Assembly (NCBI RefSeq): GCF_003855255.1
Contig: NZ_CP034072.1
Location: 5,630,296-5,694,295, forward strand
Source: Mycolicibacterium nivoides
Lineage (GTDB): Bacteria > Actinomycetota > Actinomycetes > Mycobacteriales > Mycobacteriaceae
Direction of reading: 5' to 3'
DNA: 64,000 nt
In this document: one piece after another, positions 1-64,000 of the stretch
Layout of the letters: each line of letters begins with the position of its first letter
Numbering within the stretch: position 1 is the first letter of the stretch
Notes under the pieces: generated by a model
Seen by the model: only the letters and a program-made list of their open reading frames with translations
What the model was told of the DNA's origin: nothing
The model's database searches: none
Position numbers and translations under genes: made by a program

Positions 1-351
1 ACGCAGGGTGGGCGCCAGCTCCACCACGGGGAATCCCAGCGGCAGCGCCTCCTCGACCATCTCCGGCGGTACCTGCTCGAATGTCCGCCCGACCTCGAAG
101 AACAACCCGGCCACACCGCGTTCGGCCAACCGCCGGATGTACAGCCGGCGGCCGGCGTCGCCCACGTCGAGCAGGCCCACACCGTTGGTCAACAGCACCT
201 CGTCACCGCGCAGCAGGCCCGCGATGTCGTAGAGATCGGTGGAATGGACCCAACGCACCGGGTGCTCGAGACTGTCATGACCGCTGAGCACGGCAGGACG
301 CGCCGACTGCAACGACGGGTGCGCCAACACGTCTCTCACGGTCAAGGACAT
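1..351 (-). CDS. PucR-family transcriptional regulator, N-terminal part (3' end beyond window)
   Basis: The ATG is at 351 on the minus strand and the frame stays open to the left edge, giving 117 residues. They start MSLTVRDVLAHPSLQSA and include HPVRWVHSTDL, GDEVLLTNGVGL and RGVAGLFFEVGR. This is the pattern of the PucR N-terminal sensor domain (purine-catabolism regulator family), which lies ahead of a C-terminal PucR helix-turn-helix; the latter would be outside the window. The gene is divergent from the epimerase-SDR-creatininase operon starting at 535, with about 180 bp between, so it is the natural candidate regulator of that operon. The family assignment is visible in the sequence; the effector and target are inferred. 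Confidence 0.8.
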   Translation of the reverse strand, partial: MSLTVRDVLAHPSLQSARPAVLSGHDSLEHPVRWVHSTDLYDIAGLLRGDEVLLTNGVGLLDVGDAGRRLYIRRLAERGVAGLFFEVGRTFEQVPPEMVEEALPLGFPVVELAPTLR

Positions 352-389
352 ACGACAGTATGACCCATGGAACCCCTCAAACCTATGAC

Positions 390-403
390 ACAACGTCCGT
401 TGT
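390..403. promoter_or_regulatory. Inverted repeat in the divergent pucR/epimerase promoter region
   Basis: ACAACG-TC-CGTTGT is a perfect 6+6 inverted repeat with a 2-bp spacer. It lies midway between the divergent regulator start (351) and the operon (455/535). A second short one, GTGAC-G-GTCAC, is at 455-465. Either could be an operator for the divergent PucR-type regulator. Only position and symmetry support this. Confidence 0.4.
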
Positions 404-454
404 CGCAGGGCCGACAGGCAGGCATTCTGGTCCACATAGGAGTGAGGAGCACAC

Positions 455-538
455 GTGACGGTCACACCGACGTCCGGACACTCCTCTGATCATGTTGCAG
501 CACAAGACGATTACCCCGATAGAGGAAGATTGCCATGA
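455..538 (+). CDS. Possible 27-codon leader ORF translationally coupled to the epimerase gene
   Basis: A GTG at 455 follows a purine-rich stretch (AGGAGTGAGGAGCACAC) that is a good ribosome binding site. The frame runs 27 codons (MTVTPTSGHSSDHV...) and its TGA (536-538) overlaps the ATG of the next gene (535) in the ATGA arrangement typical of translational coupling. The peptide is hydrophilic, with no Cys, no membrane segment and no family that I recognise. The epimerase also has its own Shine-Dalgarno (GAGGAAG), so coupling is not required. This could be a real small protein, a leader peptide or a chance ORF. Confidence 0.35.
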   Translation: MTVTPTSGHSSDHVAAQDDYPDRGRLP

Positions 539-1452
539 CCACACTCGTCACCGGCGGCCGCGGCTTCGTCGGCCGCCACGTGGTGGACCAGTTGCTCGCC
601 GACGGCGAACGCGTCGTCATGTACAACCGCGACTACTCCGTCGACCCCCGGGACGGAGTCGTGGCGGTCCTCGGCGAGCTGTTCGACATCCCGCGCCTGA
701 CCGAGACCCTCCGCACCTACGAGGTGGACCGCATCATCCACACCGCCGGCCAGAGTCATCCGGCGATCTCGATCGAACTGCCGGTCACCACCTTCGCGGC
801 CAATGCCGATGGCACGCTTGCGGTTTACGAAGCAGCCCGGATGACCGGCGTGCGTCGCATCGTGTTCTTCTCCTCGGAGTGCGCCCTGGGCAACATCACC
901 GAGGACGGACCCGTCACCGAGGACGTCAAGCCGGCGCCCACTACCGTCTACGGCGTCACCAAGGTGGCGGGCGAACTGCTGGGCAGCGCCTACAACTCCC
1001 TCTACGACATGGAAATCGTCTCGCTGCGCATCACCGAGGTGTACGGACCGGGCCTGTGGATGCCCAGCCTGCTGGGCGACATGATCCGGGCCGGCCTGCG
1101 CGGTGAGACCTTCACCCTCGAATCCGGCGGTGACCACGGGTTCCAGTTCGTCTACGTCGACGACGTCGCCACCGCCGCCCGGTTGGCGTCCACCACCGCC
1201 AACCTGACCCAGCAGGCGTACTTCGTCTCGGGCGGCGATCGGATGACGGTCTTCGAGACCGCCGACCTGCTGAAGAAGTTCCTGCCCGACGCCCGCTTCG
1301 ACATCGGTCCGGGCTACCTGCCCGACTGGGATCGACAGGTCCGGTTCGATCTGAGCCGGTCCGAGCGCGACCTCGGCTACGTACCGGGATGGGCGCTGGA
1401 GAAAGGTCTGGAGAAGCAGATCGAATGGCTGAGAGGACACGCACATGGGTGA
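535..1452 (+). CDS. NAD(P)-dependent epimerase/dehydratase (extended SDR)
   Basis: This is a 305-residue extended short-chain dehydrogenase/reductase. The nucleotide-binding motif TGGRGFVG is at residues 6-13, the catalytic YGVTK at 139-143, and the Ser pair near 113 precedes it. The family acts on nucleotide sugars, sugar lactones or similar polyols. No residue here fixes the substrate. ATG 535 has the ribosome binding site GAGGAAG about 8 bp upstream. The stop overlaps the next SDR start by 8 bp, so the two are co-translated. Together with the creatininase-family gene downstream and a PucR regulator divergent, the context suggests catabolism of a polyol or N-containing ring compound; that is inference. 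Confidence 0.85.
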   Translation: MTTLVTGGRGFVGRHVVDQLLADGERVVMYNRDYSVDPRDGVVAVLGELFDIPRLTETLRTYEVDRIIHTAGQSHPAISIELPVTTFAANADGTLAVYEAARMTGVRRIVFFSSECALGNITEDGPVTEDVKPAPTTVYGVTKVAGELLGSAYNSLYDMEIVSLRITEVYGPGLWMPSLLGDMIRAGLRGETFTLESGGDHGFQFVYVDDVATAARLASTTANLTQQAYFVSGGDRMTVFETADLLKKFLPDARFDIGPGYLPDWDRQVRFDLSRSERDLGYVPGWALEKGLEKQIEWLRGHAHG

Positions 1453-2242
1453 GATGACAAACCGCATTGCCCTGGTGAGCGGGGCCTCCTCCGGGATCGG
1501 GCTGGCCACCGCCGCCACCCTGGCCCGCGAAGGGGCCGACGTCGCCGTGCTGGCCCGGCCGCAGGACGACCTGACCGAAGCCGTCCGCGTTGTCGAGGAG
1601 CACGGCAGGCGCGCGCTGGCGGTCAGTGTCGACGTGCGGGATTCGGCCGCGGTACGCGCGGCGTTCGAACAAGTGGAAGACCAACTCGGTCCGATTGATG
1701 CGGTGCTCAACAACGCCGGAATATCCCGCGTCGCACCGCTTATCGAGACGACCGACGAGATCCTCGACGACCTGATGTCGATCAACGTGGCCGGATCGTT
1801 CTACGTGCTGCGCGAGGCGGCCCGCGTCATGCAGCCCCGGGGCGCCGGCGCCATCGTCAACACCGGCTCAGAACTGGCGCTCATGGGCCAGCCCGGCTTC
1901 GTCGCCTACACCGCCACCAAGGGCGCCATCGTGTCGATGACCCGCAGCGCCGCAGCGGAACTGGTGTCCTGGGGCATCCGGGTGAACTCGGTGTGTCCCG
2001 GCACCACCCGGACCCCTTTGTTGATGGTCGAGTTCGAGGACAGCGCCGACCCCGAGGCCGAGATCGCCGAAATCGCGGCCAGTGTCGCCGCCGGACGGTT
2101 CGGCGAACCGCAGGAGATCGCCGAGGCCGTGGTGTTCCTGCTGTCCGACCGGGCCAGCTATGCGGTCGGCACACACCTCGTCGTCGACGGCGGACGATCC
2201 AGCTGCATTCCCGCCGGCAACATCGGCGTTTCCCACCAGTGA
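1445..2242 (+). CDS. SDR family oxidoreductase (classical)
   Basis: This is a 265-residue classical short-chain dehydrogenase. The cofactor motif SGASSGIG is at residues 12-19, NNAG near 89-92, the catalytic Ser near 142, and YTATK has Y155 and K159. The C-terminal VDGG motif is typical of FabG-like SDRs. The start at 1445 lies inside the end of the epimerase gene; an in-frame ATG at 1454 (residue 4) is an alternative. It is followed after 14 bp by the creatininase-family gene, so the three genes look like one operon. It probably oxidises or reduces an intermediate of the same pathway. Substrate unknown. Confidence 0.85.
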   Translation: MGEMTNRIALVSGASSGIGLATAATLAREGADVAVLARPQDDLTEAVRVVEEHGRRALAVSVDVRDSAAVRAAFEQVEDQLGPIDAVLNNAGISRVAPLIETTDEILDDLMSINVAGSFYVLREAARVMQPRGAGAIVNTGSELALMGQPGFVAYTATKGAIVSMTRSAAAELVSWGIRVNSVCPGTTRTPLLMVEFEDSADPEAEIAEIAASVAAGRFGEPQEIAEAVVFLLSDRASYAVGTHLVVDGGRSSCIPAGNIGVSHQ

Positions 2243-2256
2243 CAAGGAATTTCGAC

Positions 2257-3030
2257 ATGGCTGAACAGAGACCCCGCATGTACCGGGACATGACCTGGCC
2301 GGAGATCGCCGAGGCGGCCCGGGCCGACATCCCGGTCGCCATCCCGATCGGCTCGACCGAGCAGCACGGCCACCACCTGCCGGTCTGCACCGACTGGCTC
2401 ATCCCCGAGAAGCTGCTGGAGGAGGCCAGCCGCCGGACCGACCTGGTCGTCGGGCAGTTCGTCCCGTTCGGATACCGCAGTCGCCCGGGTAGCGGTGGCG
2501 GACAACATATCCCGGGCACCCTGTCGCTGCGGGCCACCACGTACATCGCGCTGCTCGAGGACATCCTCAGTGAGCTGAAGCGGGCCGGGTTCCGCAACAT
2601 CGTGCTCTACAACTGGCACTACGAGAACAGCGGCTTCATCTACGAGCCCGCATTCCTGATCTCCGAGAAGCACCCGGACCTGAAGATCCTGGTGATGGAG
2701 GACGCCAACCCCGACTTCACCGCGGACCGCCAACAGGCCATCTGGCCGGACGGTTTCCCGGGCCTGGCGCTCGAGCATGCCGCCGTGATCGAGACCTCGC
2801 TACTGCTGCATCATGCGCCGCACCTGGTGCGGCCCGAGCACATCAAGGCCGACGCTCCCCAACGAGTCGTCAACCACGATGTGCTGCCGATCGACACCCG
2901 GATGTCCACCGCCAGCGGTGTCTTGTCGTCTCCCGAGGCCGCCACCGCCGAGAAGGGCAAGATGCTCACCGAGTGGATGGTCGACCGGCTGGTGGCGATC
3001 CTGGACGAGGAATTCGCCGAGCGCCGCTGA
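2257..3030 (+). CDS. Creatininase-family amidohydrolase
   Basis: This is a 257-residue protein, close to the length of Pseudomonas creatininase. The motif GSTEQHGHHLP at residues 32-42, D46, and NWHYEN at 119-124 supply E35, H37, D46, H121 and E123. These match the five metal ligands known for creatininase (E34, H36, D45, H120, E122) with an offset of one. The family hydrolyses cyclic amides or lactone-like bonds; members include creatinine amidohydrolase, MftE-like peptidases and the inositol-derivative hydrolase IolN. The neighbouring epimerase and SDR argue for a sugar or polyol pathway rather than creatinine. The ATG at 2257 lies 14 bp after the SDR stop; frames further upstream overlap the SDR and are rejected. 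Confidence 0.8.
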   Translation: MAEQRPRMYRDMTWPEIAEAARADIPVAIPIGSTEQHGHHLPVCTDWLIPEKLLEEASRRTDLVVGQFVPFGYRSRPGSGGGQHIPGTLSLRATTYIALLEDILSELKRAGFRNIVLYNWHYENSGFIYEPAFLISEKHPDLKILVMEDANPDFTADRQQAIWPDGFPGLALEHAAVIETSLLLHHAPHLVRPEHIKADAPQRVVNHDVLPIDTRMSTASGVLSSPEAATAEKGKMLTEWMVDRLVAILDEEFAERR

Positions 3031-3046
3031 TTTTCCTCTTCCCCTT

Positions 3047-3116
3047 GCACCGCGAGCGACCGTGTCTGTACGCCAACACGCCGTAATCTGCGTACTTTTG
3101 GGGTCGCTCGCGGTGC
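3047..3116. terminator. Long-loop inverted repeat between convergent genes (probable bidirectional terminator)
   Basis: GCACCGCGAGCGACC at 3047-3061 is exactly complementary to 3102-3116, forming a 15-bp stem with a loop of about 40 nt. It sits between the 3' ends of the creatininase gene (+) and lpd (-), where both strands need termination. There is no U-tract, as is usual for mycobacterial terminators. Confidence 0.6.
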
Positions 3117-3123
3117 TGGGTTG

Positions 3124-4491
3124 TCACCCGTGCAGGTGGAGTGGTGCTCCGGACACGGCCATCAGCGCCTCTCCCAACGCCTCGTTCTGCGTGGGGTGGG
3201 CGTGGACGAATCGGGCGGCCTCGTCGGCCTTGACGCCGAGGTTGTAGAGCATCTGGGCCTCACCGATCAGCTCCGAAACGCCGTGGCCGATCATGTGCAC
3301 GCCCGCCACCGTGCCGGCCGGGTCGACAACGAGCTTGATCGCCCCGGACGCCTTGAGGATCTGGCTGCGCCCGTTGCCGGCCAGGTCATAGGTGACGGTT
3401 TCCACCCCGTCGCCGTAGCGTTCCCGCGCCGCCTCCTCGGTGAGCCCCACCGAGGCGATCTCGGGGTTGCAGTAGGTGACCCGTGGGATACCGAGGTCCG
3501 CGACGGGCTCGGGGTTACGCCCGGCGATCTGCTCGGCGACGAAGATGCCCTGCTGAAACGCCCGGTGCGCCAACTGGAGTCCACCGACGATGTCGCCGAT
3601 CGCGTACACGCTCGGCACGCTCGTGTGCAGTGCGTCGTCGGTCACCACGAACCCGCGGTCGAGTGTCACCCCGGCCTCGGCGAGTCCGAGGTCGGCGGTA
3701 CGTGGGGACCGGCCGACGGCTACCAGCAGCACATCGGCGGACAACTCGTCGCCGGACTCCATGGTCACGCGCACTTCGCCGCGATCGGTGGCGACCGCGG
3801 TCAGCCGGGCTCCGGTTTTGGCGGTGATCCGGCGGCGCCGGAACAACCGCTCCAGATAGGTGGAGATGGCGGCGTCCTCATTGGGCACCAGCCGTGGCAG
3901 CGCTTCGACGATGGTCACCTTGGTGCCGAACGAGGCCCACAGACTGGCGAATTCGACGCCGATCACGCCGCCGCCGAGGATGATCGCCGATTCGGGGATG
4001 GTCTCCAGTTCCAGGGCCTGATCGCTGGTGAGTACCCGATCGGACGGCGCGATGAGTCCGGGGAGCTTCGGCGCCGACCCGGTGGCCAGCACGATCGATT
4101 TTCCGGTGATGGTGGTGCCGTCGACCTCGACGGTGGTGGGCCCGGTCAGTCTGCCCCGGCCGTTGACGACGGTGATGCCGAGCGTGTCGATCAGCCCGGA
4201 AAGCCCCTTGTGCAGGCGTGCCACCACGGTGTTCTTGAAGCCGTGCAGCTTCTCCGGGTCGACACCGTGGAACGCCACGTTGACCCCGAATTGTGCTGCG
4301 GTGCGGGCAGTATCGGCGACCTCGGCCGCATGCAACAGCGCCTTGGTGGGGATGCAGCCGCGGTGCAGGCAGGTGCCGCCCACCTGGGCCTCGTCGATCA
4401 GGATGACAGACAACCCAAGCTGCGACGCACGGATCGCGGCGGCGTACCCGCCGGGGCCGCCGCCGAGGATGACGACATCTGCTGTACTCAC
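3124..4491 (-). CDS. lpd: Dihydrolipoyl dehydrogenase (E3 / L-protein)
   Basis: This is a 455-residue flavoprotein disulfide reductase that reoxidises dihydrolipoyl groups with NAD+. The FAD-binding GGGPGG is at residues 10-15, and the redox disulfide [10 protein letters not shown] holds C41 and C46. An NAD-binding GGGVIGVE lies mid-protein, and the C-terminal [14 protein letters not shown] holds the His-Glu dyad. GTG 4491 is chosen because AAGGAG lies 5-6 bp upstream and the protein begins directly at the FAD fold; longer in-frame extensions overlap lipA and look like shadow coding. The start overlaps the lipA stop by 4 bp (GTGA). It is last in the riboswitch-controlled glycine operon, so its main partner is probably lipoyl-GcvH, though it could also serve 2-oxoacid dehydrogenases. 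Confidence 0.92.
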
Positions 4492-5429
4492 GAATGGCTC
4501 CTTGAAAGTTTGATTGCGGTACGTGCCTGGGTGTAGAGCCGCCCGGCCCGGTAGGACGAACGCACCAGCGGGCCGGACATCACTCCGAGGAAGCCGATCT
4601 CGCGGGCGATGCCGTCGAGGTCGGTGAACTCGTCTGGGGTGACCCAGCGTTCGATGGGGTGGTGCCGCGGCGTGGGCCGCAGGTACTGGGTGATGGTGAT
4701 CAGCTGGCATCCGGCAGCATGCAGATCCCGCAGGGCCTGCACGATCTCCTCGATGGTCTCCCCCATGCCGAGGATCAGGTTCGACTTCGTGATCAGGTCT
4801 TGGCTGCGGGCCCGTTCGATCACCCCGAGCGAGCGCTCGTAGTCGAAGCCGGGCCGGATGCGGCGGAAGATCCGCGGCACGGTTTCCAGATTGTGCGCAA
4901 GGACTTCCGGTGCCGCATCGAAGACTTCGTCGAGTTGTTCGGGGGTACCGGTGAAATCGGGGATGAGCAGTTCGACGCCGGTCCCCGGGCAGGCCGCATG
5001 GATCTGGCGCACGGTCTCGGCGTACAACCACGCGCCGCCGTCGGTCAGGTCGTCGCGCGCCACCCCGGTCACGGTCGCGTAGCGCAACTGCATCTGCGCC
5101 ACGGATTCGGCCACCCGCCGGGGTTCATCCCGGTCCAGCGGCTCGGGGCGTCCGGTGGCGATCTGGCAGAAATCGCAGCGCCGCGTGCATTGGTCACCGC
5201 CGATCAGGAAGGTCGCCTCGCGGGCTTCCCAGCATTCGAAGATGTTGGGGCAGCCCGCTTCCTGACACACCGTGTGCAGGTCGTTGCGCTGCACGAGCGA
5301 GGCCAGCTCACGGTATTCGGGTCCGGTCCGCAGCTGCGTCTTCATCCAAGCCGGTTTGCGTTCGACCGGGGTCTGCGCGTTGCGGACCTCCAGGCGCAGC
5401 AGGCGGCGACCTTCCGGGGTGACGGTCAT
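4488..5429 (-). CDS. lipA: Lipoyl synthase
   Basis: This is a radical-SAM enzyme that inserts two sulfurs into octanoyl groups on carrier proteins such as GcvH. The auxiliary cluster cysteines are C55, C60 and C66 ([12 protein letters not shown]), and the radical-[11 protein letters not shown] holds C81, C85 and C88. The C-terminal RSSYRAG supplies the serine ligand typical of LipA. ATG 5429 ([15 protein letters not shown]) matches the N-terminus expected of mycobacterial LipA; an in-frame ATG at 5441 would add four residues and overlap the sdaA stop. At 313 residues it is full length. Mycobacteria usually keep lipA beside lipB elsewhere, so this is probably a second, glycine-operon copy; the main copy cannot be seen here. 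Confidence 0.92.
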
Positions 5430-5434
5430 ATCCC

Positions 5435-6820
5435 TCAGCATTCGACGACGTTGACGGAGACGTTGACTGCCAGCCCGCCCATGGATGTCTCCTTGTACTT
5501 GGCGCTCATGTCCATCCCGGTGGCACGCATCGTCTCGATGACCTGGTCCAGGCTCACCCGGTGGGTGCCGTCACCGCGCAGCGCCATGCGGGCGGCGTTG
5601 ATCGCCTTGCCCGCCGAGATGGCGTTGCGCTCGATGCACGGGATCTGCACCAGGCCGCCGATCGGATCGCACGTGAGGCCGAGGCTGTGCTCCATGGCGA
5701 TCTCTGCGGCATTCTCGACCTGTCGCGGTGTGCCACCCAGGATTTCGGCCAGGCCGCCCGCGGCCATCGACGCCGCGGAGCCGACCTCACCCTGACAACC
5801 GACCTCGGCTCCCGAGATCGAGGCCCGCTCCTTGTACAGCGATCCGATCGCTCCGGCGGTCAGCAGGAACCGGACGGTGGTGTCGTCCGGGTCGGCGATT
5901 CCGGACGGGGTGTAGCGCAACGCGTAGTGCAGCACCGCCGGGATGATCCCGGCCGCCCCGTTGGTCGGCGCGGTCACGATCCGGCCGCCCGATGCGTTTT
6001 CCTCATTGACCGCGAGTGCCACCAGGTTCACCCAGTCCTCGGCGAAGGCCGGATCACGCTGCGGGTCTTCGGCGTCGAGCCGGACGAACCAGTCCCTGGC
6101 GCGGCGGCGGACCTGCAGGTTGCCCGGCAGATAGCCATCGCGGGCCATCCCGTTGGCCTGGCACGCGACCATGACGTCGCGGATGTGCAGGAGACGTGCC
6201 CGCACCTCTGCTTCGCTCCGGTTCACGCGTTCCTGCCGCATCATCGCCTGGCTCACCGACAGCCCGTCCCGCTCGGTCAGGGCCAGCAGTTCGGCGGCCG
6301 AGTGGAACGAGCCGTCGGCGTCTGCTCCCGCCCCTTCCTGCTGAGCCGGTGCACTTTCGGTGACGACGAAACCGCCTCCCACCGAGAAGTAGGTCTCGCG
6401 GTAGAGCACGTCACCACCTGCCGAGAACGCCGTCAATGTCATGGCATTCGGGTGCTGGGCGAGCTGGCGGCCCGGTTGCAGATGCATGTCGGATTCGGTC
6501 AGCGCGATGACGATCCGGCCGGCCAGTTGGATCTTTCCGTCGGCCCGAATGGTCGCCAGCCGCCGTTCCATCTCGTCGGTCTCGATCGTCTCGGGCCGGT
6601 AGCCCTCGAGACCAAGCAGGATGGCCGGCATGGTGCCGTGCCCGGCACCGGTCGCCGCCAGCGAGCCGAACAGATCCACACCGACCTCGGCGACGTGATC
6701 GACCATGTCGCGACCGACGAGTTCGTCGACGAACATCCCGGCCGCCCGCATCGGGCCGACGGTGTGTGAGCTCGACGGGCCGATCCCCACCGAGAACAGG
6801 TCGAACACGCTGACCGCCAT
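5435..6820 (-). CDS. sdaA: L-serine ammonia-lyase (iron-sulfur type)
   Basis: This is a 461-residue single-chain L-serine dehydratase converting serine to pyruvate and ammonia. The N-terminal [12 protein letters not shown] motif, the central [15 protein letters not shown], and the C-terminal cysteine-containing segments [29 protein letters not shown] and [15 protein letters not shown] are all diagnostic of the [4Fe-4S] SdaA family. It starts 2 bp after the glyA stop. In this operon it drains serine made by GlyA and GcvPTH into pyruvate, completing a glycine and serine degradation route. Confidence 0.93.
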
Positions 6821-6822
6821 GG

Positions 6823-8091
6823 CTACAGCCCCGGGTAGAGCGGGAATTGCTCGGCCAGCGTACGCACCTGCGCTGCAAGGGGTTCGGTGTCGGCGTCGCC
6901 CTCGGCGATGAGCGCGGCGGCGATGACGTCGGCGACGCGGGCGAATTCCTCGTCACCGAATCCGCGGGCGGCCAGCGCCGGGGTGCCGATGCGCAGCCCC
7001 GAGGTGACCATCGGCGGCCGGGGATCGAACGGCACCGCGTTGCGGTTCACGGTGATACCGACCGCGTCGAGCCGGTCCTCGGCCTGCTGCCCGTCGATGG
7101 CGGCGTTCCGCAGATCCACCAGCACCAGGTGCACGTCGGTGCCGCCGGTGAGGACGGTGATTCCCGCGTCCTTGACGTCGGGCCGGCTCAGCCGCTCGGC
7201 CAAGATCTGCGCGCCGCGGAGAACCCGCTGTTGACGTTCGGCGAACTCCGGCTGGGCGGCCATCTTGAATCCGACTGCCTTGGCGGCGATGACGTGCTCC
7301 AGCGGTCCGCCCTGTTGCCCGGGGAACACCGCCGAGTTGATCTTCTTGGCGATGTCGGCCTCGTTGGTGAGGATGACGCCGCCGCGCGGCCCACCCAGGG
7401 TCTTGTGGGTTGTGGAGGTCACGACGTGGGCGTGCGGCACCGGGGACGGATGCAGGCCGGCTGCGACCAGGCCCGCGAAGTGAGCCATGTCGACCATCAG
7501 GTAGGCGCCGACCTCGTCGGCGATCTCGCGGAACCGGGCGAAGTCCAGCTGCCGCGGGTACGCCGACCATCCGCCGATGATCAGCTGCGGCCGGTGTTCC
7601 CGCGCAGCTTCGGCAACGGCATCCATATCGACGAGGAAGTCCTCCTTGGACACCCCGTAAGCGGCGACGTTGTACAGCTTGCCGGAGAAGTTCAGTCGCA
7701 TGCCGTGGGTCAGGTGTCCACCGCAGTCCAGGGACAGGCCGAGGATGGTGTCGCCCGGCTTGATCAGCGCGTGCATCACCGAGGCGTTGGCCTGCGCACC
7801 CGAATGGGGTTGCACATTGGCGAATTCCGCTCCGAACAACGACTTCACCCGGTCGATGGCCAGCCGTTCGATCACGTCGATGTGCTCACAGCCGCCGTAG
7901 TAGCGCCGGCCCGGATACCCTTCGGCGTACTTGTTGGTCAGTACCGAACCCTGCGCCTGCATGACCGCGAGCGGAGCGTGGTTCTCCGAGGCGATCATCT
8001 CCAGTCCCAGCCGCTGCCGGTGCAGTTCGTCGCCGATCGCCGAGAAGATCTCGGGGTCGAAGTCGGCGAGGCGTTCGTCGAGGATGCTCAT
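6823..8091 (-). CDS. glyA: Serine hydroxymethyltransferase
   Basis: This is a 422-residue PLP enzyme that interconverts serine and glycine with methylene-tetrahydrofolate. The PLP lysine lies in [14 protein letters not shown], and the folate/active-site segments [23 protein letters not shown] and [12 protein letters not shown] are present. It sits 2 bp from both gcvH and sdaA. In this operon it would condense glycine with the C1 unit released by glycine cleavage to make serine for SdaA. Another glyA copy for general C1 metabolism is likely elsewhere; that is inference. Confidence 0.94.
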
Positions 8092-8093
8092 GG

Positions 8094-8492
8094 CTAGGCC
8101 TCGCTCTTCTCTGCGTATTCGGCTGCGGTCAACAGGTTTCCCGCCTCGGTCGCCTGCACCTCGAACAGCCAGCCGGATCCGTAGGGATCGGACGTGACGA
8201 GGGCGGGATCGTCGACGGCTTCGGTATTGACCGCCGTGACGGTGCCACTCACTGGCGGGTAGAGCTCGGACACGGTCTTGGTGGATTCCACCTCGCCGCA
8301 GCTTTCGCCTGCGGTGATGGTGGACCCGACCTCGGGCAGGTCGAGGTACACCAGGTCACCGAGCGCGGCGGCGGCGACCGAGGTGATCCCGACCTTGACC
8401 GGGGTGTCCGGCAGTGCGGCACCGGGTGCGATGAGCACCCACTCGTGCTCTTCGGTGTAGCTACGGTCGTCGGGGATTGTCTGAGTGGTCAT
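8094..8492 (-). CDS. gcvH: Glycine cleavage system H protein
   Basis: This is a 132-residue lipoyl carrier. The lipoylated lysine is K72 in [18 protein letters not shown], preceded by EEHEWVL and [19 protein letters not shown] as in GcvH. It shuttles the aminomethyl group between the P, T and L proteins. LipA, encoded two genes downstream, can supply its cofactor. Spacing is 2 bp to glyA and 11 bp to gcvT. Confidence 0.95.
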
Positions 8493-8503
8493 GTCGGGTC
8501 CTT

Positions 8504-9612
8504 TCAGCTGCGGCGGTAGAACGGCGCCGGGGTGATTTCGAACTGTTCTTTCTTGCCGCGGATGTCGACCTGCACGACGGTTCCGGGTTCGGCCAGCCCC
8601 GTGTCGAGGTAGGCCAGTGCGATCGGGTAACCAAGGGTCGGCGACAACGCGCCTGACGTCACCATTCCCACCGCGGCCCCGTCGGTGTTCTCGACGGTGT
8701 AACCGGCCCGGGCCGCGCGGCGGGTCGCGCCCTTCAGCCCTACCAGGACACGCGAGACCGGCAACTCGGAAAGTCCTTGCAGCGCATCGCGTCCGACGAA
8801 CTCCTTACCCAGGCGGACGACCTTGCCCAGGCCGGCCGCATACGGGTTGAGCTCGCGGGTGAGCTCGTGTCCGTAGAGCGCCATTCCGGCCTCGAGTCGC
8901 AAGGTGTCGCGGCAGGCCAGCCCCGCGGGCAACCCACCGACCTCGGTGGTGGCCGCCAGCAAGGCCCGCCACAACTCCACCGCCTGCGCGTTGGGCACGT
9001 AGAGCTCGAAGCCGTCCTCGCCGGTGTAGCCGGTACGCGCCAACAGCACATCGATACCGGCGACCTGCGCCGCGGTCACCGCGTAGTACTTGAGATGCGC
9101 GACCAGTTCCAGCTGCTCGTCGGGCACCAGAGAGCTGACGATGCCTTCCGCCGCGGGCCCCTGAACGGCTATCAGTGCGGTGCTGGCCGACTGGTCGTCG
9201 ACGTCGGCATCGAATTGTGCGGCCCGGCTCGACAGTTCACGTGCCACGGTGGGGGCGTTCGCGGCATTGGCGACCACCAGGAAGCGGTCGTCGGCGAGCC
9301 GGTAGACGACCAGATCATCGATCACGCCGCCGTCGGCATCGCACATGAGCGAGTACTTGGCCCGGCCCATGCCGATCTTGGACGCCTCGCCGACCAACGC
9401 GAAGTCCAGCGCCTCGCCGGCTTGAGGCCCCGTGATGGCGATCTCGCCCATGTGGGACAGGTCGAACAACCCGGCGGTCTCCCGGACCGCCTTGTGCTCA
9501 GCCAGTTCACTGCCGTACTTCAGCGGCATTGCCCAGCCGGCGAAGTCGGTGAACGCGGCACCCAATCCCCGATGTTCGTCGAGCAGCGGTGAGGCCGGGG
9601 TGTGGTTGTCGG

Positions 9613-9616
<4 letters not shown>
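8504..9616 (-). CDS. gcvT: Aminomethyltransferase (glycine cleavage T protein)
   Basis: This is a 370-residue folate-dependent aminomethyltransferase that releases ammonia and forms methylene-tetrahydrofolate from the H-protein-bound intermediate. N-terminal [18 protein letters not shown], the [10 protein letters not shown] segment, [14 protein letters not shown] and [18 protein letters not shown] are hallmark GcvT motifs. The ATG at 9616 overlaps the gcvP stop (ATGA) and has GGAGG upstream inside gcvP. Frames extending further upstream are only gcvP read out of frame. Confidence 0.95.
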
Positions 9617-12486
<2,870 letters not shown>

Positions 12487-12552
12487 GAGGCGACTCCGGT
12501 TTCGGGCATCGCGGTTACACGATGCGTCGTGAAGTGACACCTCCCCGCTCTG

Positions 12553-12718
12553 TCCTGAAACCTGAGAGTTTTAGCGCGTTGCGCCTTTCCCCTTCGGTAA
12601 GCCCGATCCTGCGATCGCGCTGTTCTCCAGAGTTGTCTCGACACTGCGGTATTGGGCCTGAGAGATTCCCGGGGAGGAGTTGCTCCTACGGCGCCTCCGG
12701 AATCGGAGGTTCTCCCAC
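12553..12718 (-). ncRNA. Tandem glycine riboswitch
   Basis: Read on the minus strand, two glycine aptamers follow one another. The first runs from about 12716 (GGAGAACCTCCG) through GCCGTAGGAGCAA to AATCTCTCAGGC near 12655. The second runs from TCTGGAGAACAGC near 12633 through CCGAAGGGGAAAGGCG to AAACTCTCAGGTTTCAGGAC near 12555. These are the conserved cores of the tandem glycine class. It lies in the 5' leader of gcvP, about 65 nt before the start codon. Glycine binding is known to switch on such catabolic operons; no obvious terminator hairpin was identified, so translation or Rho control is possible. Confidence 0.93.
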
Positions 12719-12762
12719 AATGCGTCATCGACGTATTGAGTTATGTGACGGATGCTACTCGA

Positions 12763-13764
12763 TCAAGGCGCCGTGGCCGCAACCTCACCGTTGACGGGCA
12801 GATTCGACTGCCGTCCGGCGACCATGAGAGACACGATGTCGAACACCACCGTGGCCGCCGCCACGCTGGTGATTTCGGCGTGGTCGTAGGCGGGCGCCAC
12901 CTCGACGACGTCGGCGCCGACGATGTTGAGGCCGGACATCTTGCGCAGCATCTTCAGCAGTTCGCGCGAGGTCAGGCCGCCGGATTCGGGGGTGCCGGTG
13001 CCCGGGGCGAACGCCGGGTCGAGCACGTCGATGTCGATGGACAGGTACACCGGGAGGTCGTCGACCCGGCGGCGCACCACGTCGACGGCCGCGTCGGTAC
13101 CGATCACGTCCAGGTCGCCCGCCCGGATGATCTTGAACCCCATGCGGGCGTCGTCGTCGAGATCGATCTGGTCGTAGATCGGGCCGCGGATGCCGACGTG
13201 GATCGAGTGATCCTCGATCAGCAACCCCTCCTCGAACGCCCGGCGGAAGATCGTGCCGTGCGTGACCGGCGCGTTGAAGTAGGTGTCCCAGGTGTCCAGG
13301 TGCGCGTCGAAGTGGACCAGCGCGACGGGGCCGTGCTTGGCGTGCAGGGCACGCAGGTTCGGCAGCGCGATGGTGTGGTCACCGCCGATGGACACGATGC
13401 GGCGGTCGCCGCCGGCCAGAATGTCGGAGGCGTGGTCCTGGATCTGCTGGCAGGCCTCGGCGATGTTGTACGGCGTGACGGCGACGTCTCCGGCATCCAC
13501 CACCTGCACGTGCTCCAGCGGCGCGACACCCAGTTCGACGTGATAGCCGGGACGAAGGGTGCGCGCGGCCTGCCGGACCGCCATCGGACCGAACCGGGCA
13601 CCGGGCCGGTAGGAGGTACCGCCGTCGAAGGGCACGCCGAGGATCGCGATGTCGTAGTCGGACACCTCATGGATGTCGGCGATCCGGGCGAAGGTGCCCT
13701 TCCCGGCGTAGCGCGGGACCTGGGTGGCGGGCAGTGCGCCGATGATGCCGTTGTGCGTGCTCAT
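12763..13764 (-). CDS. Ureohydrolase (agmatinase / guanidino-acid amidinohydrolase family)
   Basis: This is a 333-residue binuclear manganese hydrolase that splits a guanidino group to release urea. All family signatures are visible: SIGGDHTIALPN, LVHFDAHLDTWD and YLSIDIDVLDPAFAPGTGTPE. Agmatinase, guanidinobutyrase and guanidinopropionase cannot be separated from sequence alone. It ends about 45 bp before the glycine riboswitch on the same strand. It starts 127 bp after a LacI-type repressor gene, also on the same strand, so it may have its own promoter in that gap. Guanidinobutyrate or agmatine degradation would fit the nitrogen and amino-acid catabolic surroundings. Confidence 0.88.
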   Translation of the reverse strand: MSTHNGIIGALPATQVPRYAGKGTFARIADIHEVSDYDIAILGVPFDGGTSYRPGARFGPMAVRQAARTLRPGYHVELGVAPLEHVQVVDAGDVAVTPYNIAEACQQIQDHASDILAGGDRRIVSIGGDHTIALPNLRALHAKHGPVALVHFDAHLDTWDTYFNAPVTHGTIFRRAFEEGLLIEDHSIHVGIRGPIYDQIDLDDDARMGFKIIRAGDLDVIGTDAAVDVVRRRVDDLPVYLSIDIDVLDPAFAPGTGTPESGGLTSRELLKMLRKMSGLNIVGADVVEVAPAYDHAEITSVAAATVVFDIVSLMVAGRQSNLPVNGEVAATAP

Positions 13765-13891
13765 CTGTGGTTTCCAGCCTTTCGACTCGCCGGGTGTTGA
13801 CAGTCAGCATCACTCCCGGCGCACACCCGTAGCGAGCAGATAATGCCCAAACACTGACGAGTGCCTTTGAGCAATCGCACAAGGGCCTAGC

Positions 13892-14899
13892 TCACGCGCA
13901 CCCGCAGGTCTCCCCCACCCGCAACGCGGGCACCAGGCCGTCCCCGGCAACCGGGGCATCCCCGAGCAACAAGCCGAGCGCCTGACGCGCCAAGGCATCG
14001 ACGGGTTGCTGCACCGCGGTGAGCCGCACCTGCCCGTAATCGACGGCGCTGCCGTCGAAACCGACCACCCCGACGTCGCCGGGCACCCGCAGTCCCGCAT
14101 CGCTGATCGCCCGGATCGTGGCGGCCGACTGGCCGTAGGTGCCCACCACGAACGCGCGCGGGACGTGTTCGGCGCGACGCAGAAACTCCCCGACCGCGCC
14201 GTACGCGCCGGACGGGGTGAGATCGGTCCGGATGAGCGGGAGGTCGTGCCCGACGACGGCGGCGACTCCCTCGAACCGCTGTTGCACGGTTTCGCGGTCA
14301 CCGTGATGGACGTCGTCCTCGGTGAAACCGCCGACGAACGCGACGTCGCGACAACCATGGACATCGAGCAGGTGCCGGGCGACGAGTGCGCCGGCATTCA
14401 CGTGGTCCACCCCGACGATGTCGGCTTCCACCTCACCGCGGATGTTGTGCATCCACACCACCGGAATACGTTCCTGCCGACACAGATTCGCCGTTCCGGG
14501 GGCGTTCGCCGCCCCGACCACCAGCAGTCCGTCGACACCGACTTCGGCGAACGCGGCCGCGAACTCAAGTTCACGTTCGGGGTCATAGCCGGTGTTGCCG
14601 ATCAGCGTCAGGTGGTCGCGTGCCCGGGCTTCGATCTCGATCCGCCCCACGAACTCACCGAACAGCGGCAGCGTGAGGTCGGGGACCAACAGCCCGATCT
14701 GCCGCCATCGCCGCGACCGGCGCAGCGCCCTGGCCCGTACATCGGGCCGGTAGTTCAACTCGTCGATCGCACTGATCACCTTGGCCCGCAACAATTCCGA
14801 TACCGGACGCGGGCCGTTGTTGAGCACATAGCTCACCACCGCCGTCGAGGTGCCGGCGCGGCTGGCCACGTCAGCCAGTGTCGGACGTTTACCACTCAC
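13892..14899 (-). CDS. LacI-family transcriptional repressor
   Basis: This is a 335-residue protein. The N-terminal LacI helix-turn-helix and hinge (PTLADVASRAGTSTAVVSYVLNNG...NYRPDVRARALR) are followed by a periplasmic-binding-protein-like sensor domain. GTG 14899 is selected because GGAGGG lies 10 bp upstream and the HTH starts a few residues in; an in-frame start at 14974 would add 25 residues unlike the family. The gene is divergent from the arylsulfotransferase/ABC operon, and a perfect palindrome lies in the shared promoter region. It probably represses that operon. The ligand is unknown. Confidence 0.88.
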   Translation of the reverse strand: MSGKRPTLADVASRAGTSTAVVSYVLNNGPRPVSELLRAKVISAIDELNYRPDVRARALRRSRRWRQIGLLVPDLTLPLFGEFVGRIEIEARARDHLTLIGNTGYDPERELEFAAAFAEVGVDGLLVVGAANAPGTANLCRQERIPVVWMHNIRGEVEADIVGVDHVNAGALVARHLLDVHGCRDVAFVGGFTEDDVHHGDRETVQQRFEGVAAVVGHDLPLIRTDLTPSGAYGAVGEFLRRAEHVPRAFVVGTYGQSAATIRAISDAGLRVPGDVGVVGFDGSAVDYGQVRLTAVQQPVDALARQALGLLLGDAPVAGDGLVPALRVGETCGCA

Positions 14900-14990
14900 A
14901 ACGGCTGGACCCTCCGCTCGTAGATGACAGCTCGAAAGAGTTTGAATCACCTCGATTGTGACGGTTCCGCCCACGCTTCGCCTGCTTACG

Positions 14991-15002
14991 CTAATCGATT
15001 AG
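14991..15002. promoter_or_regulatory. LacI-type operator candidate
   Basis: CTAATCGATTAG is a perfect 12-bp palindrome with a central CG, the layout of LacI-family operators. It is 55 bp upstream of the arylsulfotransferase ATG (15057) and 90 bp upstream of the repressor start, so it could serve both divergent units. Confidence 0.65.
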
Positions 15003-15056
15003 AACCGTAACGAGGAGGACCCGTGGTTGTAACCGGACGTTGGTGGAGTAACTGAC

Positions 15057-16382
15057 ATGGCATTTGTACGTCCCAGCGGAGTCAGCTACCTCGATCCCGA
15101 CCTTGTCCACGACAGCTACATCCTGTTCACCGGCGCCGACGGAACCACCCGGGTGATCGACCTCAACGGCACCGTGGTGCACGAGTGGCCGTATGCAGGT
15201 GTTCCACCGCGCATTGTGGATCCTGCGCTCAACGACGGGCGCCTCGGCGACGTCGGGGTGCAACTGTCCGACAGCGGCGACGCCCGCGGCGGTATCTACG
15301 CCAACGGCACCGTCGGCCAACTCAACTGGGATGGCGAGATCGTCTGGGAGTGGGGCACGCAGGCACCCGACGGTGCGGCCCGGCAGAACCACGACTGGGA
15401 ACTGTTGCCCAACGGCAACCGCCTGATCCTGGTCACCGTTCCCCGCGTGGTGCCCGGTCTCGGTGAGCACACCGTGGGCGATCAGGGCCTTTACGAAGTC
15501 ACACCCGAAGGCGAGATCGTCTGGCGGTGGCTGGCCGGCGATCACCTCGACGAGTTCGGATTCTCCGAGGCCGGATGGGAAGCCCTGCGCCACACCGTCG
15601 CTCGTGACCCCGACGATCCCTGGGGATACCTGGAGATGAACAGCGCCAAAACCCTTGGGCCCAACCGCTGGTATGTGGATGATCCGGACTCCGTCTTCCA
15701 CCCCGACAACATCCTGATCAGCTTCCGCAAGGCCAATATCATCGCCCTGATCGACAAGTCGTCCGGAGCCATCGCCTGGAAGCTGGGTCCCTACTACGAC
15801 GCCGAGTTCGGCGCCCAGCATCAGCGGATCAACGTGCACAAGGTGCCGCGCCCGGTCGATCAGACCTCCGGTCAGCACAACCCGCACATGATCGCCGCGG
15901 GCCTTCCCGGTGCGGGCAACATCCTGGTGTTCGACAACCAGGGCGGCGCCGGATACCCGGCCGCACCACTGGGCATCTACGCCGGATCCCGGATACTCGA
16001 GATCGACCCCGCTACCAAGGAAATCGTGTGGCAGTACACCGCTGAAGACTCAGGTCTGCCCACCTGGACGTTCTTCAGTTCGTTCGTCAGCAATGCCCAG
16101 CGACTTCCCAACGGCAACACCTTGATCACCGAGGGGATGCAGGGGCGGTTGTTCCAGGTCACCCCCGACGGCGATGTGGTGTGGGAGTACCACAGCCCGC
16201 ACCAGGGCTACGGCGTGGCCGGTGAGCCCGAGGTCAAGCAGACCAGGGTGCCCGGCGTCGACCGGCTCACCCGGACCGCGCTGGTGTACCGGTCGCAGGC
16301 CGTGCCGTTCGACTGGGTGCCCGCGGGTACCTCGCGCGAACCGCTGCGCGCAGTGGGAACTGAATCGGGAAGCCGTCCATGA
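15057..16382 (+). CDS. Arylsulfotransferase (ASST)-family protein
   Basis: This is a 441-residue predicted beta-propeller. Repeated short motifs such as GEIVWEWGTQ, GEIVWRWL, IAWKLGPYYD, EIVWQYTA and DVVWEYHSPH alternate with LPNGNRLI and LPNGNTLI; this is the repeat style of the ASST / Arylsulfotran_2 families. No signal peptide or membrane segment is seen, whereas the characterised E. coli-type ASST is periplasmic. Its stop overlaps the ABC permease start (ATGA), so the protein and importer are one operon. It may process an imported sulfate ester or act as a sensor-like propeller. GGAG lies 8 bp before the ATG. Confidence 0.75.
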   Translation: MAFVRPSGVSYLDPDLVHDSYILFTGADGTTRVIDLNGTVVHEWPYAGVPPRIVDPALNDGRLGDVGVQLSDSGDARGGIYANGTVGQLNWDGEIVWEWGTQAPDGAARQNHDWELLPNGNRLILVTVPRVVPGLGEHTVGDQGLYEVTPEGEIVWRWLAGDHLDEFGFSEAGWEALRHTVARDPDDPWGYLEMNSAKTLGPNRWYVDDPDSVFHPDNILISFRKANIIALIDKSSGAIAWKLGPYYDAEFGAQHQRINVHKVPRPVDQTSGQHNPHMIAAGLPGAGNILVFDNQGGAGYPAAPLGIYAGSRILEIDPATKEIVWQYTAEDSGLPTWTFFSSFVSNAQRLPNGNTLITEGMQGRLFQVTPDGDVVWEYHSPHQGYGVAGEPEVKQTRVPGVDRLTRTALVYRSQAVPFDWVPAGTSREPLRAVGTESGSRP

Positions 16383-17218
16383 CAGCCGGTTTGGCGGTCC
16401 GGACACCGGCCGCGAGCGCGGGCCGATACCCGGGCCCGGCCCGGGTGCGGTCGGCGTTCGCGCGGTTGGGTGTCCTGGGTTGGACGGTCGCCGGCCTGGG
16501 GATCGCCGCGGCGTTGTGGTCGCTGATCGTGGCGACCGGGCGGTTCCCGCGGCAACTGTTCCCGAGCGTGCCGGAGATCCTCGCGGCCGGGCAGACCCTG
16601 TGGACCGAGGGCCTGCTGGCCGACGACATCGTCGCCAGTTTGCGCAGGGCGGCAGTCGGTTTCGCGATCGGTGCCGCCGCCGGGATCGTCGTCGCGGTGT
16701 TCACCGCAACCACCAAGGCGGGGCGCAACCTACTGCAACCGGTGCTGCGGGTGTTCTCGCCGATCCCGACGATCGGCCTGGTCCCATTGGCAATCCTGTG
16801 GTTCGGGCTCGGCGAGAACAGCAAGCTCCTGGTCATCGCGCTCGGCGTCTTCGTCCCGGTATGGATCAACAGCCATTCCGGGTTGGCGAGCACACCGGTC
16901 GACTATCTGAAGGCCGCCCGCTGCCTGGGGGCCGGCCGCTGGCAGACGTTGTCCAAAGTGGTGCTGCCCGAGGCCGCCCCCGATATCGCATCGGGCCTGA
17001 GGGTGGGGGCCGCGATGGCGTTCGTGCTCATCGTGGTGGCCGAGATGACCGGTACCACTGCGGGTATCGGCTACCGGATCTCCCAGGCACAGCTGTTCTC
17101 CCAGGCCGATCGGCTGATCTTCTGCCTGATCATCCTTGGCATCGTCGGCGCGCTGTGCGACCTGCTGGTCGCCTCGGTCACGTCCCCGTTCACCCGTTGG
17201 GCTCAAGAGGAGCGCTGA
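16379..17218 (+). CDS. ABC transporter permease (sulfonate/nitrate/taurine type)
   Basis: This is a 279-residue inner-membrane permease with about six hydrophobic segments. The cytoplasmic coupling loop is read in YLKAARCLGAGRWQTLSKVVLPEAAPDI, a good match to the EAA loop of SsuC/TauC/NrtB-type permeases. FSPIPTIGLVPLAILWFGLG is another family hallmark. It overlaps the preceding gene by 4 bp and the ATPase gene by 1 bp. The substrate is likely a small oxyanion, sulfonate or sulfate ester, given the ASST-family neighbour; this is inference. Confidence 0.87.
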   Translation: MTAGLAVRTPAASAGRYPGPARVRSAFARLGVLGWTVAGLGIAAALWSLIVATGRFPRQLFPSVPEILAAGQTLWTEGLLADDIVASLRRAAVGFAIGAAAGIVVAVFTATTKAGRNLLQPVLRVFSPIPTIGLVPLAILWFGLGENSKLLVIALGVFVPVWINSHSGLASTPVDYLKAARCLGAGRWQTLSKVVLPEAAPDIASGLRVGAAMAFVLIVVAEMTGTTAGIGYRISQAQLFSQADRLIFCLIILGIVGALCDLLVASVTSPFTRWAQEER

Positions 17219-17976
17219 TGGCCATCCAGACCCACGAACTCGTGGTGAAGTTCCCCGGCAAGCAGGAGCCGACGCTCAAGGGCATCTCCCTGACGATTCC
17301 CGACGGGTCGTTCTCCGTCCTCGTCGGCGCCTCCGGCAGCGGCAAGTCGACACTGCTGCACTGTCTGGCCGGGCTGATCACCGCGACCGCGGGCACGGTG
17401 ACCGACAGTGGCGAGGCGGTCACCGCACCGCATCCCCGACGCGGCGTCGCATTCCAGCGCGATGTGCTGTTCCCGTGGATGACCGTCGCCGACAACATCG
17501 ACTTCGCCCTGTCCGCCCGGAGGCTGTCAAAACCCGAGCGCCGGAACACGATCCACGAACTGCTGGACTTGGTGGGCCTACATGACGAGGTGGCCGCACA
17601 GCGCCCCGGTGAATTGTCCGGCGGTATGCGGCAACGGGTCAGCATCGCCCGGGTGCTGGCCGGGGAGCCGACGGTGATGCTGATGGACGAACCGTTCGCG
17701 GCGCTCGACGCACTCACCCGGCTGCGCATGCAGGATCTGCTGATCGATCTGTGGACGCGGTTGAACCGCACGATCGTCTTCGTCACGCACGACATCGACG
17801 AGGCGATCCGGCTCGGCGACACCGTCAGCGTGCTGCGCGACGGGCAGATCGCCGATCAGATCACCAACCCGTTGAGCCGGCCCCGGCCCGCCGACGCACT
17901 GGCAGACCAGCCCGGCTACAGCGAGATCCGCAAGACCCTGCACCACCAGCTCGGCATCGACCACGCCGTGCACTGA
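17218..17976 (+). CDS. ABC transporter ATP-binding protein (sulfonate/nitrate/taurine type)
   Basis: This is a 252-residue ATPase. Walker A is GASGSGKST, the Q-loop region reads AFQRDVLFPWMTV, the ABC signature is LSGGMRQRVSIARVLAGEP, and Walker B is VMLMDEPFAALD followed by FVTHDIDEAIRLGD. These are characteristic of SsuB/TauB/NrtD. The ATG at 17218 shares its A with the permease TGA; longer frames upstream are the permease read out of frame. It energises the importer formed with the permease and the binding protein downstream. Confidence 0.9.
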   Translation: MAIQTHELVVKFPGKQEPTLKGISLTIPDGSFSVLVGASGSGKSTLLHCLAGLITATAGTVTDSGEAVTAPHPRRGVAFQRDVLFPWMTVADNIDFALSARRLSKPERRNTIHELLDLVGLHDEVAAQRPGELSGGMRQRVSIARVLAGEPTVMLMDEPFAALDALTRLRMQDLLIDLWTRLNRTIVFVTHDIDEAIRLGDTVSVLRDGQIADQITNPLSRPRPADALADQPGYSEIRKTLHHQLGIDHAVH

Positions 17977-18005
17977 TCCCCTACCCCCACAAAGGAACCC
18001 ATACC

Positions 18006-18977
18006 GTGAAGACTCCTTTCCGGCGCATCGTCGCCGCAGCGGTTGCCGCTGCCGCACTGGCTGTGACAGGCACCGCCTGCACCGACTCGGGTACCGCGAA
18101 CGCCGATCAACTCACCGTCGGGTTCGTCGTCGACCCATCCTGGGCGCAGGTCCCCGTCGCCGCCGACACCGGCCTGTTCGACAAGCACAACGTGAACGTC
18201 AAGGTGGTGAACTTCCAGTCCGGCGTGGAGGCACTGCAGGCCGCGGCCGCCGGTCAGGTCGACATCACCACCGCCGCCGATGTGCCCACCTCGACCGCGC
18301 TGACCCGCACTCCCACCCTGCGGGTGATCGCCGACGGTTCCCGCTGGGAAGGCTCGCGTATCGTCGCCCGGCGCAGCGCGGGCATCAACACCGTCGCGGA
18401 TCTGGCCGGCAAGTCGATCGGCACTCCACTGGGCACGAGTGCTGCCTACTACGTGTCGAACGCCCTGGCGCAGAACAACATCAAGGCTGAGCTTGTACAG
18501 GTCGCCCCGTCTGCGATCGTCACCGCCGCCACCCAGCGCAATGTCGATGCCGTATCGATCTTCCAGCCCTACCAGGCGCAGACCATCAAGGCCCTCGGCG
18601 ACGACGCCGTGGCCCTGACCGGCGGAACCTACAACCAGCACAGCCTGTTCGTCGCCACCGAATCGGCCGTCTCGACCAAGGGCAAGGCGATCACGGCCTT
18701 CCTCGCCGCACTCGGCGACGCGGGCACTGCCCTGTCCCAGCACGACAAAGCCGCCACCGACGCCGTCGCCAAGGCCACCCAGCTGGACCCTGAACTGCTC
18801 GCCACCGTGCTCGGCGAGTTCGACTTCACTCTCCAGCTGAATCCGGACCTGGCCGACAAGCTGGCCGAACTCGGGGCGTGGGCCAAGACCCAGAAGTCCA
18901 TCGATCCGGACACACAACTGCCCGACTACGCGAAGTTCCTCGACAACCAGTTCCTACCGGAGCCGAGTAAGTCCTGA
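18006..18977 (+). CDS. ABC transporter substrate-binding protein (sulfonate/nitrate/taurine type)
   Basis: This is a 323-residue exported protein starting at GTG 18006, with AAAGGAA about 9 bp upstream. A basic N-terminus and a hydrophobic run end in VTGTAC, a weak match to a lipobox, so it may be a lipoprotein. The rest (LTVGFVVDPSWAQVPVAADTGLF...GQVDITTAADVPTS...GKSIGTPLGTSAAYYV) is the NMT1/SsuA-like fold that binds small anions or sulfonates. It is last in the LacI-controlled operon. Confidence 0.85.
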   Translation: MKTPFRRIVAAAVAAAALAVTGTACTDSGTANADQLTVGFVVDPSWAQVPVAADTGLFDKHNVNVKVVNFQSGVEALQAAAAGQVDITTAADVPTSTALTRTPTLRVIADGSRWEGSRIVARRSAGINTVADLAGKSIGTPLGTSAAYYVSNALAQNNIKAELVQVAPSAIVTAATQRNVDAVSIFQPYQAQTIKALGDDAVALTGGTYNQHSLFVATESAVSTKGKAITAFLAALGDAGTALSQHDKAATDAVAKATQLDPELLATVLGEFDFTLQLNPDLADKLAELGAWAKTQKSIDPDTQLPDYAKFLDNQFLPEPSKS

Positions 18978-19066
18978 GCACTGTCGCGGTTTCCACAACA
19001 TCACCCGCGCTTTTCAGCCGTTCGCGACAAGCGGGCACCGAGCGCGCATAGCTACCGTTTCGCCGA

Positions 19067-19993
19067 GTGAACACAGCCACGTCTACCACGACGCGGCGAG
19101 CAGGCGCCTGGGTCTTGGCCCACCTGGCCCAACGCCTGCTGCCGCTGGTCCCCACCCCGCGCAGCTTCAGTTCCGCAACGCGGTCCGTCGCCCCACCGGA
19201 GGTCGTCGATGTCGCGACGCGCCACGGCGCTGTCCGGTGCTTCATCTATTCACCCCACCCAGAGGCCGCACTCGCCAAGACCGGTCCGGACGGGCCACCA
19301 GTCAACCTGCACCTGCACGGCGGCGCCTTCATCGTGCGCAACCCACGGCAAGAGGAATACATCGCGCACTACATCGCGGCAGAAGTCGGAGCGGTGGTGG
19401 TCTTGGCCGACTACGCCACGGCGCCCCAGGTGCGGTATCCGGTGGCCGAAGAGCAGTGTTTCGATGTGGCGTCGTGGATACGCTCTGAAGCCGTCGGCCG
19501 CGGCTGGGACGCGGACCGGATGTCGGTGACGGGGGCCAGCGCCGGCGCGAAACTGGCCGTCAATGTGTGCCAACAAGCCCACCGCACAAGCGATGTCATG
19601 TTTCGCGCCACAGCCTTGGCCTTCCCGGTCCTCGACCTCAGCCGCGCCGACCGCACCTCGGTCAAGACGCGTCCCCGCATATCGCGCAGAATCCAGCGAC
19701 TGGCGATCGACGCCTACCTCGTGGACACGAGCTGCTCGCGAGAGGCGCTGGCCTCCCCGTTGTTCGATGACGAGCTGGCAGCCGCGATGCCACCGACACT
19801 CATACTCACCGGCGCACTCGACACGCTCGGACCAGAGGGCGACGAGTTGGCGGCACGACTGTCCAGCGCGGGCGTCCCGATCACCCACCATCGCTTTCCC
19901 GGCATCGACCATGGCTTCGCCAAGTCAGAAGCACCTACCGCTCACGACGCGATGGAACGCATTGCCGCCCATCTCAACCGGCACCTGCGGTGA
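19067..19993 (+). CDS. Alpha/beta-hydrolase, hormone-sensitive-lipase type
   Basis: This is a 308-residue esterase or lipase. LHLHGGAFI supplies the oxyanion-hole HGG motif, TGASAGAKLA is the GxSxG-type nucleophile elbow, TGALDTLGPEGDELA carries the acid, and FPGIDHGFA the catalytic His. The start is GTG 19067, with TACCGT 8 bp upstream and no Shine-Dalgarno, consistent with leaderless initiation. It lies ahead of two SDR genes and a lipid-synthesis group, so it likely acts on short or medium acyl esters. The physiological substrate is unknown. Confidence 0.85.
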   Translation: MNTATSTTTRRAGAWVLAHLAQRLLPLVPTPRSFSSATRSVAPPEVVDVATRHGAVRCFIYSPHPEAALAKTGPDGPPVNLHLHGGAFIVRNPRQEEYIAHYIAAEVGAVVVLADYATAPQVRYPVAEEQCFDVASWIRSEAVGRGWDADRMSVTGASAGAKLAVNVCQQAHRTSDVMFRATALAFPVLDLSRADRTSVKTRPRISRRIQRLAIDAYLVDTSCSREALASPLFDDELAAAMPPTLILTGALDTLGPEGDELAARLSSAGVPITHHRFPGIDHGFAKSEAPTAHDAMERIAAHLNRHLR

Positions 19994-20083
19994 GAGTCGG
20001 TTAGCGCGTCGCGACAACCCAACACCTACATGTTGGTGCGTTCGCACGAGCGGGCGGACCCGTCGCCTCCTTAGCTTGCTTCT

Positions 20084-20932
20084 ATGCCTAGAACTGGATC
20101 CCGACTCAAGACCGCCGACCTCACCGATCGAGTTGTGGTGGTCACCGGCGCCGGCAGCGGTATCGGCCGCGAGGTGGCGCTGTTGTGTGCCCGGCGGCAC
20201 GCCCGCCTGGCGCTATGTGACATCAACGAGGCAGCGCTCGACGGCACCGCCGGAATGGCTGAGAAGCTGGGCGTCGAGGTGCTGACCTATCAGGTCGACG
20301 TGTCCGATGCCGATTCGATGATTCGGTTCGCGCACGCGACCTTCGAACATTTCGGCCAGGTCGACCTGTTGGTCAACAACGCCGGAGTCGGTCTGGTCGG
20401 GGGCTTCCTGGACACCAACGTCAAAGATTGGCAATGGTTGATCAACATCAACCTCATGGGTGTGGTGCACAGCTGCGATGCATTCTTACCCGGCATGATC
20501 GAATCAGGGCGCGGCGGCCACGTCGTCAATCTGTCCTCGGCCGCGGGCCTCCTGGCCAATCCCCAGCTGACCGCCTACAGCGCTACCAAGTTCGCGGTGC
20601 TCGGGTTGTCCGAAGCGCTGCGCATGGAGCTGAAGCCGCATGGCATCGGTGTCACCGCGGTATGCCCCGGCATCATCAACACCGCCATCACGCAGAACAG
20701 CGTCATCCGCGGCGCCGCGGATGTTGACGCTCGGCGCAAGCACCTCGTGTCGACCTACCAGAAGCGCGGGTACACCCCGGAGCGCGTCGCAAAGAATATC
20801 TTGCGCGCAGTCGCCCGCAACCGCGCCGTGGCGCCAGTCGCCTCGGAAGCACATGTGATGTACGTGCTCTCGCGCACCGCGCCACCGCTGGCCCGTTGGC
20901 TCGCGGCACGCGCGGCAGAATTTTCCAAGTGA
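20084..20932 (+). CDS. SDR family oxidoreductase
   Basis: This is a 282-residue classical SDR. TGAGSGIG is the cofactor motif, LVNNAGVG follows, SS-AAG carries the catalytic Ser, and YSATK the Tyr-Lys pair. The C-terminal extension (VARNRAVAPVASEAHVMYVLSRTAPPLARW) resembles mycobacterial SDRs of the SadH type encoded near lipid genes. It is probably leaderless: TAGCTT lies 6 bp before the ATG. The next SDR gene starts 23 bp after its stop. Confidence 0.87.
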   Translation: MPRTGSRLKTADLTDRVVVVTGAGSGIGREVALLCARRHARLALCDINEAALDGTAGMAEKLGVEVLTYQVDVSDADSMIRFAHATFEHFGQVDLLVNNAGVGLVGGFLDTNVKDWQWLININLMGVVHSCDAFLPGMIESGRGGHVVNLSSAAGLLANPQLTAYSATKFAVLGLSEALRMELKPHGIGVTAVCPGIINTAITQNSVIRGAADVDARRKHLVSTYQKRGYTPERVAKNILRAVARNRAVAPVASEAHVMYVLSRTAPPLARWLAARAAEFSK

Positions 20933-20955
20933 CAAACCATAATTGAGGACGGGAC

Positions 20956-21744
20956 ATGAAACTGAACGGCCGCAGCGCCCTGGTGACCGGAGCGACGGGT
21001 GGCATTGGCCGTGCCATCGCACGCGAACTCGCCGGACGAGGCTCCGCACTCACCGTGACGGGCCGACGCGAGCCGGCACTACACAAACTGGTCGACGAGC
21101 TCGGACCGCCCGCCTGCGCCTTGACCGCTGATCTCAGCCGCCTCGACGAAGCGGACGACCTGATGGACCGTGCCGGCGAGGTGGACATTCTCGTCGCCAA
21201 CGCGGGCGTCGGTATCCCGCAGGATCTCACGATGCTGAGCGACAGCGAGATCGAGGAGGCGGTGCGCGTCAACCTGCTGGCCCCCACCGCACTCGCGCGT
21301 GCGGCGGCGATATCGATGAAACGCCGCGGCCGGGGCCACATCGTCTTCATCTCGTCGGGCGCCGGCCTCATCGCGACGCCGGGGAACGGCGCGGTGTACA
21401 CCGCCACGAAATGGGGATTGCGCGGGCTGGGACTTGCCCTACGCCAAGAGCTGCACGGTACCGGCGTCGGCGTCTCCACAATCTTTCCCGGCCCGATCCG
21501 TGACGCCGGGATGCTGGCGGACACGGGAGTCACCCTTCCGCGAGCATTCGGCACGAGTTCGCCCGACGATGTCGCGCGGGCAGTCGCCGGGGCGATCGAG
21601 CGCGGCACCCCGGAGACGACGGTTGCGTCGGCCGGCGTGCGGCTGCTGGCCGGGATCGGTTTCGTCGCACCGGTTCTGATCGGAGACCTCGCGCGCCTGG
21701 CCGGCGTCGGGCGGGTTCGCGACGCCATGCTCGGGCGCCGGTAA
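20956..21744 (+). CDS. SDR family oxidoreductase
   Basis: This is a 262-residue classical SDR with TGATGGIG, LVANAGVG, the catalytic Ser in FISSGAG, and YTATK. The ribosome binding site GAGGACGGG lies just before the ATG. It is co-directional with and 23 bp from the preceding SDR, suggesting a two-enzyme unit working on lipid alcohols or ketones. It is convergent with the PucR/CdaR-type regulator downstream (26-bp gap). Confidence 0.86.
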   Translation: MKLNGRSALVTGATGGIGRAIARELAGRGSALTVTGRREPALHKLVDELGPPACALTADLSRLDEADDLMDRAGEVDILVANAGVGIPQDLTMLSDSEIEEAVRVNLLAPTALARAAAISMKRRGRGHIVFISSGAGLIATPGNGAVYTATKWGLRGLGLALRQELHGTGVGVSTIFPGPIRDAGMLADTGVTLPRAFGTSSPDDVARAVAGAIERGTPETTVASAGVRLLAGIGFVAPVLIGDLARLAGVGRVRDAMLGRR

Positions 21745-21770
21745 CACGGGCGCCGGCACGAGCACGTCGA

Positions 21771-23096
21771 TCAGTTGGCCGGCCGCAACGAATCGGCCTG
21801 CGCGGGAACCGTCGTTCCGGAAGCGGAGGTTTCGGCGACGACGTCGGCCAGGGCCAGTGCGACGCGCAGCTCGAGCGTGCGCCGCTCCAAGGACCTTCCC
21901 AACAGCTCCTCTGCCTGCCGGATCCGATAGGCGACCGTGTTGTCGTGGACGTGAAGTCGTTTGGCCGTTCGTCCGCGACTGCAGTTCTCGTCGAGATAGG
22001 CGCGCACCGTGGCGGCGAGCCGTCGCGTGGTTTCGTCCGCCGCACCCAGTGGCCCGAGCTCTCGTCGCACGAACTGCCGCGCCTGGTCCAGGTTGGCTGT
22101 TGCGATCGCCCTCAGCACGACATTGTCGTAACGGGTGACACTGCCGGCCGGGCGGTCGGCGAGTCGCGCGACACGTTGCGCCTCAACCGCTTCCACGTAA
22201 CTGGAGCGAAACCCCGCGATGCCCGGTGCCGGCTCGCCGATCGCGACGCGTACACCCGGCGCGTTGGCCGTCCGAAACCGCAACTCGTCCAATACTTTCG
22301 ATGGAATGTGACTGTGTGAGCTGATCCAAGCCGCGGTCGACAGGATTCCGAGCGGATGCACGAGAGGCTTCTGATTGCCGATCGCGGAGGCGATATCGCG
22401 GATCGCGGACTCGAGAATGGCTTGTGTGTTGCGGCCTTCTTCATGGGATTCGAGCCATGCGATCGCGGCGACGTGGACCCGGCGGACATCGTGGCGGAGT
22501 CGCCGCGTTGCCACGTCGGTGTCGATGGGTTCCCCGGCCAGGATGGTGCCGATGGTCTCGGCCTGGCTGGCGGCGGCGCTACGCAACCAACGGTCACGCT
22601 CGGCGGTGTACGCCGCCTCTACCAGGCACAGCGCGGCGTCGACATAGGCGAACATCCATGCGCCACCCAGCTCCGATGCCAGGCGCAGTTCCTCGGCGTT
22701 GCTCGCGTGCCGCTCAACGATCGCGTTGAAGTGAGTCGACGTTGCGGCATGCGCGAGACGATAGCTGCGCATGAGCGTGGTGAGCGGTATGCCGTGTTGT
22801 GCCCCATCCCGCGCATAATCGAGAGTCGGCGCCTGCAGCTGTGTCGCCTGGGCGGGATCGGCCCCAGCCGACAACACCTGACCGAAGTCGCGAATGCTCG
22901 CCTCGGTGCTCGCACGATTGACCTCGAGGGCCTGTTCGTTGACGAGTAGGTCGGCGAGCCGCGCCTGCGTGTAATCGTTCACCGCTGCTGAGATTTCACC
23001 GGCACGGTCGATCAATTCGGCAGCGGCAGGACGCAACACCGCCCGCCACACGCGCTGCTGCGCGTCATCCTTCACGCCCGCCCAGGCCGGCTCCAT
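21771..23096 (-). CDS. PucR/CdaR-type helix-turn-helix regulator
   Basis: This is a 441-residue protein. A helical N-terminal sensor region (about 1-170) is followed by a GGDEF-like degenerate middle. The C-terminal PucR HTH reads LAATVRAYLDENCSRGRTAKRLHVHDNTVAYRIRQAEELLG. The start is ATG 23096. Extending further upstream would run through the divergent acyltransferase gene. It is divergent from the wax ester/diacylglycerol acyltransferase gene and convergent with the SDR pair, so it is positioned to control the lipid genes. The effector is unknown. Confidence 0.85.
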   Translation of the reverse strand: MEPAWAGVKDDAQQRVWRAVLRPAAAELIDRAGEISAAVNDYTQARLADLLVNEQALEVNRASTEASIRDFGQVLSAGADPAQATQLQAPTLDYARDGAQHGIPLTTLMRSYRLAHAATSTHFNAIVERHASNAEELRLASELGGAWMFAYVDAALCLVEAAYTAERDRWLRSAAASQAETIGTILAGEPIDTDVATRRLRHDVRRVHVAAIAWLESHEEGRNTQAILESAIRDIASAIGNQKPLVHPLGILSTAAWISSHSHIPSKVLDELRFRTANAPGVRVAIGEPAPGIAGFRSSYVEAVEAQRVARLADRPAGSVTRYDNVVLRAIATANLDQARQFVRRELGPLGAADETTRRLAATVRAYLDENCSRGRTAKRLHVHDNTVAYRIRQAEELLGRSLERRTLELRVALALADVVAETSASGTTVPAQADSLRPAN

Positions 23097-23211
23097 GCAG
23101 TGCACGGTAGCGCCCGCCCCGACCGGCGGTGCGCAAATTGAACAACCACCCGGCACAGCGTTGGCGCACGCAGACAAGAGAATGCCGCCCCCACCGGCGG
23201 ACGATCTTCGC

Positions 23212-24711
23212 ATGCGACAACTGACCAGCCTCGACACACAGTTCCTGGCCATGGAGAACGACCGGGTCCAGGGCCACGTCAGCGTCCTCGGCATCTATGA
23301 CTCCCACACCGCATCGGGTGAACCCCTTGATGCCGCACTGGTTCGTGGGCTGATCAGCGAACGTCTGCACCTGCTGCCCACCTTCCGCTGGCGCCTCGCC
23401 CAGGTGCCGTTCGCGCTGGACTACCCGTACTGGATCGACGACGGCTCGTTCGACATCGAGTACCACGTCCGCGAGGAGGCGCTGCCCGCACCGGGCGATC
23501 AGCGTCAGCTCGCCGAGCAGGTGGCGCGAATCATCGGCCGCCAACTCGACCGGGCCCGCCCGCTCTGGGAGGTGTACGTCATCCACGGACTCGACGACGG
23601 CGGCGTGGCGGTGCTGACGAAGATGCACCATGCCGCGGTCGACGGAGTCTCCGGCGCCGAGGTCATGAGCATCCTTCTCGATGACACCACCGGGGGCGGA
23701 CGCGAGCCGGCACCCACCATCGCCGCGGAAAACTACCCGTCGGAGGTGGAGATGCTCGGCCGCGGTCTGCTCGGACTGGCGAGCCAGCCGCTGCGGGTCC
23801 TGCGCGCCGGCCCCACGGCGCTGCCGCATCTCGACGACGTCCCGACGATCCGTCATCTGCCGGGAGTCAAGGCCATCGCGCGCAGCAGCCGGCTGGTCAA
23901 ACGCGCCCTGCGACCCGGCGCCGGCGGGCCGGGCCTGCGGGGCAGCGATGTCAACGCGCCCCGGACCAGGTTCCAGGCACGGGTGTCGCCGCACCGCCGC
24001 GTCGCATTCGGCTCGATGTCGCTTGCCGAAGTCAAGGCCGTCAAGAACGCCCTCGGCTGCACCGTCAACGACGTCGTCCTGGCGATCTGCACCGCAGGGC
24101 TGCGATCCTGGCTCGACAAGCAAGGTGAGCTGCCCGATCAACCCCTCGCCAGCTTCATCCCGATGTCGGTACGGACGCCCGAGCAGCAAGGCACCTTCGG
24201 CAACCGGGTCTCGGTGATGATCACCGAGTTGCCCACCGATACGGCGGATCCCGTCGAGCGCGTGCGCCGGATCAACGAATCGATGCACGCCGCCAAGGAA
24301 CGCCAGCGTGCGCTTCCTGCCTCGCTGCTGCAGGACGCCAACCACTTCATCCCGCCCGCCCTGTTCGCTCAGGCGGCCCGGTCGCTGTCGCGGTTGGCCG
24401 GCATGCGTGGCCTCAATCAGCCGGCGAACGTGATGATCTCGAACGTCCCCGGACCGGCTACGCCGCTGTATCTCGGTGGCGCGCGCCAGCGCGCACAGTT
24501 TCCGGTTTCCGGAGTGCTCGACGGTATCGGCATCAACATCACCGTGATGAGCTACCAGGATTCACTCGAGTTCGGAATCGTCGTGGACCGCGAACTCGTC
24601 GATGACCCGTGGCCGATCCTGGCCGCACTCGGCGACGGCCTGGAGGAGCTGCGCAACGCCACCCAGACGCCGAAGCCCAAGACCCGGAGCCGTCGGAAGG
24701 CGACGTCGTGA
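23212..24711 (+). CDS. Wax ester synthase / diacylglycerol acyltransferase (WS/DGAT)
   Basis: This is a 499-residue bifunctional acyltransferase that makes wax esters or triacylglycerol from acyl-CoA. The catalytic HHxxxDG motif is KMHHAAVDGVSG with H139, H140, D144 and G145. N-terminal LTSLDTQFLAMEN, central VNDVVLAICTAGLR and C-terminal NVMISNVPGPATPLYLGGA are typical of the family. ATG 23212 begins exactly at the conserved start; in-frame starts at 23095 and 23182 would add low-complexity residues. The stop overlaps the acyl-CoA ligase start by 4 bp, coupling substrate activation to transfer. Confidence 0.92.
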   Translation: MRQLTSLDTQFLAMENDRVQGHVSVLGIYDSHTASGEPLDAALVRGLISERLHLLPTFRWRLAQVPFALDYPYWIDDGSFDIEYHVREEALPAPGDQRQLAEQVARIIGRQLDRARPLWEVYVIHGLDDGGVAVLTKMHHAAVDGVSGAEVMSILLDDTTGGGREPAPTIAAENYPSEVEMLGRGLLGLASQPLRVLRAGPTALPHLDDVPTIRHLPGVKAIARSSRLVKRALRPGAGGPGLRGSDVNAPRTRFQARVSPHRRVAFGSMSLAEVKAVKNALGCTVNDVVLAICTAGLRSWLDKQGELPDQPLASFIPMSVRTPEQQGTFGNRVSVMITELPTDTADPVERVRRINESMHAAKERQRALPASLLQDANHFIPPALFAQAARSLSRLAGMRGLNQPANVMISNVPGPATPLYLGGARQRAQFPVSGVLDGIGINITVMSYQDSLEFGIVVDRELVDDPWPILAALGDGLEELRNATQTPKPKTRSRRKATS

Positions 24712-26324
24712 TCGGAAACATGTTGGGCAGCAACAGCATGGATGACTATCCGCTCACACTGACGAGCATCGTGGACCGCGCTGAGCGCTTTTACGCCGAC
24801 GTGGATGTCGTATCGCGCCGCCCTTCCGGGGCGGTATCGCGCACCACTTTCGGCAACTGCGCGGTTCGTGCACGTCGTGTTGCGGGTGCACTGAGTGCCT
24901 TGGGCGTTCGTGAAGGCGATCCGGTGGCCACGCTGTTGTGGAACCAGAGTGAACACCTTGAGCTGTATTTCGCGGTGCCCGCCATGGGTGCGGTCATCCA
25001 CACCCTCAACCCCCGGCTGTTCCCCGACGAACTCGCGTTCATCGCCGAGGACGCCGGAGACCAGGTGATCGTCGTCGACGAGTCCCTGCTGGAGGTGTTC
25101 GAAACCTTCCGCGCTGGACACGATTTCCGCCACGTCATCGTCGTCACCCACGACACGGTCGCCCCGGCCGGAACCCTCGATTACGAAGCCCTGCTCGCCG
25201 ACGCCGAACCGGCCGAGTGGCCCATCCTCGACGAACATCGCGCGGCGGCCATGTGCTACACCTCCGGCACCACCGGTCGGCCCAAAGGGGTGGTGTACTC
25301 GCATCGAGCGCTGGTGCTGCACTCGCTCGTCGCGGCGCTGCCCGACCAACTGTCCGTATCAGCCAGGGACACAGTCCTTCCCGTCGTTCCGATGTTCCAC
25401 GCCAACGCGTGGGGCCTGCCGTACGCCGCGGCGTTGGCGGGGGCACGCCTGGTCCTGCCCGGCCCCCGGCTCGATCCGGAGAGCATCCTCGACCTGTGTG
25501 CCGTCGAGCGGGTCACCATGACCGCGGGTGTGCCGACGGTGTGGATGGGCATGCTCGCCGCCATCGACGCCGAACCGAGCCGGTGGGAATTGTCGGAGCT
25601 CAACCGCCTGATCGTGGGAGGCGCCGCCGTGCCCCGGTCGATGTTCGAGGGCTTCGACCACCACGGACTCACCGTCGTGCAGGCCTGGGGAATGACGGAG
25701 ACCGCTCCCCTGGGCGCGGTCTGCCGCCCGCCGGCGCGCCTCGATGAGGGCGAACGGGACGAGCAGTACGACTACCGCATGCGGCAGGGTGTCGCCACCC
25801 CGTTCTTCGACATCCGCGCCCGCGACGAACACGGCGAAACCATCGCCTGGGACGACGCCGCCATGGGTGAGCTCGAAGTGCGCGGCCCCTGGGTCGCGGG
25901 CAGCTACCACGGCGGCCGGGGCGCGGACAGTTTCACCCCGGACGGCTGGTTCAAGACCGGCGACGTGGTACGCATCGACCCACACGGCTGCGTCCGGATC
26001 TGCGACCGCTCAAAAGATTTGGTGAAATCCGGCGGCGAGTGGATCTCCTCGGTAGACCTGGAGAACCAGCTGATGTCGCACCCGGCGGTCGCGCAGGCCG
26101 CCGTGATCGCCGTGCCCGACGAACGCTGGGGCGAGCGGCCTCTGGCCGTGGTGGTGCTTCAGGACGGGGGCCACGCGTCGGCCGAAGCCCTACGCGAGCA
26201 CCTCGCCCGGGACTTCGCCAAGTGGCAGCTGCCCGACCGCTTCGAGTTCGTCGAAGCGATTCCCTGCACTGCCACCGGCAAATTCAAGAAATCCGAACTC
26301 CGCAACCTGTTCTTGACAGCCTGA
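24708..26324 (+). CDS. Fatty-acid--CoA ligase (FadD-type, ANL superfamily)
   Basis: This is a 538-residue acyl-activating enzyme. The AMP-binding motif is CYTSGTTGRPKGVVYSH, followed by the VQAWGMTETAPLG and GWFKTGDVVRIDPHG motifs. CDRSKDLVKSGGEWIS then leads to the C-terminal lysine segment TATGKFKKSELR. GTG 24708 is preferred because GGAAGG lies about 8 bp upstream and it overlaps the WS/DGAT stop; ATG 24720 would shorten it by four residues. It likely supplies acyl-CoA to the adjacent acyltransferase. The medium- versus long-chain preference cannot be read from sequence. Confidence 0.92.
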   Translation: MIGNMLGSNSMDDYPLTLTSIVDRAERFYADVDVVSRRPSGAVSRTTFGNCAVRARRVAGALSALGVREGDPVATLLWNQSEHLELYFAVPAMGAVIHTLNPRLFPDELAFIAEDAGDQVIVVDESLLEVFETFRAGHDFRHVIVVTHDTVAPAGTLDYEALLADAEPAEWPILDEHRAAAMCYTSGTTGRPKGVVYSHRALVLHSLVAALPDQLSVSARDTVLPVVPMFHANAWGLPYAAALAGARLVLPGPRLDPESILDLCAVERVTMTAGVPTVWMGMLAAIDAEPSRWELSELNRLIVGGAAVPRSMFEGFDHHGLTVVQAWGMTETAPLGAVCRPPARLDEGERDEQYDYRMRQGVATPFFDIRARDEHGETIAWDDAAMGELEVRGPWVAGSYHGGRGADSFTPDGWFKTGDVVRIDPHGCVRICDRSKDLVKSGGEWISSVDLENQLMSHPAVAQAAVIAVPDERWGERPLAVVVLQDGGHASAEALREHLARDFAKWQLPDRFEFVEAIPCTATGKFKKSELRNLFLTA

Positions 26325-26338
26325 AAGGAAACAAACAG

Positions 26339-26935
26339 ATGAGCCGCTACGACATCACCCAGACCAACCGAGCCGTGGAGCGACTGATCGAGTCGACGGA
26401 CAACCCACGTCACCTCTACATGCTGCACTCCTACAACCGGCACCGCTACCTGGAGATGGCCGGACGCTATGAGGAGATCTTCGCCCCGGACATGACCGTC
26501 GAAAAGCCGGTCTACCACTTCAACATGCTCGGCAAGAGCGTCACCGTGGAAGGCACCGAGGCGGTCATGGGGCTGTACCACGCGTGGAAGGACACCGCCC
26601 AGTGCATCTTCTACGCCGACGACGAGAAGCTGGCCATCAGCGACGACATGATCGTGTCGACGTCATACATCTACCAGCAGACACCCGGGGTCCTCCTCGC
26701 CGCCGAAGGAGTGCCGGCCGACCCCGAGGCCACCTATCTGGTCAAGACCGCCGAGCACATGATCTGGCCCTACGAGAACGGCCGGCTGGTCGGTGAAGAT
26801 GTCTGGGAGTACGACGAGACGGCACGGGAATTCATTCAGCTCGATCCGGCCGATGTCCTCACCGTCGAACAGTCGGCGAAGCTGCTCGATCCGCTGATCA
26901 AACCGCTGCCGGAGCGCAATCCGTTCCTCGTGTGA
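26339..26935 (+). CDS. Conserved protein, probable SnoaL/NTF2-like fold
   Basis: This is a 198-residue soluble protein without signal or membrane segment. Features such as a helical N-terminus, YEEIFAPDMTVEKPVYHFNMLG, VEGTEAVMGLYHAWKD and a strand-rich C-terminal half resemble SnoaL/NTF2-like polyketide-cyclase-type folds. It follows the acyl-CoA ligase by 14 bp with an AAAGGAA ribosome binding site, so it belongs to the same operon. Function not recognised; a hydratase, cyclase or binding role on an acyl intermediate is possible. Confidence 0.6.
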   Translation: MSRYDITQTNRAVERLIESTDNPRHLYMLHSYNRHRYLEMAGRYEEIFAPDMTVEKPVYHFNMLGKSVTVEGTEAVMGLYHAWKDTAQCIFYADDEKLAISDDMIVSTSYIYQQTPGVLLAAEGVPADPEATYLVKTAEHMIWPYENGRLVGEDVWEYDETAREFIQLDPADVLTVEQSAKLLDPLIKPLPERNPFLV

Positions 26936-26952
26936 CCTGGCGGTCCGTGATG

Positions 26953-26977
26953 TGTCCGCGACGGCCGTCGCGGGACA
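26953..26977. terminator. Hairpin between convergent genes
   Basis: TGTCCGCGACGG is followed by CCGTCGCGGGACA, pairing with one bulge and a minimal loop. It lies in the 53-bp gap between the SnoaL-like gene (+) and the membrane-protein gene (-), so it may terminate both. Confidence 0.45.
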
Positions 26978-26988
26978 GGCTCGCGCAA

Positions 26989-27768
26989 CTAGGTGGCCCG
27001 GGCCCGCAGCTCACGCCGTCGCAACAGTGCCGTGCCGAACGCGCCGAGCACCACCAGGTCAGCAGCCACCCCGCTGCTGACCGTGGCCAGCACCCAGCCC
27101 GCGACACCGGTGGCCAGCACGAACGGAGGCAGCCATTCGAACACCCGCGACCATGACGGCACCGGATGCAGCGCATGGGCCGCCTCTTTGGCCCTGGCGT
27201 ATTCGGGATAGAACTCGGTGACGGCCACCGCGAAGAAAAGTGCACCCAGCTGCAGAATCCAACCGGTCCAGAAATTGTCGGTACGGCCATAGAGCACGTC
27301 CCCGAGGAAGCCGACCGAGGCAGAGAAGCCGAAGGCCGCCGCCCAGACCGCGGTCACCACCATGTTGGTGCGCTTGAAGAGCGGCGTGTCCCAATGGTCC
27401 GGCGGCGTGACGTCGCGGGCGTAGGCCGTCGTATACGGTCGGCCGGTCAGCAGGCTGACCAGCGCGAAGATAGCCAATGTGGCATTGGTGATCTCCCCTG
27501 ACCACATCTCCAGCCAGGTTTTCTGCCCTCTGGAGGCCACCAGACCGACGGCGGCCAGCGCGACGAAGAAGGTCACTCCGAGCGCCTCCAGCACGTGCAC
27601 CGGAATGTTTCGACGACGGTCCAGCACCAGCACCAGCAGTGAGAAGCCGAGCGCGCCCGACACCGCGATCTCGTAGCGGCCCGGACCGGCAAGAATGGCC
27701 ATCAACGCCCACGGCAGGATTCCGGACAACGGGGAGTCCAGAAACGCATCGAGGGCTTTGCCGAGCAC
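26989..27768 (-). CDS. Multipass membrane protein of unknown function
   Basis: This is a 259-residue protein with about seven hydrophobic segments, for example ILPWALMAILAG, GALGFSLLVLVL, LGVTFFVALAAVGLV, ATLAIFALVSLL, MVVTAVWAAAFGFSASVGFL and ILQLGALFFAVAVTEFY. It ends in a basic tail (RRRELRARAT). No catalytic motif is recognised. It is divergent from the MBL-fold gene at 27840 (71-bp gap). Confidence 0.7.
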   Translation of the reverse strand: MLGKALDAFLDSPLSGILPWALMAILAGPGRYEIAVSGALGFSLLVLVLDRRRNIPVHVLEALGVTFFVALAAVGLVASRGQKTWLEMWSGEITNATLAIFALVSLLTGRPYTTAYARDVTPPDHWDTPLFKRTNMVVTAVWAAAFGFSASVGFLGDVLYGRTDNFWTGWILQLGALFFAVAVTEFYPEYARAKEAAHALHPVPSWSRVFEWLPPFVLATGVAGWVLATVSSGVAADLVVLGAFGTALLRRRELRARAT

Positions 27769-27839
27769 GCGACGACTGTAGGAAATGCAGCTGGGAAGTT
27801 CCCAAGACGGCGGGATCCCCTTGGGCGGACCATGGAGGC

Positions 27840-28571
27840 ATGGCCTCCGACCTGGAAACCCGCGTCGACGAGATCGCCCCGGACATCTACCGCCTGTCCA
27901 CCTGGATACCGGGGATCACCGAGCACGGTTTTACGTTTAACCAGTTTCTCCTGACCGGCGACGAGCCCTTCCTGTTCCACACCGGTCAGCGGTTTCTGTT
28001 TCCGCAGGTCTCGGCGGCCATCGAGCGCGTGCTGCCGCTGACCCGGCTGCGCTGGATCTCGTTCGGACACCTGGAAGCCGACGAGTGTGGCGCGGTCAAC
28101 CAGTTCCTGGCGGCTGCACCCCACGCCGAGGTGATCCACGGCCGGCTGGCCGTCATGTTGTCGCTGACCGACATGTGTGACCGGGCGCCGGTCACCGCGC
28201 CGACGGAGGCCGCGCACGACATCGGTGGGCATCGCCTTCGGTTCGTCGCCACGCCACATGTGCCGCACAACTGGGAAGCCGGGCTGTGGTTCGACGAGGC
28301 AACCTCGACGCTGCTCGCCGGCGACCTGTTCACCCACATCGGGCGATGTTCGCCCCTCACCGAGTCTGATTGTGTGGCACCGGCATTGGAGGCCGAGGCG
28401 CTATTCCATGCCACCGGCCTGACAACGAATCTGACGCCCACGTTGACCCGGCTGGCCGAGCTGAACCCCACCACTCTGGCGATCATGCACGGCGCTTCGT
28501 TCCACGGCGACGGGGCCGGGCAGCTGCGCGCGCTGGCCGACGGTTACGCGGGGCTTTTCGGCGCGTCATAA
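27840..28571 (+). CDS. MBL-fold protein of the flavodiiron/oxygen-binding type
   Basis: This is a 243-residue metallo-beta-lactamase fold. The metal-ligand motif reads FGHLEADECGA, the H-x-E-x-D-E signature of the flavodiiron (FprA/ODP) subgroup rather than HxHxDH. A later PHVPHNWEAGLW provides His ligands, FAGDLF-type 'LLAGDLFTHIG' the bridging Asp, and IMHGASFHGDG a final His. The flavodoxin domain of true flavodiiron proteins is missing, so it could bind oxygen or NO or act as a hydrolase. ATG 27840 is the start that avoids a long unrelated N-terminal extension. Confidence 0.75.
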   Translation: MASDLETRVDEIAPDIYRLSTWIPGITEHGFTFNQFLLTGDEPFLFHTGQRFLFPQVSAAIERVLPLTRLRWISFGHLEADECGAVNQFLAAAPHAEVIHGRLAVMLSLTDMCDRAPVTAPTEAAHDIGGHRLRFVATPHVPHNWEAGLWFDEATSTLLAGDLFTHIGRCSPLTESDCVAPALEAEALFHATGLTTNLTPTLTRLAELNPTTLAIMHGASFHGDGAGQLRALADGYAGLFGAS

Positions 28572-28608
28572 CCCGCACCGATCGCGCGCGATGCGTAGCC
28601 TTGGCGCG

Positions 28609-29157
28609 GTGAAGGCGTGGCAACCGCTGAGCGCCCTGCTGGCTGTGGGTGTGCTGTTGGCGGGCTGCCAATCGAGCATCGAGGGCACGCCTAGCACCAG
28701 CCCGCAGTCACCGACCGAGCCGAGTTTTCCGACCGCACGGCCCACCCGGTCCAGCCCAGTGCCCTCGCCGAGCGCTACCTCCGCGGCTCCACCCAGCACG
28801 TCGCACGCGCCATCCGGAGCCACCCCGCTGCAACCGCAGAACGGCTACGTGTTCATCGAGACCAAATCCGGCAAGACCCGCTGCCAGCTGTCCAAGCAGG
28901 ACGTCGGGTGTGAATCGGACTTCACCGATTCACCGGTGATCGACGGCGAGCATGCCAACGGGATCAGGCTCACCCCGGACGGCGAGATCAAGTGGATCGT
29001 GGGCAATCTCGGCGACATACCGGTGGTCACCCTCGACTACCGCACGTACAGCGCGGTGGGCTGGACGATCGATGCGAGCGAGGACGGCACGCGGATCAGC
29101 AACGACGCCAGCGGGCACGGCATGGTCATCGCTGTCGAAGGGGTGAAAACCTTCTAG
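28609..29157 (+). CDS. Secreted lipoprotein of unknown function
   Basis: This is a 182-residue precursor with the lipobox LLAGC after a hydrophobic signal segment, then a Pro/Ser/Thr-rich linker (about 45 residues) and a folded domain with two Cys (TRCQLSKQDVGCESD) that may form a disulfide. It is presumably anchored outside the membrane. GTG 28609 lies 7 bp after a TAGCCT -10 box, indicating a leaderless start; ATG 28591 in the same frame would add six residues but sits over the promoter. No enzyme motif is seen. Confidence 0.75.
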   Translation: MKAWQPLSALLAVGVLLAGCQSSIEGTPSTSPQSPTEPSFPTARPTRSSPVPSPSATSAAPPSTSHAPSGATPLQPQNGYVFIETKSGKTRCQLSKQDVGCESDFTDSPVIDGEHANGIRLTPDGEIKWIVGNLGDIPVVTLDYRTYSAVGWTIDASEDGTRISNDASGHGMVIAVEGVKTF

Positions 29158-29167
29158 AGTCGCTTTT

Positions 29168-29791
29168 ATGAGTGTCGCTCGGCGCGAACGTGCCGCACTG
29201 GTCGAGTCCATGCGTGCCGCAGGCCCCGACGCGCCCACCCTCTGCGAGGGCTGGACCACCCGTGACCTGGCCGCCCACCTAGTGGTGCGCGAGCGTCGCC
29301 TCGACGCCGCCCCCGGCATCCTGGTGCCCCAACTCGCCGGCTACACCGAGCGCGTGCAGCAGAAGGTGGCCGAAAGCACCGAATGGGGCGACCTGGTCGA
29401 CCAGGTCGCTGCCGGCCCGCCGCTGTACTCCCCGTTCAAACTGCTGGACCCGCTGGTCAACGTCGCCGAGATGTACATCCACAACGAAGATGTGCGCCGG
29501 GCTCAACCGAATTGGGAGCCAAGGGATCTCGATGACGCCACGGTGTCCGCGCTGTCCCGCGGGATCGGCGCGATGGCCCGGATGACGATGGGTAAATCCC
29601 CGGCCCGGGTGGCCTTGACCACCCCGGCGGGCAAGACGCTGGCCACCGTCGGCGCCGGTCCGGAGGTGACGGTGACGGGAGAGCCGGGCGAGCTGTTGTT
29701 GTTCGCCGCAGGCCGAGAGCCGGCCCGGGTGACCTTCTCCGGTGACGACACTGCCGTCGCCGCGCTGCGCACCGCCCGTCGCGGGCTGTAA
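29168..29791 (+). CDS. Mycothiol-type DinB-like / maleylpyruvate isomerase N-terminal family protein
   Basis: This is a 207-residue protein. The first part (ERAALVESMRAAGPDAPTLCEGWTTRDLAAHLVVRERR) has the CEGWTxxDLxAHL signature of the actinobacterial DinB-like superfamily. A metal-site His segment (MYIHNEDVRRAQP) follows, and a small C-terminal domain closes the protein. Members include mycothiol-dependent isomerases, but this subfamily is uncharacterised. TAGAGT 7 bp before the ATG indicates a leaderless transcript. Confidence 0.75.
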   Translation: MSVARRERAALVESMRAAGPDAPTLCEGWTTRDLAAHLVVRERRLDAAPGILVPQLAGYTERVQQKVAESTEWGDLVDQVAAGPPLYSPFKLLDPLVNVAEMYIHNEDVRRAQPNWEPRDLDDATVSALSRGIGAMARMTMGKSPARVALTTPAGKTLATVGAGPEVTVTGEPGELLLFAAGREPARVTFSGDDTAVAALRTARRGL

Positions 29792-29865
29792 AACACCAGG
29801 TAGTGCCCAGCTTTACTCATTCTTGATCGTGCGTTGAATCGCCGCCCCGACGATGGGCGCGTGGG

Positions 29866-29871
29866 TACGCT
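29866..29871 (+). promoter_or_regulatory. -10 box for a leaderless start of the giant regulator gene
   Basis: TACGCT is followed by 7 nt and then GTG at 29879, the mycobacterial TAnnnT geometry for a transcript starting at the initiation codon. It decides the start of the next gene over the in-frame TTG 29834 and GTG 29861. Confidence 0.5.
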
Positions 29872-29878
29872 TTCATCG

Positions 29879-32800
29879 GTGGAACTGGGGGTTTTGGGGC
29901 CTCTTCAGGTCCGAATGGACGGTGCGCCCGTCGTGATACCGGGCGCGAAGCCGCGCGCCATCCTCACGATGCTCGGATTGCACGGTGGTTCGGTTGTACC
30001 GGCCGACCTGCTGATGGAATTGCTCTGGGGCGACGATCCGCCACGTACCGCCGCCAAGGCCCTGCAGACACATATCTCCTCTTTGCGTCACGCTCTCGGT
30101 GACGGGTTCGTATTGACCGAGGGAACCGGCTGGCGCCTGAACACGGCCGAGACCGACGCCTCGCGTTACAAGTCGCTCGCCAAATCCGGCAGGGACGCTC
30201 TCGGCGCCGGTGACACCGGTGGTGCCGTGGCGCGATTCGACGAGGCAGTGGCCCTGTGGCGGGGAATCCCCGAACTGCCCGACTGCCGACGGGGAGCGTC
30301 CGAGAAGACCCGGTGGATCGAGGGCCACGCGGCACTGGTCGAAGACCGGGCGGATGCGCTCCTGGCGACCGGTCGTGCGGCGGAGATCATCGGCGACCTC
30401 GAGGCGGCCGTGGCGGACGCACCGCTGCGCGAAAGACGTTGGGGCCAGCTGATGCTCGCGCTCTACCGCGCCGGCAGGCAGGGCGAGGCGCTCGGCGCCT
30501 ACCGCCGGGCCCGCTCATTGTTGGCCGATGAGCTCGGGGTCGACCCGGGACCCGAACTCCGGCGGCTGGAAGCCGCGATCGTCGCCCAGGATGCCGAGCT
30601 CGACGTCCCTGCGACACAACATGTTCCATCCGTAACGCGGGCCGTGACCTTCCTGCTGACCGACATCGAAGGGTCGACGGCCGCCTGGGAGACAGACGCC
30701 GACGCCATGGCGCTCGCACTGGCGCGACACGACGAGCTCGTCGAACAGGTCGTCACATCCCGCGGCGGCCGGCTGATCAAGACGCGCGGCGAGGGTGATG
30801 CCACATTCTCGGTCTTCGACCGACCGTCAGCGGCCGCAGCCGCCGCGATCGAGTTGCAGGACGCGATCTTCCACGAACCGTGGCCGCTGGCCGAACCGAT
30901 GCGTATCCGCATTGCCCTGCATACCGGCGAGGCCGAGCTTCGTGACGGCGACTACTTCGGTCGCGCCGTCAACCGCGCCGCCCGCCTGCGGTCGCAGGCC
31001 TCGGGTGGCCAGATCCTGTGTTCGGGTGCGACCGCCGAGCTGGTCATCGACACGTTGTCCGACGACGTCGCGCTCGTCGACCTGGGCATGCGCCAGTTGA
31101 AGAACCTGGCACGGCCCGAGCACATCTTCGAGCTGCGCCTCCAGACCGTCGAAAGTCCACCGCCGACCGGCGATGCACCCATCGAGCGGCCGGCGATGCC
31201 CGCGGTGCTCGCAGGACCTGGCCCGTTCGTCGGGCGCGCCCGCGAGCTTGCCGAGCTTCTCGCCGCCTGGCACCAGACGGTCCTGGCCGGCACCCGCGCC
31301 GTACTGATCGCGGGCGAACCAGGCGTCGGCAAGACCCGCCTGGCCGGCGAATGGGGCCGGCAGGCCTATGAGCAAGGTGCGGTGGTGCTTTACGGCCGTT
31401 CCGACGAAGACCTCGGTGCGCCCTACCAGCCGTTCGCGGAGGCCCTGCGCACGCTCGTGCCCTGTGTCGGTACCAGTCGGCTGCGCGGGCTGCGTGGCGT
31501 CGAAGCATTGCTGCCGTTGGTTCCCGGGTTGACCGATGTCCTGCCCGATCTCGCCGCGCCACCTCACGGAGACCCGGACACCGAACGCTACGCACTGTTC
31601 GATGCCGTCGTGGCACTGCTCGGAGTCGCCTCGGTGGAAGCACCCATCGTCCTGGTACTCGACGACCTGCACTGGGCGGCGAAACCCACCCTGCTGCTGC
31701 TACGCCACCTTCTGCGCTTCGGCGAGCACGCTCGCGTGCAGATCGTCGGCACCTACCGCAGTACGGACCTCGACCGCTCCCACCCGCTGGCAGCGATGCT
31801 CGCCGACCTCCACCGCGACGGTAGTGCCAATCGCATTGCCCTCAACGGCCTGGATGAGGACGACGTCAGCACGTATGTGGCCGAAGCCGGATACGACGAC
31901 GAAGAGTTGGCCCGCGCGTTGGCATCGGTCACCGGTGGCAACCCGTTCTTCCTCATCGAGTCCTTGCGCCATGTGGAGGAGAGCGGCGGGCACTGGGACC
32001 CGAGCACTCTGCCACAGGGTGTCCGGGAAGCCGTGAGCCGGAGGCTTTCCCGGCTTCCGGTCGAGACGAACAAGGCACTGGCTGCCGCCGCGGTGGTGGG
32101 CAGCCAGTTCCCCCTCGACCTGGTCGAGCAAGTGGTCGGCCAGGACCTGATCGACGCATTCGATGAGGCATGCCAGGCCGCCATCGTCATCGAGGAACCT
32201 GGCGGTCGCTACCGTTTCAACCACGCCATCGTCCGGCAATCGTTGCTTGCCGAGCTGGCGTCCGTACGGCGCATGCGGCTGCACCAGCGGATCGCGGCGA
32301 CGCTGGAGACGATGCCGGGCGCCGATGACGAACTCTTGGCTGAACTGGCCCACCACTACTTCGAATGTGCCTGGGCGGGAAACGCACTCAAGGCCGTCGA
32401 GTACTGCCGTCGTGCCGCCGACCAGGCGATGACGCGACTGGCCTACGAGGGCGCGGCCGACCTGTACGACCATGCCCTGCACGCGCTGGACGAACTGGAC
32501 GATGAGCTGCCCGACCGGGACGACCAGCGTGTCGAACTTCTGGTGGCGCGCTGCGAGGCGCTGCTGGCCGCGGGCGATGTGTCTTCGGCGGCAGGCGCGG
32601 TGTCGCAACTGAAAGAAGGAACGCGCGATTCAGCCCGCCTCGCGGCATGGGCGACATGCTTCGACGGCCAGCTCTCGATGCTCGTCGATCCCGAGCGCCT
32701 GGACGAGATCGAATCCGCTGTGGCGGCGGCCGCCCTGACGCTGGCCGAATTGAAAGACGCCGCAGGGGAAGCCAAAGCCCACACCGTGCGGGCAGGGTGC

Positions 32801-35800
32801 CTCGCCCGCCTCGGGCGTGTGGCTGATTGCGAGCTCGCATTGGACAACGCGCTCACCGCAGCGCGTCAGGCGCATGAACACCGTCTGGTGAACGCGGTGC
32901 TCGCGGGCGCCCCGCTGGCCGCGTTGTGGGGGCCCAACCCGGTTCCTCGCGCGGGCGGGCGGTGCCTTGACGTGGTGCGTCTACTGCGAATTACGACCGA
33001 TTCACCTGCGGTCGAAGCGACCTCGACCCGGTGCCAGGCTGTGCTGGAAGCGTTCCGGGGCCGGGCCGCTGCGGCCCGACGCATGATCGACTCCGCCCGG
33101 CGCACCGTCACCGAGCTGGGCTTGCGTCATGCGCTCCTTGAAGTCGAGCACTTCGCCGGCATCGTCGAGTTGGTCCTCGATGATCCCGCTGCGGCCGAGG
33201 AACATCTTCGGCTTGCCTACAACGGTTTCCGTCGGATGAGGCTGGATGCCGATACAGCGGAGGTGGCCGCGCTGTTGGCGCGCGCGTGTCTCTTGCTCGA
33301 CCGAACCGTTGAGGCTGAAGAATTGTCCTCGGAGAGTGAACGACTCGCCGGACACGCGTTGAAACCCGCCATTGCCTGGCGCACGGTCCGGGCACAGCTT
33401 CTTTCAGATGGTGGCTCACACGAGGAGGCCCGGCGCGTGGCCGAAGAGGCCGTGGCCATCGCCGAGCCCACCGACGTGCTGGTCGATCACGGCGACGCAT
33501 GTCTGGCATTGGCCACGGTACTGGGAGCAGCAGGCGACAGTGCGGGTGGGCGAGCCGCGGCCGAGCGAGCAGCCGAGCTGTACGAACGAAAAGGGGCTGT
33601 GGCGCTCGCAGAGAAGGCACAGCGCATTCTCGGTCAGCGCGACCTGCTGGCCGCTCGTGCTGAACCCGAATCGGCGAGTGCCGAACTCGACGCACAGTAC
33701 GAGCGATTCGAATCGTTGCGGCGGCCTTCGAAGAAGCAAGTACCCCAGCACTATTCAGATACCGCATGCACACGGGCAAGCCAACGTGCGGTGGCTGCTA
33801 TCGATGCCGAGGCGTGGGACGAATTCGAGCAGATGTTCGCTCCCGAAGGCTACATCGAGAGTAGGCGCAAGCTCGTTGGCTTCGAGCGAACCGAATTCTC
33901 ACCACACGGCGTGATGCACCAGACGAGGTGCGACCTCGAGAGCGGGATCATGCGGGCGGAGCATGTCATTCTTGCCGTACGAGGCGAGCGTCTCGCACTT
34001 GCACGGGTCATCCTGGGCACTGTCGATGAAAGCCCTGGCGCACCCCAGGACGAAGTTCTCCAGGTGTTCGGCATCGATGAGGACGGCCGAATCGCTCTGC
34101 AAATATGGTTTGACGTCGACGATTCGGATGCAGCGCTTGCCGAACTCGATGCGCAGCACGCACTACTCGATCAGCGATATCGGCAAGCATCGCTCGAGAA
34201 CGCAGCAACGCGAGCCGATGATCGTTTGATCGCACTGTTCGGTGATGGCCGCCTGGACGAGATCGGTGTGCTGTTCACCGAGGACACCCAACTCGACGAC
34301 AGACGTCAAGGCTTCCGGTGTGAAAGCAATGACCGCGCGACCGCGGTCGACAACATCTGTTCGATCGCAGCCTTGGGGGCCGCTGTTACGAAGTCGACTA
34401 TCGCGGTGCGCGGGGATCGCCTCTGCCTAAGCCTCCTGCGATTTGAGAATGCCGAAGCATTTTGTGTTGAAGCGCTGGAGATTACCGAGGTCAACTCCGA
34501 GGGGTTGATGGTTGCCAAGGTCGAGTTCGAACCCGACGACTTCGACGCCGCTTGCGCCGAGCTCGACGCCCGATACCTCGCCGGTGAAGCCGCCGGCCAC
34601 GCACACACGTGGTCGGTGATCGCGGAGTCCTACGATGCGTTCAATCGACGAGAGATCGCCCCCACAACCCCTGAGTGGGTGAACATAGACCACCGTCGCG
34701 GAGCGGCATTCCAGCCTGGCGACATGGTCAGCTATATCCAATCTGCATGGGAAGATTCACCTGACACCAAGATCCATATCGCGGCGGTACATCGCCTGAG
34801 CCACTTCGGAGCGGTTGTCACCCATTTTGCACATGGGACCTCGCGAGGTGGCTTCGCCGCTGAATGGCGGGATATCAATGTTCTCACGGTGGAAGGCGAT
34901 ATGGTCTGCCGCTCTGAGCTATTCGACGAGGACGACCTCGACGCAGCGCTTGCGAAGTTCGACGAACTCACCCGACCGACACCGCCGCTGAGCAACGCGG
35001 CAAGCCGAGCGACCGACCGCTTTCTAGAGCGGTTCGCCGCCCGCGACTGGGACGCCATGGCGAAGATGGTGATTGACGACATCAGATTCGACGACCGCCG
35101 TCGGGTGATAAACGCCGACCTGCAAACCGGGCGGGACACCTTCATCGAGAACTTCCGGATAGCAGCTGATCTCGGCGCCACACAAGCGCCGACACCCATC
35201 GCGATCCGTGGTGAACGCGTAGTCCTCGCAAGCGCTCGATTCTCGCTCGGCGGTGGGGCACCTGAGGAGTTCGGCCTCGATCTCCTGCACGTGATCGAGA
35301 TCGACGCCGACAACCGCATTGCGGCGACCGTCACCTTCGACCACAACGATTTCGACGCCGCGATTGACGAGCTCGACGCACGCTACCTCGCCGGCGAGGC
35401 AGCGCCGCATGCACATTCGTGGTCGGCGGTCGTGGGCGCGTACGCCGCACTCAACCGGCGTGAAATGCCCGCGACGACCGCCGACCATGTGAGCGTCGAC
35501 CACCGGAGGGTGACATCATTCGCGCCCGGCGATATCAAGGACTACACCCGCAACGCCTGGGATCAGATTCCGGACATCAGCTTCCGCATCGAGGCGGTAC
35601 ATCGGTTGAACGATCGCGGTGCCGTCGTCACCCATGCATTGCACGGAACTTCGCAGGAGGGCTTCGAGGCGGAGTGGCGCGAGATCCACCTCATGACGCT
35701 CGAAGACGAGCTGTTCAACCGCAGCGAGATGTTCGACGAAGCAGACCTCGACATCGCTCTCGCACGGTTCGACGAACTAAGTCGCACGGCGAAGCTGAGC

Positions 35801-38239
35801 AACGCAGCAAGTCGTGTGTTCGAACGCTTCCAGAAGTGTTTGGCAGAAGCCGATCTGGACGCGATGGCGAACATGCTGTCAGATGACATCTGCAGTGAGG
35901 ATCGTCGTCACATAGTGAGTTCCGGCATCCGGCACGGTCGGGAGGCTGCTCTCGAGGACGCCCGCGTGATCACCGGACTCGGCGCCGGGATCACAGCGAC
36001 AACAGTCCTTGCGATACGCGGTGAGCACCTGGCGCTCAGGCACACTCAATACGCAGTCGGCCACGTACAGACCGATGCGTATCAAGTCGACCTTCTCGAA
36101 GTCGTCGTCGTGAATACCGACCAACGCATCTCCGCTGTAGTCAACTTCGACCCCGACGACCTCGATGCTGCTCTCGCCGAACTCGACGCCCGCTACCTCG
36201 CTGGCGACGCGGCGTCGCACGCGCACACCTGGTCACTCACGATGGCTGCTTGCGCCGCACTCAACCGGCACGAACTTCCATTGACAACAGCCGATTTCGT
36301 GGACGTTGATCATCGGCGAGCTGTAAGTATCGATGCGGGAGACATGAAGGCGCTTCTTCGTACAGCGCTGGAACATACCCCGGTGATGACGCATCACGTC
36401 GAGGCGGTACACCGACTGACCGAATACGGTTCGGTCATCACGCAAGTGGCACACGGTACCTCGGACGAGGGCTTCGACGCCGAGTGGCGGATAGTTGGAT
36501 TGCTGACAATCGATGGCGATTTGATCAACCGCTGCGAAGTTTTCGATGAGGACGACCTCGACACCGCACTGGCAAGGTTCGACGAACTCGGTCGGACGGC
36601 GCCGCGGCCGGAAAACACCGCAAGCCAGGTGATCAGGTGTTTCTTCGCGGAAGTCGCGGAACACAATTGGGACACCGTGAAGGAGTTACTCGCGGTCGAC
36701 TATTGCGGTGAAGATCGGCGCCACGTCGTGGGTTCAGGTACACGCCAGGACCGAGAAGCTGCGATCGCGTCCACGCGGGTAGTCGCGGACCTATCGTTCA
36801 CCGTCGACTCGTTGGCCATGATCGCGACCCGCGGCGAGGACCTCGTGCTCAGCCGTGCTCGCTACTCACGCCGAGAGGACAGGACGAACGAGTACATCGT
36901 CGAGGTCCTTGGAGTGGTCGAGATTCGCACCGACGGTCGGATCGCTGCGCTCGTCACGTTCGACCCCGACGACCTCGACTCCGCCTTCGCCGAACTCGAC
37001 GCGCGATACCTCGCAGGTGAGGCGGCCGCCTACCCAGGCGTGTGGTCGGCCATCGCAGAGGGCTATGTCGCACTCAACAGTCGCGAAGTTCCCGAGTTAG
37101 CACCGGAATGGATCAACATCGATCACCGACGAGCAGTCGGATTTGCGCCGGGTGAAATGCCCGCATATGTGCGCGCCACGTGGGACCTCGCGTCCGACAT
37201 GTTGGTCTACGTTGAGGCCGTCCATCGGCTGAGCAATGTGGGAACCGTTGTCACCCATGTGGCAAGTGCGACCTCAGAACAGGGCTTCGAATCCGAGTGG
37301 CGGGAGATCGCCCTTCTCGCTGTGGACCGTGCCTTGATCAGCCGCTGTGAACTATTCGACGAGGACGACCTCGGCTCCGCGCTAGCAAGATTCGACGAAC
37401 TCGGTCGGCCGGCGCCGCGGCTGGATAGTGCCGCAACCCGGATCTGGGCTCGCCTGGCGGATGCCTTCAATCGCCGCGACTTGGCGGGTTTGGTTGCCCT
37501 CATGACCGCGGATGGTCAATCGGACGACAGGCGAAAGGGATTGAGCTCATCCCTCACTGGGCTGGAACGGCATAAGGCCATGCACTCGGCGTTCGAGGTC
37601 GCACCCATTGGGCTGCGGCTCGATATCGGGCCCGTCGCGACACGGGGATCTCGCCTCCTGCTGACTCATGACCGCAGCCGCGATACCAACGAGACCGGCC
37701 AACCGGTCACGGTCGAACTGTTGACGGTGATCGAAGCCGACGACAGCGGCCTCATCCATGACACCGTGAGCTTCGATCTCGAGGACATCGACAAAGCCTT
37801 CGAGGAACTCGACGCCCGCTATCTCCGGGGCGAAGCGGCTGCGTATGCGCCCACATGGTCGGTCGTCACGGAGGGCTACGCCGCGCTCAACCGGCACGAG
37901 ATGCCCCGGGCGACGCCAGACGTTGTGAACGTCGACCATCGGCCGGGCGTCGCCTTCACGCCGGGTGATTTGTTCCCGTACATCCAGGCCTCTTGGGATA
38001 TATCGCCCGATCTGAAAGTCCACATCGAGACGGCGCACCGACTGTCCGAACTCGGCACGGTCATCACCCAGGCGGCGAAAGGGAGTTCGCACGAGGGCTT
38101 CTATGCCGAGTGGCGACAGATAGTGGTTTTCACGGTCGACGGCGACGAGGTGAACCGCTGCGAGATGTACGAGGAGGCCGACCTCGACGCCGCGCTCGCC
38201 AGGTTCGACGAGCTCGGTCAGCAGTCGCCCTCGACTTGA
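29879..38239 (+). CDS. Giant regulator: SARP-like DNA-binding + BTAD + nucleotide cyclase + STAND ATPase + SnoaL array
   Basis: This is a protein of about 2,786 residues. Residues 1-95 form an OmpR/SARP-like winged helix (MELGVLGPLQVRMDG, KPRAILTMLGLHGG, LRHALGDG). Residues 100-240 are a BTAD helical domain ending DELGVDPGPELRRLE. Residues 255-425 are a class III nucleotide cyclase domain (FLLTDIEGSTAAW, KTRGEGDATFSVF, ALHTGEAELR, NRAARLR). Residues from 450 are a STAND ATPase with Walker A GEPGVGKTR near 479 and VLDDLHWA near 595. About 820-1270 is TPR-like helix. From about 1290 to the end there are about eleven SnoaL/NTF2-like modules. M. tuberculosis has cyclase-ATPase-LuxR proteins (such as Rv0386); here DNA binding is N-terminal and the SnoaL array takes the C-terminus. 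The signal and targets are unknown. Confidence 0.85.
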   Translation: MELGVLGPLQVRMDGAPVVIPGAKPRAILTMLGLHGGSVVPADLLMELLWGDDPPRTAAKALQTHISSLRHALGDGFVLTEGTGWRLNTAETDASRYKSLAKSGRDALGAGDTGGAVARFDEAVALWRGIPELPDCRRGASEKTRWIEGHAALVEDRADALLATGRAAEIIGDLEAAVADAPLRERRWGQLMLALYRAGRQGEALGAYRRARSLLADELGVDPGPELRRLEAAIVAQDAELDVPATQHVPSVTRAVTFLLTDIEGSTAAWETDADAMALALARHDELVEQVVTSRGGRLIKTRGEGDATFSVFDRPSAAAAAAIELQDAIFHEPWPLAEPMRIRIALHTGEAELRDGDYFGRAVNRAARLRSQASGGQILCSGATAELVIDTLSDDVALVDLGMRQLKNLARPEHIFELRLQTVESPPPTGDAPIERPAMPAVLAGPGPFVGRARELAELLAAWHQTVLAGTRAVLIAGEPGVGKTRLAGEWGRQAYEQGAVVLYGRSDEDLGAPYQPFAEALRTLVPCVGTSRLRGLRGVEALLPLVPGLTDVLPDLAAPPHGDPDTERYALFDAVVALLGVASVEAPIVLVLDDLHWAAKPTLLLLRHLLRFGEHARVQIVGTYRSTDLDRSHPLAAMLADLHRDGSANRIALNGLDEDDVSTYVAEAGYDDEELARALASVTGGNPFFLIESLRHVEESGGHWDPSTLPQGVREAVSRRLSRLPVETNKALAAAAVVGSQFPLDLVEQVVGQDLIDAFDEACQAAIVIEEPGGRYRFNHAIVRQSLLAELASVRRMRLHQRIAATLETMPGADDELLAELAHHYFECAWAGNALKAVEYCRRAADQAMTRLAYEGAADLYDHALHALDELDDELPDRDDQRVELLVARCEALLAAGDVSSAAGAVSQLKEGTRDSARLAAWATCFDGQLSMLVDPERLDEIESAVAAAALTLAELKDAAGEAKAHTVRAGCLARLGRVADCELALDNALTAARQAHEHRLVNAVLAGAPLAALWGPNPVPRAGGRCLDVVRLLRITTDSPAVEATSTRCQAVLEAFRGRAAAARRMIDSARRTVTELGLRHALLEVEHFAGIVELVLDDPAAAEEHLRLAYNGFRRMRLDADTAEVAALLARACLLLDRTVEAEELSSESERLAGHALKPAIAWRTVRAQLLSDGGSHEEARRVAEEAVAIAEPTDVLVDHGDACLALATVLGAAGDSAGGRAAAERAAELYERKGAVALAEKAQRILGQRDLLAARAEPESASAELDAQYERFESLRRPSKKQVPQHYSDTACTRASQRAVAAIDAEAWDEFEQMFAPEGYIESRRKLVGFERTEFSPHGVMHQTRCDLESGIMRAEHVILAVRGERLALARVILGTVDESPGAPQDEVLQVFGIDEDGRIALQIWFDVDDSDAALAELDAQHALLDQRYRQASLENAATRADDRLIALFGDGRLDEIGVLFTEDTQLDDRRQGFRCESNDRATAVDNICSIAALGAAVTKSTIAVRGDRLCLSLLRFENAEAFCVEALEITEVNSEGLMVAKVEFEPDDFDAACAELDARYLAGEAAGHAHTWSVIAESYDAFNRREIAPTTPEWVNIDHRRGAAFQPGDMVSYIQSAWEDSPDTKIHIAAVHRLSHFGAVVTHFAHGTSRGGFAAEWRDINVLTVEGDMVCRSELFDEDDLDAALAKFDELTRPTPPLSNAASRATDRFLERFAARDWDAMAKMVIDDIRFDDRRRVINADLQTGRDTFIENFRIAADLGATQAPTPIAIRGERVVLASARFSLGGGAPEEFGLDLLHVIEIDADNRIAATVTFDHNDFDAAIDELDARYLAGEAAPHAHSWSAVVGAYAALNRREMPATTADHVSVDHRRVTSFAPGDIKDYTRNAWDQIPDISFRIEAVHRLNDRGAVVTHALHGTSQEGFEAEWREIHLMTLEDELFNRSEMFDEADLDIALARFDELSRTAKLSNAASRVFERFQKCLAEADLDAMANMLSDDICSEDRRHIVSSGIRHGREAALEDARVITGLGAGITATTVLAIRGEHLALRHTQYAVGHVQTDAYQVDLLEVVVVNTDQRISAVVNFDPDDLDAALAELDARYLAGDAASHAHTWSLTMAACAALNRHELPLTTADFVDVDHRRAVSIDAGDMKALLRTALEHTPVMTHHVEAVHRLTEYGSVITQVAHGTSDEGFDAEWRIVGLLTIDGDLINRCEVFDEDDLDTALARFDELGRTAPRPENTASQVIRCFFAEVAEHNWDTVKELLAVDYCGEDRRHVVGSGTRQDREAAIASTRVVADLSFTVDSLAMIATRGEDLVLSRARYSRREDRTNEYIVEVLGVVEIRTDGRIAALVTFDPDDLDSAFAELDARYLAGEAAAYPGVWSAIAEGYVALNSREVPELAPEWINIDHRRAVGFAPGEMPAYVRATWDLASDMLVYVEAVHRLSNVGTVVTHVASATSEQGFESEWREIALLAVDRALISRCELFDEDDLGSALARFDELGRPAPRLDSAATRIWARLADAFNRRDLAGLVALMTADGQSDDRRKGLSSSLTGLERHKAMHSAFEVAPIGLRLDIGPVATRGSRLLLTHDRSRDTNETGQPVTVELLTVIEADDSGLIHDTVSFDLEDIDKAFEELDARYLRGEAAAYAPTWSVVTEGYAALNRHEMPRATPDVVNVDHRPGVAFTPGDLFPYIQASWDISPDLKVHIETAHRLSELGTVITQAAKGSSHEGFYAEWRQIVVFTVDGDEVNRCEMYEEADLDAALARFDELGQQSPST
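33766..38224 (+). repeat. Tandem array of SnoaL/NTF2-like coding modules (period about 810 bp)
   Basis: After one single module (33766-34190), five double modules begin near 34196, 34990, 35800, 36612 and 37423, a period of about 810 bp or 270 residues. Each first half starts N/S-A-A-S/T-R, carries D/E-D-R-R, and ends ...ELDARYLAGEAA. Each second half starts H-A-H-T/S-W-S, carries LNRRE, DHRR and F-x-PGD, and ends LDxALARFDELGR. The copies have diverged but are clearly homologous and stay in frame, so this is internal protein duplication rather than a mobile element. Confidence 0.85.
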
Positions 38240-38260
38240 GATCGCCGATAGGCTGGCGTC

Positions 38261-39190
38261 GTGGACTTCCGTGTGTTCGTCGAACCCCAGCAAGGCGCTA
38301 CCTACTCCGATCAGCTCGCGGTGGCCCGCGCTGCCGAGGCCCTGAGTTACTCGGCGTTCTTCAGGTCAGACCACTACCTGGCGATGAGCGGTGACGGTCT
38401 GCCCGGGCCGACCGACTCCTGGGTGACGCTGGCCGGCATCGCACGCGAAACCTCGACGATCCGGCTGGGCACCATGGTCACCTCGGCGACCTTCCGCCAT
38501 CCCGGACCATTGGCCATATCGGTCGCCCAGGTCGATGAAATGAGCGGTGGCCGTGTCGAATTGGGCTTGGGCGCAGGCTGGTTCGAAGCCGAGCACCAGG
38601 CGTATGCGATCCCGTTCCCGCCGCTGGGCGAGCGTTTCGACCGGCTCGAAGAGCAGCTGCGCATTCTGACCGGGCTGTGGGCCACCCCGGTCGGTGAGAC
38701 CTTCGACTTCTCCGGCGAGCACTACACCGTCGTCGACTCACCGGCACTGCCCAAGCCCACGCAGTCACCCGTTCCGATCGTCATCGGCGGCATGGGCGCC
38801 AAGCGCACACCGGCGCTGGCGGCGGAGTTCGCGTCGGAATTCAACGTGCCGTTCGTGCCGCTGGACACCCTCAAAACCCAGTTCGCGCGGGTAGCCGACG
38901 CGGTGGCCGCGACGGGACGAGCCGCGGATTCCCTGACCTACTCGGCGGCGTTCGTCGTCTGCGCCGGCCGTGACGAAGCGCAGATCACCAAGCGGGCTGC
39001 CGCGATCAACCGCGAGGTGGACGAGCTGCGCAGCAATTCCCCGTTGGTCGGCACGCCGGCCGAGATCGTCGACAAGCTGGCCCCGTTCCTGGAGGCCGGG
39101 GTGCAGCGGGTTTACCTGCAACTGCTCGACCAGTCCGATCTGGATCATCTGGAGCTCTTCGCCTCTGATGTCGTCCGTCAGCTGAGCTGA
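38261..39190 (+). CDS. LLM-class F420-dependent oxidoreductase
   Basis: This is a 309-residue luciferase-like TIM-barrel protein. RLGTMVTSATFRHPGPLA and GGRVELGLGAGWFEAEHQAYAIPFPPLGERF are characteristic of actinobacterial F420-dependent members, as is VPIVIGGMGAKRTPALAAEF. It probably reduces or oxidises a small substrate with cofactor F420; FMN use cannot be excluded. GTG 38261 follows TAGGCT by 6 bp, a leaderless start, 21 bp after the giant gene. Confidence 0.87.
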   Translation: MDFRVFVEPQQGATYSDQLAVARAAEALSYSAFFRSDHYLAMSGDGLPGPTDSWVTLAGIARETSTIRLGTMVTSATFRHPGPLAISVAQVDEMSGGRVELGLGAGWFEAEHQAYAIPFPPLGERFDRLEEQLRILTGLWATPVGETFDFSGEHYTVVDSPALPKPTQSPVPIVIGGMGAKRTPALAAEFASEFNVPFVPLDTLKTQFARVADAVAATGRAADSLTYSAAFVVCAGRDEAQITKRAAAINREVDELRSNSPLVGTPAEIVDKLAPFLEAGVQRVYLQLLDQSDLDHLELFASDVVRQLS

Positions 39191-39229
39191 TCGGGACCCG
39201 CTCCATGGCCGGGCATAGTATCGGTGCCC

Positions 39230-39712
39230 GTGACCGGTGACGACGACGACCAGGGGCAGCCACCCGAGGCGCCCTGGCATCATTCGACGCCGGCCGTTGC
39301 GGGGGCCAGCGCCGCTGCCCTCGCTGTGATCGGCCTGGTCCTGTGGGCAGCGATCGCGCTGACCAGCTCCGGCGGGCCCGAGGATGCACCGATAGATTTC
39401 GTCCCGCCCAGTTTTGCGTCGACGTCGGTGAAGACCTCGAAGTCCACCACTACCCGGACCACCACCAGCCAGCTTCCGGTGACCACCGAGTTCGGTCTGC
39501 CGGGCGAGTCGGACACCACGACGACGTCGCCTTCGGAAACCTCCGGGACCTCGATCACGTCGGAGACCTCCCCCACGTCGACGACGACAACCACCACAAC
39601 GACTACGACGACGCAGTCGGGCAGCGCCGACTACGGCGAGTACCCCACCACGACGCGCCACCGACCGCGCACCAACGTGACACGCACGTTGTATCCGCCG
39701 CCGGGCGGCTGA
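39230..39712 (+). CDS. Thr-rich single-pass membrane protein
   Basis: This is a 160-residue protein: a short acidic cytoplasmic N-terminus (DDDDQGQPPEAPWHH), one membrane segment (AVAGASAAALAVIGLVLWAAIAL), then a Thr/Ser-rich extracytoplasmic tail with poly-Thr runs, ending RTLYPPPGG. No enzymatic motif is present. GTG 39230 is chosen because TAGTAT lies 8 bp upstream; GTG 39224 is too close to that box. It shares its layout with the next protein and with the C-terminus of the Hsp70-like protein at 48830. Confidence 0.7.
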   Translation: MTGDDDDQGQPPEAPWHHSTPAVAGASAAALAVIGLVLWAAIALTSSGGPEDAPIDFVPPSFASTSVKTSKSTTTRTTTSQLPVTTEFGLPGESDTTTTSPSETSGTSITSETSPTSTTTTTTTTTTTQSGSADYGEYPTTTRHRPRTNVTRTLYPPPGG

Positions 39713-39731
39713 ACCCGCCTACCATCGGCGC

Positions 39732-40187
39732 GTGTCGAACTATTACGACGACGACGAGCCCACTCAGTACGCCCCCAGCTACGGCGAGTACTCCGAGCCG
39801 CCCGCGCCACCCGCTCCTGAGCCCATTCCCTGGTACCGCAAGCCCGCCGCACTGATCGGCATGGGCGCGGTGGGCGCAGTCATCGCGGCCCTGGTCATCT
39901 ACGCCCTGGTGCAGCTGTTCTCGTCGGACTCCCCGTCGACGACCACGACCACCACGACGACGACACCGACCACGACCACATCGGTCGCCACCACGGCTCC
40001 GGTGGTTCCGGCCCCGACTCACACCGTCACCGAGACCGTGGCACCGACCACCACGACGGTCGAGGAAACCACGACCACCACCACTGAACCCACCACAACA
40101 ACCACCACGACGACTGCGCCGACGACGACCACCACCACGACCGCACCGGTGACGACGACAACGCAGCCGCCTGCAGGCAACCCTTAG
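39732..40187 (+). CDS. Thr-rich single-pass membrane protein with PWYRKP anchor motif
   Basis: This is a 151-residue protein: an acidic Tyr/Pro-rich N-terminus (SNYYDDDEPTQYAPSYGEY), the motif PEPIPWYRKPAALIG leading into one membrane helix, then a tail that is almost only Thr, Pro, Val and Ala. The PIPWYRKP-membrane helix-poly-Thr design recurs in both Hsp70-like proteins of this window. The tail is probably extracellular and may be O-mannosylated, as mycobacterial Thr/Pro-rich tails often are (inference). Leaderless start: TACCAT is 6 bp upstream of the GTG. Confidence 0.7.
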   Translation: MSNYYDDDEPTQYAPSYGEYSEPPAPPAPEPIPWYRKPAALIGMGAVGAVIAALVIYALVQLFSSDSPSTTTTTTTTTPTTTTSVATTAPVVPAPTHTVTETVAPTTTTVEETTTTTTEPTTTTTTTTAPTTTTTTTAPVTTTTQPPAGNP

Positions 40188-40268
40188 CCTGACCCGGCAC
40201 AGCCGGTTATCCACAGGTCCTCGAAATGCTTCTGGCCGCCGTCGCGGCTGTCCACGAGTATCGAGAAG

Positions 40269-41204
40269 GTGGACGTCGGCGATGTGCTCCGTCAACAGGA
40301 CGGGTTGATCTCGCGTCAGCAGGCCTTTGACGCTGGCCTGCGGGAGCACGAGATCCGGCGACTGCTCAGACGCAATGAGTGGGCACGGGTCCACCTGGGC
40401 GTGTACGTCGACCACACCGGACCGCTGACCTGGTCGCAACGCGCTTGGGCCGCAGTGCTTTACGCGGCTCCGGCTGCCCTGTGCTTCGAATCGGCCCTGG
40501 GAAGTGAAACGTCTCCCATCCATGTCGCTGTCGCGCGACACCGGACGAAACTGGCCGAGCCCGCAGGAGTCCGCATCCACCACCTTGTGAGCCTTCAGGA
40601 GCGGGTTCTGTGGCACGTCAGCCCACCGCGGATGCGGTACGACGAAGCCGCGCTTGATGTCGCGTGCCGCGCCGCGTCCGAACTCGATGCCATCGCCGCT
40701 CTGGCCAATGCATGTCAATCTCGACATACGACCGCGCAGCGACTGCTGCAGGCACTTGATTCGCGGAGGCGTTTGCGCCGTCGCCGATGGCTGCGAGCGG
40801 TGCTGCTCGACATCGCCGATGGCACCTGCTCGGTTCTCGAGCACGGCTATCTCGTTCGCATCGAGCGCCCGCATGGATTACCCAAGGCCATACGGCAGAA
40901 GCGGGCCACGTCATCCGTCGGCGTCTGCTATCGCGATGCCGAATACGGCGAACAGCTCGTCGTCGAACTCGACGGCCGGGTCTACCACGATTCATCTACC
41001 AGGCGGGATGCGGATTTCGAACGGGATCTCGACGCCGCTGCCGACGGCCGTTCGACAGTCAGGCTCTCCTATTGTCAGGTCTTCGACCGGCCGTGTCAGA
41101 CCGCGGGCAAGATCGCTCAGGTGCTGCAGCGGAATGGAATCGCCGTCGCCGGCCATCCGTGCGGGCCACGGTGTGAGTTCACTCGCCTCGACCGCGCGGC
41201 GTAG
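40269..41204 (+). CDS. AbiEi-like / DUF559-type protein
   Basis: This is a 311-residue protein. The N-terminus (VLRQQDGLISRQQAFDAGLREHEIRRLLRRNEWARVHLGVYV) is the winged-helix domain of the AbiEi antitoxin type. The C-terminal part (YGEQLVVELDGRVYHDSSTRRDADFERDLDAA) has the VELDGxxyH pattern of DUF559/Vsr-like nuclease folds. Many actinobacterial genomes carry several stand-alone copies; no partner toxin is adjacent. GTG 40269 is the first plausible start; GTG 40284 is an alternative. A role in DNA defence or repair is plausible but unproven. Confidence 0.75.
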   Translation: MDVGDVLRQQDGLISRQQAFDAGLREHEIRRLLRRNEWARVHLGVYVDHTGPLTWSQRAWAAVLYAAPAALCFESALGSETSPIHVAVARHRTKLAEPAGVRIHHLVSLQERVLWHVSPPRMRYDEAALDVACRAASELDAIAALANACQSRHTTAQRLLQALDSRRRLRRRRWLRAVLLDIADGTCSVLEHGYLVRIERPHGLPKAIRQKRATSSVGVCYRDAEYGEQLVVELDGRVYHDSSTRRDADFERDLDAAADGRSTVRLSYCQVFDRPCQTAGKIAQVLQRNGIAVAGHPCGPRCEFTRLDRAA

Positions 41205-41210
41205 CCGTCA

Positions 41211-41253
41211 ACGCCTCGGATTGCAGTCACTATCAAGCAGTAATCCGAGGCGT
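41211..41253. terminator. Bidirectional terminator hairpin
   Basis: ACGCCTCGGATT (41211-41222) pairs perfectly with AATCCGAGGCGT (41242-41253) across a 19-nt loop. It lies between the convergent AbiEi-like (+) and Hsp70-like (-) genes. Confidence 0.65.
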
Positions 41254-41262
41254 CGGTGCGAC

Positions 41263-43128
41263 TCAGGGTGTGGGCGCCACTGAGGTGGGCGTAGGGGCCT
41301 GCGTCGGCTCGGGTGCGTGTGTCGGCTCTGGCGCTGCGGTGGGCTCAGGCGCCTGTGTGGGCTCTGGTGCATGCGTGGGCTCAGGAGTTGGCTCAGGAGT
41401 TGGCTCAGGCGTGTGCGTCGGCTCCGGCGTCGCAGTAGGGCTGGGCGACGGCGACGGACTCGGTGACGGCACCGGCGGCTTGAACGTCGGGATCGGCAAC
41501 TGCGGGAGCGTCACCGGCGGAAATACCAACGGCGGCACCGGAATCGGCGGGATCGCCACGGGCGCGGGCGCGGGTGCCGGTGCGGGTGCGGCCGGTCCAG
41601 GCCGGGGCGCCTGCGGAGCCGGAGCCACCCGCTGCGGAGCCGGGGCAAGCGGTGCGCTCTGCCGGCTCTGCACCAACCACGGCGCAGATGCTTGCCGGGG
41701 CGCGGCTTGCGCTGCCCCAGGTCCGGGCCAGGACGGATCGCGCACCACCACGGTCCTGGTCGGCGGTGCGGGCGCTTGCTGCGCCAGTGGGGACTCGGCC
41801 GGAACGTTCTGTGGCGCCAACAGGCTGGATCCGGTCGCGGAGGCATCGAGGCGGTCGGCCCGCGCCGACAGCACCATGCCGACCGTGCCCACGACGGCCA
41901 GGAACACCCCCGCGTAGGCCACCACTCCCCCGCGCCGATACCAGGGGATACCCGCGGGAGCCGGCGAAAGGGGCGGCTCGGCGAACACGAATTCCGGCCG
42001 GGCCGAATCCTCGGTCACTGATTCGGGGACGAACTCCGCGACCTCAGCCACCGAGTCAGAAACCGACCAGGCCAGAGCAGACGCCGCGACCGTGCCGGTC
42101 CCCGCCACAGCAGCCAACGAAGCAGACGGCGCAACCGCCACCTGCGTCGACGTCTCATCGGCACCGCGGCGGCCCAGCAGCGCGGCCCCGACTGCCGCGA
42201 TCACCTGGGCCTGCGGCACGGTGGTGACCGGCATTCGGAACGCCTCGGAAAGGCGTTGGGTGACAAGGGGTATCCGCGCTCCACCACCAACTGTCACCAG
42301 CGCCGCCAGCTGTGCCGGATGAATGCCGTTGCGGCGCAGCAGATCCAGCAGGGCATCGATCACACCGCCGAGCGGCTCTTCGACGACCGCGTCCAGTTCG
42401 GCGCGGGTCAGCCTGATCGCGGTCCCAGCCCCGGTCAGGCTGGTGGCGCTCTGATCGCTGAGCTCTTCCTTGGCGGTACGGCACTGTTCGCGCAGCCGGG
42501 CCAGTGCGGTCACCGCAGCGGTCCCGGCCGGTTCGGCATCCAGATTGCTCAGGACGTGGCGCAGCACTTCCTGGTCGATCAGGTCGCCGGAGAAGTCCTG
42601 ATACCGCATCGTCTGCCCGATGGTCGCGAACCCCGCCCCAGCGTCGGCCAGGGTCAGGCTGGTGCCGGAACCACCGAAATCGCAGAGAGCGACGACGCCG
42701 CGCGCGGGCAGACCCGGATGCGCCTGGATGGCCGTCAGCGCGGCGACGGAATCGGGAACGACCCGGACGCCGGGCATCGCCCGCCGCACAGACTCAACGG
42801 CACCACCACTCCAATGCGCGGGAACCGCCAGCACCGACACCTCGGGACGATGCGCCGGGCTGGTCTCCCGCGTCAGCGCCTCGACCGCGCCGGCCAGTAA
42901 CCGTTCGGCGTGATGCGTCGAACCATCGGCGGCGACCAGCGGCACCGGGTCGCCCACCCGTCCCACGAAATCGGTGAACACCAACCCGCCATCGACCGAC
43001 GACGGCGCGCCGACCACGGCCCCGCGATGCGCGGACACGGTGAGCACCGCCCGCCGCACCAGCGGCGCATGATCGGCGATCGCCACCAGATTGGTCGCCC
43101 CCACGGACAACCCCAGGCAATCACGCAT
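41263..43128 (-). CDS. Membrane-anchored Hsp70-like protein with Pro-rich tail (paralogue 1)
   Basis: This is a 621-residue protein. Residues 1-330 are an Hsp70/actin-fold ATPase-like domain (VPAHWSGGAVESVRRAM, CDFGGSGTSLTLAD, VTVGGGARIPLVTQRLSE). The phosphate-1 loop reads LGLSVGATNL, so the Asp of the usual DLGTT is Ser. Near residue 395 the motif GIPWYRRGG precedes one membrane helix. The remainder is Pro/Ala-rich, ending in about 45 residues of PEPTHA and PEPTQA repeats. It lies 52 bp downstream of iniC on the same strand and is probably the last gene of the iniBAC transcript. The paralogue at 48830 reads the other way. Role unknown; a sensor or scaffold across the membrane is an inference. 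Confidence 0.8.
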   Translation of the reverse strand: MRDCLGLSVGATNLVAIADHAPLVRRAVLTVSAHRGAVVGAPSSVDGGLVFTDFVGRVGDPVPLVAADGSTHHAERLLAGAVEALTRETSPAHRPEVSVLAVPAHWSGGAVESVRRAMPGVRVVPDSVAALTAIQAHPGLPARGVVALCDFGGSGTSLTLADAGAGFATIGQTMRYQDFSGDLIDQEVLRHVLSNLDAEPAGTAAVTALARLREQCRTAKEELSDQSATSLTGAGTAIRLTRAELDAVVEEPLGGVIDALLDLLRRNGIHPAQLAALVTVGGGARIPLVTQRLSEAFRMPVTTVPQAQVIAAVGAALLGRRGADETSTQVAVAPSASLAAVAGTGTVAASALAWSVSDSVAEVAEFVPESVTEDSARPEFVFAEPPLSPAPAGIPWYRRGGVVAYAGVFLAVVGTVGMVLSARADRLDASATGSSLLAPQNVPAESPLAQQAPAPPTRTVVVRDPSWPGPGAAQAAPRQASAPWLVQSRQSAPLAPAPQRVAPAPQAPRPGPAAPAPAPAPAPVAIPPIPVPPLVFPPVTLPQLPIPTFKPPVPSPSPSPSPSPTATPEPTHTPEPTPEPTPEPTHAPEPTQAPEPTAAPEPTHAPEPTQAPTPTSVAPTP

Positions 43129-43180
43129 ACCTGTATGTCGACGGAGAGGCCCAAATCGTTAAGCCCCGGGTACGTGAGGT

Positions 43181-44686
43181 TCAGTACTGGCGCGACGAGT
43201 ACTCGGCGACCAGTGCCTCGGCACTTCGCACCGCGGCCCGGCAAGCCCGCGTGGTGAACGGATCGTTGAGCGGATGATCGGCCCGGCGCCGCCAGCGCTG
43301 CGCCGCGGCGAAGGCCGAACGAGGCCCGTCGAAGGGGGCGTCGGGCTGCAGTCCGAGCCTGCTGGCCGCGTCGGTGCCCGAGCCGCCGATGATCCGGCGC
43401 AGCGAGGCCATCTCGTCCTCGTTCAATGTCGTGGGGCGAGAGCGCAGCAGACTGAGCAACCGCAGCTCCTCGAAGGCATGCGTGTCCGCCAGCAGCGGAT
43501 CGATGTCGGCCAGGATGTAGGGGGTCGCGTAGATCGGGTTGTGCTGCACGAACTGTCGCAACGACAACAGCGCTGTATGCGCCTTGAGCAGCTCCGAACG
43601 TTGCGCGAACTGCTGGTCGATCACGTCGCGCAGGGCGATCAGACCGCTGCGTTCCAGCAGTTCGTCGGCCAGGGCGACGGAGTCGGACACCCCGGCGTGC
43701 ATCACTGCGATCGAGATCCGGATACCGAACATGCCGAACCGATCGAGTAGCGCCGCGCGGGTGGATGCGTCCACCGGCAGTGCACTGTCCTCGCGCACGA
43801 AGCGGTCCACGCTCAGCATCGCTTTCGTCAGCGCGGCCGGCTCGACGCCGGCGAGCTTCTGCAGCGCGACGAATTCGCTTTGCCGCAGTGTCCGGGCGGT
43901 CAGTGCGAGCAGGCCGGACACCGGGACGACGGCCTGGCAGATCCCCGTCTTGTCCATCTCCTCGGTGAACCGCTTGGCCACATCCTTGGCCGACATCATC
44001 GCGTCGATGCGACCGGCACCGATCTCGTCGGCCCGCGAGGCCACGCCGATGACGCCGAGTGCGCCCGAGGATCCGCCGACCAGTTCGCCGATCTGTTTGA
44101 GCAGGGCGATGTCGGCCGCGTTGAGGGTGCGCAACAGAAACACCACCGCGTCGACGCGGGGCACGCCGTCCTCGGGGACGAGAAGCCGGTGGGTCCGCTG
44201 CGAGACGTCACGCGACAGTGACGAGGTGCCCGGGGTGTCGATGATCGTAGTGTCGACGAGCTCGGCGGCCGGCCACTCGACGTCGAGGTCCACCACATCC
44301 TCGGGGTTGAGCCCGGTGAAGCTGAAGGTGAGGCCCCGGTAGTTCGACTGGTCACTGACGCCCCGCGCGATCGGCACGTTGGAGCGACGGCCGCCGCGGT
44401 GGTTGGCGGTCACCTTGGGGGTGGGCCCGTGCCGGAACCAGGTGACGATGCGGGTCGCCTCGGTGGCATCGGTGGGTGCGATGTCCTCCCCGACCAGCGC
44501 ATTGACGAGCGTCGACTTGCCTGCCTTGAGCGTGCCGGCCAGCGCGATGCGGATCGGCTGGTTGAGCCGGCGCCCGATGCGGTCGAGCTCGTTGTGCACG
44601 TCGGGCCGATCGCGGTATGCCGGGTCGCCCCGGTACGCCTTGATGGTGCCGCCCAGAATCGAGCGCACCTGATCGGCCGTGCTCAC
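43181..44686 (-). CDS. iniC: Dynamin-like GTPase IniC
   Basis: This is a 501-residue GTPase of the dynamin superfamily. G1 is GTLKAGKST at residues 51-59, G3 DTPG at 150-153, and a G4-like SRAD at 217-220, followed by helical regions. The length is close to M. tuberculosis IniC (about 490). In M. tuberculosis iniC is the third gene of iniBAC, induced by isoniazid and ethambutol. IniA of M. smegmatis is known as a dynamin-like membrane-fission protein, so IniC is probably its partner. It starts 68 bp after the iniA stop. Confidence 0.9.
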   Translation of the reverse strand: MSTADQVRSILGGTIKAYRGDPAYRDRPDVHNELDRIGRRLNQPIRIALAGTLKAGKSTLVNALVGEDIAPTDATEATRIVTWFRHGPTPKVTANHRGGRRSNVPIARGVSDQSNYRGLTFSFTGLNPEDVVDLDVEWPAAELVDTTIIDTPGTSSLSRDVSQRTHRLLVPEDGVPRVDAVVFLLRTLNAADIALLKQIGELVGGSSGALGVIGVASRADEIGAGRIDAMMSAKDVAKRFTEEMDKTGICQAVVPVSGLLALTARTLRQSEFVALQKLAGVEPAALTKAMLSVDRFVREDSALPVDASTRAALLDRFGMFGIRISIAVMHAGVSDSVALADELLERSGLIALRDVIDQQFAQRSELLKAHTALLSLRQFVQHNPIYATPYILADIDPLLADTHAFEELRLLSLLRSRPTTLNEDEMASLRRIIGGSGTDAASRLGLQPDAPFDGPRSAFAAAQRWRRRADHPLNDPFTTRACRAAVRSAEALVAEYSSRQY

Positions 44687-44754
44687 GCTGCGGAATCCAC
44701 CTCTTCCAACCCGGACGTCGAACCGGGGTTCAATCGAAAACTAGCCCTTGGAGC

Positions 44755-46608
44755 TTAGTTGCCCGCGCCCGCCAGACCGTTGGCGTGGTCGACCACCTGG
44801 GTCAGGATGTTTTGCTGACGCTCCAGCTCTCTGACCCGGGCGTTGCGCTCGTTCTCCTCGACCCTCGCCGCGGCGAGGGTCGCCTGCAACGACTCGTTGA
44901 GCGAGCGGGTGGTCTGGTTGGCGATTCCGCGGTAGTGGTCGCGCAATTGTCGTTGGATGCCCTTGAGGCGGTCCCGCGATTCCTTGCCGACCACGAAGGC
45001 GACGTCGTCGATGAACTTGCGCATGTTGGTCTTGGCCTCACCGCGGACCCGGAGCATGCGGTTCTCCATGTCCTCCTTGTAGGCCTTGCGGCCCAGCACC
45101 AGGCCGGCGCCCAGCGACAGCGGGTTGAACATGCCCAGCCCGGCGAATGAGGTGAGCATGCCGAACATCAGCACACCGCCATAGGAGCCGCGCATACCGG
45201 TGATGACCTTGTGCCCGGCCTTGATCGGTTTTGCCTCCAGCCGGGCCAGCGATTTCATCTCACCGAATCCGGCGCCCATATCCCTGGCGTCGATCTGAGG
45301 CAGTTGCACCGCTTCCAGGCCTGCCTCGGTGAAGGTGCGGGCCACCTCGGCCGCCAGTGCCTCCGCCCGCTGATACGCCCAGACGAAGTTGTCGCCGACG
45401 GCGGTGGCCACCGCCTCCTCCAGCTCCGAGCCGATCTCGGCCCAGTGCAGCGTGGGGTCGCCGTTGTCGATCACCTTCTCGGCGTGCTGGGTGATGTTGC
45501 GGAACCGGTGGCGCAGATCGTGATCGACATCGGCGGTCAGGTCGGCGATGCCGTCGTTGAGCACCTGCTGCCACAGCGCGGTCTGCTGCAGGGCATCCTG
45601 GGCTTCCTGCTTGCGCCGTTCCAGCTCGGCGGTGAGCCGCTCGCGTTCATCCGGATCGGTGAAGGCGGACAGCTCGGAGTTCACGGCCAACAGCAGATGT
45701 TCTGCGGCCGAATGGATTTCGGCGACCACCTCGTCACGGATCCGGTCGCTCTCGCGGTTCAACACCCGGTCGGACAGGAATTTCACGATGGCCGGGAAGT
45801 TCGATTCCTCGTTGAGTTCCTTGTCGTTGAGCTGGATCGCGTGGCTGCGCAGCACACTGGAGACCGGGGTGATCGGAACGTTGACGCCCGCCCGCTGCAG
45901 GTGGCCGGTATTGGCGCCGACGATCTCGCGCCAGTGCGGGTACAGGTCGGTCTTGGTCGCGACGATCGTTGCCAACGGGCAGATTTCGATCGCCTGACGG
46001 ATGAAGGTCATTTCCGGTTCGGTGAATTCCTGGCTGGTGTCGCTGACCATCAGCAGCGCGTCGGCGTCCGGCAGCAGGCCCAGGGTCGCCGAAAGGTGCG
46101 GCTGTCCGAGCCCGCCGACACCCGGGGTGTCGACGAAGGCCAGCCCACCCTTGAGCAGGGGGCTGGGGGCGGTCACCTCGACCCGCAACACCTCACGGCC
46201 CCCGGCCTGCGGAGCGCGGCGCAGGTCGTTGGTGACCTCCGACGGCGGGATGTCGATCAGTTCGGGTTCGGCCCCGTCGGGCCGGGCCACCACCAGGCGC
46301 GCCGACGCCTGCTCCCCGTAGGCGACGACGGTGGCCAGCACGGTGGATTCGTCATCGCCGACACGGGCCACAGGGATGTTGAGCAGCGAGTTCAGCAGCT
46401 GGCTCTTGCCCTGCTTGAGCTGGCCGGCGATGACCACTCGGATCTGCGGGTCATTGATGCGCACCTTCGCCAACCTCAGGCGCTCCACCAGATCGCCGCG
46501 GTCGTAGGTCGCGGCGATCGTGCTGGTGTGGTCGATGAGTTCGACGATCACCTTGACCTTGCGCGGGTCGCCCGCCGCGGCCGGGCGCGGGTCACTGGGT
46601 TGCGTCAT
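44755..46608 (-). CDS. iniA: Dynamin-like GTPase IniA
   Basis: This is a 617-residue protein. G1 is GQLKQGKS at residues 62-69, G3 DTPG at 160-163, and G4 TKTD at 218-221. A long helical bundle carries a hydrophobic segment (GGVLMFGMLTSFAGLGMF), matching the lipid-interacting tip of bacterial dynamin-like proteins, and a C-terminal coiled coil (RVEENERNARVRELERQQN) closes the protein. Orthologous IniA is induced by cell-wall antibiotics and has been shown to bind membranes and catalyse fission. It is 95 bp downstream of iniB. Confidence 0.93.
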   Translation of the reverse strand: MTQPSDPRPAAAGDPRKVKVIVELIDHTSTIAATYDRGDLVERLRLAKVRINDPQIRVVIAGQLKQGKSQLLNSLLNIPVARVGDDESTVLATVVAYGEQASARLVVARPDGAEPELIDIPPSEVTNDLRRAPQAGGREVLRVEVTAPSPLLKGGLAFVDTPGVGGLGQPHLSATLGLLPDADALLMVSDTSQEFTEPEMTFIRQAIEICPLATIVATKTDLYPHWREIVGANTGHLQRAGVNVPITPVSSVLRSHAIQLNDKELNEESNFPAIVKFLSDRVLNRESDRIRDEVVAEIHSAAEHLLLAVNSELSAFTDPDERERLTAELERRKQEAQDALQQTALWQQVLNDGIADLTADVDHDLRHRFRNITQHAEKVIDNGDPTLHWAEIGSELEEAVATAVGDNFVWAYQRAEALAAEVARTFTEAGLEAVQLPQIDARDMGAGFGEMKSLARLEAKPIKAGHKVITGMRGSYGGVLMFGMLTSFAGLGMFNPLSLGAGLVLGRKAYKEDMENRMLRVRGEAKTNMRKFIDDVAFVVGKESRDRLKGIQRQLRDHYRGIANQTTRSLNESLQATLAAARVEENERNARVRELERQQNILTQVVDHANGLAGAGN

Positions 46609-46703
46609 GGAAGTCCCTCCTGCGTGCCGGGCTCAACGGTAGGCGCGCCGATGGGACGGGGACCACCCGCGTACGGATGGCCCCCGCCCCTGTGCGGATC
46701 GGA

Positions 46704-47801
46704 TCAGAAGGCGTCGAACCCGGTGTCGGTCGCATTGTGCGACGCGACGTCGGTGTGGGACTGCGAGTGCGAGTCGTAGCTGTTACCCGAGCCCAGCGCC
46801 GAGCTGGTGTCGTTGTGCGACCCGAAGGACGTGTCGTTGTGCGACGCGGTGTCGTTGTTCGACGCGAACGCGGTGTCGTTGCCCGACCCGATGTTCGAGG
46901 TGTAGCTCGACGAGTTGTCCTCGACGGTGTGCGTCGATTCGGTCTTCACCGAGGTGTGCGTCGAGTTGTCCTGCGTGTTCCGGCTGCCGTAGTCACCGTC
47001 GACCGTGGTCTGGTTTCCGCCGACCGCGTGGGTCGAGGCATCGGTGAGGATGATCGAGCCGGCGTTGCCGCCGTCGCCACCGGACGCACCGCCGCTGCCG
47101 ATACCGATCAGGCTGTCACCGCCCGACGCGCCGCCGCCGTGGCCGCCGCTCATGTCGACGTCCTTGATCACCGGGCCGTCGTTGCCGGACACCACGTCGC
47201 CGCCGGCGTGCTGCGAGCTGTCCTCGATGGCATTGCCCTCACCCACGTTGACGTGCGAACCCGAACCGGCCCAGACGTCACCGTTGTTGGTGGTGTTGCC
47301 GTCACCGAGCACCGCCCCGTCGCCGCTGACGATGTCGCCCTTGTTCTCGCCGTCGACCACCACGCCGCCGTTGGTGGCGGTGTTGGTGCTCTTGTCGCCG
47401 AGGGTGATGTCACCGAAGCCGAGGTTGAACGCACCCTGCTGGGCGTTGGCGCCGGCGTCCTGGTTGGGGCTCATGATCGGCACGTTGTTGTGGCTGGCCC
47501 ACTCGGTGTCGTTGTTGCTGGCCACCTGCGTCTGCGGGGAGAACGGCGAGGCGACCTGGTTCCCGAACTGCGCGGGGATGCTGTGGTGATCGGCGACCGC
47601 GCGCTGCAGGCCGAGCACCGGGTTGCCGCCGCCGAGCAGGACACCGGCTGGGGCCGCGGTGGCCGCGACGGCGTGCAGCTGGGCCGCGGTCACGTTGGGC
47701 AGGCCGGCGTCACGCAGGCTGCCGTCCGGATCGGCGATGAACGAAGCTGCCGAGGCGGGGCTACGGAACAGGTCCAGGATGAAGTCGATCAGAGTGGTCA
47801 T
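46704..47801 (-). CDS. iniB: IniB, low-complexity cell-envelope stress protein
   Basis: This is a 365-residue protein. The first 60 or so residues (MTTLIDFILDLFRSPASAASFIADPDGSLRDAG) form the IniB N-terminal domain, also present in the Rv0340-like neighbour. The rest is low complexity: Gly-, Asn-, Asp- and Ser-rich with many NDTxxxxxND turns such as SNNDTASHNDTSFGSHNDTS. No signal peptide is seen. ATG 47801 has the ribosome binding site GGAGA 5 bp upstream; longer in-frame starts overlap the promoter. It is the first gene of iniBAC; M. tuberculosis IniB is longer (about 480 residues) but built the same way. Molecular role unknown. Confidence 0.88.
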   Translation of the reverse strand: MTTLIDFILDLFRSPASAASFIADPDGSLRDAGLPNVTAAQLHAVAATAAPAGVLLGGGNPVLGLQRAVADHHSIPAQFGNQVASPFSPQTQVASNNDTEWASHNNVPIMSPNQDAGANAQQGAFNLGFGDITLGDKSTNTATNGGVVVDGENKGDIVSGDGAVLGDGNTTNNGDVWAGSGSHVNVGEGNAIEDSSQHAGGDVVSGNDGPVIKDVDMSGGHGGGASGGDSLIGIGSGGASGGDGGNAGSIILTDASTHAVGGNQTTVDGDYGSRNTQDNSTHTSVKTESTHTVEDNSSSYTSNIGSGNDTAFASNNDTASHNDTSFGSHNDTSSALGSGNSYDSHSQSHTDVASHNATDTGFDAF

Positions 47802-47960
47802 TTCTCCAACCTTTCGGATGTTTCTGGGAGTCTCTGGTGAGTCCCCCGCCGGGCTCTCCGGCGATCTGGAGACAACGTTATGGGCGCGCCGCAGCCCCGG
47901 AAACGGGGTCGATTCCCCTCCCCGTATCGCCCCTACTCGGGGTGCAGGGGGTGGCCCCAA

Positions 47961-47985
47961 TAGGGGCTTAGGGGATATGTAGGGG
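47961..47985. promoter_or_regulatory. TAGGGG repeats in the iniB promoter region
   Basis: TAGGGG occurs at 47961, 47969 and 47980 within a G-run-rich segment (about 47928-47995) that lies 160-230 bp upstream of the iniB ATG. The same hexamer in the same orientation recurs upstream of the Rv0340-like gene. It is a candidate operator for the ini regulator encoded at 50622. Confidence 0.45.
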
Positions 47986-48033
47986 CAGGGGCGGGAGGCC
48001 CCGGATCTATTGACGTTTTCGCAGGTAAACGCA

Positions 48034-48066
48034 ATAAGCGCACGACCACTTGGGTCGTGCGCTTAT
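48034..48066 (-). terminator. Terminator hairpin of the Rv0340-like gene
   Basis: ATAAGCGCACGACC (48034-48047) pairs perfectly with GGTCGTGCGCTTAT (48053-48066) across a 5-nt loop, 18 bp beyond the stop codon. No U-tract, as is common in mycobacteria. It separates the Rv0340-like gene from iniB, implying that iniB uses its own promoter. Confidence 0.75.
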
Positions 48067-48083
48067 CGGAACGCTGGGGCAGA

Positions 48084-48632
48084 TCAGTCGAAGATGTCGA
48101 ATCCGCCGCCGCTGTCGGTGTGGTGCTGGTCGTCGACGATCGGGTGGTCCCACTCGGGGGCCGGTGCCGGGTCGACGATCGGTGCGTCCTCGATGACGGG
48201 TTCGTTGAACTGCAGCGATACGTCGTCGAGCGGCTGATTCACGAGGCTGTCGTCGTCGATGGCCGCCACCGAAGACACCAGGTGGTCCGCAGCGCCGGAC
48301 TGATCGATGACCTGGCCGGCCGTCGAGTCCCAGGCATCGTTGGGGGCATCGAGCGGCACGTGATCGCCGAAGGCGTCGAACGCCGCGGTAGCCGCGCCGC
48401 TGGCCCAGACGTTGCCGCCCGGATCGGTGGCGCTGAGGTCGCCGAACCCGGCGTTGGGGCCGGTCATGGACAGCGATTCCGATACGACGGGAATCAGGTT
48501 GTTGACGTCCGCGCTGGTCACATCGGTCAGATGGGCATCGGCGATGGCCTGGGCCGGGTCGGCGGCATAGTGGGCAGCGGCATCGGGGTCGCGTACCAGC
48601 GACATCACAAAGTCCAGCAGTGTGTTCGCCAT
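48084..48632 (-). CDS. Rv0340-like protein with IniB N-terminal domain
   Basis: This is a 182-residue protein starting MANTLLDFVMSLVRDPDAAAHYAADPAQAIADA, clearly homologous to the IniB N-terminus (MTTLIDFILDLFRSP...). The remainder is acidic and low complexity, with GFGDLSATDPGGNVWASG and a C-terminal DDQHHTDSGGGFDIFD. Size and position match M. tuberculosis Rv0340, the gene just upstream of iniB. ATG 48632 has a strong GGAGGTGGAG upstream. It ends in its own terminator. Function unknown. Confidence 0.8.
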   Translation of the reverse strand: MANTLLDFVMSLVRDPDAAAHYAADPAQAIADAHLTDVTSADVNNLIPVVSESLSMTGPNAGFGDLSATDPGGNVWASGAATAAFDAFGDHVPLDAPNDAWDSTAGQVIDQSGAADHLVSSVAAIDDDSLVNQPLDDVSLQFNEPVIEDAPIVDPAPAPEWDHPIVDDQHHTDSGGGFDIFD

Positions 48633-48720
48633 GCTCCACCTCCTCAACAGTTCGATTTGAATGCTAGCCAGCTGTGAGGGCGCTGGGATCGGTGCCGAAC
48701 CCACCCCTGTCCGGCCGCCG

Positions 48721-48796
48721 TTAGGGGGGTGGACATTAGGGGATTGACGCCACTAGGGGTTCAATCACGGGCCCAGGGGATCCCAGCAGTTAGGGT
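48721..48796. promoter_or_regulatory. TTAGGGG repeats in the divergent Rv0340-like / Hsp70-like promoter region
   Basis: TTAGGGG occurs at 48721 and 48736, CTAGGGG at 48753, and TTAGGGT at 48790. They lie 90-165 bp from the Rv0340-like start and 35-110 bp from the Hsp70-like start, so they could control both directions. They match the repeats upstream of iniB. Confidence 0.45.
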
Positions 48797-48829
48797 GAGG
48801 TTCGGCCGAGACAACAGGAGTGACGCCTG

Positions 48830-50611
48830 ATGACCGACTCACTGGGGTTGTCGATCGGGATGACCAACCTGGCGGCAGCCCGCGAAGGCCGCCAACCGGT
48901 GATCCGCCGATCGATCTTCACCTTGCACAACGACCGTGCTCCAGATGTGGGCGAATACACCGGCAGCGGATTGCCGCTGGCCGGATTCGTCGAGCGGGTC
49001 GGCGACCCGGTGCCCCTGGTCGCCGCGGACGGGTCCCAGCACCGCGGAGAACTGGTGCTGGCCGAGGCACTGGACGTGATGGCCCGAGCCGCGGGAGGCG
49101 GCTCCCCGGTCGCCATCGCCGTGCCTGCGCACTGGGGTCCGAGCACCGTCGGTGCGTTGCGCGGCGCGATCCGGCACAAGCCCGCACTGTCACCTGGCGG
49201 CGTGCCGCCGGCGCTGGTGCCCGACTCTCTCACCGCGCTGGCGGCCCTCCGCGCCGATCCCGGGCTCCCCACCGAAGGTGTCGTGGTGCTGTGCGATTTC
49301 GGCGGCAGCGGCACGAGCGTCACGCTGGCCGACGCCGGCGCGGGTTTCGCCACCATCGGGCAGACGGTCCGTTATCCCGATTTCTCCGGCGACCAGATCG
49401 ACCAGGCGTTGCTCAACCATGTACTCAGCGGGATCGCGGCCGCCAACGACGCCGATCCGGCGGGCACCGCAGCGGTCGGTTCGCTGGCGCGGCTGCGGGC
49501 CGAGTGCCGTCAGGCCAAGGAGCGGCTGTCGGCCGAAACGGCGACCTCCATTCCCACCGAGCTGCCCGGATTCAATTCCGAGTTCAGGGTGACCCGCCCC
49601 GAACTCGACCAACTCATGTCCGCGCCTTTGGCGGGCCTGCTGGATGTCGTCGAAGACACGTTGCAGCGCAACAACATTGCGTTGTCGAGTGTGAACGCGG
49701 TAGCGACCGTGGGCGGCGGCGCGGCGATCCCGTTGGTGACCCAGCGGGTGTCGGAGCGGTTGCGCGCACCGGTGGTGACAACCCAGCGACCCCAACTGGA
49801 TGTGGCCGTCGGGGCCGCCCTGGTCGCCGAGCGCGTCGCGGAGGCCGGCGCGGCGACGGGCATGGCTCCCGCAGTGGCGGCCGCAGATGCACCAACGGGT
49901 TTGGCTCCCGAGGTGGCCGCCGCCGACGCGCCAACGGGCATGGCCCCGACGAGTCTGGGTCCGGCAGCCGGTGCCGACTCGGGGAATTTCGGCGCCCTGG
50001 CCTGGTCGCAGGATGACGCACCCGGCAATGAGCCGGTGCCGTACGCGGGCGGCGAATACGAGACTCCCGCAGACATGACGGCGGCACGGCCACCGGTGGA
50101 ATTCAGCCACGACGAAGAGATGATCGACGCCGGACCGGCGCCGCTCCCCTGGTACAAACGCCCCCCGATCCTGTTCGGGGCAGCGGCCGCGGCCGCCCTG
50201 CTGGCCGCCGGTGGACTCGCGGTGACTTTGACCAGCTCCGAAGGGGATTCGACTCCGGTCACCGAAACCAGTACCACCTACTCGATGGGTCCGTCGCCCG
50301 AAGGCCCGCCGCCCGAGCCGGTCACCACCGTGACCGAGGGGCCCGACGGCGTCAAGACCACCACTGTCGTGGTGCCGCCCCCGCCGCCGGAGACGACGAC
50401 GTCGCCACCGGAAACCACCACGACGACCAGCCCGACCACCACAACGACGACCACGACCACCACGCCGTCTACAACCACGACGACCCGCACCACGACCACC
50501 ACGACGCAACCGCCGACGACAACGACGCAGCCCCCGACGACGACGCAACCGCCGACCACCACCCAGCCGCCGGTCACGACCACTGCGGCAGAGGGCGGCG
50601 GCGGCGCCTAG
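48830..50611 (+). CDS. Membrane-anchored Hsp70-like protein with Thr-rich tail (paralogue 2)
   Basis: This is a 593-residue protein. Residues 1-330 are an Hsp70/actin-like domain very similar to paralogue 1 (VGDPVPLVAADGS, VPAHWG, CDFGGSGTSVTLADAGAGFATIGQT). The phosphate-1 loop is LGLSIGMTNL, again lacking the usual Asp. A short repeat (AADAPTGMAP / AADAPTGLAP) follows, then PLPWYKRPPILFG and one membrane helix, and a poly-Thr/Pro tail ending AAEGGGGA. It is 10 bp upstream of the regulator gene, so the two are co-transcribed. In M. tuberculosis no such gene is recalled between Rv0339c and Rv0340; this needs a genome comparison. It may couple envelope state to the regulator (inference). Confidence 0.8.
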   Translation: MTDSLGLSIGMTNLAAAREGRQPVIRRSIFTLHNDRAPDVGEYTGSGLPLAGFVERVGDPVPLVAADGSQHRGELVLAEALDVMARAAGGGSPVAIAVPAHWGPSTVGALRGAIRHKPALSPGGVPPALVPDSLTALAALRADPGLPTEGVVVLCDFGGSGTSVTLADAGAGFATIGQTVRYPDFSGDQIDQALLNHVLSGIAAANDADPAGTAAVGSLARLRAECRQAKERLSAETATSIPTELPGFNSEFRVTRPELDQLMSAPLAGLLDVVEDTLQRNNIALSSVNAVATVGGGAAIPLVTQRVSERLRAPVVTTQRPQLDVAVGAALVAERVAEAGAATGMAPAVAAADAPTGLAPEVAAADAPTGMAPTSLGPAAGADSGNFGALAWSQDDAPGNEPVPYAGGEYETPADMTAARPPVEFSHDEEMIDAGPAPLPWYKRPPILFGAAAAAALLAAGGLAVTLTSSEGDSTPVTETSTTYSMGPSPEGPPPEPVTTVTEGPDGVKTTTVVVPPPPPETTTSPPETTTTTSPTTTTTTTTTTPSTTTTTRTTTTTTQPPTTTTQPPTTTQPPTTTQPPVTTTAAEGGGGA

Positions 50612-50621
50612 GCCGGCACCG

Positions 50622-53129
50622 ATGACCGACCCGGCGCCGGAGCCCGTTCCGGAGCTTCCGTTGGCTGCCCGATCGGCGATCGATGAGGTGCTGACCGACC
50701 CGGCTGCTCCGGTCAAGCTGTTGGTGTCCGGCGGCATCGGAACCGGGAAGAGCACAGTGCTCGCCGCGGTCCGCAACGCGCTGCGGGAGGCCGGCCGCGT
50801 CGTGTTGACCCGTGCGCCCCGGCCGGGTGACGCACCTGAGTCCGCGTTCGTCGTCGACGACGCGCACTTTCTCGCCGACAGTGAAATCGACTGCCTTGCA
50901 GAGAAAGTCGCCGATCCGGCGGCGACCGTCGTGGTGGCCTGCGAGCCGCTGACCCACCGCATGCCGTTGGTCACGTTGGCCACCGCGCTGGAGCGGGAGA
51001 ACCCGGTGGTACGGCTCGGGCCCATCCCGACAGCCGAGGTGGGCCGGACCCTGAGCACGGCACTGGGAGCCCCGGCAACCCCGGAGACCGTCAGATCGGT
51101 GTTGGGCGCGACTGCCGGATTGCCATTTCTGTTGCGCGCCGAGGCGGATGCGGTCGATGCACCGGCCGACGCCGCCCGGTTCGCGTTGTTGCAACGGCTG
51201 CGCAGAGTTGACGACGACACCCGCGACGCGCTGCTGATCCTGTCGTTGAGCCACGATCTCGGTCCCGACGACGTGGCGGCGGCGCTGCGGTTGACCGGTA
51301 CCGAGGCGGCCGCACTGGTGGATCGGGCTCGGGCCGGTGGGTTGGTGGAACCGTCACATGACCGGCGGTTCGTACGGATGGTTCACGAATCACTGGCCCA
51401 GATCGCGGGCGCCGCTCGCCACCACGAGATCGAATCCTCTCTTCTCTCTTCACAACTCGAGCTGTCCACTTTGTCGGCCGACCTCGCCGTGCGGCTGGCC
51501 GAGCACGGATTGCGCGACGACCGACTGGCCGAGGCGCTCGCTGAGCACGCCGCCCACAACCGCGCCCGGCCCGCGCGGGCGGCCCGGCTCTACCGGGCCG
51601 CGGTCACGGCCGGCGCTGCGGCGGTGAGCACCCGGCTGGCCGATGCACTGGCGCTGGCCGGCGACTGCACCACCGCGGCCCGGATGGCCGACGAACTGCT
51701 CGGCTCCGAGGACCCGGCCGAACGGGCGACCGCGGTGCGGATCGCGGCCAGTGTCGCCGTGCACGACGGCGGCGCGGCCCAGGCCGCCGACCTGTTCCGG
51801 TGGCTCGGCCCGTACCCGGACGTCCTGGTCAGTTCGGCGAGCACGACCGCCTTCCTCGCGGCGGGTGACGGCGAGGCCGCGCGGGCGTCTGCGAGTACCG
51901 AGGCGGCCGGGCCGCCCACCTCGACGGCACGGGCGGCCCGCAGCCTCGCCGAAGGTTTGGTGCTGTCACTGGATCAGCCGTTCGCGGTGACCGTGGCCCG
52001 GCTGGGGCAGGCCGTCACATCCGAATATCAGGCCGCCGGCGTCGCCCCCGATACCCCGGCGGCGTTGGTGACGCTCGCGGCTCTGCACGGCGGCGATTCG
52101 GTGCGGGCACGCAGTGTGATCAGCCGGGCGGTCCGGGCCGGCGCGGCGGGTGACGAAGTTTTCAGTGCGGCTCGACACCGCCTGCTGCTGGGCTGGGTGA
52201 AGATGCAGGACGGTCAGCTCGGCGCGGCCGGCGCGGACGCTGCCGCCGCCGAATCGGGCGAGGATCTGCATCGGCGCGACGCCTTGTGGGCCGCCGCGCT
52301 GCGTACCGCGATCGCCCGGCGCAGCGGGGACAGCGGCGCGGTGCAGAAGCACTGGTACGCGGCGGTGGAGGTGCTCGCCGAGTATTCGATAGACCTGTTC
52401 TCCCTGCTGCCGCTCGGCGAGTTGTGGGTGGCCGGCGCCCGCATGCGCCAGGTCGACCGGCTGGAACACCCGCTGTCCGAGGCGTGGGACCTGCTTGCAG
52501 CGCTCGGCAACCCGGTGCTGTGGTCGGTGCCGCTGCACTGGGCGGGTGTGCACGCCGGGATTCTGGCCAACTCCCCCGGGGCGGTCGCCCCACATGGTCA
52601 GGCCCTGACGGCTGCCGCCGGACAGAGTGCCTTCGCCCGGGCACTGGCCAACGGTGGGCGCACCTGGTTGCGGGTGCTGGCCAACCACGTCGACATCGAC
52701 GAGGTCACGGCCGCGGCGCGGGCACTGTCTCAGTTCGGCCTGACCTGGGATGGCACCCGGTTGGCGAGCCAGGCCGCGCTGCAGACCCCGGATGCGCGCG
52801 TGTCCCAGGCGATGCTGCAGCTGGCCCGCGATCTCAAGCAGACCAGTGCGGTCGAGGATGTCGAGGTCGCCTCAATGGTGTCGACGTCCCCGGCGGCCGC
52901 CGCCGCCACGCCCGCGCAGGGTCGGGCGTCGACCAAGTTGTCCGACCGCGAGCGGGAGGTGGCCGAACTGCTGCTGCTCGGGATGCCCTACCGCGATATC
53001 GGCAGCCAGCTGTTCATCTCGGCGAAGACCGTCGAGCATCACGTGGCCCGGATTCGGCGGCGTCTCGGAGCCGAGTCGCGCACCGAAATGTTGTCCATGT
53101 TGCGGGCGATGCTGGCGCCGCAGGGCTGA
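50622..53129 (+). CDS. iniR: LuxR-family regulator with N-terminal P-loop ATPase (Rv0339c/IniR-like)
   Basis: This is an 835-residue protein. Walker A is GGIGTGKST at residues 37-45, a Walker B-like VVDDAH at 77-82, a long helical/TPR-like middle, and a C-terminal LuxR HTH (LSDREREVAELLLLGMPYRDIGSQLF...TVEHHVARIRRRL). Domain order and place next to the Rv0340-like and iniB genes match M. tuberculosis Rv0339c, described as the activator of iniBAC. It is co-transcribed with the Hsp70-like gene just upstream and divergent from Rv0340-like/iniBAC. The symbol is used by orthology; I am sure of the family and fairly sure of the orthology. Confidence 0.85.
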   Translation: MTDPAPEPVPELPLAARSAIDEVLTDPAAPVKLLVSGGIGTGKSTVLAAVRNALREAGRVVLTRAPRPGDAPESAFVVDDAHFLADSEIDCLAEKVADPAATVVVACEPLTHRMPLVTLATALERENPVVRLGPIPTAEVGRTLSTALGAPATPETVRSVLGATAGLPFLLRAEADAVDAPADAARFALLQRLRRVDDDTRDALLILSLSHDLGPDDVAAALRLTGTEAAALVDRARAGGLVEPSHDRRFVRMVHESLAQIAGAARHHEIESSLLSSQLELSTLSADLAVRLAEHGLRDDRLAEALAEHAAHNRARPARAARLYRAAVTAGAAAVSTRLADALALAGDCTTAARMADELLGSEDPAERATAVRIAASVAVHDGGAAQAADLFRWLGPYPDVLVSSASTTAFLAAGDGEAARASASTEAAGPPTSTARAARSLAEGLVLSLDQPFAVTVARLGQAVTSEYQAAGVAPDTPAALVTLAALHGGDSVRARSVISRAVRAGAAGDEVFSAARHRLLLGWVKMQDGQLGAAGADAAAAESGEDLHRRDALWAAALRTAIARRSGDSGAVQKHWYAAVEVLAEYSIDLFSLLPLGELWVAGARMRQVDRLEHPLSEAWDLLAALGNPVLWSVPLHWAGVHAGILANSPGAVAPHGQALTAAAGQSAFARALANGGRTWLRVLANHVDIDEVTAAARALSQFGLTWDGTRLASQAALQTPDARVSQAMLQLARDLKQTSAVEDVEVASMVSTSPAAAAATPAQGRASTKLSDREREVAELLLLGMPYRDIGSQLFISAKTVEHHVARIRRRLGAESRTEMLSMLRAMLAPQG

Positions 53130-53215
53130 GAGCTCTACCACAGTCCTCTCCAAGTTAGGTAAGCCTCGGTAGCGGCACGAAACACGTAAATGTCACTATG
53201 AGCTGAAGGAAGCTA

Positions 53216-53258
53216 AGTTACCGACGGGTAACTAGGCCTAAGTTACCGTCGGGTAACT
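53216..53258. promoter_or_regulatory. Two tandem 18-bp palindromes upstream of etfD
   Basis: AGTTACCGACGGGTAACT (53216-53233) and AGTTACCGTCGGGTAACT (53241-53258) are near-identical, each with perfect AGTTACC/GGTAACT arms, 25 bp apart start to start. The second ends 20 bp before the etfD start codon. This is the format of a TetR-type dimer site in two copies. A fatty-acid catabolism regulator is a reasonable guess because EtfD serves beta-oxidation. Confidence 0.75.
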
Positions 53259-53278
53259 CGCGAAATGGAGGCGTTTCT

Positions 53279-56200
53279 GTGGAGAGTCTCGAACACACCC
53301 TGACTCTGTCACGGCTGATTATCGGTCTGCTCGCCACGCTCGTAGTGCTGGCGTTCGCCGCCAAGCGCGTGCTGTGGCTGACCAAGCTGATCAGCTCCGG
53401 GCAGAAGGTTGGCGATGAGCGTGGCCGCAAGGACCATCTGGTCCAGCGCTTCCTCAACCAGAACAAGGAAGTCTTCGCCCAGTCGAAGCTGCTGAAGTGG
53501 TCGATCCCCGGTATCGCGCACTTCTTCACGATGTGGGGCTTCTTCGTCCTCGCCACCGTGTACCTCGAGGCCTACGGGGTGCTGTTCAACCCCGAGTTCC
53601 ACATCCCGTTCGTCGGCCGCTGGGCGGTACTGGGCTTCCTGCAGGACTTCTTCGCCGTCGCCGTGCTGGCCGGCATCATCGTCTTCGCGATCATCCGCAT
53701 CCGTAAGAACCCCGAGCAGCTGGGCCGCGAGTCGCGCTTCTACGGCTCGCACAACGGCGGCGCCTGGACGATCCTGATCATGATCTTCCTGGTCATCGCG
53801 ACCTATGCGGTGTTCCGTGGTGCTGCCGTCAACGTGCTGGGCGAGAACTTCCCGTACCAGTCGGGCGCCTTCTTCTCCGACGGCATGGCCGCGCTGCTGG
53901 CTCCGCTGGGCCACACCGCCAATGTCTGGCTGGAGAGCATCGCATTGCTCGCCCACCTCGGCGTCATGCTGGCCTTCCTGCTGATCGTGCTGCACTCCAA
54001 GCACCTGCACATCGGCCTGGCCCCCATCAACGTCACGTTCAAGCGCCTGCCTGACGGCCTCGGCCCGCTGCTGCCGATGGAATACAAGGGCGAGAAGATC
54101 GACTTCGAGGACCCCGCCGAAGACGCGGTGTTCGGCAAGGGCCGGATCGAGGACTTCACCTGGAAGGCCAACCTCGACATGGCGACCTGTACCGAGTGCG
54201 GTCGCTGCCAGTCGCAGTGCCCGGCCTGGAACACCGGTAAGCCGCTGTCCCCCAAGCTCGTGATGATGAACCTGCGCGACCACCTGTTCGCGAAGGCCCC
54301 GTACATCATCGAAGGCAAGACGATGCCCGAGGAGGGCTCGGTCGACTTCGCCAAGCTGGGTGACAGCCTGCACGGCCACGGTGTGCCCGAAGACGGCTTC
54401 GCCCGCATCGAGGGCTCCGGACCCGAGCAGGCGCTGCGCCCGCTGGTCGGCACCGCCGAGCAGGGCGGCGTCATCGACCCCGACGTGCTGTGGTCCTGCA
54501 CCAACTGTGGTGCCTGCGTCGAGCAGTGCCCGGTCGACATCGAGCACATCGACCACATCGTCGACATGCGCCGCTACCAGGTCATGGTCGAGTCGGAGTT
54601 CCCCGGGGAGCTCGGCGTGCTGTTCAAGAACCTGGAGACCAAGGGCAACCCCTGGGGCCAGAACGCCAAGGACCGCACCAACTGGATCGACGAGGTCGAC
54701 TTCGACGTGCCGGTCTACGGCGAGGACGTCGAGAGCTTCGACGGCTTCGAGTACCTGTTCTGGGTCGGTTGTGCCGGCGCCTACGAGGACCGCGCCAAGA
54801 AGACCACCAAGGCCGTCGCCGAACTGCTGGCGGCCTCGGGCGTGAAGTTCCTGGTGCTGGGCACCGGTGAGACCTGCACGGGTGACTCGGCTCGCCGATC
54901 CGGCAACGAGTTCCTGTTCCAGCAGCTGGCCGCGCAGAACGTCGAGACCATCAACGAGCTGTTCGAGGGTGTCGAGACGGTCGACCGCAAGATCGTGGTC
55001 ACCTGCCCGCACTGCTTCAACACGATCGGCCGCGAGTACCCGCAGCTGGGCGCCAACTACACCGTGGTGCACCACACGCAGCTGCTCAACCGCCTGGTCC
55101 GGGACAAGAAGCTGGTGCCGGTCAAGTCCACCGGCGGCCCCGAGGTCACCTACCACGACCCGTGCTTCCTCGGCCGTCACAACAAGGTCTACGAGGCTCC
55201 GCGTGAGCTGGTCGAGGCCTCCGGCGTGACGCTGAAGGAAATGCCCCGCCACGCCGACCGCGGCCTGTGCTGTGGTGCCGGTGGCGCGCGGATGTGGATG
55301 GAAGAGCACATCGGCAAGCGCGTGAACGTCGAGCGCACCGAAGAGGCGATGGACACCGCCTCGACCATCGCGACCGGCTGCCCGTTCTGCCGCGTGATGA
55401 TCACCGACGGTGTCGACGACGTGGCCGCTGCCCGCAACGTCGAGAAGGCCGAAGTGCTCGACGTCGCCCAGCTGCTGCTGAACTCGCTGGACAAGAGCGC
55501 CGTCAAGCTGCCCGAAAAGGGCACTGCGGCCAAGGAATCCGAGAAACGGGCCGAGGCACGCGCCGAGGCTGAGGCCAAAGCCGAAGCCGCGGCGGCGGCT
55601 GCCGCACCGGCGGTCGAGGAAATCGCAGAAGAGGCACCGGCCGCGGCCACCACTGCCGAAGCCAAGCCGGTGACCGGTTTGGGTATGGCGGGCGCCGCCA
55701 AGCGCCCCGGCGCCAAGAAGGCGGCCCCGGCCGCCGAGGCCTCAGCCGCCCCGGCTGCGGCAGCGGCACCGGTCAAGGGTCTGGGCATGGCCGGCGGCGC
55801 GAAGCGTCCTGGTGCCAAGAAGACCGCGGCTCCGGCCGCCTCTGCTGCCGAGGCTCCGGCCGCTCCGGCTGCTCCGGTCAAGGGCCTGGGCATCGCCGGC
55901 GGCGCGAAGCGTCCTGGCCCGAAGAAGGCTGCGGCTCCCGCCGCCGAGGCCGCTCAGGCCGCCGAGGCTCCCGCTGCACCGGCGGCACCTGCGGCACCGG
56001 TCAAGGGCCTGGGCATGGCGGCCGGCGCGAAGCGTCCTGGTGCCAAGAAGGCGGCTCCGGCAGCATCGGCCGCACCCGCCGCACCCGCCGCACCCGCGGC
56101 TCCGGCTGCTGAGGCACCTGCCGCTGCACCTGCGGAACCGGCCAAGCCGGAACCGCCGGTGGTCGGTCTGGGGATCGCCGCAGGCGCGCGTCGCCCGGGT

Positions 56201-56380
56201 GCCAAGAAGGCTGCCCCGGCTGCGCCCGCCGCTCCCGCGGCACCTGCGGCTCCCGCTGCCGAGCCGACACCGGAACCGGCCGCCCCGGCAGCTGAGAAGC
56301 CTGCCGAACCCGCCAAGCCGGAACCGCCGGTCGTGGGTCTGGGCATGAAAGCCGGCGTCAAGCGTCCCGGTAAGCGCTGA
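53279..56380 (+). CDS. etfD: EtfD: membrane iron-sulfur oxidoreductase for electron-transfer flavoprotein
   Basis: This is a 1,033-residue protein. Five hydrophobic segments in the first 240 residues form a NarI-like heme-binding membrane part. Two 4Fe-4S ferredoxin motifs follow (CTECGRCQSQCP near 304, CTNCGACVEQCP near 406), then two heterodisulfide-reductase-type CCG segments (near 495 and CCGAGGARMW near 664). M. tuberculosis Rv0338c is known as EtfD, which passes electrons from acyl-CoA dehydrogenases via EtfAB to the quinone pool. The last 290 residues are an Ala/Pro-rich tail with six GLG[MI]xxGxKRPG repeats. GTG 53279 has GGAGG 8 bp upstream. It is clearly longer than the M. tuberculosis protein (about 880), mainly in this tail. 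Confidence 0.92.
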   Translation: MESLEHTLTLSRLIIGLLATLVVLAFAAKRVLWLTKLISSGQKVGDERGRKDHLVQRFLNQNKEVFAQSKLLKWSIPGIAHFFTMWGFFVLATVYLEAYGVLFNPEFHIPFVGRWAVLGFLQDFFAVAVLAGIIVFAIIRIRKNPEQLGRESRFYGSHNGGAWTILIMIFLVIATYAVFRGAAVNVLGENFPYQSGAFFSDGMAALLAPLGHTANVWLESIALLAHLGVMLAFLLIVLHSKHLHIGLAPINVTFKRLPDGLGPLLPMEYKGEKIDFEDPAEDAVFGKGRIEDFTWKANLDMATCTECGRCQSQCPAWNTGKPLSPKLVMMNLRDHLFAKAPYIIEGKTMPEEGSVDFAKLGDSLHGHGVPEDGFARIEGSGPEQALRPLVGTAEQGGVIDPDVLWSCTNCGACVEQCPVDIEHIDHIVDMRRYQVMVESEFPGELGVLFKNLETKGNPWGQNAKDRTNWIDEVDFDVPVYGEDVESFDGFEYLFWVGCAGAYEDRAKKTTKAVAELLAASGVKFLVLGTGETCTGDSARRSGNEFLFQQLAAQNVETINELFEGVETVDRKIVVTCPHCFNTIGREYPQLGANYTVVHHTQLLNRLVRDKKLVPVKSTGGPEVTYHDPCFLGRHNKVYEAPRELVEASGVTLKEMPRHADRGLCCGAGGARMWMEEHIGKRVNVERTEEAMDTASTIATGCPFCRVMITDGVDDVAAARNVEKAEVLDVAQLLLNSLDKSAVKLPEKGTAAKESEKRAEARAEAEAKAEAAAAAAAPAVEEIAEEAPAAATTAEAKPVTGLGMAGAAKRPGAKKAAPAAEASAAPAAAAAPVKGLGMAGGAKRPGAKKTAAPAASAAEAPAAPAAPVKGLGIAGGAKRPGPKKAAAPAAEAAQAAEAPAAPAAPAAPVKGLGMAAGAKRPGAKKAAPAASAAPAAPAAPAAPAAEAPAAAPAEPAKPEPPVVGLGIAAGARRPGAKKAAPAAPAAPAAPAAPAAEPTPEPAAPAAEKPAEPAKPEPPVVGLGMKAGVKRPGKR
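55660..56377 (+). repeat. Six-copy GLGMxxGxKRPG repeat in the EtfD tail
   Basis: Six copies of a 12-residue core (GLGMAGAAKRPG, GLGMAGGAKRPG, GLGIAGGAKRPG, GLGMAAGAKRPG, GLGIAAGARRPG, GLGMKAGVKRPG) are separated by 20-40 residues of Ala/Pro/Glu-rich spacer. Each copy is preceded by P-V-K/V or similar and most are followed by AKKAAP. The last copy is the protein C-terminus. Confidence 0.85.
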
Positions 56381-56394
56381 GCAAGTCCCTAACG

Positions 56395-56435
56395 CACCGA
56401 ACGGCCATCTCCACCAAGGAGGTGGCCGTTCGGTG
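56395..56435. terminator. Bidirectional terminator between etfD and the small exported-protein gene
   Basis: CACCGAACGGCCATCTCC pairs with the segment ending GGCCGTTCGGTG at 56435 over 18 bp with one wobble and a very short loop. It lies 15 bp after the etfD stop and 12 bp after the stop of the convergent gene. Confidence 0.8.
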
Positions 56436-56446
56436 TATCTGGGGTA

Positions 56447-56695
56447 TCAGCTGCCGCTGCCGCCGAAAGGCTTGGCCTTGACCGCGGGCGCCGCGACGAC
56501 GGGGGCGATCGTGCCGGTGTAGGTGACGGTCGTGGTTTCGCCGAGGGTCATCGATCCGCCGGAGACCACGGTTGCGGGGCCCTGCTGCTGCGCCCCGCCG
56601 AGGGTCGCAGCGAGGACACCCATCGCGACGAGGGCGCTGCCGCCGAGGGCCGCGGCCAGGGTGTTGGCTCGGAAGATGCTGGTGGTTCGTGCCAT
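56447..56695 (-). CDS. Small exported protein of unknown function
   Basis: This is an 82-residue protein: a short basic N-terminus (MARTTSIFR), a hydrophobic signal or anchor (TLAAALGGSALVAMGVLAATLGG), then a short secreted part rich in Thr, Val and Ala (GGSMTLGETTTVTYTGTIAPVVAAPAVKAKPFGGSGS). ATG 56695 is preferred to the in-frame TTG 56707. It is divergent from aspC with a 254-bp gap that holds no other ORF of note. No family recognised; the small-secreted-protein layout is common in mycobacteria. Confidence 0.6.
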   Translation of the reverse strand: MARTTSIFRANTLAAALGGSALVAMGVLAATLGGAQQQGPATVVSGGSMTLGETTTVTYTGTIAPVVAAPAVKAKPFGGSGS

Positions 56696-56949
56696 GGGAA
56701 TTGCCAATCGTGTTGAACTGTTGCCAACTCAAATACCCTTTGACCTGGGTAAATCGCCGGCCGGTTGTGTTCCAGCCATGGTTGCGCAGGTTTTTGCACG
56801 GCGCGCGGCCACCCAAGGGAATCCACAGCTGGTTGCCATAGGAATGGCAGGAAAGTCCACATATGCCGGGCCCTGGCAAATCGGCGGACTTGTGGCGGCG
56901 GCCACCTGTGGATCGGCAAATTCCAAAATCAGTGGACGGTGATGAGACC

Positions 56950-58221
56950 ATGGAGGACGTGACTACCCATCAGTTGCCGTGGCATACCGGTCAAAACCCG
57001 AAGCCGCGTACGTTTACCCAGTCCACGAAGCTGCAGGACGTCCTGTACGAGATCCGTGGACCGGTACACGAGCAGGCCTCACGGCTGGAAGCTGAAGGGC
57101 ACCGCATCCTCAAGCTCAACATCGGCAACCCCGCGCCGTTCGGCTTCGAAGCACCCGACGTGATCATGCGCGACATGATCCAGGCCCTCCCCAATGCGCA
57201 GGGCTACTCCGACTCCAAGGGCATCGCCAGCGCGCGCCGCGCGGTGTTCACCCGGTACGAACTGGTCGAGGGTTTCCCCCGGTTCGACATCGAGGACGTC
57301 TATCTGGGCAACGGCGTCTCCGAGCTCATCACCATGACCCTGCAGGCGCTGCTGGACAACGGCGATCAGGTGCTCATCCCTGCCCCCGACTACCCGCTGT
57401 GGACAGCCTCGACCGCACTGGCCGGCGGCACTCCGGTGCACTACATGTGCGACGAGACCCAGGGCTGGAATCCCGATGTCGCCGACATCGAGTCCAAGAT
57501 CACCGAGCGCACGAAGGCGCTCGTGGTGATCAACCCGAACAACCCCACGGGCGCGGTATACAGCCGCGAAACCCTGGAGCAGATGGTCGAGTTGGCCCGC
57601 AAGCATCAGCTCCTGCTGCTGGCCGACGAGATCTACGACAAGATCCTCTACGACGACGCCAAGCACATCTCGCTGGCGACTTTGGCGCCTGACATGCTGT
57701 GCCTGACTTTTAATGGACTGTCCAAGGCCTACCGGGTGGCCGGCTACCGCTCCGGCTGGCTGGTCATCACCGGCCCCAAGGAGCACGCGAGCAGCTTCAT
57801 CGAGGGCATCAGTCTGCTGTCGAATATGCGGTTGTGCCCGAATGTGCCTGCCCAGCATGCGATTCAGGTCGCGCTGGGTGGCCATCAGAGCATCGACGAT
57901 CTGGTGTTGCCGGGCGGTCGGCTGCTCGAGCAGCGTGACACCGCGTGGACGAAGCTCAATGAGATCCCCGGGGTGTCCTGTGTGAAGCCCTCGGGTGCGC
58001 TGTACGCGTTCCCGCGCCTGGATCCCGAGGTGCACGACATCCACGACGACGAGCAGCTGGTGCTCGACCTGCTGTTGCAGGAGAAGATCCTGTTGACGCA
58101 GGGCACGGGATTCAACTGGCCCACACCGGATCACCTGCGCATCGTCACGCTGCCGTGGTCGCGGGACCTGGCCCAGGCCATCGAGCGGCTGGGCAACTTC
58201 CTGGCCGGCTACCGCCAGTAG
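56950..58221 (+). CDS. aspC: Pyridoxal-phosphate aminotransferase (Rv0337c/AspC type)
   Basis: This is a 423-residue class I/II aminotransferase. The PLP lysine lies in FNGLSKAYRVAGYRSGW, with NPNNPTGAVYS, ADEIYDKILYDD and PDYPLWTASTALAGG also present. The sequence is very close to what is expected for M. tuberculosis Rv0337c over the whole length from TFTQSTKLQDVLYEIRG. Start ATG 56950; GTG 56959 is an alternative. It probably makes alanine or aspartate from pyruvate or oxaloacetate; the exact amino donor and acceptor are unproven here. It directly follows etfD in the same order as in M. tuberculosis (mirror strand). Confidence 0.9.
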   Translation: MEDVTTHQLPWHTGQNPKPRTFTQSTKLQDVLYEIRGPVHEQASRLEAEGHRILKLNIGNPAPFGFEAPDVIMRDMIQALPNAQGYSDSKGIASARRAVFTRYELVEGFPRFDIEDVYLGNGVSELITMTLQALLDNGDQVLIPAPDYPLWTASTALAGGTPVHYMCDETQGWNPDVADIESKITERTKALVVINPNNPTGAVYSRETLEQMVELARKHQLLLLADEIYDKILYDDAKHISLATLAPDMLCLTFNGLSKAYRVAGYRSGWLVITGPKEHASSFIEGISLLSNMRLCPNVPAQHAIQVALGGHQSIDDLVLPGGRLLEQRDTAWTKLNEIPGVSCVKPSGALYAFPRLDPEVHDIHDDEQLVLDLLLQEKILLTQGTGFNWPTPDHLRIVTLPWSRDLAQAIERLGNFLAGYRQ

Positions 58222-58238
58222 AACCCCGCGCCGACAAG

Positions 58239-58280
58239 ACGGTTTCTGACGCAAAACGGCCCAAACCTGTCAGAAACCGT
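58239..58280 (+). terminator. Terminator hairpin downstream of aspC
   Basis: ACGGTTTCTGAC (58239-58250) pairs perfectly with GTCAGAAACCGT (58269-58280) across an 18-nt loop, 18 bp past the aspC stop. Confidence 0.65.
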
Positions 58281-58328
58281 ACCCTCGGCGAATCACTGAG
58301 CCACAGCAGCCCGCTCTACTCTGTCGGG

Positions 58329-59576
58329 GTGGCGCACACGCATTCCCACTCCCATTCGCTGGCCGGCCCGTCTCCGCTGGGTCCGCTGGCCGCCCGCATC
58401 GTCGTCGGCCTGCTGATCGCCATCGGTCTTGCGGTCATCGTCGGCGCCGCCGTGCTGTGGCCCAGCCACCAGAAGGTCGACATCCCGCTGCCGTTCCAGA
58501 ACGCCGCGGGCGGCGCTGTCACCACCGAGGCCGGGCACGTGGTGTCCAGCACCCTGGCCGACTGCGGCAGCCCGTCCGCCGGGGGCGTGTTGACGTCCGC
58601 GCCGAGGCCTGCAGTCCCGGGCGGCGGCACGTGTGTGCAGAACCTGGTGTCCATCGATTCAGGACCGAACAAGGGCGCTAAGACACTGCTGGAGTTCACC
58701 ACTGGGCCCGGGCAGCCGAATCTTGCAGCCGGAGACAATATCCGGGTGAGCCGCCAGGTCGATGAGGCCGGCACGACGAGCTATGCGTTCTTCGACTACG
58801 AGCGCACCTGGCCGTTGATCGCCCTGGCCACGGTGTTCGCCGTGGTGATCGTGGCGGTCGCGCGCTGGCGTGGGCTGCGGGCCATCATCGGCATCGTGGT
58901 GGCGTTCGCGGTGCTGATGATCTTCCTGTTACCCGCGCTGCGCGACGGCGCCCCGGCGGTCCCGGTGTCGCTGGTGGCCTCGGCGGCGATTCTGTACGCG
59001 GTGATCTATCTGGCCCACGGCGTCAGCCTGCGCACCAGCGCGGCCCTGCTGGGCACCCTCACGTCCTTGTTACTGGCTGCCATATTGTCTTGGGCAGCAA
59101 TCGAATTGGCCCATTTGACGGGGTTGTCCGAAGACCAGAACAACGAAGTCGCGGCATACATGGGCAACGTGTCGATCACCGGACTGCTGTTGGCCGGGTT
59201 CATCATCGGCTCGCTCGGTGTGCTCAACGACGTGACCATCACCCAGGCCTCGGCGGTGTTCGAGCTGGCCGAGCACGGCGGGAGCCGACGCTCGGTTTTC
59301 GTCGGCGCTATGCGGGTGGGCAGCGACCACATCGCCAGCACGGTTTACACCCTGGTGCTCGCGTATGCCGGCAGCGCGTTGCCGCTGCTGCTGTTGTTCA
59401 GCGTGGCCAACCGGTCGTTGGCCGACGTGCTGACGGGTGAGAGCGTGGCCATCGAAATCGCCCGGTCCGCGGTGGGCGGTATCGCCCTGGCGCTATCGGT
59501 CCCGTTGACGACGGGGATCGCCGCGGTATTGGCGACGCCCACGACGAGCGTCAGCCGGCGAGGTCCTTCTCGGTGA
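58329..59576 (+). CDS. YibE/F-family membrane protein
   Basis: This is a 415-residue multipass protein. A His-rich N-terminus (AHTHSHSHSL) precedes the first helix, then an extracytoplasmic loop (about 55-170) and about seven further helices. VLNDVTITQASAVFELAE and GAMRVGSDHIASTVYTLVLAYAGSALPLLLLF are YibE/F signatures. The transport or regulatory role is not established; the His-rich start could bind metal. GTG 58329 follows TACTCT by 6 bp, a leaderless start. Its 3' end overlaps the convergent SnoaL gene by 26 bp. Confidence 0.85.
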   Translation: MAHTHSHSHSLAGPSPLGPLAARIVVGLLIAIGLAVIVGAAVLWPSHQKVDIPLPFQNAAGGAVTTEAGHVVSSTLADCGSPSAGGVLTSAPRPAVPGGGTCVQNLVSIDSGPNKGAKTLLEFTTGPGQPNLAAGDNIRVSRQVDEAGTTSYAFFDYERTWPLIALATVFAVVIVAVARWRGLRAIIGIVVAFAVLMIFLLPALRDGAPAVPVSLVASAAILYAVIYLAHGVSLRTSAALLGTLTSLLLAAILSWAAIELAHLTGLSEDQNNEVAAYMGNVSITGLLLAGFIIGSLGVLNDVTITQASAVFELAEHGGSRRSVFVGAMRVGSDHIASTVYTLVLAYAGSALPLLLLFSVANRSLADVLTGESVAIEIARSAVGGIALALSVPLTTGIAAVLATPTTSVSRRGPSR

Positions 59577-59919
59577 GTTCGGTCGCGGCCAGTGCGGCGG
59601 CCAGCGTGTCGTGGCGGAACACCGAGGTGACGTGGTCGTGCACCACCCGGAATGCGGCAGCGCCGGGGTGAGCCGTGCCGTCCGCGGCCCGCACGGTCTG
59701 TTCGACGACGACCACGCCGTCGTGCACGAACATCCGCCCCGGTGTCACGGTGTCGCCGGCGGATGCGGCCCAGTCGCGGAGGGCGGCATGTCCCTGGGCG
59801 GCCCCATTGGCATCGCCCAACTCGATGTCATCGCTGGACAGAGCGATCAGGGTGTCGACGTCGTTGTCGTTCAGCGCGTCATGCCAGGCCAGAACCGTGG
59901 CGATCTCGGATGTGGTCAT
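59551..59919 (-). CDS. SnoaL/NTF2-like protein
   Basis: This is a 122-residue single-domain protein: MTTSEIATVLAWHDALNDNDVDTLIALSSDDIELG, GAAQGHAALRDWAAS and VVEQTVRAADGTAHPGAAAFRVVHDHVTSVFRHD follow the SnoaL-like pattern. ATG 59919 lies 6 bp after a TACGTT -10 box, so it is probably leaderless; an upstream in-frame start at 59937 would remove the promoter. It may be an enzyme, a binding protein or of no enzymatic role; the family is too broad to tell. Confidence 0.75.
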   Translation of the reverse strand: MTTSEIATVLAWHDALNDNDVDTLIALSSDDIELGDANGAAQGHAALRDWAASAGDTVTPGRMFVHDGVVVVEQTVRAADGTAHPGAAAFRVVHDHVTSVFRHDTLAAALAATELTEKDLAG

Positions 59920-59937
59920 GAACGAAACGTACGCCAC

Positions 59938-60690
59938 TCAGAACGGTGTGCGTTCGAGCCAGGCGTCCCACGTCGCGGTGTCGCCGAACACCTCGAGCCC
60001 GAGTTCGGCTGCACTGCGCCGCCGCGTGACGGCCAACAACAGGTCCCGAGCCGGCCCGCGCAGTGCGACGGTGCCCTTGCCGTGACTGTGGGACCACCCG
60101 AGCCCGTCCTCGTCGTGCTCCACCGTCCACTCCCCCGTGGGGCCCAGACTGTCGTCGGTCGCATGCAGGTGGATGCTGGTGTCCAACGGGAGCGGTTCTT
60201 TGTGCCGCTTGTTGGCCATGCCGGTGGAGATCTCCAGCCATTCACTGACGGCGTCGGCGGCCAGGTCGGCCGGCAGCTCGAACGCGGTCCCCACGGCCAG
60301 CGCCGCGTCGGCGTGGTGGACCGCCGCCTCGTGTACGCGCCGCCGGATCCACCAGCCCCCGGGTTTGGGGCCAAGGAACGTCCACACCCGGGTATCGGTG
60401 CCGACCTGATCGACGGCCTTGAGAACCTGGATCGCGCCCGCATTCAGCCACTCGATCGCGGCGTCGGGATCGTCGGGCGGCTTGCCCTCATGGACCTCAC
60501 GCGGGTCCAGAGGCGATACCCGACGCTCGGAGATAATCTGTGCCGCCCAACGGTTTCCGCGCCCGACGTGGCGGAACAGTTGCTTGAGCGTCCACTCCGG
60601 GCACGTCGGCACCGGCGTCTCAGGATCGCTGGAGGCGATCAGCTCCCCGAAGGACCGGGTCTGGTCGAGCAGTGCAGCTCGGAAGTCCAC
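59938..60690 (-). CDS. Maleylpyruvate isomerase family mycothiol-dependent enzyme
   Basis: This is a 250-residue protein. The N-terminus has PVPTCPEWTLKQLFRHVGRGNRWAA, the CPEWTxxxLxxHxG metal-site signature, and RVHEAAVHHADAALAVG supplies further His ligands. A C-terminal domain (GPARDLLLAVTRRRSAAELGLEVFGD) is typical of the family. Members use mycothiol as cofactor in isomerisation or transfer. Start GTG 60690, 6 bp after TAAGTT. It lies directly downstream of the P450 gene, whose stop is 2 bp away. Confidence 0.82.
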   Translation of the reverse strand: MDFRAALLDQTRSFGELIASSDPETPVPTCPEWTLKQLFRHVGRGNRWAAQIISERRVSPLDPREVHEGKPPDDPDAAIEWLNAGAIQVLKAVDQVGTDTRVWTFLGPKPGGWWIRRRVHEAAVHHADAALAVGTAFELPADLAADAVSEWLEISTGMANKRHKEPLPLDTSIHLHATDDSLGPTGEWTVEHDEDGLGWSHSHGKGTVALRGPARDLLLAVTRRRSAAELGLEVFGDTATWDAWLERTPF

Positions 60691-60691
60691 G

Positions 60692-62005
60692 TCACGAACT
60701 TACCGCTGTGCGTGCCTTCCCGAGCGCGATCGGCAGAGTCGACCAGCCACGCAGAATCCGGGTCTCGCGACGACTTCCTTCGCCCGCCGCCCGTGCGTCG
60801 GGGAAGCGGTCGAAGAACGTCTGCAGGCCGACCTGGCCCTCGGCCCGCGCGAGGGCCGCGCCGAGGCAGAAGTGGCGGCCGCCGGAGAATGAGAGGTGTC
60901 GCCCGGCGTTGTCACGTTCGATGTCGAAGCGGTGCGGGTCGGCGAACACCGCGGGGTCTCGATTGGCCCCGGCAAGGTGCACGATGACGAGTTCTCCGGC
61001 TTGCACCGGGGTTCCGGCCACTTCGGTGTCACGGAGGGCCACCCGCGCGCTCATCAGCACCGGGGAGTCCAGCCGCAGGATCTCCTCCACCGTGTTCGGC
61101 CACAGCTCGGGGCGCGCGGCCAGGGTGGTGAGATGTTCGGGATGGTCGAGCAGCATGCGGATGCCGTTGCCCAGTAGGTTGACCGTGGTCTCGAACCCGG
61201 CCGCCAGCACCAGCCCGGCCAGCGCCCGCAACTCGGCCTCGTTGAGCGGTTCACCGGCCGCACCGGCATCGGAGGCCTGGATGATCTGGCTGAGCAGGTC
61301 CTCACCCGGGTTGCGCCGTAGTTGACGCAGGTGGTCGGTCAGCCAGGACTCGAATCCTTTGATGCCGGAGTTCACCTCCTGGTACTGCCGCCAGGTCAGC
61401 CCGATGTCCAGGCTCGGCGCGCCGAGCTCGCCGAATCGCAGGATCTGGGGCCGGTCTGCGTCGGGCACACCCAGGATGTCGCTGATCACCGCGACCGGCA
61501 ATTGGGCGCAGTACCGGTCGACGATGTCGACCACACCGTCGTCGTCCATCGCGTCCAGCAGTTCGTTGGCGGTCTCCTGGACCCGTTCGCGCAGCCGGGC
61601 GACCGCGCGAGTGGTGAACACCGAGGAGACCAGCTTGCGGTAGCGGGTGTGATCGGGAGGTTCCACCGCGAGCAGAGACGGCGGCAGCAGCGGGTGCAAC
61701 GACCCGGTGTCGGTCTTGTCGGCCACCCAGCGCAGCGGCTTGGGCAGGTTGCCGCCGAGCCGCGACACCCGGAAGTCATCGGAGCGCAGCAGCTCGGTGG
61801 CTACGTCGTGGTCGAAGGTCATCAGGAGGGCGCGGCCGCGCACAATCGGTCCGCGACGGCGCATTTCGTCGGCGAAAGGCGCCGGGTCGGCCCGCACCGC
61901 CGGGTCGGCGATGAGCCGAGCCTGCGGATCGCCATGACGCATCCCGAACGCAGAAATGCCTCGAACCACCCCGTGCAGGGCCATCCACCGGATTCGTTCC
62001 CGCAT
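60692..62005 (-). CDS. Cytochrome P450
   Basis: This is a 437-residue P450. The heme-thiolate motif is FSGGRHFCLGAALAR, the I-helix AGFETTVNLLGNG, the K-helix EEILRLDSPV, and HTRYRKLVSSVF is a helix-C motif. It is soluble, as expected for bacterial P450s, and would need a ferredoxin partner, not seen here. Start ATG 62005 with TAGGCT 6 bp upstream. It is possibly co-transcribed with the mycothiol-family gene. The CYP subfamily and substrate cannot be read with confidence. Confidence 0.92.
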   Translation of the reverse strand: MRERIRWMALHGVVRGISAFGMRHGDPQARLIADPAVRADPAPFADEMRRRGPIVRGRALLMTFDHDVATELLRSDDFRVSRLGGNLPKPLRWVADKTDTGSLHPLLPPSLLAVEPPDHTRYRKLVSSVFTTRAVARLRERVQETANELLDAMDDDGVVDIVDRYCAQLPVAVISDILGVPDADRPQILRFGELGAPSLDIGLTWRQYQEVNSGIKGFESWLTDHLRQLRRNPGEDLLSQIIQASDAGAAGEPLNEAELRALAGLVLAAGFETTVNLLGNGIRMLLDHPEHLTTLAARPELWPNTVEEILRLDSPVLMSARVALRDTEVAGTPVQAGELVIVHLAGANRDPAVFADPHRFDIERDNAGRHLSFSGGRHFCLGAALARAEGQVGLQTFFDRFPDARAAGEGSRRETRILRGWSTLPIALGKARTAVSS

Positions 62006-62011
62006 GGCCCG

Positions 62012-62017
62012 AGCCTA
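62012..62017 (-). promoter_or_regulatory. -10 box for leaderless P450 transcript
   Basis: On the minus strand TAGGCT is followed by 6 nt and the ATG at 62005, the same geometry as at 38261 on the other strand. Confidence 0.5.
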
Positions 62018-62043
62018 CGACCGCAGAATTTGTTCTACAAGCG

Positions 62044-63375
62044 TCAAACAGTGGCGACGGGGCGGCCCAACGCGTAGACGCGCCATCCGGCTTCCCGCCA
62101 CCGTTGTGCGTCCAGGCAATTGCGGCCGTCCACAACGACTTTGACGCGCACGGTATCGGCCAGCTCGGCCGGGTCCAGGTCGACGAACTCGGCCCACTCG
62201 GTGAGCACCAGCACCGCGTCGGCGCGGTCGCAGGCTTCGATGACCGAGGTGGAGTAGTTCAGCGTGGGAAACACCCGCTGCGAGTTGTCCATCGCCTTGG
62301 GGTCGTACACGTTGACCGCGGCACCGTTGAGCTGCAGCATGCCGGCGACGTTGAGCGCCGGAGAATCGCGGACATCGTCGGATTCGGGCTTGAAGGCCGC
62401 GCCGAGGACGGCAATGTTGGCGCCCAGCAGGGATCCGCCGCAGGCCCGCGTCGTCAGTTCCACCATGGCGGTACGGCGGCGCATGTTGATGCTGTCGACC
62501 TCACGCAGGAAGGTCAGAGCATGGTTGGCGCCCAGTTCACCGGCGCGGGCCATGAACGCCCGGATGTCCTTGGGCAGGCAGCCGCCGCCGAAGCCCAAGC
62601 CCGCGTTGAGGAATCGGCGCCCGATGCGCGGGTCATAACCCAACGCATCGGCGAGCAGCGTGACATCCGCGCCCGTTGCTTCACATACTTCGGAAATCGC
62701 GTTGATGAATGAGATCTTGGTGGCCAGGAAGGCGTTCGCCGACACCTTGACCAGCTCGGCGGTCTGAAGGTCAGTGACCAGGAACGGCACACCCTCGGCA
62801 ATCAGCGGGGCGTACAGCTCACGGATCTCGAATTCGGAGCGGACTGAATCCTGCTGCACACCAACCACAATGCGATCCGGGTGCAGCGTGTCGTGCACGG
62901 CGTACCCCTCGCGGAGGAACTCCGGATTCCAGGCCACCTCGACGTCCACGCCCGCAGGTGCCAGCCCTCGGGCCCGCTCGGCCAGGTCGGCCGCGGTCCC
63001 GACCGGGACTGTGGACTTGCCGACGATCACCGCGGACCGGCGCAGGCGTGGCACCAGGGTGTCGATGACGGCGTGCACATGACGCAGATCGGCGCTGTAC
63101 TCGCCCTTCTTCTGCGGGGTGCCGACGCCGAGGAAGTGCACGTCGGCGAAATCGGCGGCCTCGTCATAGTCAGTGGTGAACCGCAGGCGCCCGGCAGACA
63201 GGTTGTCGTTCAGCACCTTGCGCAGGCCGGGCTCGTAGAACGGGATGTCACCGGCGGCGAGTTTGGCCACCTTGCCCGGGTCGATGTCGACCCCGATCAC
63301 CTCGTGGCCGAGTTCGGCCATACCCGCCGCATGTGTCGCGCCCAGATAGCCGGTACCGAAAACGGTGCATCGCAT
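62044..63375 (-). CDS. udgA: UDP-glucose 6-dehydrogenase
   Basis: This is a 443-residue NAD-dependent dehydrogenase that makes UDP-glucuronate. The N-terminal NAD motif is FGTGYLGATHAAGMAELG, the catalytic Cys (about residue 265) lies in FGGGCLPKDIRAFM, GVGTPQKKGE and AWNPEFLREGYAV are family hallmarks, and the C-terminal UDP-binding domain holds GAAFKPESDDVRDSPAL. It resembles M. tuberculosis UdgA (Rv0322). It would feed glycan or glycolipid synthesis. It starts 99 bp from the partial Pro/Gly-rich gene and ends 38 bp before the P450 start on the same strand. Confidence 0.92.
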   Translation of the reverse strand: MRCTVFGTGYLGATHAAGMAELGHEVIGVDIDPGKVAKLAAGDIPFYEPGLRKVLNDNLSAGRLRFTTDYDEAADFADVHFLGVGTPQKKGEYSADLRHVHAVIDTLVPRLRRSAVIVGKSTVPVGTAADLAERARGLAPAGVDVEVAWNPEFLREGYAVHDTLHPDRIVVGVQQDSVRSEFEIRELYAPLIAEGVPFLVTDLQTAELVKVSANAFLATKISFINAISEVCEATGADVTLLADALGYDPRIGRRFLNAGLGFGGGCLPKDIRAFMARAGELGANHALTFLREVDSINMRRRTAMVELTTRACGGSLLGANIAVLGAAFKPESDDVRDSPALNVAGMLQLNGAAVNVYDPKAMDNSQRVFPTLNYSTSVIEACDRADAVLVLTEWAEFVDLDPAELADTVRVKVVVDGRNCLDAQRWREAGWRVYALGRPVATV

Positions 63376-63474
63376 ACTGCCTGGATAGGCGGCCAGTATG
63401 AGCTAGCTGCTACGTGACACTGAGCGGCAGGCCAACGTCAGGTAACGGTTGGAGGCGGCGCGCTAAATCCGCGG

Positions 63475-64000
63475 TCAGTGCCCGCCGAATGACGGGAAGG
63501 GCCACAGCGGGCCATTGCCACCGCCCGAGCCGCGCGAACCACCGGAGCCGGATCCACCGGGATTCCAACCTCCGGACCCCGAGCCACCCGGGTTCCAGTC
63601 ACCCGAGCCACCGGAGCGTCCCGGATTCCAGTCACCTGAGCCGCCGGAGCGACCGGGATTCCAGTCACCCGAGCCCCGGCCCGGATTCCAGCCCGAGCTC
63701 GGACCTGAACCCGATCCCGGTTCCCAGTCATCCGAGCCTGAGCCGGGCCACTGCGGGGTTTGGGGCTCATGCCGCGACGGCGGATCCCACGGCTGACGCT
63801 GCGGCGGGTCCCAGGGCGGACGGAAGATGTTCGGCAGCCGCGGCGCAGGCGGCAACACAACCAGCGGCGGGATGTAGGGCGCCGGCGGGTTGTAGACCGG
63901 TGCCGGCGGCGGCGCCACCGGGATCGGGGCGGGCGGCGGAGCCTCGGGTGCCGGAGCAGGTGCCTCAGGCGCAGGCGGCGGGGCCGCGGCGGGCTGCTCG
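63475..64000 (-). CDS. Pro/Gly/Trp-rich protein, C-terminal part (5' end beyond window)
   Basis: The frame is open from the right edge (starting E-Q-P-A-A-A-P-P-P-A-P) to the stop at 63475, so at least 174 codons belong to a longer gene. First comes a Pro/Ala/Glu-rich stretch, then NPPAPYIPPLVVLPPAPRLP, then four to five copies of GSGDWNPGRSG-like repeats, ending in a Gly/Ser-rich tail and WPFPSFGGH. A GTG at 63918 exists in frame but sits inside the Pro-rich stretch. Probably a secreted or membrane-anchored low-complexity protein; the N-terminus needed to tell is outside the window. Confidence 0.65.
   Translation of the reverse strand, partial: EQPAAAPPPAPEAPAPAPEAPPPAPIPVAPPPAPVYNPPAPYIPPLVVLPPAPRLPNIFRPPWDPPQRQPWDPPSRHEPQTPQWPGSGSDDWEPGSGSGPSSGWNPGRGSGDWNPGRSGGSGDWNPGRSGGSGDWNPGGSGSGGWNPGGSGSGGSRGSGGGNGPLWPFPSFGGH

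Follow-up and report, generated by a model that had tools for sequence, protein, structure and literature searches.

A single gene of Mycolicibacterium nivoides encodes a giant regulator in which a SARP activator module, a class III nucleotide cyclase and a STAND ATPase are followed by eleven NTF2-like domains of two alternating types, and comparison with its relatives reveals that this array turns over fast while the chassis in front of it does not. We lean, if only slightly, towards reading the protein as a giant one-component transducer, in which an exchangeable panel of ligand pockets would gate a STAND switch driving both the SARP activator and the cyclase. The gene occupies positions 29879..38239 (+) of the window (the whole 64,000-nucleotide stretch analysed) as one open frame of 2,786 codons with a GTG start and no internal stop, in agreement with the initial annotation. 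Other possible starts are the TTG at 29834, which marks the upstream reach of the frame, and the ATG of codon 13, at which a 2,774-residue database copy would begin. The surrounding genome is one contig of 6,905,961 bases, holding one full copy of the giant regulator and twelve partial matches. The frame is open throughout, and, since the genome is a single contig and the same architecture recurs in many other assemblies, an assembly join inside the gene is unlikely; neither of these hazards, which the initial annotation had raised, is therefore borne out.

The chassis begins with an OmpR/SARP-type winged helix (29879..30148 (+), limits approximate; the best Pfam Trans_reg_C stretch covers residues 24-75), aligned in 71 genes, followed by a BTAD domain (30152..30580 (+), residues 92-234, Pfam E 4.4e-37), the succession that characterises SARPs. 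Behind these lie the cyclase (30638..31045 (+), Pfam Guanylate_cyc, residues 254-389), the STAND NTPase (31223..31741 (+), Pfam AAA_16, residues 449-621) and a presumed helical arm or TPR-like stretch, assigned by its position (32369..33628 (+), residues ∼831-1250). Sequence matches in the PDB include EmbR, AfsR and the Ma1120 cyclase, while all NCBIfam matches fall under their cut-offs, including the TIGR03903 profile that spans residues 336-1096. No LuxR-type helix-turn-helix was matched in the giant regulator (P0001) at E values up to 1 in Pfam and up to 0.1 in NCBIfam.

Alignment of the chassis from 71 genes shows that the cyclase is its most conserved part, with D262, K301, E305, D307, D358, N365 and R369 invariant in 71/71 genes. 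D262, K301, N365 and R369 line up with Ma1120 and 3mr7, and we take them to be the first metal-binding aspartate (D262), the substrate-binding lysine (K301) and the transition-state asparagine and arginine (N365 and R369). The site of the second metal aspartate carries GEGD in place of GDG, a two-residue insertion relative to Ma1120; E305 and D307 are both invariant. In the STAND ATPase, the Walker A motif GEPGVGKT, including its lysine, is invariant in 71/71 genes save for V483 (V in 69, I in 2), as are the Walker B aspartates D595 and D596, so that both nucleotide-binding motifs of STAND NTPases are present.

From residue 1284 to the end at 2786 the protein splits into two families of units, each ∼135 residues long. 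Type profiles count eleven NTF2/SnoaL-fold domains from residue 1296 onwards, of which six are A-type and five B-type, arranged as A-A-B-A-B-A-B-A-B-A-B, or A-(AB)5, rather than as a uniform repeat. The first and most divergent A-type domain, A1 (33764..34168 (+), residues 1296-1430), is followed on the same strand by A2 (34202..34597), B1 (34598..34996), A3 (34997..35407), B2 (35408..35806), A4 (35804..36217), B3 (36218..36616), A5 (36617..37030), B4 (37031..37429), A6 (37430..37843) and B5 (37844..38236), all + and placed by the type profiles; the best BLASTP matches of A5 and B4 among 3,758 units are 58% and 61% identical, respectively. Within the window, A units are 26-47% and B units 47-55% identical to each other, and A and B units share ∼26% identity (300 random unit pairs). 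At the DNA level the repeats are weak (copies 62-74% identical, mostly spaced ∼810 bases apart), so the units are old duplicates, and Tandem Repeats Finder found no tandem repeats in the array DNA. A diverged copy of the stretch coding for the unit C-terminal helix lies before the first domain (33662-33700 (+)) and may be what is left of an older unit.

Pfam matches SnoaL_2 in four stretches of the giant regulator; odd Pfam matches of other kinds, among them Glyoxalase (13/77 members) and Barstar, were taken as chance. AlphaFold models covering four of the eleven units, namely one A-B-A-B stretch (A3, B2, A4 and B3; pLDDT 89.7) and one B unit alone (B2; pLDDT 93.5), are predicted to adopt the fold of solved NTF2-fold proteins. 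Foldseek ranks the two-domain epoxide hydrolases Lsd19 and MonBI first, at 12-22 Å rmsd over two domains, so that the fit holds for single domains only; ketosteroid isomerases come next. The NTF2 fold has already served for designed steroid binders. Searching PDB sequences with the array profile yielded 8 weak matches (best E 0.13), among which erlin chains look spurious. The Pfam and PDB matches thus uphold the proposed order of SARP winged helix-BTAD, cyclase, STAND ATPase and SnoaL domains, the profiles agree with the estimate of about eleven such domains, and the models place NTF2 folds beyond residue 1290, where the initial annotation had allowed that they might be missing.

The protein had been presented as an unusual single case, and it is instead one member of a large family in mycobacteria whose arrays comprise 5-31 domains. 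With the array as protein query, 1,144 of 7,986 scored candidates matched, and among the 120 matches listed the named organisms are mycobacterial, save for two metagenome proteins assigned to Acidimicrobiaceae (P0033) and Kofleriaceae (P0036), which may be wrongly binned or transferred; the commonest database name among the matches listed is BTAD domain-containing putative transcriptional regulator. P0033 and P0036 also carry alternating arrays. Of the 396 genomes sampled in the genus, 170 contain a match to the first 1,280 residues at E ≤ 1e-100, although in 7 of the 170 the best E value was only 1e-102 to 1e-146, and the one of these inspected (L120) lacks the SARP. Array profiles reached 20/298 genomes of the order at E ≤ 1e-20, all in one genus of 76, and 7/396 genomes of the phylum at E ≤ 1e-10, in 2 of 236 genera; judged from such searches, the chassis appears hardly present outside the genus. 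Patterns drawn from the window protein picked out 103 relatives in named genomes, of which 80, representing 79 loci, were kept, the loci being titled Mycobacterium, Mycolicibacterium, Mycolicibacter or uncultured Mycobacteriaceae. Two further loci, L118 and L119 (G364 contig 1), belong to a 7,523-residue frame of the same family with ∼46 NTF2-like units, the sum of 24 and 22 counted in two adjoining stretches. In L022, L053, L061, L071, L077, L103 and L104 the frame is broken inside the gene, by either decay or sequencing error.

Complete genes were first counted as 71, and the figures on arrays rest on 65 of these, after removal of L061, L071, L077 and L103, in which a second frame with more units lies behind the first, and of two genes less than 300 bases from a contig end. 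Over these 65 genes the chassis before the array measures 1,270-1,330 residues (median 1,275), while the array ranges from 5 to 31 units. The median chassis identity over gene pairs is 82%. In the 65 genes the pattern is A(AB)n in 52, AA(AB)n in five, (AB)n in two and AAAA(AB)n in one, with an extra terminal A in five. Turnover was measured as the share of units in the shorter array that have a same-type unit at least 75% identical in the other gene. This share rises from 1/3,075 at 76-80% chassis identity through 8/5,046 (80-82%), 30/8,376 (82-85%), 185/5,652 (85-90%) and 85/483 (90-93%) to 132/268 at ≥93%; in this last band 49% of units are matched over 17 pairs, or a mean of 44% over 22 pairs when all 71 genes are taken. 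The array therefore turns over fast and the chassis does not. Turnover is not universal, because one Mycolicibacter genome pair retains 13/13 units. Neither the alternation of two types nor this turnover, nor the existence of cyclase-STAND-array relatives that lack the SARP, had been noticed in the initial annotation.

Close relatives of the window gene show the same process on a small scale. Against M. septicum L061, whose chassis is 95-96% identical and whose array is cut by the frame break so that its last pair falls outside the comparison, seven or eight places are 80-96% identical and the others 47-63%, with matched units adjoining unmatched ones. The near relative P0106 shares nine of the eleven units, 92-100% identical to those of the window, and lacks the A5-B4 pair; by elimination, its fourth and fifth places are taken by another A-B pair. 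The units of one array are as unlike as units of different genes (identity within versus between genes 0.425 and 0.415 for A, 0.483 and 0.479 for B; 71 genes). Indeed, only 1 of 3,664 same-type pairs within one gene reaches 80% identity, though short-read collapse of near-identical repeats could conceal some duplicates, and the window's own units include no near-identical ones. At 70% identity, 538 A units fall into 333 clusters and 448 B units into 252 (71 and 70 genes, respectively). A search for horizontal exchange found no units ≥93% identical between genes with chassis <84% identical. Nor was unit exchange seen between paralogues of one genome, for which the best identity is ≤0.69 over five pairs (a sixth pair is missing from the set). 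Mycobacterium sp. E2479 has three copies of the regulator (L068, L072 and L096) with 13, 27 and 27 units, and the best unit identity between them is likewise ≤0.69. Non-zero steps in array length are even in 105/112 comparisons at chassis identity ≥85%; we rejected this as evidence for two-domain cassettes, since alternation alone yields even-numbered changes.

Variation within units was analysed in 1,909 of 1,999 A and 1,620 of 1,759 B units, leaving out heavily gapped units and those without a few of the consensus residues, and thinned to 623 A and 422 B units. Entropy along the strands differs between alternating positions, clearly in A and more weakly in B. At positions hand-picked with their variability already known, and assigned to faces without coordinates, the contrasts are 2.94 versus 1.20 and 2.46 versus 1.22 bits; over whole strands they are smaller, at 2.17/0.78, 3.03/1.46, 2.63/1.78 and 2.55/1.64 bits in A and 1.75/1.59, 1.96/1.51, 2.25/1.61 and 2.13/0.82 bits in B, the first B strand showing almost no contrast, with its putatively concave positions the less variable ones. 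The variable strand positions carry few charges. Helices of the NTF2-like fold lie on the pocket side of the sheet, and strong couplings to helix positions are more frequent for the variable face than for the other (27/702 versus 16/663 in A, 21/546 versus 9/598 in B), although the trend is reversed in the last A strand and the mean coupling in A is equal (-0.061 versus -0.058). Position 98 of A, which we take to be pocket-facing and at the place of the second acid of ketosteroid isomerase, is among the most variable (3.55 bits), and in a weak alignment (E 0.13) corresponds to an Asp of SalBIII and a Ser of mycobacterial ketosteroid isomerase. Taken together, these sequence patterns suggest that the variable face of the sheet is quite probably the pocket.

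Among 92 A and 69 B unit pairs from different loci, 80-97% identical, dN/dS is 0.16-0.21 in every site class, which lends no support to diversifying selection at the pocket. As the ratio is ∼0.2 everywhere, there is no sign of current selection for new pockets, and it follows that the pockets vary between unit lineages and are conserved within them. We also considered an A-B pseudo-dimer on the basis of covariation. A first pass gave a maximum z of 14.5, but on conserved positions, and the signal was lost after removal of atypical units (209 of 1,745 A-B pairs, before thinning), when the maximum z was 5.7 versus 5.4 in shuffles. The absent coupling fits interchangeable units and equally units that make no contact.

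We propose that the logic of AfsR, the closest protein to have been studied, in which the NOD and TPR parts are reported to inhibit and ATP binding to release (PMC10936776), may by analogy be carried over to the giant regulator, with the array as ligand sensor and two outputs. By comparison with AfsR and other STAND proteins, the ATPase would be kept closed at rest by the array together with the helical arm. The array would present a panel of differing small-molecule pockets, and a suitable small, probably hydrophobic, ligand in at least one of them would trigger nucleotide exchange and self-association of the ATPase. Self-association would pair the N-terminal SARP modules, allowing binding to promoter repeats and recruitment of RNA polymerase. 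Class III cyclase domains act as dimers, and the same event would also pair the cyclases, so that one ligand event could produce both transcription and a cyclic nucleotide. Ligand binding, gating by the array and the working of both outputs are what we infer; the main support for the mechanism is that the key residues of cyclase and ATPase are fixed in 71 genes while the array varies. Counting against it are the smaller contrasts over whole strands, the uniformly low dN/dS, the lack of A-B coupling above shuffles, the insertion at the cyclase's second metal site and neighbouring genes that point to no pathway. The idea of a metabolite sensor, already put forward in the initial annotation, also fits an NTF2 fold whose nearest matches bind steroids and polyketides, and a variable, little-charged face. 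With the chassis kept and array domains lost, gained or replaced between species, each lineage would have its own panel.

That the array acts as a structural spacer, or as a scaffold for self-association, and drifts without consequence, so that the chassis alone matters, would account for copy numbers of 5-31 on a constant chassis and for the broken frames of several relatives. We give it a small chance of being right, as the units are under purifying selection (dN/dS ∼0.2), nearly all arrays alternate between the two types, and some residues are nearly invariant, R71 of A and E107 of B, for instance, each having 0.02 bits (601 and 498 units, respectively). The much faster turnover of the array than of the chassis would equally be expected if it recognised macromolecules, foreign or own proteins, as a STAND-type immune or conflict receptor with the cyclase as output, and bacterial conflict systems are reported to include nucleotide cyclases coupled to NTPase systems that have hypervariable parts (PMC7159879). 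This is nevertheless improbable: PADLOC models matched 0 families at E up to 0.001, dN/dS is not elevated, a SARP activator is among the outputs, and variable positions that are little charged and coupled more to helices suit a buried pocket.

The structural matches to Lsd19 and MonBI, holding for single domains, and then to ketosteroid isomerases raise the further prospect that the units are tethered enzymes of isomerase, hydratase or epoxide-hydrolase type, coupling catalysis with signalling. A conserved first-strand Asp indeed aligns, weakly (E 0.13), with an Asp of mycobacterial ketosteroid isomerase that we take to be catalytic. The high variability of A position 98, the presumed place of the second acid, argues against enzymes, as does the regulatory use of SnoaL_2 domains by ECF sigma factors (reported in PMC7730460), and we regard this reading as quite improbable. 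We retain the ligand-gated transducer as the likelier reading. A bolder and distinctly tentative extension of it, which we consider possible but doubtful, is a one-gene chemical sense: a fixed chassis with a combinatorial, lineage-specific panel of 5-31 (once ∼46) different, interchangeable pockets of two alternating types, non-redundant within each array and renewed by whole-domain gain, loss and replacement, not by visible tandem duplications or fast point mutation. If right, the transducer would be a bacterial multi-ligand receptor in one polypeptide, with hundreds of distinct NTF2-fold units as a natural library, and would show by what means mycobacteria of the environment sense complex hydrophobic chemistry and link it to transcription and cyclic-nucleotide signals. 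A clear puzzle is how an array can grow to 31 domains and yet contain almost no near-identical units.

Neighbouring genes gave no clue to a pathway over the 79 loci, some with short flanks. A luciferase-like monooxygenase gene (38261-39190 (+)) starts 21 bases past the regulator stop; it was matched in the flanks of 11/79 loci (E ≤ 1e-20; some flanks short), adjoining the regulator in, for example, L038, L071 and L090. Genes for an HSP70-like protein and a dynamin-like GTPase (41263-46608 (-)) were matched in 11/79 and 10/79 loci, respectively (E ≤ 1e-20), these being the regulator's nearest relatives.

The initial annotation had asked for a search of actinobacteria for the same architecture and whether it had already been described. 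The family was found in mycobacteria, and none of the open-access titles and beginnings of abstracts listed described a SARP-cyclase-STAND protein with NTF2-like repeats, although a 2004 survey of actinobacterial cyclases (PMC2447327), indexed with two occurrences of the term BTAD but with none in its readable text, may contain a short mention of a SARP-cyclase. The parts are already known; the chassis with such an array appears undescribed within that literature. Similar layouts occur in three relatives that share the cyclase-STAND-NTF2 order and are 32-35% identical over the common front part: L117, from another actinobacterial class, which has a zinc ribbon before the cyclase, no SARP and five NTF2-like units, and the SARP-less mycobacterial L120 and L121, with 10 and 8 units. 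Their arrays, unlike that of the giant regulator, show no strict A-B alternation. Because these SARP-less relatives exist, the cyclase-STAND-array probably predates the SARP fusion, as far as sequence comparison can indicate, and L117 is a possible image of the ancestral layout.

Among characterised systems, the large AfsR-type SARP regulators (SARP-NOD-TPR) have the same N-terminal SARP winged helix-BTAD with a STAND/NOD ATPase behind, but lack the class III cyclase inserted between BTAD and ATPase and the eleven NTF2-like domains that follow; accordingly, the giant regulator scores 150.8 bits against the AfsR equivalog NCBIfam NF053617, far below the cut-off of 1430. The Mclx proteins (Rv0386, Rv1358 and Rv2488c), described as cyclase-ATPase-LuxR proteins (PMC4452763), are likewise mycobacterial combinations of a cyclase with an ATPase and a DNA-binding domain, whereas the giant regulator would bind DNA through its predicted N-terminal SARP, has no LuxR match and carries the long NTF2-like array. 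The ECF41 and ECF56 sigma factors, which bear a C-terminal SnoaL_2 domain, also place an NTF2-like domain on a transcription regulator, but have neither ATPase nor cyclase and a single such domain, as against 5-31 in the family of the giant regulator.
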